A program made the position numbers and the translations under genes. Shown here one piece after another: positions 1 to 64,000 of a stretch of 64,000 nucleotides of DNA (its first letter is position 1; each line of letters begins with the position of its first letter). The notes beneath the pieces were generated by a model that was not told the DNA's origin, did not search any database, and worked only from the letters and a program-made list of their open reading frames with translations. This DNA is from Cellulomonas sp. S1-8 (lineage in GTDB: Bacteria > Actinomycetota > Actinomycetes > Actinomycetales > Cellulomonadaceae), in NCBI RefSeq assembly GCF_026184235.1, contig NZ_CP110806.1:2728001-2792000 (forward strand), in the 5' to 3' direction.

Positions 1-206
1 GACGAGCGCACGACCTCGGCGACGACCGTCACGTGCTCACCGACGCGCAGGCTCGCCATGTCGGTGAGCGTGCCCGGCTCGGCGTACCGGCGCGGGTAGT
101 GGCGCAGCAGGTCGCCGGACGTCTCCAGGCCGAGCTTGCCCAGCGCCTTCGCGGTCCGGGCGTTGAGCCGCGTCAGGGGGACCGTCAGTGGGTCGGCGGC
201 GAGCAC
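1..206 (-). CDS. recG: ATP-dependent DNA helicase RecG, N-terminal part (runs off the left edge)
   Basis: Only the first 68 codons are in the window. They resemble the start of the RecG wedge domain: a short leader, then a KLGLETSGDLLRHYPRRY-like segment, the hallmark of the family (helical hairpin followed by L..YPRRY). RecG remodels stalled replication forks and branched recombination intermediates. The helicase motifs would lie to the left of position 1. The start is taken as GTG at 206, one base after the TGA of the upstream DAK2-domain gene (208-210), so the two genes are probably translated together; this DAK2-recG order is common in Gram-positive bacteria. The assignment rests on one short but characteristic segment plus context. 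Confidence 0.8.
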   Translation of the reverse strand, partial: MLAADPLTVPLTRLNARTAKALGKLGLETSGDLLRHYPRRYAEPGTLTDMASLRVGEHVTVVAEVVRS

Positions 207-207
207 G

Positions 208-1713
208 TCAGTCGACCCCCAGCCACCAGCCGTGGCCGACCGCCGGGCCGGCGAGGACCACCTCGAGCTGCGGGTGCGCGTCGGTGGCACGGGCCGCGAC
301 CGCACGCGCCGCGTCGCCGTCGACGTCGTCCCCGTGGACCAGCGTGACGCTCTGCGCTGCCGGGGCCCGAGCCAGCAGGCCGGCGAGCGCGGTCGGGACG
401 GCGTCCGGACCGCTCGGTGTGGCGCTGCGCAGGCGTCCCAGCGCCTGCCGTCCGGCGTCCGGGCTCACCTCGGGGTCGGCCACGAGCGCGAGGCACACGA
501 CCACCGCGGGTCCGTCACCCGACGTCGTCAGCAGGTCGTACGGGCCGTCGACGTCCGCACCCCCCGCCTCCGGGCCGTCGAGGACGGCCGCGACGCCCGC
601 GTCGACCACGACCGCCCGGCCCGCCCGGGTGTCCGCCGCGGCACGCGCGACCTGGCCCGCGTCGGGCACCGGCCCGACCAGGGTGACCGCGCCGCACGTC
701 GCGTACCAGGCCGCCAGCCCGGCCGACGCCGTCAGGACGACGAGCCCGCGCGCGACGGGGGCGGGCTCGTCGACGCGCCGCACGACCACCTGCTCGCGCG
801 CGTCCGGCGGCACCAGCCCGATCGCCGCCGCGGGGTCGTCGCAGTGCACGTGCGCGTGCTGCAGCCCGCCGGCGTCGACCACGGCGACGGCGTCGCCCAC
901 GTCCAGCAGGTCGTGGGCAAGTGCGGCCACGCCCGGCCACGTGGGGCGCACGAGCATCATCACCTCGAAGGCGCCGCCGGCGGCGGGTGCGCGGCCGGCC
1001 ACGACCCCCGGACCGGCCTGCGGCAGCCAGCGCAGGTCGACGTCGGCCTCGGCCTGCGGAGGCCCGCCGTGGCGCAGCGTGCGCACCAGCGCGTCGAGGA
1101 CGACGAGCAGCGCGCACGCCCCCGCGTCGACCACCTGGGCGGCCCGCAGGACGTCGTGCGCCGCGCTGAGCCGGCCCAGGTCCGCGCGCGCCGCGTCCGC
1201 CGCCGCCGCCAGGACGTCCGCCGGCGATCCCGGCGACTCCCCCGCGACGCGACGCGCGTGGACCGCGACCTCGCGGGCCACCGTGAGGACCGTGCCCTCC
1301 TGCGGGTCGGGCACCGCGTCGCGGGCCGCACGGGCGCCCCGCTCGAGCGCGCCGACGAGCGTCCCGGTCCCGACGTCACCGCCCGCGCCGCCCGCCAGCC
1401 CGGCGGCGAAGCCGACGAGCCACTGGCTGAGGATGATGCCGGAGTTGCCCCGCGCGGCACGCGCTGCGCCGTGCGCGAAGGTCGCCGCCAGCACCGCCGC
1501 TCCCCCGTCGCCGGGGTCCGCCGCCACGGCGGCGGCACCGCCCGCGACGGTGAGGGTCACGTTGGTGCCGGTGTCCGCGTCGGGCACCGGGAAGACGTTG
1601 ACCGCGTCGATGCGCTCACGCGCCGCACGGCACGCGATCAGCGCACCCGCCGCCCAGGCCCGCACCGCGGCACCGTCGAGCGCGACCTGCCGCGACACGA
1701 CCTCCACCCGCAC
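208..1713 (-). CDS. DAK2-domain kinase, FakA/YloV type
   Basis: A 501-residue protein. The N-terminal DAK2 (dihydroxyacetone kinase L-like) domain has the nucleotide-binding signature NVFPVPDADTGTN at about residues 39-51 and the following GNSG segment. The C-terminal half is the Ala/Val-rich region seen in the YloV/FakA family. FakA proteins phosphorylate fatty acids held by FakB (DegV) partners; no FakB gene is visible here, so the substrate is inferred. The start is GTG 1713, 11 nt after a GGAGG at 1725-1729; GTG 1707 is an alternative. An upstream-extended reading frame to 2013 is rejected because it has no family similarity and would run over the rpmB promoter region. rpmB is divergent, and recG follows by one base. 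Confidence 0.85.
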   Translation of the reverse strand: MRVEVVSRQVALDGAAVRAWAAGALIACRAARERIDAVNVFPVPDADTGTNVTLTVAGGAAAVAADPGDGGAAVLAATFAHGAARAARGNSGIILSQWLVGFAAGLAGGAGGDVGTGTLVGALERGARAARDAVPDPQEGTVLTVAREVAVHARRVAGESPGSPADVLAAAADAARADLGRLSAAHDVLRAAQVVDAGACALLVVLDALVRTLRHGGPPQAEADVDLRWLPQAGPGVVAGRAPAAGGAFEVMMLVRPTWPGVAALAHDLLDVGDAVAVVDAGGLQHAHVHCDDPAAAIGLVPPDAREQVVVRRVDEPAPVARGLVVLTASAGLAAWYATCGAVTLVGPVPDAGQVARAAADTRAGRAVVVDAGVAAVLDGPEAGGADVDGPYDLLTTSGDGPAVVVCLALVADPEVSPDAGRQALGRLRSATPSGPDAVPTALAGLLARAPAAQSVTLVHGDDVDGDAARAVAARATDAHPQLEVVLAGPAVGHGWWLGVD

Positions 1714-2063
1714 CCTCTCCCTCACCTCCGGAACCGCCGGACCTCGGCCCACCACCGACCGCGCCTCCTGCGGGCGACGCCCGGGACTCCCGGGGCACCC
1801 TCGGCGACCCCCGGGCACCCTGAGCGCGCCCGTGCGTGCCCATGCGCGCCAACTGTGCCGCACCGCACCCACATTTGGGCGCCACCGCCGCGATGGGCTA
1901 GTCTTGCCAGGTTGCCCGGACCCGGTCCGGCACCCCCACCGACCTTCCGACGCACCGTCGTGCGGTCCTGGCCGTCTGGCCGGAACCCACCACGGGAGCG
2001 CGGGGACGTGCACGACACCGGGCCGCCCGTCGGCCCGCGACAGGACAGAACCAGGAGAGAACC

Positions 2064-2255
2064 GTGGCTGCCAACTGCGACGTCTGCGCCAAGCGCCCGA
2101 GCTTCGGGCACAGCGTCTCGCACTCGCACGTGCGCACGAAGCGACGCTGGAACCCGAACATCCAGCGCGTGCGCGTGGTGGTCGCCGGGACTCCCAAGCG
2201 ACTCAACGTGTGCACGTCGTGCCTCAAGGCCGGCAAGGTGCAGCGCGCCGTCTGA
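2064..2255 (+). CDS. rpmB: 50S ribosomal protein L28 (zinc-ribbon form)
   Basis: A 63-residue protein starting CDVCAKRP after four residues and ending with CTSC-LKAGKVQRAV, with the RRWNPNIQ core typical of L28. Two CxxC pairs show that this is the zinc-binding C+ form rather than the C- paralogue. The start GTG 2064 is preceded by an AGGAGAG Shine-Dalgarno sequence. L28 is part of the large ribosomal subunit. In actinobacteria with two rpmB copies, the C- copy is usually under zinc-uptake control; whether a second copy exists cannot be seen here. A strong hairpin follows at 2326-2352. Confidence 0.95.
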   Translation: MAANCDVCAKRPSFGHSVSHSHVRTKRRWNPNIQRVRVVVAGTPKRLNVCTSCLKAGKVQRAV

Positions 2256-2325
2256 GCGCACTGCACCCTCGAGCGCACGGCCCCACGGGCCGCCCGCCGC
2301 CGGGACACACGTACGACACGCCGAC

Positions 2326-2352
2326 AGGCCCGCGAGCTCGGCTCGCGGGCCT
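2326..2352 (+). terminator. Hairpin terminator after rpmB
   Basis: A perfect 12-bp stem (2326-2337 pairs with 2341-2352) with a 3-nt TCG loop lies 70 bases after the rpmB stop. No real T-tract follows, as is usual for actinobacterial terminators. The acetyltransferase gene begins 36 bases later, so it probably has its own promoter. Confidence 0.7.
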
Positions 2353-2387
2353 TCGTGCTGCCCGCACCCTGTGGCAGGGTGGGCGTC

Positions 2388-2912
2388 ATGGTCGAGCAGA
2401 TCGACGAGGTCCTCATCCGTCCCGCGACCACTCAGGACGCGGCGGGCATCGCCCGCGTGCACGTCCGCTCGTGGCAGGAGGCGTACACGGGCATCGTCCC
2501 GGACGACTACCTGCGCTCCCTGGACCCCGACCAGCGTGCCGAACGCTGGGCACGGCAGCTGGCCGACGGCCCGGCCGACCACGTGCGCACGTTCGTCGCC
2601 CAGTCCGGGGACCAGGTGATCGGGTTCGCCTCCTACGGGCCGAGCCGCGACGAGGACGCGCGTCGGCGCGAGCGGGAGATCTACTCGATCTACCTCGACC
2701 CCGGCACGTGGGGCCACGGCGTCGCGCGCGACCTGATCCGCACGGTCCTGGCGGAGGCGGGCGAGCAGACCCCGATGTCGCTGTGGGTGCTCGCCGACAA
2801 CGCCCGGGCACGGCACTTCTACCGCCGCCACGGCTTCTCCCCCGACGGCATCGAACGCCTCGAGACCCTCGGCGGCGCCGACCTCCTGGAGGTCCGCTAC
2901 CGCCGCGGCTGA
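2388..2912 (+). CDS. GNAT family N-acetyltransferase
   Basis: A 174-residue single-domain protein with the GNAT fold. The N-terminal segment IRPATTQDAAGIARVH is typical. The acetyl-CoA loop region follows IYLDPGTWGHGVARDLI (normally R/Q-x-x-G-x-G/A), and the C-terminal NARARHFYRRHGF segment is the common N-x-x-A-x-x-F/L-Y-x-x-x-GF motif. The substrate cannot be told. ATG 2388 is preferred to an upstream TTG/CTG-type extension at 2355, because the family similarity starts here and a CAGGGT -10-like element lies 7 bases before it. It is convergent with thiL. Confidence 0.85.
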   Translation: MVEQIDEVLIRPATTQDAAGIARVHVRSWQEAYTGIVPDDYLRSLDPDQRAERWARQLADGPADHVRTFVAQSGDQVIGFASYGPSRDEDARRREREIYSIYLDPGTWGHGVARDLIRTVLAEAGEQTPMSLWVLADNARARHFYRRHGFSPDGIERLETLGGADLLEVRYRRG

Positions 2913-2950
2913 CGCACCGGCCGACGCATCGGCTGACGCACCGCGGAGCT

Positions 2951-2966
2951 GGTCACACAAGTGACC
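2951..2966. repeat. Short inverted repeat between convergent genes
   Basis: GGTCAC at 2951-2956 and GTGACC at 2961-2966 form a perfect 6-bp arm pair with a 4-nt loop. Another GTGACC copy lies about 30 bases on. The element is between the ends of the GNAT gene and thiL and could be a weak two-way terminator. Confidence 0.4.
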
Positions 2967-3024
2967 CCCTTCCGGCTCCCACCGGTGCCGATGTGACCAC
3001 TCCGCGCCGGTTCGCGCGTGCGCG

Positions 3025-4002
3025 TCAGCTCGCGAAGTGGTCCCAGCCTGTCGTCGTCGTCCCCGGCGGGCGGCCCTGCACCTGGACGAGGTCGGACGTC
3101 CGCGCCGTCACCGTGCCGACGCGTCGGAACGGTGACGGCAGGGGGGCGTCGGGCGGGAACGTCGCCAGCAGCCCGTGGTCCTCACCACCCGTCAGCACCC
3201 ACGCGCGCGCGTCCGCGTCGAGCGCACCCGCCGCGTCGGCCAGCCGGGCCAGGTCGGCCGCGAACGCCACGGCGGGGTCGTCCAGGTCGAGCGTCACACC
3301 GCTGGCGCGCGCGAGCCGGCGCCCGTCGCGCAGCAGACCGTCGGAGACGTCGAGCATCGCGGTCGCACCCGCCCGCGCCGCCGCCGGCCCGGCCGCCAGG
3401 TCGGGCTCGGGCGCCCGGTAGGCCGCCACCAGGCCCGGGTCGACGTCCCCGCGGTCCGCGGTGAGCAGCGCGAGCCCGGCCGCCGACCAGCCCTGCCGGC
3501 CGGCGAGCGCGACGACGTCACCGGCCCGTGCGCCCGTCCTGCGCACTGCCGCACGCCCCTCCAGGTCACCGTGCGCGGTCACCGCGACCACGACCACGGG
3601 ACCGGACGACAGGTCGCCCCCGACCACGCCCACGTCGAGCGGCCGGCACGCGTCGCCGAGGCCGCGCGCGAGGTCCTCGACCCACGCCACGGGCGTGTCC
3701 CGGGGCGTCACGAGCCCCACGACGAGCGCGACCGGGCGGGCACCCATGGCCGCGACGTCGGCGAGGTTCTGCATCGCGGCACGGCGCCCCACGTCGACGC
3801 CGGACGACCAGGCGCGCCGGAAGTGGACGTCCTCGACGAGCACGTCGCACGTCACCACGTACCGGCCGTCCGGCGCGACGACGACGGCGGCGTCGTCACC
3901 GGGCGGGACGAGGGTGCGCGACCCCACGGGCAGGTGCGGGAAGATCCGGTCGAGCAGGTCCTGCTCGGCGAGGTCGGCGACGACGGGACTCTCGGACGGC
4001 AC
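3025..4002 (-). CDS. thiL: Thiamine-monophosphate kinase
   Basis: A 325-residue ThiL. It phosphorylates thiamine monophosphate to the cofactor thiamine diphosphate, using ATP. The PurM/AIRS fold motifs are visible: VPPGDDAAVV near residue 33, then TCDVLVEDVHF (the Mg/substrate Asp cluster), NLADVAAMGA, GGDLSSG and the late LDVSDGL and GGEDHGL motifs. The length is normal. The GTG start at 4002 is placed exactly 6 bases after a TAGCGT -10 element (4014-4009 on the minus strand), so the message is probably leaderless. That leaves no room for a TPP riboswitch. thiL is divergent from the DUF3515 gene. Confidence 0.95.
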   Translation of the reverse strand: MPSESPVVADLAEQDLLDRIFPHLPVGSRTLVPPGDDAAVVVAPDGRYVVTCDVLVEDVHFRRAWSSGVDVGRRAAMQNLADVAAMGARPVALVVGLVTPRDTPVAWVEDLARGLGDACRPLDVGVVGGDLSSGPVVVVAVTAHGDLEGRAAVRRTGARAGDVVALAGRQGWSAAGLALLTADRGDVDPGLVAAYRAPEPDLAAGPAAARAGATAMLDVSDGLLRDGRRLARASGVTLDLDDPAVAFAADLARLADAAGALDADARAWVLTGGEDHGLLATFPPDAPLPSPFRRVGTVTARTSDLVQVQGRPPGTTTTGWDHFAS

Positions 4003-4008
4003 GCGCCC

Positions 4009-4014
4009 ACGCTA
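4009..4014 (-). promoter_or_regulatory. -10 element of thiL (leaderless)
   Basis: TAGCGT on the minus strand fits TANNNT and lies exactly 6 bases before the GTG start of thiL. The same geometry occurs at several other genes in this window. Confidence 0.6.
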
Positions 4015-4077
4015 GACGCTCACCGGGGCCCCTGCGCGCGACGCCCCGCCCGCGGACACGAGGCGTCGAGTCCCGGG

Positions 4078-4083
4078 TACCGT
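4078..4083 (+). promoter_or_regulatory. -10 element of the DUF3515 gene (leaderless)
   Basis: TACCGT fits TANNNT and lies exactly 6 bases before GTG 4090. It forms a divergent pair with the thiL element at 4009-4014. Confidence 0.6.
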
Positions 4084-4089
4084 GGCGGC

Positions 4090-4572
4090 GTGCACCACCG
4101 TCCCGCCGACCGCGCCGCCGCGACGACTGCCGTGGTCGGCCTGCTCGCGACGCTGACGGCGTGCGCGCCGACCGTGCCCGTGCAGGTCGCGCCGTACGCG
4201 ACCGACCCCGTGTGCGCGTCGGTCGTGCTGGCGCTGCCGGAGTCCCTGGGCGAGGGGCTCGACCGGCTCGACACCGACGCGCAGGCCACGACCGCGTGGG
4301 GCGCACCGAGGGCCGCCGTCGTGCTGCGCTGCGGGGTCGAGCCCCTGGGGCCGACGACGGACCGCTGCGAGTCCGTCACGACACCCCGCGGCCCCACGGT
4401 CGACTGGGTGGTCGTCGAGGACGACGGCGACTGGACGTTCACGACCTACGGGCGGGTGCCCGCCGTCGAGCTGCACGTGCCGCGGGAGGTCGCCGCGACC
4501 CGCGCGACATCGTTCGTCGACCTGCTGGGCCCGGGCGTCGCCCTCACCGTGCAGGAGCGGGAGTGCCTGTGA
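4090..4572 (+). CDS. DUF3515 family lipoprotein
   Basis: A 160-residue exported protein. The N-terminus has a hydrophobic helix ending in the lipobox LTAC (Cys near residue 25), so it should be anchored to the outer face of the membrane. The rest matches DUF3515: an early cysteine in DPVCASVV, LPESLG, then AAVVLRCGV, and late WVVVEDDGDWTFTTYGR and ERECL. Four more cysteines could form two disulfides. The function is unknown. The gene order thiL - DUF3515 - ddl is conserved in actinobacteria. The start is set by the leaderless promoter at 4078-4083. Confidence 0.85.
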   Translation: MHHRPADRAAATTAVVGLLATLTACAPTVPVQVAPYATDPVCASVVLALPESLGEGLDRLDTDAQATTAWGAPRAAVVLRCGVEPLGPTTDRCESVTTPRGPTVDWVVVEDDGDWTFTTYGRVPAVELHVPREVAATRATSFVDLLGPGVALTVQERECL

Positions 4573-4618
4573 CGCGCTCCCGCCCGGTCGACCCGCTCGA
4601 CCCGGTGGGCCGGCCCGC

Positions 4619-5791
<1,173 letters not shown>

Positions 5792-5856
5792 CGGGGCCCG
5801 ACCCTACCCTCCCGGCGCGGCTGTCGTGGCGACGGACCGGGCACCGCCGCCGGGCG

Positions 5857-5862
5857 TACCCT
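5857..5862 (+). promoter_or_regulatory. -10 element of the Cys/Met PLP-enzyme gene (leaderless)
   Basis: TACCCT lies exactly 6 bases before GTG 5869, so the transcript probably begins at the start codon. No room exists for an S-box or other leader riboswitch. Confidence 0.6.
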
Positions 5863-5868
5863 GCCGGG

Positions 5869-7155
5869 GTGACGACCCCGGCACCGACCCCAGCGGAACC
5901 CCCCGTCGCCCCCCCGGGCGCCCTCTCGCCGCGCACGCTCGCGGTCAGCGCAGGACGCCCCGCGCGCGTCCCCGGTGCGGCGCTGAACCCGCCCGTCGTG
6001 CTGTCCTCGACGTTCGTCTCGCAGGGCACGCCGGCCGCGGGCGAGCACCTGTACGGGCGCATCGGCACACCCGCGTGGGAGCCGTTCGAGCTGGCGCTGG
6101 CCGCGCTCGAGCGCACCGACCACGAGGCCGCCGGCCTGCCCGTCACCGGCCCGCCCGCGACCGTGTTCGCGTCGGGCATGGCCGCGATCGACGCGGCCCT
6201 CGCGCTCGTGCCCGTCGGCGGACGCGTCGTCGTCCCGCGCCACGCCTACCAGGTCACGCTCGTCCTGCTGCGCGAGCAGGCCGAGCGCGGGGTCCTGCGG
6301 GTCGACCAGGTCGACGTCGTGGACACCGCCGCGGTCGTCGCCGCGCTGCGGGGCCACGACGGCGACGGGAGCGACGGCGACGGGCCTGCCGCGATGCTGT
6401 GGCTGGAGTCGCCGACGAACCCGATGCTCGAGGTCGCCGACGTGCCCGCCCTGGTCGCGGCCGCGCACGAGGTCGGCGCGCTCGTCGTGGTCGACAGCAC
6501 CTTCGCGACCCCGCTGGTCCAGCGGCCGCTCGCGCTGGGTGCCGACGTCGTCGTGCACTCCGTCACCAAGTACCTCGCGGGGCACTCCGACGTGGTCCTG
6601 GGGGCGACGCTCGCCGACGACCCCGCGCTGCACGCCCGCCTCGTCGCGCACCGCACGACGCACGGCGCGATCGCCGGTCCGTTCGAGGTGTGGCTTGCGC
6701 TGCGCGGGCTGCGGACGCTCGCGCTGCGGGTGGAGCGCGCGCAGGCCACCGCGGGAGAGCTGGCGCGCCGGCTGGCCGCCCACGCGCACGTCGTCGAGGT
6801 CCGGTACCCCGGGCTGCCGGACGACTCGGGTCATGCCCGGGCGGCCGCCCAGATGGACGGGTTCGGCGCGATCCTGGGGCTGCGCCCCGTCGGTGGGGTC
6901 CCGGGCGCCGACGCGCTCGTCGCCGCGGTCGCCCTGTGGGTGCCGGCCACGAGCCTCGGGGGCGTCGAGTCGACGCTCGAGCGCCGCCGCCGGTTCCCGA
7001 CCGAGTCCCCGACGGTCCCCGAGGACCTCGTGCGGCTGTCGGTGGGCATCGAGGACGTCGAGGACCTGTGGGCGGACCTCGACGCGGCGCTGTCGGCCGC
7101 GGCACTGTCGGCCGCGGCGCGCTCCACCGGGGCGCGAGAGGGCGACACGCGCTGA
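5869..7155 (+). CDS. Trans-sulfuration PLP enzyme (cystathionine gamma-synthase/beta-lyase family)
   Basis: A 428-residue fold-type I enzyme of the Cys/Met metabolism family. It shows the LYGRIGTP segment (Tyr/Arg that hold the PLP phosphate), FASGMAAIDAAL, ESPTNPMLEV, the VVDSTFATPLVQRPLALG strand with the PLP Asp, and SVTKYLAGHSD, with the Schiff-base Lys near residue 234. C-terminal ATSLGGVESTLE and VRLSVGIEDVEDLWADL are also typical. It should handle cystathionine, homoserine esters or methionine; sequence alone does not separate gamma-synthase from lyases. A C-terminal tail with a duplicated SAAALSAAA is unique. It sits alone between ddl and gpsA, which are usually adjacent, so it looks like an insertion in that block. 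Confidence 0.88.
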   Translation: MTTPAPTPAEPPVAPPGALSPRTLAVSAGRPARVPGAALNPPVVLSSTFVSQGTPAAGEHLYGRIGTPAWEPFELALAALERTDHEAAGLPVTGPPATVFASGMAAIDAALALVPVGGRVVVPRHAYQVTLVLLREQAERGVLRVDQVDVVDTAAVVAALRGHDGDGSDGDGPAAMLWLESPTNPMLEVADVPALVAAAHEVGALVVVDSTFATPLVQRPLALGADVVVHSVTKYLAGHSDVVLGATLADDPALHARLVAHRTTHGAIAGPFEVWLALRGLRTLALRVERAQATAGELARRLAAHAHVVEVRYPGLPDDSGHARAAAQMDGFGAILGLRPVGGVPGADALVAAVALWVPATSLGGVESTLERRRRFPTESPTVPEDLVRLSVGIEDVEDLWADLDAALSAAALSAAARSTGAREGDTR

Positions 7156-7198
7156 CCGCGTCCCGCCGGCCCGTCGGCCGTCCCCGGCGGTCGTCGGG

Positions 7199-8218
7199 TC
7201 AGACGCCCTCGGCCCGGTGCGGCCGCGCCAGCAGCAGGCCGGCGAGCCGGTCCACGGGCAGGCCCTCGTGCAGCACCTGCACGACGGCCGACGTGATGGG
7301 CATGTCGACACCCAGGGACGTCGCGAGCTCGAGGACCGAGCGGCACGACTTGACGCCCTCCGCGGTGCCGCCCGTGGCGACGACCGCGGCGTCCAGGCCC
7401 ATGCCGCGGCCGATGTGCACGCCGAGCGTGTGGTTGCGCGAGTCGGGGGACGCGCACGTCGCCATGAGGTCGCCCATGCCCGCCAGGCCCGGGAACGTCT
7501 CGGCGTCCGCGCCGAGCGCCCGGCCCAGGCGGGTGATCTCCACCAGGCCGCGCGTGATGACGGTCGCCATCGTGTTGTAGCCCATCCCGCGGCCCTGCGA
7601 GATCCCCACGGCGAGGGCGATGACGTTCTTCACGGCACCGCACAGCTCGACGCCCACGACGTCGGGGTTGGTGTAGGGCCGGAAGTACGACGACGCGCAC
7701 GCCCGGGCGACGAGGCGCGCCGTGTCGGCGCTCGTGGAGGCGACGACCGTGGCCGTCGGCTGGCGCTGCGCGATCTCCCGCGCGAGGTTCGGGCCGGACA
7801 GGACCGCCACGCGGTCGGGGTCGATGCCCAGGCTCTGCGCCACGACCTCGCTCATCCGCTGGTCGGTGTCCAGCTCGACGCCCTTCATCAGCGACACGAC
7901 GACCGCGTCCGCCGGCAGCGCGTCCGCCAGCGGCGCGAGCACCGCGCGGGCCTGCTGCGACGGCACGGCCACCGCGACCACGTCGGCGCCGGCCACCGCC
8001 GCCCGCACGTCGTGGGTGGCCCCGACGCGGTCGGGCAGCTCGATGCCGGGCAGGTACCGGGTGTTGCGGTGCTCGTGCGCGATCTCCTCGACGGTCGCCG
8101 CGTCGCGGCCCCACACCGTCACGTCGCACCCGGCGTCGGCCATGACGGCCGCGAACGTCGTGCCCCAGCTGCCCGACCCGAGCACCGTGGCGCGCAGGCG
8201 CGCCTCGGGCTCCGTCAC
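7199..8218 (-). CDS. gpsA: NAD(P)-dependent glycerol-3-phosphate dehydrogenase
   Basis: A 339-residue GpsA. It reduces dihydroxyacetone phosphate to sn-glycerol 3-phosphate for phospholipids. The N-terminal dinucleotide fold begins TVLGSGSWGTTFA; VAVPSQQ, LMKGVE and CGAVKNVIALAVGISQG (with the catalytic Lys) follow, then the C-terminal GLAGMGDLMATC and SRNHTLGV motifs. The GTG start at 8218 overlaps the TGA of the acyltransferase gene by four bases (GTGA, 8215-8218), so the pair is translationally coupled. This makes sense: one gene makes glycerol phosphate and the other acylates it. Confidence 0.96.
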   Translation of the reverse strand: MTEPEARLRATVLGSGSWGTTFAAVMADAGCDVTVWGRDAATVEEIAHEHRNTRYLPGIELPDRVGATHDVRAAVAGADVVAVAVPSQQARAVLAPLADALPADAVVVSLMKGVELDTDQRMSEVVAQSLGIDPDRVAVLSGPNLAREIAQRQPTATVVASTSADTARLVARACASSYFRPYTNPDVVGVELCGAVKNVIALAVGISQGRGMGYNTMATVITRGLVEITRLGRALGADAETFPGLAGMGDLMATCASPDSRNHTLGVHIGRGMGLDAAVVATGGTAEGVKSCRSVLELATSLGVDMPITSAVVQVLHEGLPVDRLAGLLLARPHRAEGV

Positions 8219-8949
8219 GACGCGGACCCGCCGTCGACCGGCGGGCGGCGGCGCATGTCGTGCCGCCGCGGCGGTGCCTGCTCGCCGCGGATCTGCTCCA
8301 GCAGAGCGGTGATGGCGTCCATGACCCGCTCGGTCGCCTCCCGCAGGGTCGCGGAGTCCTGCGGTCGGTCGTACAGGTCGGACAGGTCCACCGGCGGTCC
8401 GGCCACGATCGTGACCTTCTTGCGGGGGAACGGTCGCAGCACCTTGCCGTAGCGCGCCAGCAGGTCCTGCGGGCCCCACTGCGCGACCGGCACGACGGGG
8501 GCACGCGTGGACAGCGCGAGGCGCGCGACGCCCGTCCGGGCCATCATCGGCCACAGGTCGGGGTCCCGCGTGAGCGTGCCCTCGGGGAAGACCGCGACGC
8601 ACTCCCCCTGCTCGACGGCCGCCACCGCCGAGCGCAGCGAGTCGCCCGCGGCGGACGTCTCCCGGTGCACCGGGATCTGCCCGGTGGCCCGCAGGACCGG
8701 CCCGACGACGGGCACGGTGAACAGCGAGGACTTCGCCAGGATGCGCGGCACGTACCCGTGGTCCCACAGGAAGTGCGCGAACGTCAGCGGGTCCACCTCG
8801 GTCATGTGGTTGGCGGCAGCGATGAAACCGCCGGCCGACGGCAGGTGCTCCGCACCGTGCCAGTCCGGACGGGTCGTCGCGAAGAGGAACGGCCGCACGA
8901 TGCGTGCGACGTTGCGGTAGGCGAGGTTGGAACGAGGCGGCGACGGCAC
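8215..8949 (-). CDS. 1-acyl-sn-glycerol-3-phosphate acyltransferase (PlsC family)
   Basis: A 244-residue PlsC-type acyltransferase that would convert lysophosphatidate to phosphatidate at the membrane. Block I is NHMTEVD (the HX4D catalytic pair) near residue 47; block III is FPEGTLTRD near residue 120; block IV is PVVPVAQWG. Between them lies KSSLFTVPVVGPVLRATG. The gene is upstream of and coupled to gpsA and downstream of murA. The GTG start at 8949 is preceded by a TACCAT -10-like element 8 bases upstream on the minus strand, suggesting its own nearly leaderless promoter. Confidence 0.92.
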   Translation of the reverse strand: MPSPPRSNLAYRNVARIVRPFLFATTRPDWHGAEHLPSAGGFIAAANHMTEVDPLTFAHFLWDHGYVPRILAKSSLFTVPVVGPVLRATGQIPVHRETSAAGDSLRSAVAAVEQGECVAVFPEGTLTRDPDLWPMMARTGVARLALSTRAPVVPVAQWGPQDLLARYGKVLRPFPRKKVTIVAGPPVDLSDLYDRPQDSATLREATERVMDAITALLEQIRGEQAPPRRHDMRRRPPVDGGSAS

Positions 8950-8998
8950 GGGAACCGATGGTAGTCGCGGCGGCGCCGCGCCAGGTCCGCCGTCCGGG

Positions 8999-10330
8999 TC
9001 AGGGGCGCCCGTCGTCCTCGCGGCTGAACTGCGCGCCGAGCGCCTCGAGCTTGTCGGTGAACCGCTCGTAGCCGCGGTCGATGAGGCTGATGCCCCGCAC
9101 GGCCGACGTGCCCTTGGCTGCGAGCGCCGCGATGAGGTGGCTGAAGCCGCCCCGCAGGTCGGGCACCTCGATCTCGGCGGCCGACAGGGGCGTCGGACCG
9201 GAGATGACGGCCGAGTGGTAGAAGTTGCGCTGACCGAACCGGCAGGGCCGCCCGCCCAGGCACTCCTTGTAGACCTGGATCGTGGCCCCCATGCCGACGA
9301 GCGCGTCGACGAAGCCGAAGCGGTTCTCGTAGACCGTCTCGTGGACGATCGACAGGCCGCGGGCCTGCGTCAGGGCGACGACGAGCGGCTGCTGCCAGTC
9401 GGTCATGAAGCCCGGGTGCACGTCGGTCTCGAGCTGGATCGACCGCAGGTCGCCGCCCGGGTGGAAGAACCGGATGCCGTGGTCGTCGATCGCGAACTCG
9501 CCGCCGACCTTGCGGAACGTGTTGAGGAACGTCGTCATCTCGGGCTGGGTCGCGCCCCGCACGTAGACGTCGCCGCCGGTCGCCAGGGCCGCCGACGCCC
9601 ACGACGCCGCCTCGATGCGGTCGGCCAGCGCGGTGTGCTGGAAGCCCACGAGCCGGTCGACGCCCTCGATGCGGATGACCCGGTCGGTGTCCACCGAGAT
9701 GATCGCGCCCATCTTCTGCAGGACGTTGATGAGATCCATGATCTCGGGCTCGATGGCCGCGTTCGCCAGCTCGGTGATGCCCTCGGCACGCACCGCGGTG
9801 AGCAGCAGCTGCTCGGTGGCCCCGACGCTCGGGTACGGCAGCGCGATCTTGGTGCCCTGCAGGCGGTGCGGCGCGCGGATGTGGATGCCGTTGTCGGTCT
9901 TGTCCACCACGGCCCCGAACTGCCGCAGGATGTCGAGGTGGAAGTTGATCGGCCGGTCGCCGATCCGGCAGCCGCCGAGGTCGGGGATGAACGCCTCGCC
10001 CAGGCGGTGCAGCAGGGGCCCGCAGAACAGGATCGGGATACGGCTGGACCCTGCGTGCGCGTCGATGTCGGCCACGTGGGCGGACTCGACGTCGGTGGGG
10101 TCGAGGCGGATCGTCCCGGCGTCGTCGTCGATCTCGACCTGCACGCCGTGCAGGCGCAGCAGGCCCGACACGACGGCGACGTCGCGGATCTGGGGGACGT
10201 TGCGCAGCTCGCTCGGCGTCTCGCCGAGCAGCGCAGCCACCATCGCCTTGGAGACGAAGTTCTTGGCTCCGCGGACGGTGATCTCTCCCCGCAGCGGGTT
10301 GCCACCGTCGACGTACAGCAGGTCGGTCAT
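8999..10330 (-). CDS. murA: UDP-N-acetylglucosamine 1-carboxyvinyltransferase
   Basis: A 443-residue EPSP-synthase-fold enzyme for the first committed step of peptidoglycan synthesis (enolpyruvyl transfer to UDP-GlcNAc). Seen are VRGAKNFVSKAMVAALL (substrate Lys/Asn pair), LGGCRIGDRPINFHL with the catalytic loop Cys, YPSVGATEQLLLTAV, and the late DLRGGFSHLIAALAAKG. Because the loop residue is Cys and not Asp, the enzyme should be of the fosfomycin-sensitive type. The start ATG 10330 gives MTDLLYVDGG; an extension to 10408 is not supported by similarity. Upstream is leuD (151-bp gap). Confidence 0.95.
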   Translation of the reverse strand: MTDLLYVDGGNPLRGEITVRGAKNFVSKAMVAALLGETPSELRNVPQIRDVAVVSGLLRLHGVQVEIDDDAGTIRLDPTDVESAHVADIDAHAGSSRIPILFCGPLLHRLGEAFIPDLGGCRIGDRPINFHLDILRQFGAVVDKTDNGIHIRAPHRLQGTKIALPYPSVGATEQLLLTAVRAEGITELANAAIEPEIMDLINVLQKMGAIISVDTDRVIRIEGVDRLVGFQHTALADRIEAASWASAALATGGDVYVRGATQPEMTTFLNTFRKVGGEFAIDDHGIRFFHPGGDLRSIQLETDVHPGFMTDWQQPLVVALTQARGLSIVHETVYENRFGFVDALVGMGATIQVYKECLGGRPCRFGQRNFYHSAVISGPTPLSAAEIEVPDLRGGFSHLIAALAAKGTSAVRGISLIDRGYERFTDKLEALGAQFSREDDGRP

Positions 10331-10481
10331 GAACACATCGTCCCCCACCTGGCGGCATGCGCGCGTCATCCGCGCGGGGATGACCTGCGGTCCTCGCAGA
10401 ACCCTCACAACGTGGCCGGGCGGGCGCGCGGCCGGTGCCGTGCGCCCGCCCTGCGGGAGTGCTCGTCCGGTGCGTCCGCGC

Positions 10482-11150
10482 TCAGGCGCCGCGCGTGGGA
10501 CCCAGGTCGAGCGTCACGACGGGGCGCGCGGGCTCGACCGGGACGGACGGCAGGTGCTTGGCCGGGAGCGTCGCGGGACGCCACGACTCGCGGCGCTGCT
10601 CGAACTGCGTGATCTCGTCGGCGTGCTGCAGCGTCAGACCGATGTCGTCGAGGCCCTCCATCAGGCGCCAGCGCGTGTAGTCGTCGACCTGGAACGGCAC
10701 CACGACGTCGTCGCAGGTCACGGTGCGCGAGCCGAGGTCCACGGTCACCTCGGTGCCCGGGGTGGTCTCGAGGACCTTCCAGAGCAGCTCGACGTCCTCC
10801 TGCGACACCTGGGCCGCGAGCAGGCCCTGCTTGCCGGAGTTGCCGCGGAAGATGTCCGCGAACCGCGCCGAGATCACGACGCGGAAGCCGTAGTCCTTCA
10901 GGGCCCACACGGCGTGCTCGCGTGACGAGCCGGTGCCGAAGTCGGGGCCGGCGACGAGCACCGAGCCGCTCCGGTAGGCGTCCTGGTTGAGCAGGAACGC
11001 CGGGTCCCCGCGCCACGCGGCGAACAGCGCGTCCTCGAAGCCGGTGCGCGTCACCCGCTTGAGGTAGACGGCGGGGATGATCTGGTCGGTGTCGACGTTG
11101 CTGCGTCGCAGCGGGACGCCGATCCCGGTGTGCCGGGTGAACTTCTCCAT
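10482..11150 (-). CDS. leuD: 3-isopropylmalate dehydratase small subunit
   Basis: A 222-residue LeuD, the swivel-domain subunit of isopropylmalate isomerase in leucine synthesis. Characteristic motifs are [17 protein letters not shown] near residue 16, [23 protein letters not shown] in the middle, [15 protein letters not shown], and [18 protein letters not shown]. The ATG at 11150 is 29 bases after the leuC stop, so both subunits come from one transcript. The length is slightly above the usual 200 because of a Pro/Val-rich tail. Confidence 0.96.
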
Positions 11151-11179
11151 GAGGGGCCTGCCTGTCGGGTCTCGGGGCG

Positions 11180-12640
11180 TCAGACGGTCTGCAGCGCGTC
11201 GGGCGTCAGCGGGCTGCCGTCCGGGACGGGGACGTCGGCGCCGAGGTCCGCGACCGAGGACAGCGTGCCCCGGATGGCGGTCGCGGCGGCGACGAGGGGC
11301 GACACGAGGTGCGTGCGGCCGCCCTTGCCCTGGCGACCCTCGAAGTTGCGGTTCGACGTCGAGGCCGAGCGCTCCTGCGGCGCGAGCTGGTCGGGGTTCA
11401 TGCCCAGGCACATCGAGCAGCCGGCGTTGCGCCACTCCGCCCCGAAGTCGAGGAAGATCCGGTCCAGGCCCTCGGCCTCGGCCTGCAGGCGCACGCGCGC
11501 CGAGGCCGGCACGACGAGGACGCGCACGTCCTGCGCCTTGGCGCGGCCCTTGACGAGCTTGGCGACCGCGCGCAGGTCCTCGATGCGACCGTTGGTGCAC
11601 GAGCCGATGAAGACCGTGTCGACCCGGATCTCGCGCAGCGGCTGGCCCGGCGTCAGGCCCATGTACTCGATCGCGCGCTCGGCCGCGACGCGCTCGTTGG
11701 CGTCGGCGATCTGGGCAGGCACCGGCACGTTGCCGGACAGCGGCAGGCCCTGGCCGGGGTTGGTACCCCAGGTGACGAAGGGCTCGAGGTCCGCCGCGTG
11801 GAGCACGACCTCGGCGTCGAAGACGGCGTCGTCGTCCGTGCGCAGCGTGCGCCAGTACTCGACGGCCGCGTCCCAGTCGGCGCCCTCGGGCGCGTGGGGA
11901 CGGCCCTTGAGGTACTCGAAGGTCGTCTCGTCGGGCGCGATCATGCCCGCGCGGGCGCCGGCCTCGATCGACATGTTGCAGATCGTCATCCGGCCCTCCA
12001 TGGAGAGCCTGCGGATCGCCTCGCCGCGGTACTCCAGGACGTAGCCCTGGCCCCCGCCCGTGCCGATCTTGGCGATGATGGCCAGGATGATGTCCTTGGC
12101 CGACGCGCCGACGGGCAGCTCGCCGTCGACCGTGATCGCCATCGTCCGGAACGGGACCAGGGGCAGCGTCTGCGTGGCGAGCACGTGCTCCACCTCGCTC
12201 GTGCCGATGCCGAACGCGAGGGCGCCGAACGCGCCGTGCGTGGACGTGTGCGAGTCCCCGCAGACGACGGTCAGGCCGGGCTGCGTCAGGCCGAGCTGCG
12301 GGCCCACCTGGTGCACGATCCCCTGGTCGGCGTCGCCCAGGGAGTGGATCCGCACGCCGAACTCCGCGACGTTGTTGCGCAGCGTCTGGATCTGGGTCCG
12401 GCTCGTCGTGTCCGCGATGGGGCGGTCGATGTCGAGGGTCGGGGTGTTGTGGTCCTCGGTGGCGATCGTGAGGTCGGGACGACGCACGGGTCGGCCGGCC
12501 AGCCGCAGCCCCTCGAAGGCCTGCGGGCTCGTGACCTCGTGCACCAGGTGCAGGTCGATGTACAGCAGGTCGGGTGCACCGTCCGTGCCGTGGCGCACGA
12601 CGTGCGCGTCCCAGACCTTCTCCGCCAGCGTGCCGGCCAT
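11180..12640 (-). CDS. leuC: 3-isopropylmalate dehydratase large subunit
   Basis: A 486-residue aconitase-family subunit that carries the [4Fe-4S] cluster. Cluster cysteines are visible in [13 protein letters not shown] and in GCSMCLGMN. Other family motifs are [18 protein letters not shown] near the N-terminus, [20 protein letters not shown], and [24 protein letters not shown] sequence before the C-terminus. It works with LeuD to convert 2- to 3-isopropylmalate. The start is ATG 12640 ([15 protein letters not shown]); a longer frame to 12727 has no similarity. It is divergent from the IclR-type regulator, whose relatives repress leuCD. Confidence 0.97.
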
Positions 12641-12726
12641 GTGCGTCGTTCCTCTCGTCCGGGCGGGGGCGTCCCGGGTCCGGGTCGACGACCGCGGACC
12701 ACGGGCATCGGGGCCCCCGGCTTGCA

Positions 12727-12741
12727 TCTCAGCCTTCGAGA
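12727..12741. promoter_or_regulatory. Candidate operator between leuC and the IclR regulator
   Basis: TCTC (12727-12730) and GAGA (12738-12741) form an inverted pair around a 7-nt centre in the 116-bp divergent region. Regulators of the NdgR/LtbR group bind this intergenic region in related bacteria; the exact site here is an inference. A CAATAT -10-like element (12745-12750) follows 6 bases before the regulator ATG. Confidence 0.45.
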
Positions 12742-12756
12742 CGCCAATATCGACCT

Positions 12757-13476
12757 ATGGACAACTCTAGCGGAGTCGGCGTCCTGGACAAGGCCGCGTC
12801 GGTGCTGAGCGCCCTGGAGGCCGGACCCGCGACCCTCGCACAGCTCGTCGCCGCCACCCATCTTGCCCGTCCGACGGCCCATCGGCTGGCCGTCGCCCTG
12901 GAGCACCACCGACTCGTGGCGCGCGACCTGCAGGGACGGTTCGTCCTCGGACCCCGTCTCTCGGAGCTCGCGACCGCCGCCGGCGAGGACCGCCTGCTCG
13001 CCGCAGCAGGTCCCGTGCTGACGATGCTGCGGGACCACACGGGTGAGAGCGCGCAGCTCTACCGCCGGCAGGGCGACCAGCGCATCTGCGTCGCTGCTGC
13101 CGAGCGGCCGATCGGGCTGCGTGACTCGATCCCGGTCGGCGCGACGCTGACGATGCAGGCCGGGTCGGCCGCGCAGGTGCTGCTCGCGTGGGAGGAGCCC
13201 GACCGCCTGCACCGCGGTCTGCAGGGCGCGCGGTTCACCGCCACGATCCTGTCCGGCGTGCGTCGCCGTGGCTGGGCGCAGTCGGTGTCGGAGCGCGAGG
13301 TCGGCGTGGCGTCCGTGTCCGCGCCGGTGCGCGGGCCGTCGGGGCGTGTCGTCGCCGCCGTGTCGGTCTCCGGGCCGCTCGAGCGGCTGTCCCGGCAGCC
13401 GGGCCGCCTGCACGCCGCGGCGGTCGTGTCCGCGGCCAACCGCCTCACCGAGGTCCTGCGCCGCACCGCCGACTGA
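12757..13476 (+). CDS. ndgR: IclR-family regulator, NdgR/LtbR type
   Basis: A 239-residue IclR-type repressor. The N-terminal winged helix holds LDKAASVLSALEAGPATLAQL and the recognition segment ARPTAHRLAVAL-x-HH; the effector domain has SAQLYRRQGDQRICVAAAE and GWAQSVSEREVGVASVSAPVR. Its divergent position next to leuCD is the classic setting of NdgR (Streptomyces) and LtbR (Corynebacterium), which control leucine genes, so that role is inferred. ATG 12757 has no Shine-Dalgarno but lies 6 bases after CAATAT, so the message is probably leaderless. The longer frame from 12574 is rejected because it would start inside leuC. Confidence 0.88.
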   Translation: MDNSSGVGVLDKAASVLSALEAGPATLAQLVAATHLARPTAHRLAVALEHHRLVARDLQGRFVLGPRLSELATAAGEDRLLAAAGPVLTMLRDHTGESAQLYRRQGDQRICVAAAERPIGLRDSIPVGATLTMQAGSAAQVLLAWEEPDRLHRGLQGARFTATILSGVRRRGWAQSVSEREVGVASVSAPVRGPSGRVVAAVSVSGPLERLSRQPGRLHAAAVVSAANRLTEVLRRTAD

Positions 13477-13500
13477 CCGCCGACAGGCGCGTCTGAGGGG

Positions 13501-13552
13501 AACCACGGATCCGGTGGCTCATCGCGAGGGATGAGCCACCGGATCCGTGGTT
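13501..13552. terminator. Perfect 22-bp hairpin after the IclR gene
   Basis: Bases 13501-13522 are an exact reverse complement of 13531-13552, with an 8-nt CGCGAGGG loop. It starts 24 bases after the regulator stop. The stem is unusually long and has no mismatch. Its place between a plus-strand gene and a minus-strand tRNA suggests a two-way terminator, but a mobile or repeated palindromic element is also possible. Confidence 0.6.
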
Positions 13553-13609
13553 CGTCGGCGTGCCCCGGGACGGCCCCGGGATCGTCACGGGCACAGGTCC
13601 GAGCACGAA

Positions 13610-13641
13610 GAAGGCCCGGTCACCTGAGTGACCGGGCCTTC
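13610..13641 (-). terminator. Terminator of tRNA-Glu
   Basis: A perfect 14-bp stem (13610-13623 with 13628-13641) and 4-nt loop lie 6 bases beyond the 3' end of the minus-strand tRNA-Glu. On the minus strand the stem is followed by TTCG. Confidence 0.75.
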
Positions 13642-13646
13642 GACCG

Positions 13647-13719
13647 TACCCCCGACCGGATTCGAACCGGCGCTACCGCCGTGAGAGGGCGGCGTGCTAG
13701 GCCGCTACACAACGGGGGC
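13647..13719 (-). tRNA. tRNA-Glu (anticodon CTC)
   Basis: The minus strand folds into a complete 73-nt cloverleaf. Acceptor arms GCCCCCG and CGGGGGT pair (one G-U), followed by discriminator A. The anticodon stem CCGCC/GGCGG encloses loop CTCTCAC with anticodon CTC. The T-loop TTCGAAT is standard. CCA is not encoded. It is followed by a strong terminator at 13610-13641. Confidence 0.97.
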
Positions 13720-13755
13720 CTTGCGCACGACCCGGAAGCCGTGTGCCGAGTGGAA

Positions 13756-13761
13756 ACTGTA
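13756..13761 (-). promoter_or_regulatory. Probable -10 element of tRNA-Glu
   Basis: TACAGT on the minus strand lies 36 bases before the tRNA 5' end. No convincing -35 hexamer is seen at 17-18 bp. Confidence 0.4.
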
Positions 13762-13861
13762 CCCGACGTTCACCGCGAGGTGACACCTCGCGACGTCCGC
13801 GGGCCCGCCACCAGGGCGGACGCGTCCGTGCTGCTCAACCGGCTGCTGCCGGTGCACAACG

Positions 13862-13933
13862 CTGGGGTACCAGGACTCGAACCTAGACTAACTGAACCAG
13901 AATCAGTCGTGCTGCCAATTACACCATACCCCA
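13862..13933 (-). tRNA. tRNA-Gln (anticodon CTG)
   Basis: A 72-nt cloverleaf on the minus strand. Acceptor TGGGGTA pairs with TACCCCA, and the discriminator is G. The anticodon stem ACTGA/TCAGT encloses TTCTGGT with anticodon CTG, and the T arm is CTAGG-TTCGAGT-CCTGG. CCA is not encoded. No integrase or duplicated 3' end is found nearby, so there is no sign that this tRNA serves as an attachment site. Confidence 0.97.
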
Positions 13934-14005
13934 CGGGCTGTGACCGGAAACGGGGTCCGCGCGCAGCACCAGCGGCACGCGCCTTGCGGCTCGTACCGGC
14001 GGTGA

Positions 14006-14036
14006 ACACTACCCGAGCGAGGGCCGCTCGGTCCAA
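14006..14036 (-). promoter_or_regulatory. Possible promoter of tRNA-Gln
   Basis: TTGGAC (14036-14031) and TAGTGT (14011-14006) on the minus strand are separated by 19 bp, 73 bases before the tRNA. The hexamers are good but the spacing is long. Confidence 0.4.
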
Positions 14037-14086
14037 CCGGCACCTCGTCAGCACCGGCGGCTCTGCCACACCGGCGCCTCCGCCAC

Positions 14087-14545
14087 TCAGGGCACCGGGA
14101 TCTGCTCGATCTCCGACACGTCGTACCAGAGCAGGTCACGGTCCCCCAGGCGCTCGAGTGCCGCCTCGTCCCCGGCGGCCGCCGCCGTGACGTCCGCCAC
14201 GGCGGCGGGCTCGTCGACGTGGACGCTGGCCACGTGGCTCACGTCGACGCCGCACACGAGCTCGAGCGCCGAGGGCACCGGCGGGGCCTCGAGCGCGCGC
14301 ACGCACGCCTCGGGGACGTCGGCCGCGACGACCACCCGGAGCCGCGGCGCGCCCGGGCGAGCGGCGAGCAGGACGACGGACTCGTCGGCGGCACCGGCCT
14401 GGGCTGCGTACTCCCAGCCCTCGTCGTCCTCGTCCGGCCACAGCGCGCGCAGCGCGGGCGTCACGCCGTGCGCGACGCGCGGCGCGAGCAGGACCGGCGA
14501 GCCGTGCTGCAGCTCGTCGAGGGTCACGGGCAGGTAGACGCGCAC
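14087..14545 (-). CDS. Conserved hypothetical protein (DUF6912-like)
   Basis: A 152-residue soluble protein beginning MRVYLPVTLDELQHG, which resembles the actinobacterial DUF6912 family, and ending YDVSEIEQIPVP. It is acidic and rich in Ala and Val, with no cysteine cluster, signal peptide or membrane helix. No catalytic motif is recognised and the function is unknown. The GTG start at 14545 lies 6 bases after CACACT on the minus strand, which fits a leaderless start. The next gene upstream on the same strand is a secreted-system-like ATPase (26-bp gap), so the two may share a transcript. Confidence 0.75.
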   Translation of the reverse strand: MRVYLPVTLDELQHGSPVLLAPRVAHGVTPALRALWPDEDDEGWEYAAQAGAADESVVLLAARPGAPRLRVVVAADVPEACVRALEAPPVPSALELVCGVDVSHVASVHVDEPAAVADVTAAAAGDEAALERLGDRDLLWYDVSEIEQIPVP

Positions 14546-14571
14546 AGGACCAGTGTGCCGCCCCGAGCCGC

Positions 14572-15816
14572 TCAGCCGACCGGGACGCGCGCACCCGGCG
14601 CGTCGGACCGCACCGCGGCCACCACCTCCGCCGCCAGGGCCGCCAGGCTGCGCCGCGCCGGCGAGCCCGGTGCGACCTCCCGCAACGCGCGGCCCTCGAG
14701 CATCGCGCTGTCCACGGCGGAGCGGTCTTCCGGGACGAGCACCACGTCCTCGACGCCCGCGTACCGCGCGAGGGCGGCGACGACCGCCTCACCCGGACGT
14801 GCCCCGGCGACCGTCGGCCGCACCCGGTTGACGACCACCCGCCGTGTCAGCGCCAGGCCGCGGTCGGCGGCGTCGGCGAGCGCCCGCACGAGCCGCTGCA
14901 CGCCGACAGGGTCGGCCGCACCGACCACGACGACGAGGTCGGCCTGCTCGAGCGCCGCGAAGGTCGCGGCGTTGCGCGCAGGGGCACGCGTGTCGTAGCT
15001 GAGCATCTCGTCCTGCTCGAGGCAGAAGCCGGTGTCGACGACCGTGACGTCCGCGAGCTCACGGGCCCGGGACAGCACCAGCTCGAGCGAGCTCGCCGGC
15101 AGCTCGGGCCAGCGGTCGGCGCGCGAGATGCCGGAGAGGAGCCGCAGGTCGGGCAGCACGACGGGCGCCAGCCGCGCGAGCGTGCGCAGGTCGAGCGCGC
15201 CCTGCCCCGCGGCGCGGGCCGCCGCGGCGACGCCCGGGGCCTCGTCCAGCACCCCCAGGACCTGTGCGACGACGCCGCCGTACGTGTCGGCGTCGACCAG
15301 CAGCGTCGCGCGGCCGAGAGCCGCCACCTCGGCGGCGAGGTTGACGGCAACGAAGGTACGCCCCGGTGCGCCCGTGGGACCCCACACCGCGACCGTCGCG
15401 CCGCGCCGCGTGGTGGTGCTCTCCTCCGGTGCCGGCGGCGGCACCGGAGGGGAGTCCCCGAGCACCGACAGGGCCTCCCGCACGACGTCGGGCACGTGGC
15501 CGTCGCTGTCGACGTCGACGACGAGGTCGGCGCCGTGCGCCGTCAGGCGCTCCGCCAGCCACGGGCGTGCCGGGTCACCCAGACCGACTACGCGCACACC
15601 GCAGCGGTGCAGCACCGCCACCGCCTCACGGTCCAGCCGTTCCAGGTCCCCCGAGACGACCGCCAGCCCGCCCAGCCCGGCCTCGGCGGCCGCGAGCAGC
15701 TCGGTGAGGTCGGCGCACCGCCGGGTGACGGACAGCCGCCCCCCGGACCCCTCGACGGCCTGCACGATCGCGGACTCCGCGGCCCCCTGGACCGCGCACA
15801 GCACCCCGACGCCCAT
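14572..15816 (-). CDS. CpaE/MinD-like ATPase with altered P-loop
   Basis: A 414-residue protein with a receiver-like N-terminal half (about 1-130), a Pro-rich hinge, and a C-terminal MinD/ParA-type domain. The family's deviant Walker A (KGGxGKT) appears as GPTGAPGRT followed by FVAVNLAAEVA: the P-loop Lys is replaced by Arg and the signature Lys is missing. LLVDADTYGG, VTVVDTGFC and LVVVVGAADPVGVQRL are recognisable later strands. CpaE proteins localise Flp/Tad pilus machines, and the preceding gene is SAF-domain like CpaB, one base upstream (TGA-G-ATG). No other pilus gene is near, so a pilus role is doubtful; ATP hydrolysis is uncertain. Confidence 0.78.
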   Translation of the reverse strand: MGVGVLCAVQGAAESAIVQAVEGSGGRLSVTRRCADLTELLAAAEAGLGGLAVVSGDLERLDREAVAVLHRCGVRVVGLGDPARPWLAERLTAHGADLVVDVDSDGHVPDVVREALSVLGDSPPVPPPAPEESTTTRRGATVAVWGPTGAPGRTFVAVNLAAEVAALGRATLLVDADTYGGVVAQVLGVLDEAPGVAAAARAAGQGALDLRTLARLAPVVLPDLRLLSGISRADRWPELPASSLELVLSRARELADVTVVDTGFCLEQDEMLSYDTRAPARNAATFAALEQADLVVVVGAADPVGVQRLVRALADAADRGLALTRRVVVNRVRPTVAGARPGEAVVAALARYAGVEDVVLVPEDRSAVDSAMLEGRALREVAPGSPARRSLAALAAEVVAAVRSDAPGARVPVG

Positions 15817-15817
15817 C

Positions 15818-16486
15818 TCAGGCGCCCGGGACCGGGACGACGTCGACCGTGCCGTCGCCGGCGAGCGCGCCGAGCACGGTCGGCAGGTCGTCGACGGGCA
15901 CGAGGACGTGGACGGTGCGGGCACCGCCGCTCGCGAACGCGCCGTCCGCGCTGCTCACCTCGGCGACCGTGAGCGCGGCAGCCAGCTCGCGCGGCGCCGT
16001 GCTGGCGGTGCGCTCCTCGGACGCCGCGCTCGTGTCGTCGCCGGGCGTGAACCACAGGTCGACGCGCGAGCCGGCGACCAGCCCCGTCGGGGCGGGACCC
16101 GACAGGGTCACGGGCACGGCCCGGACCGCGAGGTCGGCTGCGGACCCGACCGCCGCGACCGGGACGAGCTCGCCCGCACCGACGGACCGCAGCAGCACGG
16201 CGTCCTCGGGCAGCGGCTCGTCGGCGCGCAGGTACCCCTCGACACGATCCGCGAGCCGCACGTCGGCGACGACCAGCGCGGCGGACGAGAGCGAGCCGCC
16301 GGGCACGAGCACGTCCCGCGCCACGTAGACGGGCACCGTGCGCTGCGCGGTCGTGACGACCCAGCTGCCGAGCGCGACGGACGCGGCGATCAGTGCGACG
16401 CCGACGAGCAGGCGCGGGTCGCGCCACCCGGGACGGCGCAGTCGCGTGGCCGTCGGGGCGGGCAGGTCCAGCACGGAGGTGTCCAC
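15818..16486 (-). CDS. SAF-domain membrane protein (CpaB/RcpC-like)
   Basis: A 222-residue protein: cytoplasmic N-terminus of about 28 residues, one membrane helix (LLVGVALIAASVALGSWVV), then an extracytoplasmic SAF domain starting VPVYVARDVLVPGGSLS with the DVRLADRVEGYL segment. The C-terminal half carries a GLVAGSRVDLWFTPGDD-like second domain as in RcpC/CpaB. In Flp pili this protein lines the secretin; a Gram-positive cell has no secretin, so here it probably meets peptidoglycan or another envelope partner. GTG 16486 has a GGAG 5 bases before it. The coupled downstream gene is the CpaE-like ATPase. An 8-bp repeat array lies just upstream. Confidence 0.8.
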   Translation of the reverse strand: MDTSVLDLPAPTATRLRRPGWRDPRLLVGVALIAASVALGSWVVTTAQRTVPVYVARDVLVPGGSLSSAALVVADVRLADRVEGYLRADEPLPEDAVLLRSVGAGELVPVAAVGSAADLAVRAVPVTLSGPAPTGLVAGSRVDLWFTPGDDTSAASEERTASTAPRELAAALTVAEVSSADGAFASGGARTVHVLVPVDDLPTVLGALAGDGTVDVVPVPGA

Positions 16487-16496
16487 GGGGGCTCCA

Positions 16497-16532
16497 GGTC
16501 AGCAGGTCAGCGGGTCAGGCGGTCAACGGGTC
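16497..16532. repeat. 8-bp tandem GGTC array upstream of the SAF gene
   Basis: GGTC occurs at 16497, 16505, 16513, 16521 and 16529, exactly every 8 bp, mostly as GGTCAGC/GGTCAAC; a sixth GGTC follows at 16539 after a 10-bp step. The array begins one base from the GGAG ribosome-binding site of the SAF gene, so it lies in its leader or promoter. Confidence 0.7.
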
Positions 16533-16705
16533 GGGACGGGTCGTGACCCCGGTCGGGGGCGTCGGACAGGGTCCTGCACCGCCGGGACGGGCAGCTCGCC
16601 CCGTCCGGCGTGACGAGTGTGACGCGGACCGGGGTGTCGCGACAGGCCCGATGTGCGACCTGTGGACAACCGTCCGGGGCATGCCCGTCGTGCGAGACTT
16701 CCGGC

Positions 16706-16930
16706 ATGGCACCGAGGTTCCTGACCCTCGCCGACGTGTCCGAGATCCTCAACATCTCGGCGCCACAGGCGTATGCGCTCGTCCGTTCCGGCGAGCTGCC
16801 CGCGATCCAGATCGGCGGGCGGATGCAGTGGCGCGTCGAGTCCGCCGAGCTCGAGCGGTACATCGAGCGGATGTACGCCGAGACGCGCGCGCGCACCACC
16901 CACGGGGCGGCGTCGGACGGGACCGTCTGA
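16706..16930 (+). CDS. Small excisionase/BldC-type HTH protein
   Basis: A 74-residue MerR-like winged-helix protein of the HTH_17 group. The pattern FLTLADVSEILNIS, then AQ/PQAYALVRSGELPAIQIGG (recognition helix and turn) and WRVESAELERYIERMY is typical. It has no effector domain, like BldC of Streptomyces, which binds DNA direct repeats as head-to-tail oligomers. ATG 16706 follows GAGACT by 6 bases, so it may be leaderless; the longer frame from 16610 would add an unrelated segment. It could control the neighbouring divergent genes, where a 10-bp periodic repeat is found at 17567-17611 (inference). It could instead be a nucleoid-type protein. Confidence 0.85.
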   Translation: MAPRFLTLADVSEILNISAPQAYALVRSGELPAIQIGGRMQWRVESAELERYIERMYAETRARTTHGAASDGTV

Positions 16931-16968
16931 CGCCCGCGCCGACGCCCCCGTGAGAGCGGCGTCCGGCG

Positions 16969-17547
16969 TCACCGCGACACCACCGCGAGCAGCGCGGCGA
17001 ACGGCACGGTGGTCCACCGCCCCGCGGGGGCCTCGAGGGTCAGGTCGACGTGGTCGGCGCCCACCCGGTCGAGCCTGCCGGCGAGCGTCCCGGCGTCGGT
17101 CCGGACGGTCACGACGACCCGGTCACGCGCCAGGGCTCGCAGGACGTGCCCGAGCCCGAGGGCCGACTCCAGCCTCCCGGCGGGCGGTGCGGCCCGCGGG
17201 CCGAGCCCGTCGACCGACCGCACGGCGGCCGTCGGGACGACGGCTCGACGACCGGCTCCCAGGTCGAGGAGCAGCCACTGCGCGGCGGCCTCGGTCACCA
17301 AGCCCTCGAGCGGCTCGCCGTGCGCCGTCACGACCCGCAGCCGCGTGCCGATCGCGCCCCGGAGCCGGTCGGTCAGCGTCACGCGGGCCCGCTCGGCCCG
17401 GGTGAGCTCGGCCACGTCCCACCGGGCCTCGTCGGCCCGCCCGGCGGCGAGCTGCGCCTCGAGGTCGGAGAACAGCTGCTCCCAGCGGCCTGCGGGCGCG
17501 CGCCCGGTCCCGCCGTCGCCATCCACGGATCGGACCTTACTGGACAT
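16969..17547 (-). CDS. Conserved actinobacterial hypothetical protein, 192 aa
   Basis: Not recognised beyond being a soluble cytosolic protein. An N-terminal helix (WEQLFSDLEAQLAAGRADEARWDVAEL) precedes a beta-rich middle with two similar strands: GEPLEGLVTEAAAQWLLLDLGAGRRAVVP-like and AGTLAGRLDRVGADHVDLTLE-like. These short G-x-V-x-x-x-G/A-x-x-W/H-x-x-L patterns recall Sm/SH3-type barrels, but this is only suggestive. ATG 17547 follows a GAGGG ribosome-binding site. It is divergent from the LysM gene across a 77-bp region that holds a striking 10-bp periodic repeat, so both genes are likely to share one regulator. Confidence 0.65.
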   Translation of the reverse strand: MSSKVRSVDGDGGTGRAPAGRWEQLFSDLEAQLAAGRADEARWDVAELTRAERARVTLTDRLRGAIGTRLRVVTAHGEPLEGLVTEAAAQWLLLDLGAGRRAVVPTAAVRSVDGLGPRAAPPAGRLESALGLGHVLRALARDRVVVTVRTDAGTLAGRLDRVGADHVDLTLEAPAGRWTTVPFAALLAVVSR

Positions 17548-17566
17548 ACCTGCCCTCTTTCGACTA

Positions 17567-17611
17567 CATCTAGAGCCATCAGACTTCATCAAACGACATC
17601 AAACTGCATCA
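17567..17611. repeat. Five CATC direct repeats at exact 10-bp spacing in a divergent promoter
   Basis: CATC begins at 17567, 17577, 17587, 17597 and 17607; the last four are CATCA, and the units CATCAAACGA and CATCAAACTG share seven of ten bases. The array occupies most of the 77 bp between the 192-aa gene and the LysM gene and is far richer in A/T than its surroundings. A spacing of one helical turn puts every copy on the same face of the DNA, as for a cooperatively binding protein. Confidence 0.85.
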
Positions 17612-17624
17612 TCGAGGAGAACTC

Positions 17625-18596
17625 GTGACCGACCACCCCGCACCCCCTCGGCCAGGTGCGCCCCACCCCGCGCTCACCGCGGCCGGCCTGCTGCTCGCCG
17701 GTGCGGTGGCGCTCGCCGCAGCCGGGCTGCTCGGACTGTGGGTCGTCGACCAGGTCGGGTCCACCCGCCTGTGGCGCGTCGAGTCCGTCGTCGCGCCGGT
17801 CGTCGTCGCCGTCGGCGTGCTCGCCGCAGGCTGGGTCGGCACCTCCTCCCTCGTGGCCGGCGCCTGTGCGGGCGTCCGTGCGGCCGGCGGCGCCTGGCGC
17901 GGCGGCGAGGCCGCGGTGCACCGGTGGGCCCCGGGGCTCGTCCGCCGCGCACTGGCCGTCGCCGTCGCCGCAGGTGTCGGGCTCGGGTCCGCCGCCGGTG
18001 CGCACGCAGCGGAGATCGTCCCCGTCGAGCCGGGACCCGCAGCCGTGAGCGTCGACCTCGCGTGGACGCCCACGACGGCCGACCTGGGCGCCGCCGCAGC
18101 CGCCGGGACGGCGGTCCCCACGACTCCCGCCGGGCCCGAGGCGTCACCCACCGCACTGCCCTCCCCCGCCGACGCCGTCCCCGCCCTGAGCTGGGAGCCG
18201 ACGGAGCCGGTGGCGGCCGACGGGCCGCCACCGACGGCGGCGGCCGTGCCGACCCCCGCGCCCACCGCGGGCGGGACGGCCGCCGGCCCCGCGTCGGTCG
18301 TCCCCGTCGCCGCCCCGCTGCCCGCGCCGGCAGCCGTCGAGCCACCGGCGCCCGCACCCGCGCCCGTCCCACTGCCTGGCGGTCCTCCGGGACCGACCGT
18401 CGAGGTCCGGTCGGGCGACACCCTGTGGGGCATCGCGGCCCACGCCCTCGGGCCGGGCGCGTCCGACGCCGCGATCGCCGCCGAGTGGCCGCGCTGGTAC
18501 GCGGCGAACGCGTCGGTCATCGGGCCCGATCCCGACGTCCTGGAGCCCGGGCAGGTCCTGGTCGTGCCGACCACCGTCGACGGGAGCGCCCGATGA
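17625..18596 (+). CDS. LysM-domain membrane protein
   Basis: A 323-residue envelope protein. Two membrane helices lie near residues 15-40 and 54-75, and a third hydrophobic stretch near 102-125 ends in AHAAE. A long Pro/Ala/Val-rich extracellular linker (about 130-260) leads to a C-terminal LysM domain: VEVRSGDTLWGIAAHALG, WPRWYAANASVIG, DVLEPGQVLVVP. LysM binds peptidoglycan GlcNAc-x-GlcNAc. No hydrolase domain is present, so it should tether rather than cut. GTG 17625 has a strong GAGGAG 5 bases upstream. It is coupled by an ATGA overlap to the Rv3235-like gene. Confidence 0.88.
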   Translation: MTDHPAPPRPGAPHPALTAAGLLLAGAVALAAAGLLGLWVVDQVGSTRLWRVESVVAPVVVAVGVLAAGWVGTSSLVAGACAGVRAAGGAWRGGEAAVHRWAPGLVRRALAVAVAAGVGLGSAAGAHAAEIVPVEPGPAAVSVDLAWTPTTADLGAAAAAGTAVPTTPAGPEASPTALPSPADAVPALSWEPTEPVAADGPPPTAAAVPTPAPTAGGTAAGPASVVPVAAPLPAPAAVEPPAPAPAPVPLPGGPPGPTVEVRSGDTLWGIAAHALGPGASDAAIAAEWPRWYAANASVIGPDPDVLEPGQVLVVPTTVDGSAR

Positions 18597-19321
18597 CCAC
18601 CGTGCACCACGACGACGCCACGCCGACGACCGCCGTCGAGGACGCCCTGACCCGGCTGGACGTCGCGCCGCGGACGCCGTCGCCCGCGCGGGCCCACCTC
18701 AGCGCAGTCGACCCGCGTCCCGTCCGCCCGGACGCTGCGACCAGCGAGGTGGACGGTCGCGGCCGCACGGGCAGGGCAGGTCGTCAGGCTCGCGTCGCGG
18801 CCACCGTACGCGCCGCGGGCGAGGGTGACGGGGCGCGACCGCGGCTGCGGCTCGTGCCCGCACCGTCGCCCCTCCGTCCGACGCCCGCCCCGGCGCCGGC
18901 GCCCCCTGCGCTGCTCGCGGACCAGGTCCGGCGCCTCGTGGCGGTGGACCGGGCGCAAACGATCGACGACGACGACGAGCGGGGTGCCGCACCGCGGACG
19001 GATGCCGGCCGGTTCGCCCACGGTGTCGGGCTGGCGTGCGTCGAGGTCGTGCTGGGTCGCCGCCCGGCGGCTCAGCTCGTGCGGTGGGTCACGCCCGACG
19101 TCCTGGGGTCGTTGCACGACCGCGCCGACCTGGTCCGCCGCGCCGGAGTCCTGCGCCATGCCCGCCGTCCCACGGCACGACGCGTCCGGGTGTGCTCGGT
19201 CGACGCGTACACCGCCGAGGTCTGCCTGGTGGTCGACGACGGTGTGCGCGTCCGTGCGGTCGCGATGCGGGTCGAGGCGCACCGCGGTGCGTGGCGCGTG
19301 ACGACGCTCGAGATCGGCTGA
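18593..19321 (+). CDS. Rv3235 family protein
   Basis: A 242-residue cytosolic protein. The first about 110 residues are Pro/Ala/Arg-rich and disordered. The C-terminal domain (about 140-242) matches the Rv3235 pattern: AHGVGLACVEVVLGRRPAAQLVRW, SLHDRADLVRR, ARRVRVCSVDAYTAEVCLVVDDG, GAWRVTTLEIG. In Mycobacterium the family gene also lies close to secA1, as here. The function is unknown; a link to translocation is only suggested by position. ATG 18593 overlaps the LysM stop by four bases. It is convergent with secA (79-bp gap that holds no clear feature). Confidence 0.8.
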   Translation: MTTVHHDDATPTTAVEDALTRLDVAPRTPSPARAHLSAVDPRPVRPDAATSEVDGRGRTGRAGRQARVAATVRAAGEGDGARPRLRLVPAPSPLRPTPAPAPAPPALLADQVRRLVAVDRAQTIDDDDERGAAPRTDAGRFAHGVGLACVEVVLGRRPAAQLVRWVTPDVLGSLHDRADLVRRAGVLRHARRPTARRVRVCSVDAYTAEVCLVVDDGVRVRAVAMRVEAHRGAWRVTTLEIG

Positions 19322-19400
19322 CCACGCACCGACCGCACGCACCGGTGGCGCACCGGTCGCGGCTCTCGCGGAGCCACGGTCCGGCACGCCACCGGGACGC

Positions 19401-22193
<2,793 letters not shown>

Positions 22194-22314
22194 GCAACTC
22201 TCCCGACGTCGTTGGCGCCCGTCCGCTCACTGCGTCGGGGCGGTGCGTGTCACCCGACCGCTCGGTCGGGGCCCGACCATCGTAGGCGAGCCGCGGCACC
22301 TGCGTGGTCGTCGC

Positions 22315-23598
22315 TCAGCCCGCGGCGGGCGCGAGCCCGCGCACGAGCGCCGCGACGAGGTCACCCGCGGCGTCGGGCCCGACGTGCACGTCGGACATGC
22401 CCAGCCAGCGGGCGGTCGTCCACAGCTCGGCGGCCAGCTCGCGCGCGACCTCCTCGTCCCCCGGGGCGCCGGCGGCGACGTCGCCGGCCGGAATCGGTGC
22501 ACGGTGGGCCGCGAGCACCCGCAGGACCCCCGCGCGGCGGTCGGCCTTGAGGTCGACGAGCGCGACGAGCCGCTCCCCGAGCAGGAACGGCAGGACGTAG
22601 TAGCCCCACACGCGTGCGGCCGCCGGGACGTAGATCTCGAGGCGGTAGCGCAGGCCGAACAGGGACTCCGTCCGCGTGCGCTCCCACACGAGCGGGTCGA
22701 AGGGGCTCACGAGCGCGCGGCCCCGGGCGCGCCGCGGCACGGTGGCGTCGCGGTGCCGGTACAGGGGGCCGCGCCAGCCGTCGACCTCGACCGGGACCAG
22801 CACACCGTCCTCGACGAGCTCGTCGACGGCCACCTGGGTGGGGGGGACCGCGGTGCGCCAGTGGTCGGCCAGGCACCGCACGCTCGCGACGCCGTGGGCG
22901 CGCGCGGCGACCTCGGTGAGGCGGCGGCGCGCGGACGCCTCGTCGAGCGGCGGCGTGGCCAGGACGTCGGCCGGCAGCGCCCGGTCGGGCAGGTCGTACC
23001 GGCGCTCGAACTGCGCGTTGCGTCCCGCGGTCGTGAGCTCCCCCACGAGGAAGAGGTACTCGAGCGCGTGCTTCGCGTCGGTCCACGCCCACCCCCACGC
23101 GTCCGAGCGCCTGCCGCCGCCCCCGAGCACTTCCTGGACCTGCCGCGCGGTGACGGCCCCGAGCTCGTCGACGACCTCGCGGACCCGCGCGACCTCCGGC
23201 GAGCGCGCGACGGGGACGCCGTGCAGGGCGTCCCCGCGGCGCTCGATGTGCGCCCGGAGGGCGGCGTGCTTGAACGCCAGGTCACGGAACGTCGCCGGGG
23301 GCACGAGCGACGCCTCGTGCGCCCACGTCTCGACGAGGCGGCGGGGCGACCGGCTGGTGGCGCGGTCCAGCGCCTGGACGTCCCAGGCCCCGAGCCGCGA
23401 GTACGCCGGCACCAGGTGGGCGCGCGCCAGGACGTTCACCGAGTCGATCTGCAGCAGACCGAGCCGGTCGACGACCTGCTGCAGACCCTGCGTGCCCGCG
23501 GGCGTCGTGCGCACCGGACGGGGGCGGTCCAGGCCCGAGGCGCGCAGGACCGCGCGGCGCGCCTGCGACCGCGTGAGGCGTTCCGTGGAGGCGACCAT
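22315..23598 (-). CDS. YcaQ/AlkX-type DNA glycosylase (HTH_42 family)
   Basis: A 427-residue winged-helix protein of the HTH_42/AlkZ superfamily. The signature LGLLQIDSVNVLARAHLVPAYSRLG near residue 45 has the Q-x-D catalytic pattern of the YcaQ/AlkX branch, which removes N7-alkylguanine and unhooks interstrand crosslinks. Other family segments are ETWAHEASLVP, LEYLFLVGELTTAGR, FERRYDLPDRALP, VSPFDPLVWERTRTESLFG and the C-terminal YYVLPFLLGERLVALVDLKADR. ATG 23598 is 6 bases after CATGAT on the minus strand, so it may be leaderless. A relative with the Q-x-Q pattern lies at 37145-38308. Confidence 0.87.
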   Translation of the reverse strand: MVASTERLTRSQARRAVLRASGLDRPRPVRTTPAGTQGLQQVVDRLGLLQIDSVNVLARAHLVPAYSRLGAWDVQALDRATSRSPRRLVETWAHEASLVPPATFRDLAFKHAALRAHIERRGDALHGVPVARSPEVARVREVVDELGAVTARQVQEVLGGGGRRSDAWGWAWTDAKHALEYLFLVGELTTAGRNAQFERRYDLPDRALPADVLATPPLDEASARRRLTEVAARAHGVASVRCLADHWRTAVPPTQVAVDELVEDGVLVPVEVDGWRGPLYRHRDATVPRRARGRALVSPFDPLVWERTRTESLFGLRYRLEIYVPAAARVWGYYVLPFLLGERLVALVDLKADRRAGVLRVLAAHRAPIPAGDVAAGAPGDEEVARELAAELWTTARWLGMSDVHVGPDAAGDLVAALVRGLAPAAG

Positions 23599-23645
23599 GC
23601 TCCGATCATGCCGCGGCCCACCGACAGCCCGTGCCGGGACCGCCC

Positions 23646-25313
<1,668 letters not shown>

Positions 25314-25949
25314 TCAGCCGGTGGCGCGGCTCGATCCGCCGGTCACGACCGGCACGTCGAGCTTGATGACGCCGTAGCTCCACCCACGTCGGCGGTAGGC
25401 GACCGCGGGCTGCGCGGTCTCGGCGTCGACGAACAGGAAGAAGTCGTGGCCGACGAGCTCCATCTCGTACAGCGCGTCGTCGACGGTCATCGGCTGCGCC
25501 TGGTGCAGCTTCTCGCGGATGAGCACCGGGGAGTCGCCCAGCATCGTCTCGACGACGCCGTCCTCGCCGGTCACCACCTGCGTGTCGGGCTCGGGCTCGG
25601 GCTCGGGAGGTCGCACGTCGACGGGCGCCAGCGGAGTGTGGTTGCGGTGGTCCTTGCGTCGGTCGCGCGCACGTCGCAGCCGCTCGAGCAGGCGTCCGAG
25701 GGCGAGGTCCAGGGCGGCGTACGCGTCGTCTGCGCTCGCCTCCGCCCGGATCACCGGCCCCTTGTCGACCACCGTCAGCTCGACCTTCTCGCTGCTGCCG
25801 GACTGGCGCGGATTCGGTTCGTGGGACACGAGGACGTCGACGCGCTGTGCGCGCGGGGCCAGCTGCTCGATCTTCGCGAGCTTGCTCTCGAGATGGGCGC
25901 GATACCGCGGGGACACCTCGGTGTGCCGGCCAGCAACCACGATCTCCAT
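25314..25949 (-). CDS. hpf: Long-form ribosome hibernation promoting factor
   Basis: A 211-residue HPF. The N-terminal ribosome-binding domain begins MEIVVAGRHTEVSPRYRAHLESKLAKIEQL and includes SSEKVELTVVDKGPVIRAEAS-DDAYAALDLA. A charged Pro/Glu linker (about 115-140) leads to the C-terminal dimerisation domain, with KLHQAQPMTVDDALYEMELVGHDFFLFVDAET and YRRRGWSYGVIKLD. Long HPF joins two 70S ribosomes into inactive 100S dimers in stationary phase. ATG 25949 follows AGGAGG by 5 bases. A hairpin in the leader at 25971-25989 may separate it from comF. Confidence 0.96.
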   Translation of the reverse strand: MEIVVAGRHTEVSPRYRAHLESKLAKIEQLAPRAQRVDVLVSHEPNPRQSGSSEKVELTVVDKGPVIRAEASADDAYAALDLALGRLLERLRRARDRRKDHRNHTPLAPVDVRPPEPEPEPDTQVVTGEDGVVETMLGDSPVLIREKLHQAQPMTVDDALYEMELVGHDFFLFVDAETAQPAVAYRRRGWSYGVIKLDVPVVTGGSSRATG

Positions 25950-25970
25950 GGGGGCCTCCTGGGAGGTCAG

Positions 25971-25989
25971 GGGCGGGCTGAGCCCGCCC
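25971..25989 (-). terminator. Hairpin between comF and hpf
   Basis: GGGCGGGC (25971-25978) pairs perfectly with GCCCGCCC (25982-25989) around a TGA loop. It follows comF on the minus strand by 120 bases and precedes the hpf start by 21, so it either ends comF transcription or folds in the hpf leader. Confidence 0.5.
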
Positions 25990-26108
25990 GGACGAGTCGT
26001 ACGTCTGCTGCCCCACGACGGGGGCGGGGGGCCTCACCTCCTCCGCCGTGCGACCCCGCCCGAGAAGCTGCGGGAGACACCGCGCGGCGTCGTCACCAGG
26101 TCCCCACG

Positions 26109-26990
26109 CTAACCCGCTTTCCTGTGGTCGCGCACAGGACCAGGGGCTGAACCGGCGGGCGCGCCGTCGTCGCGCGCGCCGGGCCGCGCGGTGGCGGCGA
26201 GCGCGCAGCCCCCGAGGACCCGCGCGCCCGCCGCGGTCAGGGCCGCGTGGCACGCCGCCAGCGTCGCGCCGGTCGTCAGGACGTCGTCGACGAGGACGAC
26301 GTCGCGACCCCGGACGGCGCGTCCCCGGCGCACGTGCACGCGCCCGGCGAGCGCCGGACCCCGCGCCCGTGCGCCCAGCCCGGCGAGGTCCGGCCCTCCG
26401 GACCGGCGCAGCGCACGAGCCCGCTCCGCCGGGACGCCGCCGTCCCGCAGCCCGGCCGCGACCGCGGCGGCCACGGCGTCCACCGGGTTGCGCCCGCGCC
26501 GACGCCCCGCCTCCCGGGTCGACGGCGCGGGGACGACCAGCACCGGTGCCGCACCGCGGGCCGCGGACCGCACGTCCGCGGCCGTCGCGGCACCCGTGCG
26601 GCGGGCGGCGGCTGCGAACGGGCGGTCGAGGTCGGACCGGCCACCGTCCTTCCATGCCGCGACGGCGTGCCGCACCGGGCCTGCGTACACGGCAGGCGCC
26701 CGCACCGGGAGCAGGGTGCGCCCCTCGAGCAGGTCGAGGCGCCCCGCGCCGTGGTCGCGGCGCGCCGCGGGTCCCTGCAGCCAGGCGTCGCACGGCGCGC
26801 ACCACGGCTCGTCGGCCACCCCGCAGCCGGCGCACGCGACGGGCACCACGAGGCGGACGAGGTCCCGGCAGGCCGCGACGGCGAGCACCCCAACCCGGTG
26901 GGCGAGCCCCGGGCGGCCGGGTGCCGGGGCAGGGCGTCCGCCGCGGGGAGGGACGGGCCCGGGTCGTGGGGCCGCGGTGCGCAGGGGCAT
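26109..26990 (-). CDS. comF: ComF family phosphoribosyltransferase-like protein
   Basis: A 293-residue ComF-like protein. After an Arg/Pro-rich start it has a four-Cys zinc ribbon (CAGCG ... WCAPCDAWL), then APAVYAGPVRHAVAAWKDGGR, PAPSTREAGRRRGRNPVD, and the PRPP-binding motif VVLVDDVLTTGATL near residue 235. ComF is needed for DNA uptake in competent bacteria, but in actinobacteria with no visible competence operon its role is unclear; nucleotide salvage is possible. ATG 26990 (MPLRTAAP) is chosen; the frame reaches 27209 but no similarity lies there. No other competence gene is in the window. Confidence 0.85.
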   Translation of the reverse strand: MPLRTAAPRPGPVPPRGGRPAPAPGRPGLAHRVGVLAVAACRDLVRLVVPVACAGCGVADEPWCAPCDAWLQGPAARRDHGAGRLDLLEGRTLLPVRAPAVYAGPVRHAVAAWKDGGRSDLDRPFAAAARRTGAATAADVRSAARGAAPVLVVPAPSTREAGRRRGRNPVDAVAAAVAAGLRDGGVPAERARALRRSGGPDLAGLGARARGPALAGRVHVRRGRAVRGRDVVLVDDVLTTGATLAACHAALTAAGARVLGGCALAATARPGARDDGAPAGSAPGPVRDHRKAG

Positions 26991-27077
26991 GCCGAGCAGC
27001 CTGCCGCCCCGCGCGGCTCCGCGTGCCGCCTTGCGCACGTCCTGTGGACGAGCGCATCCGGAGGAGGACCTGTGGTC

Positions 27078-27117
27078 GGTCCGGTCCGGTCCCGTCTGGT
27101 CCCGTCCCGTCCCGTCC
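27078..27117. repeat. Pentanucleotide microsatellite
   Basis: Eight head-to-tail copies of a [GC]GTC[CT] pentamer in the 155 bp between comF and lpqB, directly next to the lpqB terminator hairpin. Such simple repeats can change in number by slippage. Confidence 0.75.
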
Positions 27118-27118
27118 G

Positions 27119-27141
27119 GTGCGGCGCACGTCACGCCGCAC
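27119..27141 (-). terminator. Terminator of the mtrA-mtrB-lpqB operon
   Basis: GTGCGGCG (27119-27126) pairs with CGCCGCAC (27134-27141) around a 7-nt loop, 4 bases after the lpqB stop on the minus strand. There is no T-tract. Confidence 0.65.
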
Positions 27142-27145
27142 ACCC

Positions 27146-28837
27146 TCAGCCCGGGAACGTCGCCCCGGTGACCACCAGCACGTCCGTCACGTCGGGCACG
27201 GCGACCCACGTGCCGCCCTCGTGGCGCAGCAGGTCACCGTCGGCCGTGACCACGTACAGCGAGCGGTCGCCACGGCCGGACGCCAGCGCGACGGCGTCCG
27301 CCACGGCGGGCAGCGGCGTGCTGCTGCCCGAGACGGGCACGCGGTGCGGCGTCCGGCCCGCGTCCCCCTCGGCCAGCACGCCGAGGGTCACGTCGTCGAC
27401 CCACACGACCGAGGTCGTCGGGGTCAGCGGCGCACCGGCGCGCACGCCGGGCCCGAGGGTCAGGGGGACACCGTCGTCGTCGCGGACGACCCCCGCGACG
27501 TCGAGCGTGGCCCCGTCCGGCCCGTCGGACACGATCGCGGCGCGCGTGCCGTCCCGCGACACGCGCACGGCCTGCACCGTGCGCCCCACGAGCCAGTCCG
27601 CGGTCACCTCGACCGCGGTGCCGTCGAGGCGGACCGCGTCCAGGCGACCCGTCGCGGCGCCCCGGGCGGTCCACACCCACGCGAACCTGTCGACCGACGG
27701 CGACGCGAGAGCCGTGCCGCGCAGCAGCGTCGTCTGCTCGGCCCCGCCGACGGGGACCGACACCAGGGTCGCCGCGTCCGCGAGCGCCACCCGGACGGTC
27801 CCGTCACCCGAGCGCGCCGGTGCCTGCGGCTGCGCCCCGACGACGGGCCGCACGCCCTCCACCGGTACCGGCACCCCGTCGACGAGCGACATCGTCTGGC
27901 CGTCGACGAGGATCTCCAGATCACCGGGCTCGGGGTTCGGCAGCACGGCCGCCACCCCGCCGAGCAGCGCACCACCGGCGCCCGCGCGCACCTGCAGGGT
28001 CGTGACGCCCAACGGCCGCAGCGACTCCTCGAGCTGGGCGAGCAGGAGTCCGCGGTCGGCGTCCTGCACGGCCCGTGCCGGCTCGAGCGTCAGCTCCGCG
28101 ACACCCTGCTCGACGGACACCGCCTCGGGCTTGAGCTCGGCACCCGTCGGGAGCGCGCTCGTCACGGCGTCGCCCAGCCACGCCGAGGGTCCCGCGAGCA
28201 GCGCGCGCACGACGGCCGTCGGCACGTTGCGGTCGCGGAAGAAGCGCACCTCGGGGACGAGCATCTGCTCGTCCGGCGTCAGGAAGTACAGGGGCGTGGC
28301 GCGGAACTGCTGCTCGAAGCTCCGCGAGTTCACGACGACCACGTCCGGCGCGTACGCGATGCGCCAGTTGCCGCGCGCGTCCTGGACGAGCTCGTACCGC
28401 AGCGTCTCGACGGCGTCCGCCGGCGCCTCCACGTACCGCCCGTCCGCGTACACCTTGGCGTTGACGGCCAGGGACACCGTGACCTGGGCGTCGCCCGTCT
28501 GCTCGACCGTCGTGGCGCTCGCGACGATCGTCCCGGCACCCGGATCCCACTCGGAGCGCTGGTCGGCGGCCAGGAACTGGCGCGTGACGTCGAAGTCACC
28601 CGTGACCTCCGCGTCCGCGGCGAGCAGGAAGCCCTCGACGATGCCCACGGGTCCCGCGTCGGCCTGCGGGCCCTGCGCGAGGACCACGATGCGGTCCTGC
28701 TCGCGCACCTCGCCGTCGACGCCGACCGTCACGGGCCCGGACGTCGGGATCGCGACGCACCCGGTCAGCGCACCGGCCAGCACCGTCGCCGCCGTCACGA
28801 CCAGGGTGCGGAGCCGTCCGCCGCGCACGCGCGTCAC
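27146..28837 (-). CDS. lpqB: Lipoprotein LpqB
   Basis: A 563-residue lipoprotein with lipobox LTGC near residue 25 and the following VAIPTSGPV, typical of LpqB. The N-terminal part has the GerMN-type domain (VVRALLAGPSAWLGDAVTSALPTGAEL, VAELTLEPA, LLLAQLEESLRPLGVTTLQV). The C-terminal half is a beta-propeller-like region with repeated DG-x-x-x-V patterns. LpqB acts at the membrane surface with the MtrAB two-component system and influences MtrA phosphorylation. The GTG start at 28837 overlaps the mtrB stop by four bases (GTGA). A hairpin follows the stop. Confidence 0.94.
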   Translation of the reverse strand: MTRVRGGRLRTLVVTAATVLAGALTGCVAIPTSGPVTVGVDGEVREQDRIVVLAQGPQADAGPVGIVEGFLLAADAEVTGDFDVTRQFLAADQRSEWDPGAGTIVASATTVEQTGDAQVTVSLAVNAKVYADGRYVEAPADAVETLRYELVQDARGNWRIAYAPDVVVVNSRSFEQQFRATPLYFLTPDEQMLVPEVRFFRDRNVPTAVVRALLAGPSAWLGDAVTSALPTGAELKPEAVSVEQGVAELTLEPARAVQDADRGLLLAQLEESLRPLGVTTLQVRAGAGGALLGGVAAVLPNPEPGDLEILVDGQTMSLVDGVPVPVEGVRPVVGAQPQAPARSGDGTVRVALADAATLVSVPVGGAEQTTLLRGTALASPSVDRFAWVWTARGAATGRLDAVRLDGTAVEVTADWLVGRTVQAVRVSRDGTRAAIVSDGPDGATLDVAGVVRDDDGVPLTLGPGVRAGAPLTPTTSVVWVDDVTLGVLAEGDAGRTPHRVPVSGSSTPLPAVADAVALASGRGDRSLYVVTADGDLLRHEGGTWVAVPDVTDVLVVTGATFPG

Positions 28838-30597
28838 GACACCCTCCCGGCGCCGGCCGCGGGGGCCGGGTCGTCGACGCGGACGTCGGTGCGGGCCGGG
28901 TCGGTCGGGTTGTTCACGATGGCGATCTCCCCCGTCATCGGCGGCAGCTCGGGCAGCGCCGTCGGGTCGGTGCTGCGACGCGGCACGTCGGCGGCCGGCA
29001 GCGGCGCCTCCGGATCGGGGACCAGCGGCAGCGGCGAGCCGTCGAGGCGGATCCCGGCCCGCCGCGGCAGGGTCAGCCGGAAGTTGGCCCCCCGGCCGGG
29101 ACGACCCCAGGCCTCGAGCGTGCCGCCGTGCAGGTGCGCGTCCTCGAGCGAGATCGCCAGGCCGAGGCCCGTGCCGCCGGTCGTGCGCGCGCGCGCCGGG
29201 TCGGCCCGCCAGAACCGGTCGAACACGTGCAGCGCCTCGTCCTGCGTCATGCCGACGCCGTGGTCCCGCACGGTCACCGCGACGGCGGTCGCGTCGACGC
29301 CCACGCGCACCTCGACCGTCGACCCGTCGGCGTGCTCCACGCCGTTGACCAGCAGGTTGCGCAGCACCCGCTCGACGCGGCGGGGGTCGACGTCCGCGTC
29401 GGCACGCACCTCCGGCAGGTCCACCTGGAGCCACGACCCGCGGCGCTCCGCGAGCGGGGTCGCGTTGTCGACGGCCTGCAGCACGATGTCGCGCACGTCC
29501 ATGCCCTCCGCGTCGAGCACCGCGGCGCCCGCGTCGAAGCGGCTGATCTCGAGCAGGTCGGCCAGCAGGTCCTCGAACCGGTCCAGCTGGGTGGCCAGCA
29601 GCTCCGCGGACCGCTTGACCGCCGGCTCGAAGTCGTCGCGCGCGCCGTGGATCACCTCGCCCGCCATGCGGATCGTCGTCAGGGGCGTGCGCAGCTCGTG
29701 CGAGACGTCGGAGACGAACCGGCGCTGCAGCGTCGACAGCTCCTCCATGCGGTGGATCTGGTCCTGCAGGCTCCCGGCCATCTCGTTGAACGAGCGCGCG
29801 AGCGTGGCCATCTCGTCCTGCCCGCGCACGATCATGCGCTCGGACAGGTGGCCGTCGGCGAGGCGTTCGGCGACGTGCGCGGCGCGGCGCACCGGGTGGA
29901 CCGTCCGACGCGTCACGAGCCAGGCCATGCCCCCCAGCAGCAGGACGAGCGCGGCGGCCGCGAACGCCAGCGTCCCGAGCAGGAAGTCGAGCCGGTCCTG
30001 CTCGGCCTGCAGGCTGTAGAGGAAGAACATCTGGTAGGTGCCCGCCATGGGCACGTCGACGTCCTGACCCACGACGATCCCCGGCTCGACGTGGCCGTCG
30101 GCCGCAGGGATCGCGACGGACTGCCACTGCTGGCCGCCCTGCGACACCGCCTGCTTGAGCTCGCGGCTGACCAGGTCGACCAGGGAGGGGTCGGTGGCCG
30201 TCGCGCCGACCCCGATGGAGGCCGTCTGACCCGGTGCCCGCAGCATGAACACGTCCCGCTCACCGGAGCCGCCGTTGCGCTGCGCCGCGGTCACGTCCTT
30301 CAGCAGCAGAGCGACCTCGCTGAACGTGTCGGCCGCCGAGGCCGCGAACACGTCCTGCGCCTGCTGCGTGCTGCGCGCGCTCTCGGCGAGCAGCTGGGTC
30401 CGGCGCGCGTCGAAGAGGCCCGCGCTCGTCCTCTCCCCCACGTACACGCCGATCAGCGCCAGGGCGGCGAGCCCGATCGTCAGCGTCGAGACCAGCACGC
30501 GCAGCTGCAGCGACGACCGCCAGCGGCGCGTCAGCCCGCGGACGCGCCGCCCTGCGCGCGCCCGTCCCAGCCGGCGCCAGGCGGTCAGCCGCGGCAC
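28834..30597 (-). CDS. mtrB: Sensor histidine kinase MtrB
   Basis: A 587-residue sensor kinase. Two membrane helices (about 35-55 and 205-230) flank an extracellular sensor region. A HAMP domain follows, then the H-box FVSDVSHELRTPLT with the phosphorylated His near residue 300, and the ATPase boxes NLLVNGVEHA, DHGVGM and GGTGLGLAI. A Pro-rich tail of about 80 residues is present. GTG 30597 is preferred because a GGGG ribosome-binding site lies 6 bases upstream and the length fits the family; GTG 30672 would overlap mtrA by 38 bases and add 25 residues. MtrB phosphorylates MtrA and controls cell-wall and division genes. Confidence 0.94.
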   Translation of the reverse strand: MPRLTAWRRLGRARAGRRVRGLTRRWRSSLQLRVLVSTLTIGLAALALIGVYVGERTSAGLFDARRTQLLAESARSTQQAQDVFAASAADTFSEVALLLKDVTAAQRNGGSGERDVFMLRAPGQTASIGVGATATDPSLVDLVSRELKQAVSQGGQQWQSVAIPAADGHVEPGIVVGQDVDVPMAGTYQMFFLYSLQAEQDRLDFLLGTLAFAAAALVLLLGGMAWLVTRRTVHPVRRAAHVAERLADGHLSERMIVRGQDEMATLARSFNEMAGSLQDQIHRMEELSTLQRRFVSDVSHELRTPLTTIRMAGEVIHGARDDFEPAVKRSAELLATQLDRFEDLLADLLEISRFDAGAAVLDAEGMDVRDIVLQAVDNATPLAERRGSWLQVDLPEVRADADVDPRRVERVLRNLLVNGVEHADGSTVEVRVGVDATAVAVTVRDHGVGMTQDEALHVFDRFWRADPARARTTGGTGLGLAISLEDAHLHGGTLEAWGRPGRGANFRLTLPRRAGIRLDGSPLPLVPDPEAPLPAADVPRRSTDPTALPELPPMTGEIAIVNNPTDPARTDVRVDDPAPAAGAGRVS

Positions 30598-30634
30598 GAC
30601 GAGCCCCCGCGCGTACGCGCCCGGTGCAGCCTGG

Positions 30635-31318
30635 TCACGTCCCCGCGACGCCCGCCTTGTAGCCGACACCACGGACTGTTACGACGATCTCCGGACGCTC
30701 GGGGTCCGTCTCGATCTTCGAGCGCAGGCGCTGGACGTGGACGTTGACCAGCCGGGTGTCGGCCGCGTGGCGGTAGCCCCACACCTTCTCGAGCAGCACC
30801 TCGCGGGTGAAGACCTGCCAGGGCTTGCGCGCGAGGGCGACCAGCAGGTCGAACTCCAGGGGCGTCAGCGAGATGGGACGGCCCGCACGTTCGACCCGGT
30901 GGCCGGGCACGTCGATGGTGAGGTCGCCGATCGCCAGGTGCTCGGGTGCCGGCTCGTCGCTGCGGCGCAGCCGTGCGCGGACCCGCGCGACGAGCTCCTT
31001 GGGCTTGAACGGTTTGGAGATGTAGTCGTCGGCGCCGGACTCCAGCCCGAGCACGACGTCGACCGTGTCGCTCTTCGCGGTCAGCATGACGATCGGCACG
31101 CCCGACTCGCCACGGATCTGCCGGCAGACCTCGTTGCCGTCCTTGCCGGGCAGCATGAGGTCGAGCAGCACGAGGTCCGGCTGGGTCTGCCGGAAGATCC
31201 CGATCGCCGCGTCACCGTCCTCGCAGAAGACCGGCTCGAAACCCTCGGAGCGCAGCACGATGCCGATCATCTCGGCCAGAGCGGTGTCGTCGTCGACCAC
31301 CAGGACGCGTCCCTTCAT
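30635..31318 (-). CDS. mtrA: Response regulator MtrA
   Basis: A 227-residue OmpR-type response regulator. The receiver domain has VVDDD, the phospho-acceptor Asp53 in LLDLMLPGKDG, VMLTAKSD and YISKPFKPKEL. The C-terminal winged helix has LTPLEFDLLVALARKPWQVFTREVLLEKVWGY and TRLVNVHVQRLRSKIE. MtrA links envelope state to replication, division and wall hydrolase genes in actinobacteria. It heads the mtrA-mtrB-lpqB operon. ATG 31318 has GAGAGGA 8 bases upstream. It is divergent from the Pro-rich membrane protein across 173 bp. Confidence 0.97.
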   Translation of the reverse strand: MKGRVLVVDDDTALAEMIGIVLRSEGFEPVFCEDGDAAIGIFRQTQPDLVLLDLMLPGKDGNEVCRQIRGESGVPIVMLTAKSDTVDVVLGLESGADDYISKPFKPKELVARVRARLRRSDEPAPEHLAIGDLTIDVPGHRVERAGRPISLTPLEFDLLVALARKPWQVFTREVLLEKVWGYRHAADTRLVNVHVQRLRSKIETDPERPEIVVTVRGVGYKAGVAGT

Positions 31319-31413
31319 GCCGTCGATCCTCTCATCGCCCGGGCGTCCGGTGCGTCGGCCGCGCCGCGCAGCCGGGTGACGGTGCGTCCGGGACCGCGCC
31401 CCACCTGCACCGT

Positions 31414-31429
31414 GGCACCATGGGGTGCC
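31414..31429. repeat. Inverted repeat in the mtrA divergent region
   Basis: GGCACC (31414-31419) and GGTGCC (31424-31429) form a perfect 6-bp palindrome with a 4-nt spacer in the region between mtrA and the divergent membrane-protein gene. It could be an operator for either. Confidence 0.4.
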
Positions 31430-31491
31430 CGGCGCGCGGCGCTCGTCGCCGGACCGCGCACGCACGCAGAGGGACACGAGGAGCCGGACGC

Positions 31492-32733
31492 ATGACCTCC
31501 CCGCAGGACGACGGCACGGTCCCCGCCCCGTGGACGAGCCCCGCCGGACCGCCCGCAGGCGGCTCGTCGCCCACGCCCGCGCCACCGACGTCACCTCCGC
31601 CTCCGCCCCCGTCGGCCGACGGCTGGGGTGCCGCGCCCCCGCCGCCGGGGTGGGGAGCACCGCCTCCGCCCCCGGGGTGGGGAGCACCGCCCCCGCCGCC
31701 GCCCGGCCCGCCGCCGGGCGCGTGGGGAGAGCCGTCGACGCCCCCGGGCTGGGGGACCCCGCCGCCCGCCGGGGCCGGAGCCCCCGGATGGCGCCTGCCC
31801 GCGATGCAGCCCGGGATCATCCCGCTGCGGCCCCTGGGCCTCGGGGAGGTCCTCGACGGCGCGGTCCGTGCCGTGCGCGCGAACCCGGCCGTGATGTTCG
31901 GCCTGTCGGCCGTGGTGGTGACGATCGCCGTCACCCTGCAGACGCTGGTCCAGCTGTACGTGTCGAGCCTGATGGTGGGCGCCCTGAGTGGCGCCTTCCC
32001 CGACCAGGGACTGACGGCGAGCGACACCCAGATGATGTCCGAGGTCTTCTCGACGAGCGCGGGGCAGGTCCTGACCGTCCCGCTCCTCGTCCCCGTGACC
32101 TCGGTGCTGACCGGCCTGCTGATCGTGTCGGTGAGCCGGTCCGTGCTGGGGCAGCGCGTCGCGCTGCGCGAGGTGTGGCGCACCCGCCGGGTGTGGCTGC
32201 TCGTCGGCTGGGGCCTGCTGCAGCTCCTCGCGTCGCTGCTCGCGTTCGCGCTGTGGGTCGGCGGGGTCGTCGCCCTCGCCGTGGCCGACCTGCCCGGGGC
32301 CGCGGTCGCCGTGGGCCTGGTCGGTGGGGGCGCGCTGCTGGTCGCGATGGTGTGGGTGACCGCGCGCACGCTGCTCGTGCCGCCCGCGCTCATGCTCGAG
32401 GGCAAGCGGTTCTGGCCGACCGTCGCGCGGGCGTGGCGCCTGACGCGCGGGAGCTTCTGGCGGCTGCTCGGCATCTACCTGCTCGCGAACCTGCTCGTGT
32501 CCGTCCTGATGTACCTGTTCCTCGTCCCGGCCAGCGTCGTCGCCGGGCTCGTGACGGCGACGTCGGGCTCCGACGGGCTCACGGTGCTCGTCTCGGCCCT
32601 GGGACAGATCATCGGCATGACGCTGTCCACGACGTTCCTCGCCGCGGTCGTCGCGCTGCTGTACGTCGACGTGCGCATCCGCCGCGAGGGGCTCGACCTC
32701 GAGCTGGCGCGGGCGGCGGCGGGCGGCGCATGA
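31492..32733 (+). CDS. Pro-rich polytopic membrane protein (GPDPase membrane-domain-like)
   Basis: A 413-residue protein. The first about 110 residues are cytosolic Pro/Gly/Trp-rich repeats (GWGAPPPPP). LRPLGLGEVLDGAVRAVRANP then opens a membrane domain with about six helices, like the membrane region found with glycerophosphodiester phosphodiesterases. No catalytic domain is attached. The LEGKRFWPTVARAWRLTRGSFWRLLGIYLL segment is typical of the family. It begins a plus-strand operon with DUF4129, DUF4350, MoxR and DUF58 genes, an arrangement common in actinobacteria next to mtrAB. ATG 31492 has GAGGAG upstream. The exact job is unknown; envelope assembly is inferred. Confidence 0.83.
   Translation: MTSPQDDGTVPAPWTSPAGPPAGGSSPTPAPPTSPPPPPPSADGWGAAPPPPGWGAPPPPPGWGAPPPPPPGPPPGAWGEPSTPPGWGTPPPAGAGAPGWRLPAMQPGIIPLRPLGLGEVLDGAVRAVRANPAVMFGLSAVVVTIAVTLQTLVQLYVSSLMVGALSGAFPDQGLTASDTQMMSEVFSTSAGQVLTVPLLVPVTSVLTGLLIVSVSRSVLGQRVALREVWRTRRVWLLVGWGLLQLLASLLAFALWVGGVVALAVADLPGAAVAVGLVGGGALLVAMVWVTARTLLVPPALMLEGKRFWPTVARAWRLTRGSFWRLLGIYLLANLLVSVLMYLFLVPASVVAGLVTATSGSDGLTVLVSALGQIIGMTLSTTFLAAVVALLYVDVRIRREGLDLELARAAAGGA
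31624..31704 (+). repeat. Three 27-bp coding repeats (GWGAPPPPP)
   Basis: TGGGG-starting units begin at 31624, 31651 and 31678, each 27 bp, encoding WGAxPPPPG-type nonapeptides. The last two are nearly identical for 14 bases. They form the Pro-rich tail of the membrane protein. Confidence 0.75.
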
Positions 32734-32763
32734 CCGGCACGACCGGCACCGGACGGGCGTGAC

Positions 32764-33405
32764 GTGCCCGTCCTGACCGGGGTGCGCGCCCTGACCGGGG
32801 TGCCCGTCGAGCCCGACGCCGCGACCGCCCGCCGGTGGCTGCGCGACGAGCTGCTCGACCCGGCCTACCACCGCCAGGAGTCCCTGCTCGAGCGCGCGCT
32901 GACGTGGCTCACCGACCAGCTCGACAACCTCCCCGCGATCGGGATGTCCGGCACGACCGGCCTGCTCGTCGTCGTCGGCGTCGTCGTGGTGGTCCTGGTG
33001 GTCGCGCTGCGCGTCGCCGGACCGGTGCGGGCGGGCGCACGTCGGCGCCGGGAGGGCGTCCTGCACGCCGACGACCGCCGCACGGCAGCCGAGCTGCGCG
33101 CGTCCGCCGACGCCGCTGCGCGCTCCGGCTCCTGGTCCGTGGCGGTCGCCGACCGGTACCGCGCGGTCGTGCGCGACCTCGAGGAGCGTGCGCTGCTCGA
33201 CGAGCGGCCCGGCCGGACGGCCCACGAGGCGGCCCGCGTCGCCGGCGCGGCGCTGCCCCCGCTCGCCGCCGCGCTGGCGCGCGGCGGCGACCTGTTCGAC
33301 GACGTCGTCTACGGCGAACGGGCGGCGTCCCCGGACGACGACGCGACGCTGCGGTCGCTCGACGCGGCCGTCCGCGCGGCCCGGCCCGCCGGGGTGCCCG
33401 CATGA
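32764..33405 (+). CDS. DUF4129 family membrane protein
   Basis: A 213-residue protein with one strong membrane helix near residues 62-80 (TGLLVVVGVVVVVLVVALRV) and a C-terminal DUF4129 domain (RYRAVVRDLEERALLDERPGRTAHEAA). DUF4129 also occurs fused to transglutaminase domains in MoxR/DUF58 clusters. The GTG at 32764 is weakly supported. Just upstream, ATG 32730 overlaps the previous stop and reads only 10 codons (MTGTTGTGRA) before a TGA at 32760-32762; this mini-frame could couple translation of the two genes, or mark a past frameshift in the N-terminus. The downstream DUF4350 gene overlaps by ATGA. Confidence 0.82.
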   Translation: MPVLTGVRALTGVPVEPDAATARRWLRDELLDPAYHRQESLLERALTWLTDQLDNLPAIGMSGTTGLLVVVGVVVVVLVVALRVAGPVRAGARRRREGVLHADDRRTAAELRASADAAARSGSWSVAVADRYRAVVRDLEERALLDERPGRTAHEAARVAGAALPPLAAALARGGDLFDDVVYGERAASPDDDATLRSLDAAVRAARPAGVPA

Positions 33406-34607
33406 GCGCCCCGCCCGCCACGGACGCCCTCGCGCGCCCGGAGGTCCTCGGTGACGGCTCGACGGGTCGCACCCGGGCGGCGCACCGGTGGCGGCGCGCC
33501 CGCCCGTGGCTCGCGGTGCTGGGCGTCGTCGTGCTCGGCGGGCTCGTGCTGACGCTCCCGGCGCCGCCGTCCGGCACGACTCCCGGCGCCCCGGACAACG
33601 TGGGCGACGCGGGCGCACGCGCCGCGGCCCGCGTCCTGGAGCGGCAGGGCGTCACGGTCGAGCACGTCACCACGACGCGCGACGTCGTGGGGGCGGCGAC
33701 CGGCGACGGGACCGTCCTGGTCGTCGGCGACCAGTGGCTCACGGCCGAGCAGGTCGACGTGCTCGTCGGCCTGGAGGACGACCTCGTGCTGGTCGACGCC
33801 GGGTGGGCGCTGTCCACGATCTCGCCGGACGTCGTCTCGGCCGGCGGCGGGGCGGCGCGGGAGCAGCGCGCGGCCGCGTGCGACGACCCCGACGCGCTCG
33901 CCGCGGGCACGATCACCGCCGCCGGCGGGTACGAGGACCTCACGGGCGCGGCGACCACGTGCTTCCCCGCCGCCGGCGGCGGGACCGGCGGCGCGTACCT
34001 GACGTTCCTGCAGGACGGGCGCCGCATCACCGCCCTGTCCGACCTGGAGCTGCTGACCAACGCGTCCATCCGCGACGAGGGCAACGCCGCGCTCGTGCTG
34101 CGCACGCTGGGCCGCCACGACCACCTCGTCTGGTACGTCCCCAGCTACGACGACCTCGGCTACGTCGGCGAGGACGACTCCCGCGCGAGCCTGACCGACC
34201 TCGTGCCCTGGGTGCGTCCCGTGCTCGCGTGGCTCGTGCTCGTGCTCGTCGTCACCGTCGTGTGGCGCTCCCGGCGCCTCGGCCCCGTGGTCGCCGAGCC
34301 GCTGCCCGTGGTCGTGCGGTCGGCCGAGGCCACCCGTGGTCGCGGGCGGCTCTACCGTCGGGCCCGCGCCCACGGGCACGCCGCCGCCGCGCTGCGCGCC
34401 GGGACGGCGGCCCGCGTCGCGCACCGCCTCGGCCTTCCCCGGTCCGCCGACGCGCCATCGCTCGTCGACGCCCTCGCGCGGGCGACCGACCGACGGGCCG
34501 CCGACGTCGAGGCCCTGCTCTACGGCCCGCCACCCACCGACGACGCGAGCCTGCTGCGCCTCACCGACGACCTGCACCACCTGGAGAGCGAGGTACACCG
34601 ACCGTGA
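33402..34607 (+). CDS. DUF4350 domain membrane protein
   Basis: A 401-residue protein. It has an N-terminal helix near residues 35-52 (WLAVLGVVVLGGLVLTLP), an extracytoplasmic DUF4350 domain (about 65-265) with GARAAARVLERQGVTVEHV and GTVLVVGDQWLTAEQVDVL, and a second helix near 268-286 after LTDLVPWVRPVLAW. A C-terminal cytosolic tail of about 115 residues follows. In other bacteria DUF4350 proteins stand between DUF4129 and MoxR genes. Function unknown. Overlaps at both ends (ATGA at 33402, GTGA at 34604) show a tightly coupled operon. Confidence 0.84.
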   Translation: MSAPPATDALARPEVLGDGSTGRTRAAHRWRRARPWLAVLGVVVLGGLVLTLPAPPSGTTPGAPDNVGDAGARAAARVLERQGVTVEHVTTTRDVVGAATGDGTVLVVGDQWLTAEQVDVLVGLEDDLVLVDAGWALSTISPDVVSAGGGAAREQRAAACDDPDALAAGTITAAGGYEDLTGAATTCFPAAGGGTGGAYLTFLQDGRRITALSDLELLTNASIRDEGNAALVLRTLGRHDHLVWYVPSYDDLGYVGEDDSRASLTDLVPWVRPVLAWLVLVLVVTVVWRSRRLGPVVAEPLPVVVRSAEATRGRGRLYRRARAHGHAAAALRAGTAARVAHRLGLPRSADAPSLVDALARATDRRAADVEALLYGPPPTDDASLLRLTDDLHHLESEVHRP

Positions 34608-35671
34608 CCGACGAGACGCCGCGTCCCCCGAGCACCGACGGCTGGCCCGGAGCAGCACCGCCCGCGCCCGCCCCCCTGCACACCGTGACGCACACCGCCG
34701 GCCCGGCCCCCGCCCCGCCCGGGGCGGACCTGCGGGTCGCGCTCGCAGCCGTCCGCAGCGAGGTCGGCAAAGCGGTCGTGGGCCAGGACGCCGCCGTGAC
34801 CGGGCTGATCATCGCGCTGCTGTGCCGCGGGCACGTCCTGCTCGAGGGGGTGCCCGGTGTCGCCAAGACGCTGCTCGTCCGCTCGCTGTCGGGTGCGCTG
34901 TCCCTCGGCACCAAGCGGGTGCAGTTCACCCCCGACCTCATGCCGGGCGACGTCACCGGGTCGCTCGTGTACGACGCGCGCACCGCGCAGTTCTCGTTCC
35001 GCGAGGGACCGGTGTTCACCAACCTCCTGCTGGCCGACGAGATCAACCGCACGCCCCCCAAGACGCAGGCGTCCCTGCTGGAGGCCATGGAGGAGCGGCA
35101 GGTCACCGTCGACGGCGAGGCACGCCACCTGCCGGACCCGTTCGTCGTCGTCGCGACCCAGAACCCCGTCGAGTACGAGGGCACCTACCCGCTGCCCGAG
35201 GCGCAGCTGGACCGCTTCCTGCTCAAGCTGCTGCTCCCCCTGCCCGAGCGCGCCGACGAGGTCGAGGTCCTGACCCGGCACGCCGCAGGGTTCGACCCGC
35301 GGGACCTCGCCGCCGCCGGCCTGCGGCCCGTCGCCGGTGCCGACGACCTGGCGCGGGCGCGCGCGCAGGTCGCCCGCGTGCAGATCTCCCCCGAGGTGCT
35401 CGGGTACGTCGTCGACGTGTGCCGCGCCACCCGCACGTCGCCGTCCCTGAGCCTGGGGGTCTCGCCGCGCGGTGCGACGGCCCTGCTCGCGACGTCGCGC
35501 GCCTGGGCGTGGCTGTCGGGTCGCGAGTACGTGACGCCGGACGACGTGCAGGCGCTCGCGCACCCCACGCTGCGGCACCGCGTCCAGCTGCGTCCGGAGG
35601 CCGAGATCGAGGGCGTCACCGCCGAGTCGGTCCTCGACACGGTCCTCGCGTCCGTGCCCGTCCCCCGGTGA
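34604..35671 (+). CDS. MoxR family AAA+ ATPase
   Basis: A 355-residue AAA+ chaperone-like ATPase. Residues 1-45 are a Pro-rich leader. GQDAAVTGLIIALLCRGHVLLEGVPGVAKT holds Walker A, and LLADEINRTPPKTQASLLEAMEE holds Walker B and sensor segments. ATQNPVEYEGTYPLPEAQLDRF is the MoxR signature. The lid domain has SLGVSPRGATALL and YVTPDDVQAL. MoxR ATPases help fold or load cofactors on partner proteins with VWA-like domains; the DUF58 protein encoded 4 bases downstream is the probable client. GTG 34604 overlaps the previous stop (GTGA). Confidence 0.93.
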   Translation: MTDETPRPPSTDGWPGAAPPAPAPLHTVTHTAGPAPAPPGADLRVALAAVRSEVGKAVVGQDAAVTGLIIALLCRGHVLLEGVPGVAKTLLVRSLSGALSLGTKRVQFTPDLMPGDVTGSLVYDARTAQFSFREGPVFTNLLLADEINRTPPKTQASLLEAMEERQVTVDGEARHLPDPFVVVATQNPVEYEGTYPLPEAQLDRFLLKLLLPLPERADEVEVLTRHAAGFDPRDLAAAGLRPVAGADDLARARAQVARVQISPEVLGYVVDVCRATRTSPSLSLGVSPRGATALLATSRAWAWLSGREYVTPDDVQALAHPTLRHRVQLRPEAEIEGVTAESVLDTVLASVPVPR

Positions 35672-35675
35672 GCCC

Positions 35676-36992
35676 GTGGCGCTGACGTCGCGCGCGGTGC
35701 TGGTCGCGCTGGCCGGGCTGGTCCCGGTGGCGCTGCTGCCCGCCCCCCTGACGGTGCTCGTGTGGGCGCTGGTGGTCGTCGTGCTGTGCGCGGTCGACGT
35801 CGCGCTCGCCGCGTCGCCGCGCGAGCTGGCGGTGTCCCGCCGGCTGCCGGCGTCCGTGCGGCTGAGCGGCACCGCCGACGCGGTCCTCACACTGCGCAAC
35901 GTCGGACGACGGACCGCGCGTGCGCTCGTGCGCGACGCCTGGCCGCCGTCGACGCTGCCCGGCGGGGACTCCCCCACCGGTGCCCGCACGCCGCGGCACC
36001 GCGTCGACGTGCCGCCCGGGGAGCAGCGGCGGGTGACCACCACCCTCGTGCCGACGCGCCGCGGCGACGCCGTCGCCGACCGGGTCACCGTCCGCACCCT
36101 CGGGCCCCTGGGCGTCGCGGGGCGGCAGGCGTCCCTCGACGTGCCCGGGCGGCTGCGCGTGCTGCCCGAGTTCGCGTCCCGGCGGCACCTGCCCTCGCGG
36201 CTCGCGCGGCTGCGGGAGCTCGACGGGCGCGCCGCGGTCCAGGTGCGCGGCGGCGGCACCGAGTTCGACTCGCTGCGCGAGTACGTCGACGGCGACGACG
36301 TGCGGTCGATCGACTGGCGCGCGACGGCCCGCCGGCGCGAGGTCGTCGTGCGGACCTGGCGGCCCGAGCGGGACCGGCACGTGCTGCTCGTCCTCGACAC
36401 CTCGCGCACCAGCGCGGCCCGGGTGCTCGACGGCACACGTCTCGAGGCGTCGGTCGAGGCGGCCCTGCTCCTGGGTGTGCTCGCGGCACACGCCGGTGAC
36501 CGCGTCGAGCTGCTCGCCTACGACCGCCGGGTCCGCGCCCGCGCGGCCGACAGCCACTCGGCGCGCGTGCTGCCTGCCCTGGCCGACGCGCTCGCGGGCG
36601 TCCAGCCGGCGCTCGTCGAGACCGACTGGCCGGGGCTCGTCGGGCAGGTGCGCTCCCGGCTGAGCCGCCGTGCGCTGGTCGTGCTGCTGACGTCCCTGGA
36701 CCCCGCGTCCGTCGAGCAGGGGCTGCTCGACGTCGTCGGCCGCCTCACCCAGCGCCATCAGGTGGTCCTCGCGTCGGTCGCGGACCCCGAGCTCGAGCAG
36801 CTCCGCACGACGCGGCGCACGATCGAGGAGGTCTTCGACGCCGCGGCGGCGGAACGCACGTCCCTCGAGCGCGCCGCGGTCGGGGTGCGGCTGCGTCAGC
36901 GCGGCGTCGAGGTGGTCGAGGCCGCGCCCGACGACCTCGCACCGCGCCTGGCGGACACCTACCTCGCCCTGAAGGCGGCGGGCCGCCTGTAG
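35676..36992 (+). CDS. DUF58 (VWA-like) membrane protein
   Basis: A 438-residue protein. Two adjacent membrane helices lie near residues 8-45. A beta domain follows, then the DUF58 core GGGTEFDSLREYVDGDDVRSIDWRATARR near residue 200, which is diagnostic. It is followed by a VWA-like stretch, VLLVLDTSRTS, where the DTS-x-S metal site is only partly kept. DUF58 proteins pair with MoxR ATPases in envelope or stress complexes. The GTG at 35676 lies 4 bases after the MoxR stop. A complex inverted-repeat region follows the stop and may terminate the operon. Confidence 0.9.
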   Translation: MALTSRAVLVALAGLVPVALLPAPLTVLVWALVVVVLCAVDVALAASPRELAVSRRLPASVRLSGTADAVLTLRNVGRRTARALVRDAWPPSTLPGGDSPTGARTPRHRVDVPPGEQRRVTTTLVPTRRGDAVADRVTVRTLGPLGVAGRQASLDVPGRLRVLPEFASRRHLPSRLARLRELDGRAAVQVRGGGTEFDSLREYVDGDDVRSIDWRATARRREVVVRTWRPERDRHVLLVLDTSRTSAARVLDGTRLEASVEAALLLGVLAAHAGDRVELLAYDRRVRARAADSHSARVLPALADALAGVQPALVETDWPGLVGQVRSRLSRRALVVLLTSLDPASVEQGLLDVVGRLTQRHQVVLASVADPELEQLRTTRRTIEEVFDAAAAERTSLERAAVGVRLRQRGVEVVEAAPDDLAPRLADTYLALKAAGRL

Positions 36993-37008
36993 CCGCCGTC
37001 CGGCCTCA

Positions 37009-37102
37009 CGAGACCGAGAGAACCGGGACCTCAAGACCCGGAAAGCTCGGTCTGGCGAGACCGAGGGGGCCGGGACTCGAGGGGCCGGATCTCTCGGTCT
37101 CG
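37009..37102. repeat. Four alternating inverted copies of AGACCGAG after DUF58
   Basis: AGACCGAG is at 37011-37018 and 37058-37065; its reverse complement CTCGGTCT is at 37046-37053 and 37093-37100. The outer pair extends to a perfect 12-bp match (37009-37020 with 37091-37102). The inner pair makes an 8-bp hairpin with a GGCG loop. CCGGG/CCCGG arms fill the space between. Nested folding is possible. It could be the operon terminator or an operator array for the downstream gene. Confidence 0.75.
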
Positions 37103-37132
37103 CGGCGCGGGGGCTGTGTCGGCGGTCGCCGT

Positions 37133-37138
37133 TAGATT
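37133..37138 (+). promoter_or_regulatory. -10 element of the AlkZ-like gene (leaderless)
   Basis: TAGATT lies exactly 6 bases before GTG 37145, giving a leaderless transcript that is separate from the DUF58 operon. Confidence 0.6.
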
Positions 37139-37144
37139 CGAGGC

Positions 37145-38308
37145 GTGCTCGACGACCGCGGCCTGAACCGCGCACTGCTGGCGCGGCAGCACCTGCTCGC
37201 CCGCACCACGGGCACCGTCCCCGCGATCGTGGAGCACCTCGTGGGGATGCAGGCGCAGAACCCGTGGTCGCCGTTCCTGGGCCTGTGGAGCCGCGTCGAG
37301 GGCTTCGCGACGCGCGACCTGGACGCCGCCCTGCTGGACCGCAGCGTGCTGCGGATCGCGGTGATGCGCTCGACCGTGCACCTGGTCACCGCGGGCGACG
37401 CGCCGGTGCTCGCCGCGCTGGCACGGTCCGTCATGGCGCGTGAGCTGCGCGCGAACGCCCGCCGCAGGGCGGCGCTGGAGGTCGTCGACCTCGACCGCCT
37501 CGTCGAGGACGCGGGCGCGTACCTGCGGGCCGCACCGCGGCTCACCACGGACCTCGGCGCGCACCTCGCACGGACGTGGCCCGCGGCGCACCCGCAGGAC
37601 CTCTCGGCGTTCGCCCGCGCCCTGCTCCCGCTGGTGCAGGTGACGCCGCGCGGGCTGTGGCAGCACCCGTCCGCCACGACGTGGACGACCCTGGACGCGT
37701 GGGTCCCGGACGCCGCGGCGTCCGTCCCCGCGGACGCGGACGTGCGCACGCGTGCGCTCGAGGCGGTGGTGCTGCGCTACCTGGCGGCGTTCGGGCCCGC
37801 GAGCGTCGCCGACGTGCAGACGTGGTCCGGCCTGACGGGCCTGCGCGACGTCGTCACCGGGCTGCGCGACCGGCTCGTGGCCGTCGCGGCCACGCCGACC
37901 GGGCCGGGCGGACGCGTGCGCGAGCTGCTCGACCTGCCCGACGCACCCCGCCCCGACCCGGACGTGCCGGCACCCGTGCGGCTCCTGCCCGACTACGACA
38001 ACCTGTGGCTCGCGCACGCGCAGCGCACCCGCGTGATCGACGACGCCCACCGACGACGGCTGCAGACGCCCAACGGGCGGCTGCCCTGCGCGGTGCTCGT
38101 CGACGGGCGCGTGCGCGCGACGTGGGCAGTCGAGCGCGAGCGCACCGGGTCGGGACGCGGGGAGCGTCGGACGTCGGCGACCCTCACCGTGACGCCGCTC
38201 GAACCGCTGTCGCGGGCCGAGCAGCGCGCCGTGCTCGCCGAGGCGGAACGCTGCGTGCGGTTCGTCGCCGACGACGCCGACGCCCACGCCGTGCGGTACG
38301 CCGGGTGA
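37145..38308 (+). CDS. AlkZ-like winged-helix DNA glycosylase (HTH_42 family)
   Basis: A 387-residue HTH_42 superfamily protein. The signature LVGMQAQNPWSPFLGLWSRVEGF near residue 35 holds the Q-x-Q pattern of the AlkZ branch, whose founder protects an azinomycin producer by unhooking DNA crosslinks. RIAVMRSTVHLVTAGDA, YLAAFGPASVADVQTWSGL, LLPDYDNLWLAHAQRTRVI and the late TPLEPLS segment also fit. Here no drug-synthesis genes are near, so general alkylation repair is more likely than self-resistance. It stands between the MoxR/DUF58 operon and SpoIIM, which are usually contiguous. The start is set by the TAGATT element. Confidence 0.85.
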   Translation: MLDDRGLNRALLARQHLLARTTGTVPAIVEHLVGMQAQNPWSPFLGLWSRVEGFATRDLDAALLDRSVLRIAVMRSTVHLVTAGDAPVLAALARSVMARELRANARRRAALEVVDLDRLVEDAGAYLRAAPRLTTDLGAHLARTWPAAHPQDLSAFARALLPLVQVTPRGLWQHPSATTWTTLDAWVPDAAASVPADADVRTRALEAVVLRYLAAFGPASVADVQTWSGLTGLRDVVTGLRDRLVAVAATPTGPGGRVRELLDLPDAPRPDPDVPAPVRLLPDYDNLWLAHAQRTRVIDDAHRRRLQTPNGRLPCAVLVDGRVRATWAVERERTGSGRGERRTSATLTVTPLEPLSRAEQRAVLAEAERCVRFVADDADAHAVRYAG

Positions 38309-38327
38309 CGGGCGGCGCGGGACCGGG

Positions 38328-39317
38328 TCAGCCTGCCGTCGCGACCGAGTAGCCCGCGCGGTCGGCGTCGAGGTCGCCGGTGTGCCCCGCCCCGACCGCG
38401 CGCCGGCCGAGCACCAGCACGTACGCCCAGAACGCGGTCAGCACGACGACGCCCACCGCGACCTTGACGGGCCACGGCAGCGCGGACCCGGTGACGAAGC
38501 CCTCGACCAGACCCGACACGGCCAGCACGCCGACCAGGCCGATCGCGACCGTGAACAGGGCGCGCCCCTCCTGCGCGAGCGCCCTCCCCCGGGTGCGCGG
38601 GCCCGGGTCGACCCACGTCCAGAACAGCCGCAGCCCGGCGGCGCCGGCGACGAAGATCGCGGTCAGCTCCAGGAGCCCGTGCGGTGCGATGAGCTGCAGG
38701 AACACGTCGAGGCGCCCGTGCGCGGCCATGAGCCCGCCGGCCGCGCCGACGTTCACCGCGTTGGTCGCCAGCATGTACGCCGGCAGGAAGCCCGTGATCC
38801 CGGTGCCGATGCACACCGCGGCGATGAAGGCGTTGTTCGTCCAGACCATCGCGGCGAAGCCCACGCCCGGCGTGTAGTACTCCTCGAAGGCGGTGTCGAC
38901 GTACTCCTGCTGCTCGCTCGGCGTCCCCATCAGCGCGAGCGCGTCGGGCGAGGTCGCCACCAGCACGCCGGTGGCGACCGCGACGGCCAGGAACGCGGCG
39001 GTGACGGCGACGGTCCACCACCGGATGCGGTAGAGCGCCGCGGGCAGCCGCAGGACGACGAACGAGGTGACGTCGGACAGCGACGGTGCGTGCGTGCCGG
39101 CGAGCCGGGAGCGCGCGCGCACCAGCACCTGCGACAGGCGCGTCACCGTCTCGGGGTCGGGGGCGGCGGAGCGCACCGCCGACAGGTCGGTCGCGGTCGC
39201 CTGGTACAGCGCCACGAGCTCGTCGGCCTCGGCACCGGTCAGTCCGCGCCGCCGTGCGAGCTCGTCGAGGCGCTGCCAGGTCGGCGTGCGCGCGCGGGTG
39301 TAGGCGTCGAGGTCCAC
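38328..39317 (-). CDS. SpoIIM/DUF95 family membrane protein
   Basis: A 329-residue integral membrane protein of the stage II sporulation protein M family. After an N-terminal cytosolic helical part (TWQRLDELARRRGLTGAEADELVALYQATATDLS) come about five or six helices, with NNAFIAAVCIGTGITGFLPAYMLATNAVNVG, APHGLLELTAIFVAGAAGLRL and a final AYVLVLG helix. SpoIIM works with hydrolases during engulfment in Bacillus, but non-sporulating actinobacteria also carry it next to RDD and MoxR genes; a general envelope role is inferred. GTG 39317 gives VDLDAYTRARTP. It is divergent from the RDD gene (76-bp gap). Confidence 0.87.
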   Translation of the reverse strand: MDLDAYTRARTPTWQRLDELARRRGLTGAEADELVALYQATATDLSAVRSAAPDPETVTRLSQVLVRARSRLAGTHAPSLSDVTSFVVLRLPAALYRIRWWTVAVTAAFLAVAVATGVLVATSPDALALMGTPSEQQEYVDTAFEEYYTPGVGFAAMVWTNNAFIAAVCIGTGITGFLPAYMLATNAVNVGAAGGLMAAHGRLDVFLQLIAPHGLLELTAIFVAGAAGLRLFWTWVDPGPRTRGRALAQEGRALFTVAIGLVGVLAVSGLVEGFVTGSALPWPVKVAVGVVVLTAFWAYVLVLGRRAVGAGHTGDLDADRAGYSVATAG

Positions 39318-39381
39318 GACCCCAGCCTGCCACCCGCCGGCCGTGGTGGTGCGCGCCGCACCCACCGTCGGTGCCGGCGGA

Positions 39382-39387
39382 TAGTCT
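39382..39387 (+). promoter_or_regulatory. -10 element of the RDD gene (leaderless)
   Basis: TAGTCT lies exactly 6 bases before GTG 39394. Confidence 0.6.
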
Positions 39388-39393
39388 GCGCGG

Positions 39394-40242
39394 GTGACCG
39401 CCACGACGCCGCACCCGGCTCAGCTGCAGGACGGCGTCGTCATCGGCGAGGGCGTCCTGCTCGAGACCCGACCGGCGTCGGTCGCGTCGCGGCTCCTCGG
39501 CGCGATCGTCGACCTGCTCGCGCTCTTCGTCCTCGCGGTCGTCACCGCTCTCGTGCTGGGCGGCCTGGACGTGACGGTCGACGCGTACGCGGGGCGGATC
39601 CTGCTGATCGTGCTGATCGTGACCGTGACGGTCGTGCTGCCGACCACGGTCGAGACCCTGAGCCGTGGCCGCTCGCTCGGCAAGCTCGTCGCAGGGGTGC
39701 GGATCGTGCGTGACGACGGCGGCCCGATCACGTTCCGCCAGGCGTTCGTGCGCGCCCTGGTGGGCTTCGGTGAGCTGTGGCTCACCCTGGGCTCGGTCGC
39801 CGTGATCTGCTCGATCGCCCACCCGCGCGGCAAGCGCGTCGGCGACATCCTGGCGGGGACCTACGGCTCACGGGTGCGGTCCGCGGCGCCCGTGCGGACG
39901 GCCGCCGTCATGCCGCCGCACCTGGCCGGCTGGGCGACGCACGCCGACGTCGCGCGCCTTCCCGACGGGCTCGCGCTCGCGGTCCGTCAGTTCCTCGGCC
40001 GTGCCGCCCTGCTGCACCCGGGCTCACGCGCCGAGCTCGCGCAGCGGCTGGCCGCGGACCTGCGCCCGTTCGTGAGCCCGCAGCCGCCGCCCGGTACCCA
40101 CCCCGAGGCGTTCCTGTCCGCGGTGCTCGCCGAGCGCGGACGCCGCGAGACCCTCGTCGAGCTCGAGCGTGTCCGTCGCGAGCAGGCGGAGGCCGTGCTG
40201 CTGCGACGGCTGCCGCACGGGGTTCCCGACCCCGACGCCTGA
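39394..40242 (+). CDS. RDD family membrane protein
   Basis: A 282-residue protein. The RDD domain (about 25-165) starts with the family pattern RPASVASRLLGAIVDLLALF, has two or three membrane helices, and keeps SLGKLVAGVRIVRDDGGPITFRQAFVRALVG and KRVGDILAGTY. A cytosolic C-terminal extension of about 110 residues is Arg-rich and helical. RDD proteins are often found with SpoIIM and MoxR; transport of small molecules or envelope stress roles have been proposed. It is divergent from SpoIIM. Confidence 0.88.
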   Translation: MTATTPHPAQLQDGVVIGEGVLLETRPASVASRLLGAIVDLLALFVLAVVTALVLGGLDVTVDAYAGRILLIVLIVTVTVVLPTTVETLSRGRSLGKLVAGVRIVRDDGGPITFRQAFVRALVGFGELWLTLGSVAVICSIAHPRGKRVGDILAGTYGSRVRSAAPVRTAAVMPPHLAGWATHADVARLPDGLALAVRQFLGRAALLHPGSRAELAQRLAADLRPFVSPQPPPGTHPEAFLSAVLAERGRRETLVELERVRREQAEAVLLRRLPHGVPDPDA

Positions 40243-40268
40243 GCCGACCGCCGCGGCGCCCCCGCACC

Positions 40269-40478
40269 TCAGGAGGCCGGGCGCGCCTCGTCGACGAGCA
40301 GCACGGGGATGCCGTCGACCACGGGATAGGCCAGGGGCCGCTCGGGGTCCGTCGACACGAGGACCGGCGAGCCGTCGGCTGCGACACCGTCGACGAGCGC
40401 GGCGCCCGTCACGGGGCAGCGCAGGAGCGCACGCGCCCACGGCTCGAGGTCGGTCGCGGGGCGGTCGGTCGCCGTCAT
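40269..40478 (-). CDS. Trm112-like protein lacking most zinc cysteines
   Basis: A 69-residue protein matching the Trm112/UPF0434 pattern: LLRCPVTGAALV near residue 19 and AYPVVDGIPVLLVDEA at the C-terminus. Only one of the usual four zinc-binding cysteines remains. Trm112 proteins activate methyltransferases; in actinobacteria this gene usually lies near DUF3499 and phosphomannomutase genes, and DUF3499 is present here. ATG 40478 has AGGAG 6 bases upstream. It is the last of three small minus-strand genes. Confidence 0.8.
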   Translation of the reverse strand: MTATDRPATDLEPWARALLRCPVTGAALVDGVAADGSPVLVSTDPERPLAYPVVDGIPVLLVDEARPAS

Positions 40479-40552
40479 GGCTGCTCCTGGGTCGGGGGAC
40501 GTCGTCACGTTCGGTATGGAGCGCGGTGCGCCGGTGGGCAGGGCGCCGGGGG

Positions 40553-40807
40553 TCAGGCGCGCGGCGTGCCGTCGGGGCCGTACGCCGTGCCGTCACCGTG
40601 GATGACGAACCACGCCGTGGCCTCGCAGTCCGGGCAGGAGGCGAACACCGCGGGGCGGCCGTCGGGCAGCGCCAGCCGCACGCGCGTCAGGTCGGTGCTG
40701 CCGCACACGTAGCACGCGGGTGCGGTGTCGGTGTCGTCCACGACCGGCCGGGTGATCGAGCCGAGCGGCTCGTCCGCGGGCGGCCGACGGTCGCGCGGGG
40801 CGCTCAC
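40553..40807 (-). CDS. Small zinc-ribbon protein of unknown function
   Basis: An 84-residue protein with two CxxC pairs, CYVCGSTDLTRV and CPDCEATAWFVIHGD, that should form one zinc ribbon. There is no signal peptide or membrane helix. Not recognised as a named family. The GTG start overlaps the DUF3499 stop by four bases (GTGA, 40804-40807), so the two are translated together. Confidence 0.72.
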   Translation of the reverse strand: MSAPRDRRPPADEPLGSITRPVVDDTDTAPACYVCGSTDLTRVRLALPDGRPAVFASCPDCEATAWFVIHGDGTAYGPDGTPRA

Positions 40808-41193
40808 GGCTGCTCGCCCGGGGTCGCACCGGGCACGACGCGGAGGTGTCCCCGTCGGCGCGCGGTGTCGGGCAGCGGCGGCGGTGCCGTGGCGAGCGCG
40901 GGCGCGGGCTCAGGGGTGCGACGTCGCCCGGCCTCGCGGACCGCGTCGGCGAGCGCCACCAGGTCGTCGTGGCTCGGTGCGACGGACTGCAGGTCGGGCA
41001 GCAGCCGGACGACCTCCCAGCCGCGCGGGGCCGTGAGCCGGTCCGCGTGCTCGACGCACAGGTCGTACGAGTGGGGCTCGGCCAGCTGCGCGAGCGGCCC
41101 CAGCACGGCGGTCGAGTCGGCGTAGACGTAGGTGAGCGTCGCGACCGCGGCGTGCGGGCACGCCGTGCGCGAGCACTGCCGGACGGATCTCAC
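40804..41193 (-). CDS. DUF3499 family protein
   Basis: A 129-residue protein with the DUF3499 pattern: SVRQCSRTACPHAAVATLTYVYADSTAVLGPL, SYDLCVEHADRLTAPRGWEVVRL. Three cysteines and nearby His residues could bind zinc. The C-terminal half is Pro/Ala-rich. Function unknown; the family sits beside whiB and the zincin-like gene in many actinobacteria. The GTG start at 41193 follows TACCGT by 6 bases, so the transcript is leaderless. Confidence 0.87.
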   Translation of the reverse strand: MRSVRQCSRTACPHAAVATLTYVYADSTAVLGPLAQLAEPHSYDLCVEHADRLTAPRGWEVVRLLPDLQSVAPSHDDLVALADAVREAGRRRTPEPAPALATAPPPLPDTARRRGHLRVVPGATPGEQP

Positions 41194-41199
41194 GTGCAG

Positions 41200-41205
41200 A
41201 CGGTA
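41200..41205 (-). promoter_or_regulatory. -10 element of DUF3499 (leaderless)
   Basis: TACCGT on the minus strand lies exactly 6 bases before GTG 41193. Confidence 0.6.
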
Positions 41206-41271
41206 CCCCTCACGACCCCCGGACGGTCACGCGTGCGGGCCGCGTGTCGGGTGGGCGGCGCGCGGCGTGGC

Positions 41272-41277
41272 TACAGT
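41272..41277 (+). promoter_or_regulatory. -10 element of the zincin-like gene (leaderless)
   Basis: TACAGT lies exactly 6 bases before GTG 41284 and decides that start over ATG 41446. Confidence 0.6.
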
Positions 41278-41283
41278 GACGGC

Positions 41284-41805
41284 GTGAGCCCGCTCGGCCC
41301 GTCCCGCCCCCCCGCACCCGGTGACGGCGCGCGGCTGCCCGCGCTGCGCCGTCGGGCGGCAGGCGTCGCCACCCCGTCGACACCGCCCGCCCCCGTGCGT
41401 CGGCGCGACCGCCGCGGCCGCGGGCCGCGCGGGCCCGTCCTGCCGATGAGCACCCCCGCCTACCGCACGCGCGCCGAGCGGTTCGACGACCTGGTCCTGG
41501 ACGCCGTGGAGGACCTCGAGCGGCGTTGGGCGCGCCAGCTGGACGGCGCGGAGTTCGCGGTGGAGGACGTGCCGCCGTCCAACCCGGCGCCCTGGGAGCA
41601 CGGCGGCGTCCCACTGGGCCGGTACTTCCCGGCGGACTCCGGTCTGCCGCACCGTGTGGTGGTGTACCGCCGACCCGTCGAGGCACGCGCGTCCGACGCC
41701 GCGGACCTGGCGGACCTGGTGCGCGACGTCGTCGTGGAACAGGTCGCCCACCTGCTCGGCCGCAGCCCGGACGAGGTCGACCCGGGCTATGACGACGGGC
41801 ACTGA
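41284..41805 (+). CDS. Zincin-like metallopeptidase family protein with degenerate HExxH
   Basis: A 173-residue protein. The first about 55 residues are basic and disordered; the rest resembles the Zincin_1/DUF1025 family: FDDLVLDAVEDLERRW, FAVEDVPP, LGRYFPADSGLPHRVVVYRRP, and LVRDVVVEQVAHLLGRSPDEVDPGY. The usual HExxH metal site reads VEQVAH, so the first His is lost and a working protease is doubtful. It is divergent from DUF3499, as in other actinobacteria. The start is GTG 41284 because a TACAGT element lies 6 bases upstream; ATG 41446 is possible if only the folded domain is made. Confidence 0.82.
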   Translation: MSPLGPSRPPAPGDGARLPALRRRAAGVATPSTPPAPVRRRDRRGRGPRGPVLPMSTPAYRTRAERFDDLVLDAVEDLERRWARQLDGAEFAVEDVPPSNPAPWEHGGVPLGRYFPADSGLPHRVVVYRRPVEARASDAADLADLVRDVVVEQVAHLLGRSPDEVDPGYDDGH

Positions 41806-41830
41806 CCTCCGCCGACTAGGGTGACGCACG

Positions 41831-42739
41831 ATGACCACGCCCCCGTCCCCCGAGCCCGCCGACACGCGGTCGCGCGTGCAGGATCCGTCCGCCCCCGCCG
41901 TCCGGGTCGTCTGCGTCGTCTACCACCCCGGTGACGAGCTGGCCCGCTTCGCCGCGACCCTCGCGCTCGCGTCGCGGCGCCCCGTCGAGCTCGTCGTCGT
42001 GGACAACGGGACCGACCACGCGGTCGCGGCGTCGGTCGTCGAGGACGTCGGCGGCCGGCTGATCGTGCCTGGTGCGAACCTCGGCTACGGCGCGGCCGCG
42101 AACCGCGGGGCTGCGGGTGCGCTGACGCCGTGGCTGGTCGTCGCCAACTCCGACGTCGAGTGGACGCCGGGGTCGCTGGACCGGCTCGTCGCGGCCGGGG
42201 AGGAGCAGCCGAGCGCCGGGTCGCTCGGCCCGATGCTGCTCAACACCGACGGCACCGTGTACCCGTCCGCCCGCGCGCTCCCCTCGTTGCGTCAGGGTGC
42301 GGGGCACGCGGTGTTCGCACGCGTCTGGCCCCGCAACCCCTGGACCCGCTCGTACCACGCGCGACAGGAGTCGGTGGGCGGCTACCTGCGGGACGCGGGC
42401 TGGCTCTCCGGCGCGTGCTTGCTGCTGCGACGTACCGCGTTCGAGCAGGTCGGAGGGTTCGACGAGTCGTACTTCATGTTCTTCGAGGACGTCGACCTCG
42501 GGGAACGCCTCGGGCGGGCCGGCTGGGAGAACCTCTACGTGCCCGACGTGCGCGTCACGCACGTCGGCGGCACCTCGTGGCGCGAACGGCCCGTGCCGAT
42601 GATCCGTGCGCACCACGCCAGCGCCCGGCAGTACCTCGAGCGCCGCTACTCCCGCTGGTACCACGCCCCGGTGCGGATCGCCCTGCGCGCCGGCCTCGGG
42701 GCGCGCGAGCGCCTGCAGCTGCGCAGCGCGGCCCGCTGA
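41831..42739 (+). CDS. Family 2 glycosyltransferase, rhamnosyltransferase (WbbL)-like
   Basis: A 302-residue GT-A enzyme. VVCVVYHPGDEL and LVVVDNGTDHAV mark the nucleotide-binding half; LGYGAAANRGAAGA and ANSDVEW (DxD-like site) follow; the acceptor half has WLSGACLLLRRTAFEQVGGFDESYFMFFEDVDLGERL, the hallmark of WbbL-type rhamnosyltransferases. These attach dTDP-rhamnose in cell-wall linkers or polysaccharides; an rmlA gene lies 14 kb to the right. ATG 41831 has a TAGGGT element 8 bases upstream. Confidence 0.9.
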   Translation: MTTPPSPEPADTRSRVQDPSAPAVRVVCVVYHPGDELARFAATLALASRRPVELVVVDNGTDHAVAASVVEDVGGRLIVPGANLGYGAAANRGAAGALTPWLVVANSDVEWTPGSLDRLVAAGEEQPSAGSLGPMLLNTDGTVYPSARALPSLRQGAGHAVFARVWPRNPWTRSYHARQESVGGYLRDAGWLSGACLLLRRTAFEQVGGFDESYFMFFEDVDLGERLGRAGWENLYVPDVRVTHVGGTSWRERPVPMIRAHHASARQYLERRYSRWYHAPVRIALRAGLGARERLQLRSAAR

Positions 42740-42764
42740 GCGCCCGCTGAGCGCTCGCTGAGCC
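42734..42764. repeat. Three 11-bp tandem copies over a gene end
   Basis: CGCTGAG begins at 42734, 42745 and 42756, an 11-bp period. The first copy contains the TGA stop of the glycosyltransferase. The array fills the 28-bp gap to the convergent DUF5719 gene, and a short GCTGA/TCAGC hairpin follows. Confidence 0.65.
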
Positions 42765-42767
42765 GGG

Positions 42768-44345
42768 TCAGCCCCGCGCCGGCCGTGCGTCCTCGCGCAC
42801 CACGACCGCCGTCACCTCACCCACGGCCGGCACCGGGTCGAGCACGGCGACGAGCCGGCCGTCCGGCTGCACGACCGTGAGCACGACGGCCCACGCCAGC
42901 CCCGCGCCGCCCGTCGGCTCGAGCTCCAGCCCTGCCGCGTCCGTCGCGAGGTCGGCCACGTCCCACCCGCCCGTGGTGCCCGCGTCGACGCTCACGTCGT
43001 GCTCGGACAGCACCTGTCCGTCCCGGCCCAGCACGCGCAGCACGGCGGTCGCCTCGCCCCGCTCGACGTCGTCCTCGCCGACCGCGCCGACGACGACGCG
43101 TCCCCGCACGCCGCGGGGCAGCGCGACCGCGCCGTGCGTGCCGAGCGCGGTGGCCGGCGACCAGGCGCGCTCGATGCGCGGCACGTCGTCGAGCTCCCCC
43201 GGGTCGCCCGTCCGCGACGTGCTGGCCGCCGCCACGACGGGCACGTCGGCGTCGACGACCACCGTGTAGGAGTCCGACGGCAGGCCGCCGAGCGGCACGT
43301 CCGTGACCTCGCCGGGCGCCAGCGGCACCTCGTCCGCGCCCGGCAGGTCGACGGGTCCGTCGGGGCCCAGCAGCGTCACGGTCGCGGTCGTGCCCGTGTC
43401 GCCGGGCGCCAGCAGACGCAGCACGGGCGCGGCGGCCGCCCCGATCTCGGTCGTCGGCGTGGAGACGCCCGTCACCACCTGCCGCCGCGCGGGTGCCGCA
43501 CCCGGGACGACGAGGTCGGTGCCTGCCGGCGTGAAGCCGCGCACCGCGGTGTCCTGCACGTGCGCCGAGACGAGCCCGCCCGTCGAGGTGACGTGCAGCA
43601 CCAGCGCGGCCTGCTCGGCGGCCGCTCCGCCGAGGTCCACGGTCTTCGTCGCACCCGGCGCGACGACGTGCTGCGTCGTCGTCGGCTCGACGGGACCGTT
43701 GGGTCCGAAGATCTCGAGGTCGACCTGCGCGGCGGTCAGGCCCGGGTTCGTGAGCACGAGCGTGGCCGTCGACCCGACGGACGTGGCACCGCCGACGAGC
43801 CAGTCGTCGCTCGAGGGCGCGCGGCACGAGGCGGCGGACAGGCCGCGCGCGTCGCCGTCGGTGACGAGGGACGTGCCGGTGGCCGCGACGAGAGGCGCGA
43901 CGTCCTGCGGCTGGGCACGCACGACGAGCGGGCCGTCGACGCCGTCCTGGTGCACGGTGCCGCCGCCCGCTGCGAGGTCGTCCACCGCAGCGGTCCCGCC
44001 GAGCGGGAGCACGGCGAGCGCGCCGGCGCCGGGTCCCGCGATCGTCAGCGCGTCGACCGCGACCTCGGGTGCCACCGGCGCCGGGTCGAAGGCCGCGTCG
44101 CCGCGCTCGGCGCGCTGCGGCAGCAGGACGGGTCCCGGGCACTGCAGGGTCACGGGCGTCGGCGCGACCTCGACCTCGTCGGCGGCGGCGGGCCCCGTGC
44201 CCGCGGCACCGAGCTGGGCGGCGCCGGCGAGCGCACCGCCCGCGAGCGCGATCACGAGCAGGCCGGACGCCGCCCGCAGGGCAGGCCGCGCCCATCGCCC
44301 GCGCGAGGGGCGGCGGGTCTCGCGCCGCGTTGCACCGGCGGTCAT
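42768..44345 (-). CDS. DUF5719 family exported protein
   Basis: A 525-residue extracytoplasmic protein with a membrane helix or signal near residues 25-48 (SGLLVIALAGGALAGAAQLG). The rest is beta-rich and built of repeated segments like STATLVLTNPGLTAAQVDLEIFGPNGPV and GTTATVTLLGPDGPVDLPG, typical of DUF5719. Two cysteines (LQCPGP, AASCRAP) could pair. It probably acts on the cell surface with the large glycosyltransferase, to which it is coupled (ATGA, 44342-44345). The reaction is unknown. Confidence 0.86.
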   Translation of the reverse strand: MTAGATRRETRRPSRGRWARPALRAASGLLVIALAGGALAGAAQLGAAGTGPAAADEVEVAPTPVTLQCPGPVLLPQRAERGDAAFDPAPVAPEVAVDALTIAGPGAGALAVLPLGGTAAVDDLAAGGGTVHQDGVDGPLVVRAQPQDVAPLVAATGTSLVTDGDARGLSAASCRAPSSDDWLVGGATSVGSTATLVLTNPGLTAAQVDLEIFGPNGPVEPTTTQHVVAPGATKTVDLGGAAAEQAALVLHVTSTGGLVSAHVQDTAVRGFTPAGTDLVVPGAAPARRQVVTGVSTPTTEIGAAAAPVLRLLAPGDTGTTATVTLLGPDGPVDLPGADEVPLAPGEVTDVPLGGLPSDSYTVVVDADVPVVAAASTSRTGDPGELDDVPRIERAWSPATALGTHGAVALPRGVRGRVVVGAVGEDDVERGEATAVLRVLGRDGQVLSEHDVSVDAGTTGGWDVADLATDAAGLELEPTGGAGLAWAVVLTVVQPDGRLVAVLDPVPAVGEVTAVVVREDARPARG

Positions 44346-47300
44346 GTCCGCACCCCGCGTCGACGTCGCAGCGGGAGCGCCAGGAGGACCGTGACCAGCG
44401 TCGTCAGCCCGAGCGCGGCGAGCCAGGGGGTCCGCAGGGGTGCGACGTACCGCACCTCGAGCGTGCCACCGTCGGCGCCGAGCGCGAACGCCTGGCGCCA
44501 CCCGGCGTCGGCACGCTCGAGCGGCCGGCCGTCGAGCCAGGCGTGCCAGCCGGCGTCGGACCTCTCGGCGAGCACGAGCACGCGCCTGCCCTCCCCCGCG
44601 GGCACGACCGTGCCCACGGTGCGGTGGTCGGCCGCGACGGCCACGGCCGCCGCACCCGGGTCGGCCGCCGCACCCGGGTCGGCGGCCGCGCCGTCGACGA
44701 GGCGCGCCCACGACGTCACCGCCTCGCCCTGTGTCGCCCGCACGCGCCACAGCGTGCCGGCCCCGTCGTGGGTCACCCGCTCGAGGCCTGCCGTCGCGTC
44801 GAGCACGCCGACGAGCCGGGAGCGCGCCGTCCGGGTCGCGGGCGCGTCGTCGGCGACCGCGGGGACGAGGACGTCGCCGACGCCGAGCGCGGCCACGTCG
44901 GGCGCCACGTCGCCGGCCGCACCGCGCACGAGGCGTGCGGCGAGCGCGCCGACCTCGGCGGCGGCGGCATCGGCACCCGGCACGGTCGGCGCGTCGAGCG
45001 GGCCGGTGACACCGCGCAGCACCACCGCAGCGGCGTGGTCGACGTGCTGGTCGCCGTCGGCGCGCAGCAGGGAGAAGTCGGCGGAGCCGTCAGCGCGCAC
45101 GCTCAGCGCGAGCACACGCGACGCCGCGTCGGACTGCCCGCCCTGTTGGCCGACCACGGGGACGACGGGCACGGACGACGCGCGCAGGTCGACGGCGTCA
45201 CCCGTCCGCGCCGACCACGCCCAGCCGACGCCGGCGCCCGCGACGGCGACGACGGCGATCGCCGTCCCGAGCGCCACGACGGGCTGCCGCCACCCGAAGG
45301 CGCGCTGCGCCAGGCGGACCGTCAGTCGGTCCCCGCCGAGCACGGCGGCGCCGAGCAGCCCGAGGGTGGTGAGCGAGACCGTCACCCCCGTCCAGGCGGG
45401 GCCGATGCCGTCCGGGGTCACTGCCGTGGGCAGCACGGCCACGGCAGCACCGGCGGCGATGCCGACGGCCGCGACCGTCCAGCACACCCGGACCCCGCGG
45501 GCGACGGCGGGGCCCCGCAGCAGCGCGAGCGCAGCGAGGACCACCAGCACGGTCCCCGTCGCGTACGGCCAGGCGGCGGCGACCACACCGGGCAGCACGT
45601 CCGGGACGAGCGAGACCGGGTCGGACGGGACGCCGAGGACGCGCGCGAGGGCCGGAGCCGGTGCCGCGGCGGCCGCCGGGCCGGTGTCGGCGAGCAGCAT
45701 CCGGACGCCGGCGGCACCGCGGCCGCCCGCCTCGACGAGGAAGGGTGCGAGGAGCACGAGGGTCGGGACCAGCACGCCGAGCACCCGCACGCGTCCCCGG
45801 GGGGCGACGGCGGCGACGACACCGAGCAGGACCATCGCCGGCAGGAGCAGGACGGGTGCCGCCGCCACGGCGACCGCGAGCGCGAGCGCGGCGCCGGCGG
45901 CCGCGGCCACGGAGCCGCTCGGGTCGGGGGCTCCGACCAGCACGGACGGGTCGGGCAGCGCGTCGGTCCCCGTCGCCGCCGGCTCCGGCGTCACGGGCAC
46001 CGCACCGGAGACCGGTGCGCGGGGTGTGGGGACGAGGGCGACGCCGCGCACCGGGGTGACGACCTCGGCCTCGGGGCCGACGTGCGACGCCGCGGCGTCG
46101 GCGCGTGCCTCCGCGGCGGCGTCGGCGTCCGGCTCGTCGTCGTCGTCCCGTCGTGCGGTGGCCACGGCCGACAGCACCTGGTCGACGCGCTGGACGCCCA
46201 GCCCGCGCGCCAGGCCCAGGGCGACCCACGGCAGCGCGGCGTGCGCGACGACGGCACCGACGCGCCCGTCGCCGACGGCCAGCAGCAGCGCCGGTGCACA
46301 GGCCCAGACCAGCGCGGCCCAGGCGCGGACGCCGACCGACCGCGTCGCGGCGCCCGCCGCGCACCACGCACCGACCCCCGCCAGCAGCACGCCGCCGAGG
46401 ACCAGCAGCCCGAGCGCGGCCGCGAGCTCGCCCCCCAGCGGCACCGCGAGCGCCACGAGGACGACGAGCAGCGGGTCGGCCGGGCCGGCCGCGCCGAGAC
46501 CACCGGTGACCCAGCCGGACGTCGCCGCGGCCCAGACGTCGCTCAGGTCGGTCGTCGCGCGCGCGAGGGCGTCCCCCACGAGCGGTGCACCGGCCGCGAC
46601 GGGGCCGATCAGGCGCCCCACCGCCGCGACGGTGAGCAGCGCGAGCACGAGCACGACCAGCCCGGCCGTCACCCGGCGTCGCGTCGCGAGGGCCGCGAGC
46701 TCGCTCAGCTCGAGCTCGCTCGGGGCGCGGACGACGCGACGCGCCTCCAGGCGCGCGAGGCGCCGGTCGCGGGCCTGCTGCCACACGTCGCGCCACGTCG
46801 CCTGCAACGGGCGCAGGGTCCGGCGCGGCAGCACGCGGGTGGTGCGGCCGGCGGCGCGCGCCCGGCGCACCGGCCCGGGACGCAGCAGCACCAGCAGCGC
46901 GACCCGCAGCTCGGTGACGGCCAGCTGTGGGTGCTTCGCCGCGATCTGGCCGAGGCTGCGCAGCACGGCGACGCCGAGCGTCAGCAGGACGACGACGGGG
47001 ACCAGCGGCAGCGGTGCGGTCGAGAGCCGCTGGTGCAGCAGCGAGAGGCGGCGGGCCGCGAAGGAGCGGGTCGGGTCCGCGCTGTCGGGCTCGCCGTCAC
47101 CGTCGAGGTCGACCTCGCGCTCGGCGGGGTCCTCGCCGCGGACCACGCCGCCGCGGGCGGGCCGCAGCCCGTGGTAGGCGGCCTGCGCGTGCCGGACGAC
47201 GGCCGTGGGGACGACCACGACCCGGTGCCCGGCGAGCCGCGCCCGCCGTGAGAGGTCCAGCCCGTCGCCGAACGGGCCGAGGGCGGGGTCGGTGCCGCCG

Positions 47301-47929
47301 AGGGCGTCCCACACGTCGCGACGCACGAGCGAGCCGGCGAGCCCCACGCCCAGCACGTCGGTGCGCCCGTCGTGCTGGCCCTGGTCGAGCTCGCCCGGCT
47401 CGACGTCCGTGACGCGCCGGCCCGAGCGCGTCGTGCGCACGCCGACCTCGAGCAGGCGCTCGGGGTCGGTCCAGGTGCGCTGCTTGCAGCCGGCCACGAC
47501 GACCGACGGCGCGTTGGAGACCGTCCGGACGAGCCGCGCGAGCGCCTCCGGGGCGGGGGCGCTGTCGTCGTGCAGCAGCCACAGCCACGTCGTGGGGCGC
47601 TCGTCGAGGACGCCGTCGAGCGTCTCCAGCCCGACGCGCACCGCCTCGCCGAACGTCCGGGCCTGCGGGGCGCGCACGACGGACAGCCGCGGGACGGGCG
47701 CGGCGGCGTCGGCGAACGCTGCGTCGACGACCGGCCCGACCGGGACGTCGTCCGGGGCGACGTCGACGACGAGCACGCGCAACGGCCGGCGGGTCTGCGC
47801 GGCGAGCGCCGCGAGCGTGACGGGCAGGTAGCCGGTGCGTCCGCGGGTCACGACGACCGCGGTCACCGGCGTCGTCACCGGTACCGCGGCGGTCGTGATG
47901 GGGTCCACGGGGGACAGCGTGTCAGTCAT
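44342..47929 (-). CDS. Large membrane glycosyltransferase (GT2 domain plus multi-helix region), 1195 aa
   Basis: The N-terminal about 270 residues are a GT2 domain: VTAVVVTRGRTGYLPVTLAAL, VLVVDVAPDD, WLWLLHDDSAP (DxD-like), LAGSLVRRDVWDALGG and DGLDLSRRARLAG. Beyond residue 320 come at least a dozen hydrophobic helices broken by long loops, then a C-terminal extracellular beta-like domain near 1090-1170 with VGTVVPAGEGRRVLVLAERSD. It probably builds or polymerises a surface glycan and passes it out. DUF5719 is coupled downstream. ATG 47929 (MTDTLSPVD) is chosen over a GTG/ATG extension to 47959. Confidence 0.87.
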   Translation of the reverse strand: MTDTLSPVDPITTAAVPVTTPVTAVVVTRGRTGYLPVTLAALAAQTRRPLRVLVVDVAPDDVPVGPVVDAAFADAAAPVPRLSVVRAPQARTFGEAVRVGLETLDGVLDERPTTWLWLLHDDSAPAPEALARLVRTVSNAPSVVVAGCKQRTWTDPERLLEVGVRTTRSGRRVTDVEPGELDQGQHDGRTDVLGVGLAGSLVRRDVWDALGGTDPALGPFGDGLDLSRRARLAGHRVVVVPTAVVRHAQAAYHGLRPARGGVVRGEDPAEREVDLDGDGEPDSADPTRSFAARRLSLLHQRLSTAPLPLVPVVVLLTLGVAVLRSLGQIAAKHPQLAVTELRVALLVLLRPGPVRRARAAGRTTRVLPRRTLRPLQATWRDVWQQARDRRLARLEARRVVRAPSELELSELAALATRRRVTAGLVVLVLALLTVAAVGRLIGPVAAGAPLVGDALARATTDLSDVWAAATSGWVTGGLGAAGPADPLLVVLVALAVPLGGELAAALGLLVLGGVLLAGVGAWCAAGAATRSVGVRAWAALVWACAPALLLAVGDGRVGAVVAHAALPWVALGLARGLGVQRVDQVLSAVATARRDDDDEPDADAAAEARADAAASHVGPEAEVVTPVRGVALVPTPRAPVSGAVPVTPEPAATGTDALPDPSVLVGAPDPSGSVAAAAGAALALAVAVAAAPVLLLPAMVLLGVVAAVAPRGRVRVLGVLVPTLVLLAPFLVEAGGRGAAGVRMLLADTGPAAAAAPAPALARVLGVPSDPVSLVPDVLPGVVAAAWPYATGTVLVVLAALALLRGPAVARGVRVCWTVAAVGIAAGAAVAVLPTAVTPDGIGPAWTGVTVSLTTLGLLGAAVLGGDRLTVRLAQRAFGWRQPVVALGTAIAVVAVAGAGVGWAWSARTGDAVDLRASSVPVVPVVGQQGGQSDAASRVLALSVRADGSADFSLLRADGDQHVDHAAAVVLRGVTGPLDAPTVPGADAAAAEVGALAARLVRGAAGDVAPDVAALGVGDVLVPAVADDAPATRTARSRLVGVLDATAGLERVTHDGAGTLWRVRATQGEAVTSWARLVDGAAADPGAAADPGAAAVAVAADHRTVGTVVPAGEGRRVLVLAERSDAGWHAWLDGRPLERADAGWRQAFALGADGGTLEVRYVAPLRTPWLAALGLTTLVTVLLALPLRRRRGVRT

Positions 47930-48013
47930 GCTCGCGCCATCATGCCGTCGCGGCGGCACGACCGGGGTCAGGCCGGCCGGGCGTGGCGCACCCTGCCGGC
48001 ACCGACCGCACGG

Positions 48014-48343
48014 TCAGACCACGCGTCGCTTCAGCTTGCGCCGCTCGCGCTCGGACAGGCCGCCCCAGATGCCGAAGCGCTCGTCGTTCTCGAGCGCGTA
48101 CTCGAGGCACTCGGCGCGCACGTCGCACTGCGTGCACACCTTCTTGGCCTCGCGGGTCGAGCCGCCCTTCTCGGGGAAGAACGCCTCGGGGTCGGTCTGC
48201 GCGCACAGCGCGCGCTCCTGCCACCCCATCGGTCCGTCGTCCTCGGGCGCGCCGAAGATCGGCAGCACGTTCGAGGGCATGAGGTCGGGTGCGGGGGTGG
48301 CGACGTCGTTCGGGAAGCTCTCGTCGTCGAGCAGGTGCCACAT
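48014..48343 (-). CDS. WhiB-family iron-sulfur regulator (WhiB2/WhmD-like)
   Basis: A 109-residue WhiB-like protein. Four cysteines bind a [4Fe-4S] cluster: ALCAQTDPEAFFPEKGG, then VCTQCDVRAEC. The GIWGGLSERERRKLKRR turn and basic tail are standard. The N-terminal WHLLDDESFPND and neighbour genes (DUF3499, glycosyltransferase, TIGR03089) fit the WhiB2/WhmD branch, needed for septation. WhiB proteins act with the main sigma factor. ATG 48343 has GGAGG 6 bases upstream, and a consensus-like promoter lies at 48491-48519, giving a leader of about 140 nt. Confidence 0.94.
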   Translation of the reverse strand: MWHLLDDESFPNDVATPAPDLMPSNVLPIFGAPEDDGPMGWQERALCAQTDPEAFFPEKGGSTREAKKVCTQCDVRAECLEYALENDERFGIWGGLSERERRKLKRRVV

Positions 48344-48490
48344 ACGTGCCTCCGCAAAAAGTCGTGCTCGGTGGTGCTGGAGCTGGCTGCGTGCTGCCAG
48401 GTGGGCGGTCGTGTCGCTGATCACGCCCGACCCGGCCGGTGCGGCGGCCAGGCCGCGACGGTGGTGCGCGTATGAACCAGTTCTCAGGGA

Positions 48491-48519
48491 ATTACACGCG
48501 TGTCGTTCGCGATCGTCAA
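48491..48519 (-). promoter_or_regulatory. Promoter of the whiB gene
   Basis: On the minus strand TTGACG (48519-48514) and TGTAAT (48496-48491) are separated by exactly 17 bp, the best -35/-10 pair in the window. The expected start near 48484 gives a leader of about 140 nt. Confidence 0.65.
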
Positions 48520-48605
48520 CCGGAGACGTGCTAGATGCCCGAGTTGTCCGGGTGAAAGTTGCGGAGGCCCGGCGTGGCGTGCGCGCGAGTCTAGCCTTGG
48601 GCCCC

Positions 48606-49358
48606 ATGTCGCCCCTCCCGAGCCGGTCCCCGTCCGACGTCACCACGCTCCTCGACGTGCTCCAGGGTGAGCCGGGTCGTCCCCGGATCACCTGGTACGG
48701 CCCCGACGGGGAGCGCGTCGAGCTGTCGGGAGCCGTCCTGGCCAACTGGGTGGCCAAGAGCACGAACCTGCTCGTCGACGAAGCGGACGCCGCGCCCGGC
48801 GTGCGCATCGCCCTGGACCTGCCGCCGCACTGGCGGGCGCTCGTCTGGGCGCTGGCCGCGTGGCGGTGCGGCGCCTGCGTGGTGCTCGGCCCGGACACCG
48901 GCGGCGGGGTGGACGTCGTGGTGACCGACCGCCCCGCGGACGCCCGCGACGCGCCGCTCGTCGTCGCGGTCGCGCTCCCCGCGCTCGCCCGCGCGTTCGA
49001 CGCCCCGCTGCCCGCCCACGCGGTCGACGGCGCGGCCGTCCTGTCCTACGCGGACGTCGTCACGTGGGCGCCGACGACCGACCCGGGTTCCCCCGCCCTC
49101 GTGACCGACGGCACCGTCCTGCCGCACTCCGCGCTGCTCGCGCACCCGGCACCCCCAGCCCGACGCGTGGCCCTCGCGGCGGACGACCTCGCGGCCGTGC
49201 TGCGCTCCGCGCTCGCCACGTGGGCCGCCGACGGGTCCGTGGTCCTCGTCGAGCGCTCCACCGCCGCCGCACTGCGCGACGACCCGGCGCGCCGGGCCCG
49301 GGTGCTGGACCCCGAGCGCGTCACCGACGACCTGCTGGGGGCCGCGTCACCCGCGTGA
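48606..49358 (+). CDS. TIGR03089 family protein
   Basis: A 250-residue actinobacterial protein that looks like the N-terminal part of an AMP-binding enzyme: PRITWYGPDGERVELSGAVLANWVAKSTNLL, GVRIALDLPPHWRALVWALAAWRCGACVVL. It lacks the adenylate-forming core and so is probably not a ligase. The family is found beside whiB and wall glycosyltransferase genes. ATG 48606 has TAGCCT 8 bases upstream. Its last 12 bases overlap the end of the convergent glycosyltransferase gene. Confidence 0.88.
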   Translation: MSPLPSRSPSDVTTLLDVLQGEPGRPRITWYGPDGERVELSGAVLANWVAKSTNLLVDEADAAPGVRIALDLPPHWRALVWALAAWRCGACVVLGPDTGGGVDVVVTDRPADARDAPLVVAVALPALARAFDAPLPAHAVDGAAVLSYADVVTWAPTTDPGSPALVTDGTVLPHSALLAHPAPPARRVALAADDLAAVLRSALATWAADGSVVLVERSTAAALRDDPARRARVLDPERVTDDLLGAASPA

Positions 49359-50207
49359 GACCGCGAGCCGCCACAGCGCCCGCCGGTCGGCCGCACCCGG
49401 CACGGCCAGCGTCGCGAGCGCGTGCAGCCGCGACGTGACGCGCCACCGCGCGGCCCGCTCGGCACGCCGCCACCCGAGGGCCCGCATCTGCGCGGCGGCG
49501 TCCCGGAAGTACGCGACCTCGCCGTCGAAGCGTCCGGTGCCCGGCGCGGACGCGCTGGCGTGCCGCCGGTAGAGGAAGCAGACCTCGGGCTCGAGCAGCA
49601 GGCCCTCCCCCGCCGCGACCATGTCGATCACCAGCGCGAGGTCCTGGATGACGGCACGTCCGGGCTGGAAGGGCGTGGCGAGCAGGGTCTCGCGCCGGAA
49701 CGCCAACGACGGGAAGTACAGCCAGTCGCCGTGCAGCAGGCTCGTCGCCAGCCGCTCGCCGCGCAGCACGCGCGCCGGCCCCCGGGGTCGCAGCAGCGCC
49801 TTGACGCGGTCGGCCAGCGGGGTCGCCGGCTCGCCGGCCGCGTCGATCACCCGCACGCCCGGCTGCACCACGGCGACGTCCGGGTGGGCACGGTGCGCCG
49901 CGAGGACGGTGCGGACGTACCCCGGCAGCAGGACGTCGTCGCACCCCGGCAGCACCAGCCGCTCCTGCGTCGCCAGCTCGACGCACGTGCGGAACGTCGC
50001 GGTGATCCCCTCGTTGCGCTCCTTGCGCACGTACCGCACGCGCGGGTCGTCGAGCGTCGCCATCCACTCCTGCACCGTGCGGTCGGGGTAGGCGTCGTCC
50101 ACCACGGTGAGCAACCAGTCGGGGCTGTCCTGCGCGAGGACGCTGCGCACCGTCTCCTGCAGCAGTCGGGGGTCCCCCCAGTACGGGACGAGGATGTCGA
50201 GCGGCAC
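49347..50207 (-). CDS. Family 2 glycosyltransferase
   Basis: A 286-residue GT-A glycosyltransferase. It starts directly with DILVPYWGDPRLLQETVRSVLAQ; VVDDAYPD, YVRKERNEGITATFRTCVELA, LPGCDDVLLPGYV (D-D site) and SLAFRRETLLATPF, DLALVIDMVAAGEGLLLEPEV mark the catalytic core. No membrane helix. Donor and acceptor unknown. It opens the surface-glycan locus on its left side and ends 12 bases inside TIGR03089 on the opposite strand. GTG 50207 is divergent from the next glycosyltransferase (42-bp gap). Confidence 0.88.
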   Translation of the reverse strand: MPLDILVPYWGDPRLLQETVRSVLAQDSPDWLLTVVDDAYPDRTVQEWMATLDDPRVRYVRKERNEGITATFRTCVELATQERLVLPGCDDVLLPGYVRTVLAAHRAHPDVAVVQPGVRVIDAAGEPATPLADRVKALLRPRGPARVLRGERLATSLLHGDWLYFPSLAFRRETLLATPFQPGRAVIQDLALVIDMVAAGEGLLLEPEVCFLYRRHASASAPGTGRFDGEVAYFRDAAAQMRALGWRRAERAARWRVTSRLHALATLAVPGAADRRALWRLAVSRG

Positions 50208-50249
50208 AGCACAGAGGTTATCCGCGGGCTGCCACTAGGCTGGGCCGCC

Positions 50250-51008
50250 GTGACTGCACCCGCCCGTCCGCGGCTCCTCGTCGTCGTCCCCGCCTGGAAC
50301 GAGGAGACGGTCCTGCCCCTCGTCCTCGACGAGCTGGCGGCGACCGTCCACGACGCCGACGTCCTCGTGGTCAACGACGGCTCCACCGACGGCACCGCCG
50401 CCGTCGTGCGGGCGCACCCCCGCGCGATGCTGCTCGACCTCCCGCTCAACCTCGGCGTCGGGGGGGCGATGCGCGCGGGCTTCCGGTTCGCGCAGCGGCA
50501 CGGGTACGACCGTGTGGTGCAGCTCGACGCCGACGGCCAGCACAACCCGGCGGACATCGCCCGCGTCGTCGCGCTCCTCGACGAGGGTGCCGACGTCGCG
50601 ATCGGCGCCCGGTTCGCCGGTGAGGGCGACTACCGCGCCCGCGGCCCGCGGCGCTGGGCCATGGCGCTGCTGTCGACCGTGCTGTCCCGCACGGCGGCGA
50701 CCCGCCTGACCGACACGACGTCCGGCTTCCGGGCAGCCAACGCCCGCGCGATCGCGCTCTTCGCACGCGACTACCCGGCCGAGTACCTCGGCGACACCGT
50801 CGAGTCGCTGGTCATCGCGTGCCGGGCCGGCCTGCGCATCCGTCAGACCCCCGTCACCATGCGCGCGCGCGCCGGCGGCGCACCGTCCCACGGCCCCGGC
50901 AAGGCCGCGATCTTCCTCGGTCGGGCCGTGCTCGCCCTCGGGGTCGCCCTGTCCCGTCCCATGGCTCCGCCCCCGCCGGCGCCCCGCCCCACCGGAGCCG
51001 CCGCGTGA
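50250..51008 (+). CDS. DPM1-like family 2 glycosyltransferase
   Basis: A 252-residue polyprenyl-phosphate sugar transferase-like GT2: LLVVVPAWNEETVLPLVLDEL, VLVVNDGSTDGTAAVV, LNLGVGGAMRAGFRFA, VVQLDADGQHNPADI (DxD) and TDTTSGFRAANARAIALF. The SGFR segment is typical of DPM1/GtrB-type enzymes that charge undecaprenyl phosphate. It lacks the C-terminal helices of GtrB. The coupled next gene (GTGA) encodes a DUF2304 membrane protein, the usual partner. GTG 50250 follows TAGGCT by 8 bases. Confidence 0.9.
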   Translation: MTAPARPRLLVVVPAWNEETVLPLVLDELAATVHDADVLVVNDGSTDGTAAVVRAHPRAMLLDLPLNLGVGGAMRAGFRFAQRHGYDRVVQLDADGQHNPADIARVVALLDEGADVAIGARFAGEGDYRARGPRRWAMALLSTVLSRTAATRLTDTTSGFRAANARAIALFARDYPAEYLGDTVESLVIACRAGLRIRQTPVTMRARAGGAPSHGPGKAAIFLGRAVLALGVALSRPMAPPPPAPRPTGAAA

Positions 51009-51421
51009 CCGGTTACGCGTTCGCCGTCGCGTCGTGCGTCGCGCTCGTCGCCTTCCTGCTCGTCCTGCTGCGCACCCGCAAGCTGCGCGAGAAGTACGTC
51101 GTGGTGTGGATCGCCCTGGCCCTCGGGGTCACGGTGCTCAGCCTCTTCCCCGACGTGGTCGGCACGCTCGCCCGGTGGGCCGGGGTGCAGACGCCCAGCA
51201 ACCTGCTGTTCGCGGCGTCGCTGCTCGTGCTGCTGCTCGTGTGCATCCAGCTCAGCGCGGAGATCACCGCGCTGGAGGAGGAGACGCGCACCCTCGTGGA
51301 GGAGGTCGCCCTGCTGCGTCTCGACGTCGAGCGCGGGTTCATCGGCCCGCACGCGTCACCCGCGCAGGGCCCGCCCGCGCCGCCGCAGCTCGACGAGGCA
51401 CCGCAGCAGCAGGAGCCGTGA
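51005..51421 (+). CDS. DUF2304 family membrane protein
   Basis: A 138-residue protein with three membrane helices: FAVASCVALVAFLLVLLRT, YVVVWIALALGVTVLSLF and LLFAASLLVLLLVCIQLSAEI. RTRKLREKYVVVWI and the following ITALEEETRTLVEEVALLRLDVE coiled coil are typical of DUF2304. It is coupled to the DPM1-like enzyme and probably anchors it to the membrane. The last 66 bases overlap the end of the convergent glycosyltransferase gene. Confidence 0.88.
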   Translation: MTGYAFAVASCVALVAFLLVLLRTRKLREKYVVVWIALALGVTVLSLFPDVVGTLARWAGVQTPSNLLFAASLLVLLLVCIQLSAEITALEEETRTLVEEVALLRLDVERGFIGPHASPAQGPPAPPQLDEAPQQQEP

Positions 51422-52123
51422 CCCCAGCGCCGCCCGCACGCCGCGCGGCCGGGCGGGGCTGGTGTTGTCGTCGTGGTACCGCCGCAGGACGCTCACGGCC
51501 TCGTCGTGCACCATCGTGCCCGTGAGGTTGCCGTACAGGGCGATCCACAGGTCGTGCGACTCGACGAGGAACGGCGGGAACGGCAGCAGCGTGTCGAGCG
51601 CGCCCCGCCGCACCCCCATCGCGCAGCCGAAGTACGGCCGGTTGCCCGCCAGGACCCCCAGCACGTCCCGCACCCGGCGGCCCCCGACCTTGCCGCGCAG
51701 CCGCCAGGACGACTGACCGTAGGGCCCGGGGATCGCGTCGGGGCCGCCGAGGGTCGCCAGGTTGGTCGCCACGACGTCGCCGACGGCCAGGTCGTCGACC
51801 ATGCGTGCGAGGCGGCCCGGCACCCAGACGTCGTCCTGGTCGGCGAGCAGCAGCACGTCACCGCGCGCCGCGCGCAGCGCGGACTCGAACGTCCGCACGT
51901 AGCCGCGGTTCTCGTGCTGCAGGACGATCCGGACGCGGGGGTCGTCGACGCGCGCGAGCACCTGCGGCGTCGCGTCGTCGGACGCGTCGTCCACGACCAC
52001 GAGCTCGTCGTCGGGCCCCAGCTCGGCCAGGATCGAGGCGATCTGCTCCTCGACCCAGCGCGCGCCGCGGAACGTCGCCATGCACACGCTGACGCGGGGG
52101 GCGGTCGACCCGTCGCCCGTCAC
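51356..52123 (-). CDS. Family 2 glycosyltransferase
   Basis: A 255-residue GT2 of the rhamnosyl/glucosyl type in O-antigen loci: RVSVCMATFRGARWVEEQIASIL, LVVVDDASDDATPQVL, HENRGYVRTFESALRAARGDVLLLADQDDVW (DxD-like), FFG-like YFGCAMGVRRGALDTLLP, ESHDLWIALYGNLTG and VSVLRRYHDDN. The WxxR-YHDDN end is characteristic. GTG 52123 overlaps the flippase stop (GTGA). Its 3' end overlaps the DUF2304 gene by 66 bases on the opposite strand. Confidence 0.89.
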   Translation of the reverse strand: MTGDGSTAPRVSVCMATFRGARWVEEQIASILAELGPDDELVVVDDASDDATPQVLARVDDPRVRIVLQHENRGYVRTFESALRAARGDVLLLADQDDVWVPGRLARMVDDLAVGDVVATNLATLGGPDAIPGPYGQSSWRLRGKVGGRRVRDVLGVLAGNRPYFGCAMGVRRGALDTLLPFPPFLVESHDLWIALYGNLTGTMVHDEAVSVLRRYHDDNTSPARPRGVRAALGSRLLLLRCLVELRRRGRALRG

Positions 52124-53370
52124 GGCGCGACCTCGCGCGCGCCACGCGCGAGCGCGACCAGGTGCACGACCAGGCCCACCGCGGGGCCGACGACGAGCCC
52201 GAGCACCGTCCGCTGCTCCAGCCCGCCCGGCAGCAGCAGCACGACGACGGCCGCGCCGCTCGCCGCGAGCCACCCGCCGACGAACGCCCGGTGGCGGGTC
52301 AGCGACTGGCACAGCGCACCCGTCAGCACCAGGAGCGCGAGACCCACCGACGCGAGCGTCAGCACGCCCATGAGGGCACCCTCGAGGCGGTAGCCCGGCC
52401 CGAAGACCCAGGCCATGAGCGGCGGGCCCAGGACGGCCGCGAGCCCCGCGGCCACGACGCCGACGGCCGCGACCGCGCCGGCGATCGGTGCCAGCGCCCG
52501 CAGGCCCCGGTCCTGGTGGGCGACGAAGTGCGCGACGGCCACGCCCTGGAACGCGTTGAGGGGCACCAGGAGCGGGGCTCGGGTCACCGAGATCGCGAGC
52601 AGCAGCGGTGCCGCGGCCTCGTACGCGGCCGGTGCCGTGGTCGCGGCGAGCAGCACCGGGTAGCCCACGACGAGGATCGCACTGGCTCCCGAGGCGACCG
52701 TCGCCGCGGCGACGCGCCGTGCGACCACGCCGGCCGGTGCGTCGGTGCGCGCGCGCGCGACCTCGCGGGTCGCCGGGGAGAGGAGCACGACCAGCAGCCA
52801 CGCGGTCGCGCCCAGCGCCGCGGCCCAGGCCAGGCCGCCGAGCCCGAGGCCGAGGACCGCCGCCGCCCCGACCAGGCCGAGCCGCCACAGCGCCTCGGCG
52901 CCCACGAGACGCGCGTACGACGCCCACCGGCGCGACCCGGCGAGCGCGCCGACGAGCGCGGAGTGCACGGCGAACGCCAGGGCGCCCACCGCCGCGGGGA
53001 CGACGAGCGCGGCGTGGCCGTCGGGGAGCACGACCTGCGACCACACGGGAGCGGCGAGCGCGCACAGCACGACCGTGACGGCCCCGACGCCGACGGCGAC
53101 CCGCAGCACGGTCGGTGCGCCGTCCGGTGCACCGTCACGTCGCGCAGCAGCCACCGCGCGCGTCGTCTCGACCGAGAACCCGCTCAGCAGCCCGAAGAGC
53201 AGGAAGAGCAGCGCCCACCAGGTGACGAAGACGGTGTTGTCGGCCTCGTCGAGCGTCCGCGTGGCGATCACGAGCACGGCGTAGCCGCTCAGGGCCGAGA
53301 CCCCGGTGGCGACGGCGATGCCCACGGCGTCCCGTCGTCCGACGACCGCGGACACGGCGGCGTCGCTCAT
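52120..53370 (-). CDS. Wzx-like polysaccharide flippase
   Basis: A 416-residue integral membrane protein with about 12 helices, of the polysaccharide transporter/MATE-like type: GIAVATGVSALSGYAVLVIATRTLDEADNTVFVTWW at the start is the usual Wzx opening. The rest is Ala/Val/Leu-rich with charged loops. It should flip undecaprenyl-linked glycan units across the membrane. ATG 53370 has GGGAGGGA 6 bases upstream. It is coupled to the following glycosyltransferase. The assignment is by topology and context more than by sequence motifs. Confidence 0.8.
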   Translation of the reverse strand: MSDAAVSAVVGRRDAVGIAVATGVSALSGYAVLVIATRTLDEADNTVFVTWWALLFLLFGLLSGFSVETTRAVAAARRDGAPDGAPTVLRVAVGVGAVTVVLCALAAPVWSQVVLPDGHAALVVPAAVGALAFAVHSALVGALAGSRRWASYARLVGAEALWRLGLVGAAAVLGLGLGGLAWAAALGATAWLLVVLLSPATREVARARTDAPAGVVARRVAAATVASGASAILVVGYPVLLAATTAPAAYEAAAPLLLAISVTRAPLLVPLNAFQGVAVAHFVAHQDRGLRALAPIAGAVAAVGVVAAGLAAVLGPPLMAWVFGPGYRLEGALMGVLTLASVGLALLVLTGALCQSLTRHRAFVGGWLAASGAAVVVLLLPGGLEQRTVLGLVVGPAVGLVVHLVALARGAREVAP

Positions 53371-53486
53371 CGTGGTCCCTCCCGGCGGCTCGTCGCGGAC
53401 CTCCCGCGGCACCCTCGCGCGCACCCCGGGGCGGCGCCACGGCGCCTGCGGTCGGCCGCGCCGCGTCGGAGTGTACGTTGTGCGCC

Positions 53487-54437
53487 ATGTCGTCGCAGGG
53501 ACGCCGTCCGGTCCGCGGGGTCGCCGCGCTGGTCAGCTCGTACCATCCCGACGACCGGCTCGCGGCCGTCTGCGCGTCCCTCGCCGGGCAGGTCGACGTG
53601 GTGGTCGTGGTCGACGACGGCACCGGCCACTCGGCCGACGCGGTCCTCGCCGCGTGCACCGCCGCGGGCGCCCTCGTCGTGCGCCACCCGGAGAACCGGG
53701 GCATCGGTGCCGCGCTGTGCACGGCCGCCGCGCGCGCGGCGGACGGGCCGCAGCGGCCCACCTGGTTCCTCACGGTCGACCAGGACTCGGTCGTCCCCGA
53801 CGGGTACGTCGACGCGCTGCTCGCCGCGGCGGCCGCCGCGCGGGACGCCGGGCTCGACCCCGCGCTGGTCGGACCGGCGCACGTCGAGGACGTCGGCTCC
53901 CGGGTCGCGGGGCGCGACGGCGACGTGCTGCTCGGCCGCGAGCCGCTGCAGTCGGGGCTGCTCGTCGCCGCCGACCTGGCGCCCGCGCCGGGAGGCCTCC
54001 CCTTCGACGCGGGCCTGTTCATCGACGGCGTCGACACCGAGGTGTACCTGCGCGCCCGGACGACGGGACGCGCCGTGGTCGTCGCACCCGGGACCCGCCT
54101 CGGCCACCGCCTCGGCACCGTCGCCGACGCCGGCGCGGGGCTGCGCCTCGTCCACGCGGCGCCGTTCCGCTACTACTACATCGCCCGCAACCGCGTGCAC
54201 CTGGTGCGGCGGTACGGTCGGCGTGCACCCTCCTGGGCTGCGGGCGCCGTCCTGCGTGACCTGCGCCACCTCGCCGTGACCAGCCTCCTGGTGCCGGGTC
54301 GCCGCGCACGCTGGCGTGCGACGCTACGGGGGGCCGTCGACGGCCTCCGCGGGGTCGTCGGCCCCGACCCGGAGCGCGTCGGACCACGGCAGCCCTCCCC
54401 GCCACGACCGGAGCACGATGCACCTCACGAGCGATGA
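53487..54437 (+). CDS. Family 2 glycosyltransferase
   Basis: A 316-residue GT2. GVAALVSSYHPDDRLAAVCASL, VVVVVDDGTG, HPENRGIGAALCTAAARA, WFLTVDQDSVVPDGYV (DxD), then FDAGLFIDGVDTEVYLRAR and RYYYIARNRVHLVRRYG. The YYxxRNrv-x-L ending is typical of rhamnosyltransferases. A charged Pro/Arg-rich tail follows. ATG 53487 is 7 bases after TACGTT; a GTG at 53478 is less likely. The tail overlaps the next gene by 20 bases. Confidence 0.9.
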   Translation: MSSQGRRPVRGVAALVSSYHPDDRLAAVCASLAGQVDVVVVVDDGTGHSADAVLAACTAAGALVVRHPENRGIGAALCTAAARAADGPQRPTWFLTVDQDSVVPDGYVDALLAAAAAARDAGLDPALVGPAHVEDVGSRVAGRDGDVLLGREPLQSGLLVAADLAPAPGGLPFDAGLFIDGVDTEVYLRARTTGRAVVVAPGTRLGHRLGTVADAGAGLRLVHAAPFRYYYIARNRVHLVRRYGRRAPSWAAGAVLRDLRHLAVTSLLVPGRRARWRATLRGAVDGLRGVVGPDPERVGPRQPSPPRPEHDAPHER

Positions 54438-56430
54438 CCCGTCCCTCTCAGCGACGGGTCCCACCCCCGCGAGCGGCCCGCGTGACGGCGCCGCGGGGCC
54501 CGCAGGTCGCGGGTGGTCCCACGGGCTGCGCCGCCACTGGCACGTCCTGGCACCCGTGGCCGTGTTCCTGCTGCTCGTGGTCGCCGGCGTCTCGCTGTCG
54601 TCCATCGGCATCGCCGACCTGCGGCAGGACCCCACGAACCCCTACGGCCACCAGCTCGGTGAGCCGTTGCCGCTGCGCAGCGACGAGTTCCTGACGTCGA
54701 CCCCGCTGAACCTGGGCGTCACCGCCACGGGCTCGACGGACGAGCAGAACCCGCTGGCGGCGCCGCACGGCTTCGCGTCGCTGCTGGCGTCCGGCCCGGC
54801 GTCCTCGGTGGTGCTCCACGACGCGACCCTGCTGCGCCTGGGGCCGTGGCTCCCCGACGCGTCGCTGCTCGCCTCCCGGTGGTGGCTGCCCGTGCTCCTG
54901 CTGCTGCTGGGCGCGCCGGCGTTCTTCCGCGAGGTGACCGGCAACCGGTGGATCGGGTGGTTCGGCGCCGGGCTGATGCTCGCGTCCCCCGCGACCGCGT
55001 GGTGGTCGCTGGGACCGGTCACCATGCTCGGGTACACGTTCGCGGGCGGCGCCGCCCTGCTGTTGTGCGCCCGACGGTGGACGCAGGACCGCCGGGCGGT
55101 GGCGGTCGCCTACGGCGTGGGTGCCGCGGTCCTGCTCGCCCGCACGCCGTTCCACTACCAGCCGTGGACGATCGTCGTCGTCCTGCCGCTGCTCGTCGCG
55201 GCGGTCGTGACCGTGCTGCGCGACCGTGAGCACCGCCGCACCGGGATCGTCGTCACCGCGGCCGTCGGCGGCGGCGCCCTCGCGCTCGCCGGGGCCGTGC
55301 TGGCCGAGAACTGGGAGTCGTTCCAGGCGATCACCAGCACGCTGTACCCGGGGGCCCGCATCGCGTCGGGCGCGGTGCAACCGCTGCAGGAGACGTTCGG
55401 GGCCACGCTGCTCGGGTGGCAGGAGTACCTGCCGATCACGGGCACCAACAACTCCGAGATCTCGTCGTCGTTCGCGGTCGCCGCGATCTGGGCGTTCGCG
55501 CTGGTGGCCGTCCGTGCGGTCGCCTGGCGCGGCGTGAACCGCCCGGCCCTCGCCGTCCTCGGTGCGGCCACGGTGTTCTGGCTCTCGTGGGTGCTGGTCG
55601 ACTGGGGTTCCGTCGGCACGCACCTGCCGCTGGCGAACCTGGTCCCGCCGGGTCGGGCGACCGACGTCCTGGGGTACCTCGCGATCGCGCTGGTCTGCGT
55701 CCTGCTGCCCTCGCTGGTCGAGCGGCCGGGACCGTGGCGGGCCGTGGCCTGCGGCCTCGCGGTCGCCGCCGTCGTCGCGGTCGCCGGCGCCGCGCTGCAG
55801 CAGGAGAACCTGCGGGGACTGTCGAGCGCGCACATCCTGCTCGCGACCGTGCTCACGGGCCTGAGCGTCGCGCTCATCACGTGGCGTCCCCGGTCCGCCG
55901 TCCCCTACGTGCTGGCCGTCGTCCTGGCCGTCTCGCTGGTGTGGCGGGTCAACCCCGTGCTCGTCGGCCTCGGCGACCTGCGTGCCAGCGCGACCGCGCA
56001 GCAGATGCTGCGCGCGGGCGCCGAGCTCCGCGAGCGCGGGCAGGTGTGGGCGTCGGACGACGTGGCGGTCGACTCCCTCATGCTCGCCACCGGGGTCCCC
56101 GCGCTGTCCGGGCGTCAGATGGCGGGGCCCGACCGCGCGGCGTGGCAGCGCCTGGTGCCGGACTCCGACGAGCGGGTGTGGAACCGCGGGGGGTCGTTCG
56201 TGACGTTCATCTGGGACGCCGCCGCGCCCGTCACGGTGCGCAACCCGTCGGCCGACCACATCGAGGTCCGCGGCCCGGCGTGCGAGATCGCGGCCCGCAT
56301 GCCCGAGCTGACGTCGGTCGTCTCGCGCCACACGCTGAGCGAACCCTGCCTCGTCGAGGCCGAGAGGTTCACATGGGGTGGTCAGACCCACTGGAGGTAC
56401 ACGGTGGACCTCCCGGATACGGCAGGATAG
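54418..56430 (+). CDS. Large membrane protein of glycan locus (possibly DUF7657)
   Basis: A 670-residue integral membrane protein with an N-terminal helix (HVLAPVAVFLLLVVAGVSLSSIG), an extracellular loop with LRQDPTNPYGHQLGEPLPLRSDEFL, about 11 further helices and a C-terminal extracellular domain. The RSDE-x-L loop and overall plan resemble the GT-C-like DUF7657 family, but I am not certain of the name. It could move a lipid-linked sugar onto a surface acceptor. It overlaps the preceding glycosyltransferase by 20 bases and is followed by rmlA 6 bases later, so all three form one operon. Confidence 0.75.
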   Translation: MHLTSDDPSLSATGPTPASGPRDGAAGPAGRGWSHGLRRHWHVLAPVAVFLLLVVAGVSLSSIGIADLRQDPTNPYGHQLGEPLPLRSDEFLTSTPLNLGVTATGSTDEQNPLAAPHGFASLLASGPASSVVLHDATLLRLGPWLPDASLLASRWWLPVLLLLLGAPAFFREVTGNRWIGWFGAGLMLASPATAWWSLGPVTMLGYTFAGGAALLLCARRWTQDRRAVAVAYGVGAAVLLARTPFHYQPWTIVVVLPLLVAAVVTVLRDREHRRTGIVVTAAVGGGALALAGAVLAENWESFQAITSTLYPGARIASGAVQPLQETFGATLLGWQEYLPITGTNNSEISSSFAVAAIWAFALVAVRAVAWRGVNRPALAVLGAATVFWLSWVLVDWGSVGTHLPLANLVPPGRATDVLGYLAIALVCVLLPSLVERPGPWRAVACGLAVAAVVAVAGAALQQENLRGLSSAHILLATVLTGLSVALITWRPRSAVPYVLAVVLAVSLVWRVNPVLVGLGDLRASATAQQMLRAGAELRERGQVWASDDVAVDSLMLATGVPALSGRQMAGPDRAAWQRLVPDSDERVWNRGGSFVTFIWDAAAPVTVRNPSADHIEVRGPACEIAARMPELTSVVSRHTLSEPCLVEAERFTWGGQTHWRYTVDLPDTAG

Positions 56431-56436
56431 GGCGCC

Positions 56437-57306
56437 ATGCGCGGAATCATCCTGGCCGGCGGCTCGGGCACCCGACTGCACCCCATCACCCTCGGCGTCA
56501 GCAAGCAGCTCGTGCCGGTGTACGACAAGCCGATGATCTACTACCCGTTGTCGACGCTGATCCTCGCGGGGATCCGCGACGTGCTGATCATCACGACCCC
56601 GCACGACGCCGAGCAGTTCCGGCGGCTGCTGGGCGACGGGTCGCAGTTCGGCGTCTCCATCGAGTACACCGTGCAGGCCGAGCCCAACGGGCTCGCGCAG
56701 GCGTTCGTCCTCGGGGCGGACTTCGTCGGCACCGACGCGGCGGCCCTGGTGCTCGGCGACAACATCTTCTACGGCCCCGGGCTCGGGTCGAAGCTGGAGC
56801 GGTTCGAGAACATCGACGGGGGCGCGGTCTTCGCCTACCGCGTGGCCGACGCGACGTCGTACGGCGTCGTCGAGTTCGACTCCGCGGGCCGCGCGCTCTC
56901 CCTGGAGGAGAAGCCCGCGCACCCGAAGAGCAACTACGCGGTGCCGGGGCTGTACTTCTACGACAACGACGTCATCGAGATCGCGCGCGACCTCAAGCCG
57001 TCGGCGCGCGGCGAGTACGAGATCACCGACGTCAACCGCACCTACCTCGAGCAGGGGCGCCTCCAGGTCGAGGTCCTCCCGCGCGGCACGGCCTGGCTCG
57101 ACACCGGCACGTTCGACTCGCTCCTCGAGGCCTCCGAGTTCGTCCGCACGGTCGAGGCACGTCAGGGCCTGAAGGTCGGCTCCCCCGAGGAGGTGGCCTG
57201 GCGCCGCGGCTTCCTGTCCGACGACGAGCTGCGCGAGCGCGCGGAGAAGCTCCTGAAGTCGGGCTACGGGACGTACCTGCTGGGGCTGCTGGAGTCCGAG
57301 CGCTGA
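56437..57306 (+). CDS. rmlA: Glucose-1-phosphate thymidylyltransferase
   Basis: A 289-residue RmlA. It makes dTDP-glucose from glucose 1-phosphate and dTTP, the first step to dTDP-rhamnose. Motifs: [111 protein letters not shown]. The length is standard. The other rml genes are not in the window. dTDP-rhamnose fits the several rhamnosyltransferase-like genes around it. Confidence 0.97.
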
Positions 57307-57360
57307 CGTGCCGCGGCGACCGGCCGCGCCCTGGCGGGGCCTCCGGGCCTCCGGATCCCG

Positions 57361-58383
57361 CTAGGGGCGGCCGGTCTGCTCGGTCCGGCGTGCGGCCTCC
57401 GTCGACCAGCTCTCCCAGGACGGGGCCTCGCGCAGGTCGCCGCGGTACTGCATCTCCTTGATCCGCTCGAGCTGCTCCTCGAGCAGGATGCGGTTGGTCC
57501 GCTGGAGCTCGGACAGCACGCCGAGCGCGAGCGACAGGAGCGCGGCGACCGCCATGATCGCGCCGAAGATCAGGGACTGGACGTTGCCGTCGGCCCCCCC
57601 GTGCACGGCCCACAGGACCAGGAACCGGATCATCGGGACCAGCGCGAGCGCGGCGAAGAGCGTCGTCAGCGACGCGAAGACGGCCTGCGGCTTGAACATC
57701 AGGTAGCTGCGGATGATCGCGGCGGCCGAGTGGCTCATGTGCTGCGCGATGCTCGTGAACAGCCGCGACTCCCGGGTCTTGGCGTTCGTCGTGACCGGGA
57801 TGCTGACGATCTTCAGCCGCTTGTGCCCGGCCTGGATGATCGTCTCCATGCAGTAGGAGAACTCGGTGACGACGTTCAGCCGGATGAGCGCGGGGCGCGA
57901 GTACGCGCGGAACCCGCTCGCGGCGTCGGGCAGGTCCGTGTCGGCAGCCCCGTTGACCACCGCGCTCCCCACGCGCTGCATGAGCTTCTTGAAGGCCGAG
58001 AACTCGGCGATCGTCCCCGTCTGCCGGTCCGCGATGACGATGTCCGCCTCGCCCGCGAGGATCGGCGCGACCAGGTCACCGATGCGGTCCTGCGGGTACT
58101 GGTTGTCCCCGTCGGTGTTGACGACGATGTCGGCGCCGTGCGCCAGCGCGTAGTGCACACCGTCACGGAACGAGCGCGCCAGCCCCATGTTGCGGGTGTG
58201 CCGCACGAAGTGCTGCACACCGTGCGCCCGCGCGACCTCGACCGTGCGGTCGGTCGAGCCGTCGTCGATGACGAGGATCTCGGTCTCCACCCCGTCGATG
58301 CTGCGCGGGACCGAGCTCAGCACCGCCGGCAGCGTCGCCTCCTCGTTGAGGCAGGGGATCTGGATGAAGACCTTCACGTTCAC
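57361..58383 (-). CDS. Membrane-anchored family 2 glycosyltransferase (GtrB-like)
   Basis: A 340-residue GT2 with a membrane anchor. FIQIPCLNEEATLPAVLSSVP, ILVIDDGSTDRTVEVARAHGV, HTRNMGLARSFRDGV, VVNTDGDNQYPQD (DxD), DAASGFRAYSRPALIRLN, then two C-terminal helices (VFASLTTLFAALALVPMIRFLVLW; LIFGAIMAVAALLSLALGVL). This is the plan of polyprenyl-phosphate sugar transferases. GTG 58383 is used; GTG 58377 is better placed after AGGA and may be the real start. A TACAAT -10 element lies at 58411-58416. It is convergent with rmlA. Confidence 0.9.
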   Translation of the reverse strand: MNVKVFIQIPCLNEEATLPAVLSSVPRSIDGVETEILVIDDGSTDRTVEVARAHGVQHFVRHTRNMGLARSFRDGVHYALAHGADIVVNTDGDNQYPQDRIGDLVAPILAGEADIVIADRQTGTIAEFSAFKKLMQRVGSAVVNGAADTDLPDAASGFRAYSRPALIRLNVVTEFSYCMETIIQAGHKRLKIVSIPVTTNAKTRESRLFTSIAQHMSHSAAAIIRSYLMFKPQAVFASLTTLFAALALVPMIRFLVLWAVHGGADGNVQSLIFGAIMAVAALLSLALGVLSELQRTNRILLEEQLERIKEMQYRGDLREAPSWESWSTEAARRTEQTGRP

Positions 58384-58410
58384 GTCCTGGTGGCAGAGGC
58401 GGGTGGCGCG

Positions 58411-58416
58411 ATTGTA
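58411..58416 (-). promoter_or_regulatory. -10 element of the GtrB-like gene
   Basis: TACAAT on the minus strand, 27 bases before GTG 58383; a consensus-like hexamer in a very GC-rich region. No clear -35. Confidence 0.5.
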
Positions 58417-58491
58417 CGAGGCCCCCAGGTCCGGGGGCCCAGAGCGCCGTGCACAGGGCACCGGGCACCGAGGTCCCGGACGCGGCTTTGC

Positions 58492-58497
58492 TAAACT
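58492..58497 (+). promoter_or_regulatory. Possible -10 element of the HPr-kinase-like gene
   Basis: TAAACT at 58492-58497 is the only A/T-rich hexamer in the 261-bp divergent region apart from the element at 58411. It would give a leader of about 140 nt before GTG 58645. Confidence 0.4.
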
Positions 58498-58644
58498 CCG
58501 CTGCGCATCGCCGGGGAGGCCACGCCGCAGGCAGCGCGCGTCCCCTCGCCGAGCACCGACCGCGCCCTGCCGGGTGGCGGACGGGCGGGGCCTCGGTCGG
58601 ACGGCGGGGCCCCCGACATCGTCGGAACGGGTGGGTAGATCGTC

Positions 58645-59682
58645 GTGACCTCGTACAACTTCTACGGCTTCCTGACCGTGGAGCTGGTCACGGCACACCG
58701 CGGCTGGCGCCGCTACTTCGACAACGAGTACCAGCGGATCGCGCGGGCGACGACCTCGTCGCCGCGTGCCGCCACGGTGCGTGTCGAGCTGGTGGACCGG
58801 CTCCCGGACGCCCGGCCCGGTGACGTCGTGCACGTCACCCGGTTCAAGCGCCTCTTCACCTACCGCACCCTCGTGCGCGACCTCGACACCGACCGCGTGA
58901 CGATCTACTTCGCCCGCCACTGGGTCGACCGCGTGTACATGAACGCCGTCGGCGTGTACTTGCAGGCCCAGGTCCTCGAGCCGGTCATGTACTACAAGCT
59001 GTTGCAGCAGCGCGTGCTGCTCATGCACGCGGCCGGGGTCACCAAGGACGGCGAGGCGACCCTCCTGCCGGCGTACGGCGGCACGGGCAAGACGACCCTG
59101 AGCATCGCGCTGCTCGACCAGGGCTACCGGTTCCTGGGCGACGACCTGCTGCTCGTCGACACGACCGACCTCACGGTGCACCCCTACCCGCGGCCGCTGC
59201 ACATCTTCACGTACAACGTGCGCTCGCTCACCGGCGCCCGGATCCCCCTGCGCCACCGCGCCGCGGTGTACGCCAAGAACGTGCTGCGCTTCGTGCTCGA
59301 GCGCGTCCTGCGCACCGAGTTCCTCATCTCGACCCGCGTCCACGCGGACGAGCTCTTCGCCGACGACGTCTTCGGTGAGACGTCACCCGTCGGCGGGATC
59401 GCGTTCCTGCGCAAGGACGGCGCGGCCTTCACGACGGTCGACGTGACGGACGACAACGCGCGCGACCTGGCCGCGGCGATCGCGGAGTCGGCCGACCTCA
59501 ACGACAGCCTGCGCGAGCTCCTCGCGCACGACGCGCCGTTCCTCGCGGCGTTCACGGACCTCGAGCTCGACGTGATCGAGACGCTGCTGCGCGGCACGGG
59601 CCGCCTCACGCACGTCAACTCGCGCGCACTGACCGACGCGGACAGGTCCCGCTTCGCCGAGCTGACCCGTGGCACGGCGTGA
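58645..59682 (+). CDS. HPr kinase-like P-loop protein in a glycan locus
   Basis: A 345-residue soluble protein. The N-terminal about 125 residues are unrecognised. LLMHAAGVTKDGEATLLPAYGG leads to a Walker A GGTGKTT near residue 150, followed by LSIALLDQGYRFLGDDLLLVD, the arrangement of the HPr kinase/phosphorylase C-domain (strand, P-loop, helix, then G-D-D). The rest has LHIFTYNVRSLTG and VGGIAFLRKDG. HprK-like proteins of unknown role occur in peptide and polysaccharide clusters. It should phosphorylate a small molecule or glycan precursor; the target is unknown. Its end overlaps the next glycosyltransferase by 14 bases. Confidence 0.78.
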   Translation: MTSYNFYGFLTVELVTAHRGWRRYFDNEYQRIARATTSSPRAATVRVELVDRLPDARPGDVVHVTRFKRLFTYRTLVRDLDTDRVTIYFARHWVDRVYMNAVGVYLQAQVLEPVMYYKLLQQRVLLMHAAGVTKDGEATLLPAYGGTGKTTLSIALLDQGYRFLGDDLLLVDTTDLTVHPYPRPLHIFTYNVRSLTGARIPLRHRAAVYAKNVLRFVLERVLRTEFLISTRVHADELFADDVFGETSPVGGIAFLRKDGAAFTTVDVTDDNARDLAAAIAESADLNDSLRELLAHDAPFLAAFTDLELDVIETLLRGTGRLTHVNSRALTDADRSRFAELTRGTA

Positions 59683-60967
59683 GCCCGGCCGCCCCGTGCG
59701 GCCCTGCGTCCTCGTCCTCGCCTCGACCTTCCCGTCGTCCGACGACGACCCCGTCCCCGCGTTCGTCCGGGACCAGGTCCGCGCGCTGACGGGCGAGTTC
59801 CCCGACCTGGACGTGTGCGTCGTCGCACCGCACGACCGCCGCTCGCGGACCCGGTCCCTCACGCACCACGCCACGTTCGACGAGGTCCGGTTCCACTACG
59901 CGCTGCCGCGCAGCGCCGAGGTGCTGGCCGGCCGCGGCATCATGCCCGCGCTGCGCGGCAACCCCTGGCTGTACCCGGTCGTGCCGCTGCTCTTCCTCGG
60001 CGAGCTCGTGGCGGTGCTGCGCGAGACCCGACGCCGGCGACCCGCCGTCCTCTACGCGCACTGGTTCACCCCGCAGGCGGTCGTCGCGTCGTGGGTCTCG
60101 CGCCTGACCGGGGTGCCCTTCGTCTTCACGACGCACGCCTCCGACGTGGACGTGTGGCGCCGGGTGCCGTTCGCCGGGGCGCTCGTCGTGCGCCCGACGC
60201 TGCGCCGCGCCCGTGCCGCGTCGGCCGTGAGCACCCGCACGCTGCAGCGCCTGCGCCACTTCGACCCCGCCGGCCGTGTCGGGCCGCCGGTCCACGTCAT
60301 CCCCATGGGGACGGACCTGCCGGACCGGCCGCGTGACCCGGCCGCACGCGCGGCCGCCCGGACGGCGCTCGCCGTCGACGGCGACGAGCTCGTCCTGCTC
60401 TTCGTGGGTCGGCTCGTCGAGAAGAAGGGTGTGCAGCACCTGCTGGAGGCGCTGCGCGTCGCGTCCGACGACCTCGGGCCGTGGCGCCTCGTGGTCGCCG
60501 GCGACGGGCCGCTGCGGGACGACCTCGTGGCCCGCGTCGAGCACCTGGGCCTGTCCGACCGGGTGGTCTTCACCGGCTACGTGTCCGGTGAGCGCAAGGC
60601 GAGCTGCTTCCGGGCGGCCGACGTGCTGGTCGTCCCCTCCGTCGTCGCGTCCGACGGCGACGTCGAGGGGCTGCCCGTCACCCTGATCGAGGGCCTGTCC
60701 TACGGCCTGCCCTGCGTCGCCACGCGGCAGAGCGGTGCGGACGACGTCCTCGACGACGGCCGCACCGGGCTGCTCGTCGACGAGCGGGACCACGACGGTC
60801 TCGCCGCCGCGCTCGTGCGCGTGGCGCACCTGGACGACGAGCAGCGCGAGGCGCTCGGCCGGCGTGCCGTCGAGCTGTCGCGCGCGTTCTCGTGGGACCA
60901 CCTGGCCCGCCGCCACCACGACGCCCTGCTCGCGCCGTTCGTCGCGACAGCGCAGGCGGCGGCATGA
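59669..60967 (+). CDS. Family 4 glycosyltransferase
   Basis: A 432-residue GT-B enzyme. The N-terminal half has CVLVLASTFPSSDDDPVPAFVRDQVRAL and VLYAHWFTPQAVVASWVSRLTGVPFVFTTHASDVDVW; the C-terminal half has ELVLLFVGRLVEKKGVQHLLEAL, LVVAGDGPLRDDL, VVFTGYVSGERKASCFRAADVLVVPSVVASDGDVEGLPVTLIEGLSYGLP, the GT4 E-x7-E region. It should be soluble and retaining. GTG 59669 overlaps the previous gene by 14 bases; the next gene overlaps by ATGA. All of these form one operon. Confidence 0.93.
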   Translation: MARREPGRPVRPCVLVLASTFPSSDDDPVPAFVRDQVRALTGEFPDLDVCVVAPHDRRSRTRSLTHHATFDEVRFHYALPRSAEVLAGRGIMPALRGNPWLYPVVPLLFLGELVAVLRETRRRRPAVLYAHWFTPQAVVASWVSRLTGVPFVFTTHASDVDVWRRVPFAGALVVRPTLRRARAASAVSTRTLQRLRHFDPAGRVGPPVHVIPMGTDLPDRPRDPAARAAARTALAVDGDELVLLFVGRLVEKKGVQHLLEALRVASDDLGPWRLVVAGDGPLRDDLVARVEHLGLSDRVVFTGYVSGERKASCFRAADVLVVPSVVASDGDVEGLPVTLIEGLSYGLPCVATRQSGADDVLDDGRTGLLVDERDHDGLAAALVRVAHLDDEQREALGRRAVELSRAFSWDHLARRHHDALLAPFVATAQAAA

Positions 60968-61965
60968 GCCCGGCACCTCCGGGAGGGCGCGCGGCACGCT
61001 GGGTCCAGGTCGGCTTCACCGTCGCCGTCGTGCTGTTCATGACCCTGTACCTGCTGACGATCGACTGGTCGCAGCTCGAGGGCCTGCAGTTCGCGGTGCT
61101 GCCGATGCTCGCCGCGACGGTCCTCGCGCTGGTCTTCCGCTACTGGGGAGCCGGCGTCTGGCTCTTCCTGCTGCGCCGCCTCGGGGCGCAGCACCTGCGG
61201 CGGGACTGGCGCGAGCTGTGCCACGTGTACGCCAAGGCGTGGCTCGGACGGTACGTGCTGGGTGCCGGGACCTGGATCGTGGGCAAGGTCTGGTTCGCGG
61301 CGCAGCACGGTGTGAGCCGCTCCAAGCTCGCCGTGTCCGGTGTGCTCGAGGCCGCGCTGCAGCTCATCTCGACGCTCCTGGTCGGGCTCGCCCTCCTGGC
61401 GCTCGACCCGCGGCTGGACGCCGCCGGACCGCGTGCGACGCAGCTGTCGGTCGTCGCCGCCGTCCTGTGCCTGGTCGCGCTCACGCCTCCCGTGCTCCGG
61501 CGCCTCCTGGACCTGGTGCGCCGCGTCGTCCGGCGCGGCCCGATGCCGATCGAGGACAGGCCGTCGTGGTCGATGGTCCTCGGGGGCGGCGGGCTGTACG
61601 TGCTGGGGACCCTCCTGACGGGCGCGTCCTACTACCTGGTCGCCCGCGCCGTCTACCACGACCTGCCATGGTCGGACCTCGGCTACGTGGTGGGGGCTGC
61701 GAGCATCGCCTCCGCGGTGAGCATGCTGGCGTTCTTCGCCCCTGGCGGCATCGGGGTGCGCGAGGGCGTCCAGGTGCTGTTCCTGACCGCGCTCATGCCG
61801 GTCGAGGCAGCCGTCGTCGTCACGGTGCTGACGCGTCTGTGGAGCATCGTGGTGGACGTCCTGTTCCTGGCGGTGGCCAGGCTGATGCTGCGCCGGGGAG
61901 CCGTGCGCGACGACGGCGGGCGCCCTCCTGCGGCGGAGCTCACGACGCAACCGGGTCCGGCATGA
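60964..61965 (+). CDS. UPF0104/AglD-like membrane protein (lysylphosphatidylglycerol synthase TM family)
   Basis: A 333-residue integral membrane protein with about eight helices. Family segments are FRYWGAGVWLFLLRRLGA, CHVYAKAWLGRYVLGAGTWIVGKVWFAAQHGVSRSKLAVSGVLEAALQLIS and MLAFFAPGGIGVREGVQVLFLTALMP, as in the flippase-like domain family. The family includes AglD and the membrane part of MprF, and probably moves lipid-linked sugars or lipids. It overlaps genes on both sides (ATGA at 60964 and at 61962). Confidence 0.88.
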   Translation: MSPAPPGGRAARWVQVGFTVAVVLFMTLYLLTIDWSQLEGLQFAVLPMLAATVLALVFRYWGAGVWLFLLRRLGAQHLRRDWRELCHVYAKAWLGRYVLGAGTWIVGKVWFAAQHGVSRSKLAVSGVLEAALQLISTLLVGLALLALDPRLDAAGPRATQLSVVAAVLCLVALTPPVLRRLLDLVRRVVRRGPMPIEDRPSWSMVLGGGGLYVLGTLLTGASYYLVARAVYHDLPWSDLGYVVGAASIASAVSMLAFFAPGGIGVREGVQVLFLTALMPVEAAVVVTVLTRLWSIVVDVLFLAVARLMLRRGAVRDDGGRPPAAELTTQPGPA

Positions 61966-63734
61966 CGGCGCCGACGATCGTCGCGCGGCCGACCGCGCAC
62001 CACGACGACGACCGGGCCGTCCGGCGCGGCCGGCTGTGGCCGACCCTCGTGGTGGGCGCGGTCGGCGTCGTCCTGCTCGTGCTCGTCGTGGCGCGGTCCG
62101 CGTACGACCTCAACAACATCGACGGCATCTCGTACATCTCGATCGCCCGCCAGTACGCCGCCGGCCACCTGCATGACGCGGTCAACGCCTACTGGTCGCC
62201 GCTCGTCAGCTGGCTCGCGGCACCGCTGGTGCGCGCCGGCGTCGGCGACATCACCGCGGTCGTCGCGGTCAACGCGGCGGCCTCGGTGCTGGGCACCGCG
62301 GTCGGCGTGGCGTTCGTCTGGCGGGTCACGCGGGGGCACACGGTCGCGACGGCACTGTTCGCCACGGTCGCCGTGGTCTTCTACGCCGGGAGCGCGCACG
62401 CGCTGACGCCGGACGTCCTCGTCGTGGCGTGGACCACCTGCTTCGTGTACGCGCTCCTGCGGGTCGACGAGGCGCTCGCGGCCGGCCGGCCGGTCGTGCT
62501 CGACGCGACCCTGCTCGGCGCGGTGTGCGCCGCGGGCTACGTGACGAAGCTGTTCCTGGTCCCGGTCGTCGTGGTCGGCCTGGCGCTCTGGCTGGCGCTG
62601 CGGCTCGCCGGCGGCGACGGCGCGGCCCGCCGTCGGCTGCTCGCCGCCTCCGGTGTCGCGCTGCTGGTCGGCCTGGCCCTGTCGGCTCCCTGGGTCGCGG
62701 CGCTGACGTGGAAGTACGGCGAGCTCACGATCGGCTCGTCCTTCGACGTCAACATGTCCGCGAAGTTCGACCCCGCGCAGAGCGGCGGGCCCACGGTCAC
62801 GGACGCGCCGCTGTGGGCCCCGCCCAACGACCGCGCCGTGTCCTTCGGCGAGGACCGGACCTTCCAGGTCGGGGGCGACGCCGCGGACGAGCCCGGGCAG
62901 CCGCTCGGCGAGCGCGTCGGCTACTACCTCGACCAGCGCGTCCTGGCGCTGCCGCACTACCTCGAGAAGATCCGGTCGATCGCGCCGTGGGCGGTCGCCA
63001 CGATGATCGTGTGCACCGTGGCGCTCGTCCTGCGCCGCGGCGGGGGGACCCTGCGTGCGCCGCTCGTCGTGCTCGCCGTGACCTTCTGGGTGTACTTCCT
63101 CGGGTACGCCGGCGTGACGACCGCGGCCCGCGCCGGGGGGAACTCGCGCTACTACCTGCCGCTGCTCATCCTCTCGACACTCGCGGCGTGCGTGGCGCTG
63201 CCGTACCTCTGGGACCGGTTCGCGCGCGGCGCCCGCGCGCCGCAGCGCGTGGTCGCGGTGGCGCTGGTCGCCCTGCTGCCGGTGAGCGTCGTGTGGCAGC
63301 ACGGCGGCGGCCAGGGTCCGCCGTTCAGCGTGGCGGACTCGACGCGCGGCCTGGACTACCTGCTCGACGAGGCCGAGCCACCGGCGATCCAGCTGGTCGC
63401 GCAGGACCTCGCGGAGATGGTCGAGCCGGGCAGCCGGATCGTCGGGAGCAACTACCGCGGCACCCTGCGGCTCGCGTTCTACCTGCACGGTCAGGTGTAC
63501 GGGCGGGCCGAGCAGGGGTACGACGTGGCCGACCCGGCGTTCCGCGCGAAGCTGCGGGACGCGGACATCGACTACTACCTGATGTTCACCCCGGCGCAGG
63601 CCGACCCCCCCGACCTCACGGCCCTGGGCCCGACGCTGCTCTCCACGACCGCCCAGACCACGTGCACGGACGACCTGGGGGCCGTGGTGCAGAGCTGCCG
63701 CATCGACCTGGTCGACCTGCGCGATGACGCCTGA
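61962..63734 (+). CDS. GT39-like integral membrane glycosyltransferase
   Basis: A 590-residue GT-C-like protein. A first helix (WPTLVVGAVGVVLLVLVVARS) is followed by YDLNNIDGISYISIARQYAAG, where the acidic Asp loop after helix 1 is the usual GT-C catalytic site. About ten helices follow, then a C-terminal extracellular domain (about 460-590) with two Cys (TTCTDDLG, QSCRIDL). It would transfer a sugar from a polyprenyl carrier outside the membrane. It overlaps the preceding gene by ATGA and the next by 11 bases. Confidence 0.82.
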   Translation: MTAPTIVARPTAHHDDDRAVRRGRLWPTLVVGAVGVVLLVLVVARSAYDLNNIDGISYISIARQYAAGHLHDAVNAYWSPLVSWLAAPLVRAGVGDITAVVAVNAAASVLGTAVGVAFVWRVTRGHTVATALFATVAVVFYAGSAHALTPDVLVVAWTTCFVYALLRVDEALAAGRPVVLDATLLGAVCAAGYVTKLFLVPVVVVGLALWLALRLAGGDGAARRRLLAASGVALLVGLALSAPWVAALTWKYGELTIGSSFDVNMSAKFDPAQSGGPTVTDAPLWAPPNDRAVSFGEDRTFQVGGDAADEPGQPLGERVGYYLDQRVLALPHYLEKIRSIAPWAVATMIVCTVALVLRRGGGTLRAPLVVLAVTFWVYFLGYAGVTTAARAGGNSRYYLPLLILSTLAACVALPYLWDRFARGARAPQRVVAVALVALLPVSVVWQHGGGQGPPFSVADSTRGLDYLLDEAEPPAIQLVAQDLAEMVEPGSRIVGSNYRGTLRLAFYLHGQVYGRAEQGYDVADPAFRAKLRDADIDYYLMFTPAQADPPDLTALGPTLLSTTAQTTCTDDLGAVVQSCRIDLVDLRDDA

Positions 63735-64000
63735 CCGGGTGCGTGCTGCCGTGCGTGGTGCGCGCGACGTGACCCGCCGGCTGCTCGTGACGGGACGGCG
63801 GCGCGGGCGTGCCGCCGTCACGACGGCACGCGGCTGGTCGTCCGCGAGCGTGGTGGCCTGGGGCGCGGTGGTCGCGTTCACCGTGGTCGGCATCGGCCCC
63901 GCCCTGATCGGCAGGGCCGTCTTCGTCGCGACCGACCTGCTCACCGGGCTGGCGCCGTGGAGCTCGTACGACCACGGGGACGGCACCGTGGACAACCCGT
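63724..64000 (+). CDS. Membrane protein, N-terminal part (runs off the right edge)
   Basis: An open frame of 92 codons from ATG 63724 reaches the window end without a stop. It begins MTPDRVRAAVRGARDV with many Arg, then a helix near residues 40-70 (SVVAWGAVVAFTVVGIG-PALIG) and LLTGLAPWSSYDHGDGT. The last part recalls the first extracellular loop of YfhO-type GT-C proteins, but this is weak. It overlaps the previous gene by 11 bases, so it belongs to the same operon. Confidence 0.6.
   Translation, partial: MTPDRVRAAVRGARDVTRRLLVTGRRRGRAAVTTARGWSSASVVAWGAVVAFTVVGIGPALIGRAVFVATDLLTGLAPWSSYDHGDGTVDNP

Follow-up and report, generated by a model that had tools for sequence, protein, structure and literature searches.

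A 64,000-nt stretch of the Cellulomonas sp. S1-8 chromosome, here called the window, carries five copies of the word CATC between a gene without an assigned function and a LysM protein gene, naturally raising the question of what so regular an array does and which protein reads it. The copies start at 17567, 17577, 17587, 17597 and 17607, and the exact 10-bp steps described in an earlier note on this DNA were confirmed in the sequence, as were the two flanking genes and a 74-aa open reading frame encoded nearby (Table 1). A pattern of four CATC words in 10-bp steps, allowing up to 3 mismatches, gave 4 overlapping matches in the window, all inside the array and 2 of them exact; in 100 dinucleotide shuffles of the window the same pattern gave a mean of 0.14 matches and a maximum of 2. 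The region is also A/T-rich, as had been remarked, with a GC fraction of 0.65 in the bin 17500-17699 compared with 0.74-0.86 in most 200-bp bins between 15000 and 20000. A search of the 4.5-Mb genome for the extended core CATCAAACGACATCAAACGACATC, with up to 3 mismatches, hit two overlapping sites, both within the array, and the array is unique in its own genome.

Table 1. Features at and around the repeat array (positions in the window)
Feature	Position	Strand	Basis
CpaE/MinD-like ATPase, conserved neighbour	14572..15807 (5' end approximate)	-	CbiA 2.3e-5, 24.8 bits, under the 25.4 cut-off
Conserved neighbour, no family match	15818..16486	-	Pfam/NCBIfam searches, synteny
74-aa HTH_17/excisionase-family protein, candidate array binder	16706..16930	+	PF12728, TIGR01764, synteny
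Gene without assigned function, transcribed away from the array	16969..17547	-	Synteny
-35-like TGGACA, LysM-gene promoter	17541..17546	+	TGGACA in 20/23 aligned genus loci
-10-like TACATC, holds the first CATC	17565..17570	+	TACAYCT in 19/23 aligned genus loci; inferred from conservation
Repeat array, five 10-bp units CATCTAGAGC, CATCAGACTT, CATCAAACGA, CATCAAACTG, CATCATCGAG	17567..17616	+	Sequence, shuffles, uniqueness, conservation
GAGGAG, likely ribosome-binding site of the LysM gene	17614..17619	+	Sequence
LysM protein gene, proposed target	17625..18596	+	PF01476 LysM, 25.4 bits against a 20.9 cut-off
DUF6459 gene	18593..19321	+	PF20060 1.4e-27; overlaps the LysM gene end

The array sits in a conserved group of genes. 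Judging from their overlap, the LysM and DUF6459 genes are probably co-transcribed, and the gene that follows DUF6459 is presumably secA. The gene transcribed leftward from the array matched no family of Pfam or NCBIfam at E 0.01 or below, and the Pfam and NCBIfam searches made assigned no role to the LysM, DUF6459 or leftward gene. Further left, the conserved neighbour at 15818..16486 is one that we take to be SAF/CpaB-like, and the CpaE/MinD-like ATPase also has a TIGR03815 match, below cut-off. Many relatives share the order SAF-like gene, CpaE-like gene, HTH gene, unassigned gene, array, LysM gene and DUF6459 gene. Genes for tRNA-Glu and tRNA-Gln lie on the minus strand at 13646-13719 and 13861-13933, near a DUF6912 gene.

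Alignment of 23 genus loci (an additional locus of the genus, L021, was excluded) revealed a common layout in which TGGACA (20/23) is followed after 17-18 nt by TACAYCT (19/23), the repeats, a ribosome-binding site and the start codon. Because both boxes are kept at this distance, the first CATC is probably part of the promoter -10 element. Copy 2 is weakly kept in the same loci and copies 3-5 are well kept, units 3-5 (17587-17616) forming the conserved core; in the window, unit 1 overlaps the -10-like box and unit 5 reaches into the ribosome-binding site. A promoter consensus scan of the window passed no promoter, including at the -35-like and -10-like boxes. The leftward gene and the LysM promoter share sequence at 17541-17547, where the start codon of the former (17545-17547) runs into the -35-like box of the latter, and the promoters of the two genes probably overlap as well. 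Outside the order, one locus (L342) shows a layout near the textbook form, with TTGACA, 17 nt, TACACA and then AGCAAACGTAACCAAAC.

Comparison among relatives changed the repeat word itself. CATC, the word originally singled out, is indeed present five times, but the best-kept word is CAAAC: over 100 loci from 16 families the unit consensus is C-A-t-C-A-A-A-C-g-a, with CAAAC strongest. Variants of the unit include CACCAAAC and forms in which AAG or AGG precedes CAAAC, and two loci of family f13 (L154 and L155) have an altered 10-bp unit, CACGAACTGA followed by CATG(C/A)AATGA. In family f13 the wing of the HTH protein reads GGK instead of GGR.

These 100 loci were chosen from the best matches listed for the 74-aa HTH protein, to span families, and all are conditioned on the presence of the HTH gene. 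In the 1.3 kb that follow this gene, we counted CAAAC pairs separated by at most 45 bp. The spacing was 10 bp in 64 pairs, 20 bp in 6 and 25-43 bp in 18, and no pair in the 100 loci lay at any other distance below 25 bp, including 9 bp. A motif-free measure gave the same period: in the most A/T-rich stretch of each locus, lag identity was 0.383 at lag 10 and 0.345 at lag 20, whereas the remaining lags between 4 and 25 gave 0.222-0.273, and lag 10 ranked top among lags 5-19 in 72 of the 100 loci. Relatives in the genus and in the order have thus kept the 10-bp phase, and the loss of spacing that the earlier note had named as a refuting outcome was not seen.

To describe the spread of the array, each locus was scored on both strands. 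A forward array scoring at least 12 was present in 87 of the 100 HTH loci, with 8/100 in the reverse-complement control; score shuffles had a 95th percentile of 5.9 and a maximum of 15.5. The control count is largely real signal, since 8 loci hold reversed arrays: in the wider stretches of the 100 loci, 8 score above 12 on the other strand, 6 of them flipped only and two (L125 and, weakly, L186) on both strands. The flipped-only loci, L126-L130 and L185, account for 6 of the 13 forward misses. Among the remaining seven, L118 and L171 have 10-bp CAAA pairs by eye, L154 carries the altered unit, and in the examined stretch of L112, L145, L156 and L157 no array was present and the expression search returned no LysM match, that search being one that misses many LysM genes (it matched just 58 of the 100 loci). 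A plain-reversal control (74/100; also used in pattern searches) proved invalid, as CAAAC reads the same backwards, and the reverse complement and shuffles were used. Position is regular too, 151 of 175 CAAAC words falling 600-800 bp after the HTH gene.

Genome-wide scans led back to the same cluster. Within the order, 202 of the 396 genomes matched a two-unit pattern with at most 1 mismatch, a count that includes some chance matches, for instance in coding sequence. In a pattern search of 31 genomes, 9 had matches at more than one separate place, one such extra place being the array before the HTH gene in genus g89. When 84,980 species genomes were scanned for the exact three-unit pattern, 64 stretches came back, 28 actinobacterial by title and 36 other. 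All 28 actinobacterial stretches, which include Cellulomonas, Isoptericola, Xylanimonas, Oerskovia, Jonesia, Demequina, Arthrobacter, Kocuria and Oceanitalea, sit at this gene cluster, with the HTH gene seen in 26 and the other 2 ending before it; none of the cluster's genes was present in the other 36 stretches. The HTH protein itself reached E <= 1e-20 in just 134 of the 296 class genomes. Among readable loci from outside the order, 18 of 21 carry the array (from the 24 best-scoring HTH loci, 3 being too short), and in one of these outside loci (L347) it is plain.

Which gene does the array serve? We examined 20 further DUF6459 loci picked because the HTH or LysM gene looked weak or absent (one, L251, was cut to 835 bp). 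No LysM gene was found in any of the 20 by tblastn or expression search, and we argue absence mainly where tblastn also found none. Consistently, 19 of the 20 had no forward array scoring at least 12, so the array tracks the LysM gene. The exception, L264, scores 18.2 and retains an array-like remnant with both LysM and HTH absent; among the others, L259 scores 12.5 on the other strand and L261 and L263 score 11.1 forward. Family f19 (L253-L263) and the genus member G004 (L252) have lost LysM and the array and retained DUF6459, recognised in L263 by profile only. The HTH gene persists in 8 of the 11 f19 loci by tblastn, its product 30-59% identical to that of the window, and G004 keeps it as well. 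Retention without LysM or array implies that the HTH protein has, or had, other work, and in f19 it may serve a second role or be decaying.

The 74-aa protein is little more than one winged HTH (wHTH) domain, covering residues 5-55 (PF12728, 5.6e-15, 55.8 bits against a cut-off of 27; TIGR01764, 36.0 bits against 28.8). It had been introduced as a BldC-type protein. Its size and probable binding mode do resemble those of BldC, but its family match is HTH_17/excisionase: the sole PDB match up to E 0.1 is the phage protein Gp37 (4j2n), and a BldC chain is absent among the four PDB sequences listed up to E 10, on the assumption that BldC is present in that copy. The term BldC-type thus denotes a likeness here, and we make no claim of kinship with BldC. 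The protein has 5,159 relatives at E <= 1e-10; names, where given among the 120 listed, are generic, and the named close relatives among the matches listed are mostly Cellulomonas.

Several observations make this protein the best candidate for the array binder. It is the usual neighbour of the array. Within the genus it is kept and lost together with LysM (27 members with both genes, 6 with neither, 1 with HTH only and 2 of 36 not placed; Fisher 5e-6, uncorrected for shared ancestry), and its score declines together with that of the array (Spearman 0.71, n = 19, ancestry uncorrected, G004 excluded for want of LysM). The joint loss ties the HTH gene to LysM more than to the array, because the array vanishes wherever LysM does. 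Furthermore, in two genomes of genus g89 the same array CATCAAAC stands 65 and 74 bp upstream of the HTH gene itself (L122 and L123, scores 31.2 and 19.0), where it is likely an autoregulatory site. Upstream of the HTH gene, scores of at least 12 occur in 8 of 100 loci, compared with 1 of 100 inside the next gene, the six outside g89 being weak, at 12.4 to 15.4. Locus L382 covers the same place as L122.

The array could instead be a true promoter operator read by some different regulator, either an unlinked factor or a further protein of the HTH_17 type, with the 74-aa protein no more than a syntenic neighbour. We regard this as rather doubtful, yet some observations favour it. In four genus members the HTH gene lies 2.2-5.3 kb from LysM and the array is still at LysM; f19 and G004 keep the HTH gene without the array; and the recognition helix varies, from SAPQAYALV to SVGQVRTMV (G010), while the motif stays constant. 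However, HTH_17 paralogues (about 1e-11 to 1e-12) persist where genus members have lost HTH, LysM and array, and therefore do not track the array, the same array precedes the HTH gene in g89, and a single array in the window's genome fits a local regulator. Covariation of the unit variants (CAT, CAC or AAG-AGG before CAAAC) with HTH residues was also considered and was not convincing; the differences run along family lines, with none prominent in the recognition helix, and the comparison was treated as uninformative. In the window's own genome, a second small HTH_17 frame occurs near 3.28 and 3.37 Mb (L388 and L389) in the same local sequence, about 89 kb apart, representing either a recent duplication or an assembly repeat.

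The proposal of a promoter operator made of direct repeats, with a nearby small HTH protein as candidate binder, thus draws support from phase, conservation and synteny. With fair confidence, we infer binding of the 74-aa HTH protein to this operator, its assembly there into a filament, and repression of the LysM-DUF6459 operon as the outcome. In this view the array would serve as an operator at the DNA level that spans the operon's -10 box, start site and leader. Each 10-bp unit would be occupied by one molecule of the winged-helix (HTH_17) protein, and several molecules would line up head to tail along a single face of the helix. Every protomer would read the A-tract of CAAAC together with its flanking C, and the resulting filament would keep RNA polymerase off the LysM promoter. 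The leftward gene also begins inside this 80-bp stretch and, for that reason, may come under the filament's control. Of the control over both genes proposed earlier, only the link with LysM has comparative backing, whereas control of the leftward gene is plausible from the overlap of its start codon with the -35-like box.

The orientation of the array is not fixed. Relative to the LysM gene it is reversed in L126-L130 of family f7 and in L185 of family f17 (genus g51), and two separate inversions, one in each family, are probable. Inspection by eye places the flipped array of 4 of 6 f7 loci inside the promoter spacer, with a -35-like box on one side and, about 17-18 nt away, a -10-like box on the other, as in L128 with TTGATG, 17 nt and TATCGT. 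A filament of the HTH protein on such a spacer-located array would likewise block polymerase. These reversed arrays, some of them inside the promoter spacer, argue that the array is a DNA operator and not an RNA element.

The same f7 loci bear on a further alternative, in which the HTH protein on the array would activate transcription or load onto polymerase, instead of repressing, through a MerR-like twist of the promoter or AlpA-like antitermination. Passages of PMC5859096 and PMC9371919 place the action of MerR proteins and the AlpA element between the promoter boxes, just where the flipped array sits in 4 of 6 f7 loci. Nevertheless, among genus members and the loci inspected beyond the order, the array covers the start site on the downstream side of the -10-like box; MerR promoters have spacers of 19-20 nt, compared with roughly 17-18 nt, as judged by eye, in f7; and a terminator scan of 17450-17700 found no terminator-like site. 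Activation or antitermination is, in our judgement, unlikely. It is very improbable that the repeats work through the RNA of the 5' leader, for instance by binding a protein or by controlling the ribosome. The core units do lie downstream of the -10-like box and reach the ribosome-binding site, as such an element might, but the arrays are reversed in f7 and in g51 of f17, those of f7 stand upstream of the expected start site, the repeat follows a 10-bp helical phase, and an Rfam search of 16500-18000 gave zero matches at the gathering threshold. Chance or simple-repeat slippage, which the short units and the five copies in one genome might suggest, is refuted by the shuffles, the order-wide phase and the recurrence outside the order.

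Beyond repression of the LysM-DUF6459 operon by the HTH filament in this genome, a broader picture can be drawn, whose truth we hold to be evenly balanced. A wHTH protein of about 70-90 aa, polymerising on a strict 10-bp CAAAC array at essentially one promoter per genome, would form, with that array, a dedicated pair present in much of the class that controls the LysM envelope operon adjoining the presumed secA, and in separate lineages the polarity would have flipped and the position slid from the start site to the spacer with the target unchanged. If this is true, the flipped and relocated arrays are a natural series for how a wHTH filament reads DNA. With many natural variants of a short regular array and a candidate partner at hand, the effects of spacing, polarity, position and the number of copies are open to direct testing, and the operator provides a handle on the LysM, DUF6459 and leftward genes.

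An oligomeric wHTH protein on a direct-repeat operator is a known kind of system; the present pair, its target and its spread are absent from the open PubMed Central literature searched, in which a full-text search found nothing on the locus, the motif or the regulator, one listing of 10 among 21 records being judged by titles and the openings of abstracts. Passages of PMC5859096, PMC6428758, PMC7498355 and PMC11963761 describe small wHTH proteins (BldC, Apl, RdfS and Xis) that assemble cooperatively, in head-to-tail fashion, on direct repeats spaced by one turn. AlpA of Pseudomonas, according to passages of PMC9371919, acts as one molecule on a single 6-bp element inside the promoter spacer, leading to antitermination. 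The f7 array resembles this element in its placement inside a promoter spacer and differs in being a repeat array. Pukovnik Xis (PDB 4j2n), Apl and RdfS are presented in passages of PMC7498355 and PMC11963761 as small proteins of the HTH_17/excisionase type or similar. Apl of phage 186 is described there as binding repeats 10-11 bp apart and repressing two promoters from an array between them (PMC7498355), and RdfS as occupying about 10 bp per molecule on tandem direct repeats (PMC11963761). Like these recombination directionality factors, as far as those passages describe them, our locus combines an excisionase-type protein with tandem repeats about one helical turn apart. Those factors work with an integrase in phage or mobile-element excision, whereas ours is a conserved chromosomal locus, and no integrase was present among the seven neighbouring proteins examined.

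Another close comparison is with BldC of Streptomyces, a wHTH-only protein of 68 aa which, in the passages of PMC5859096 and PMC6428758, binds direct-repeat sites of variable copy number in promoter regions, each repeat being an A/T-rich element plus C, with the whiI and smeA sites running opposite ways. The crystal structure described there places protomers on 9-bp repeats, and the smeA tracts are reported as one helical turn apart. Its sites are degenerate and, according to their authors, not bioinformatically predictable (PMC6428758), and its regulon is pleiotropic. On the evidence of those passages, the array differs from BldC sites in its phase of 10 bp rather than 9, in a well-kept CAAAC word and in occurring once in the window's genome. 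What it shares with them is a small wHTH-only candidate protein and a direct-repeat site of variable number, in either polarity, in a promoter region.
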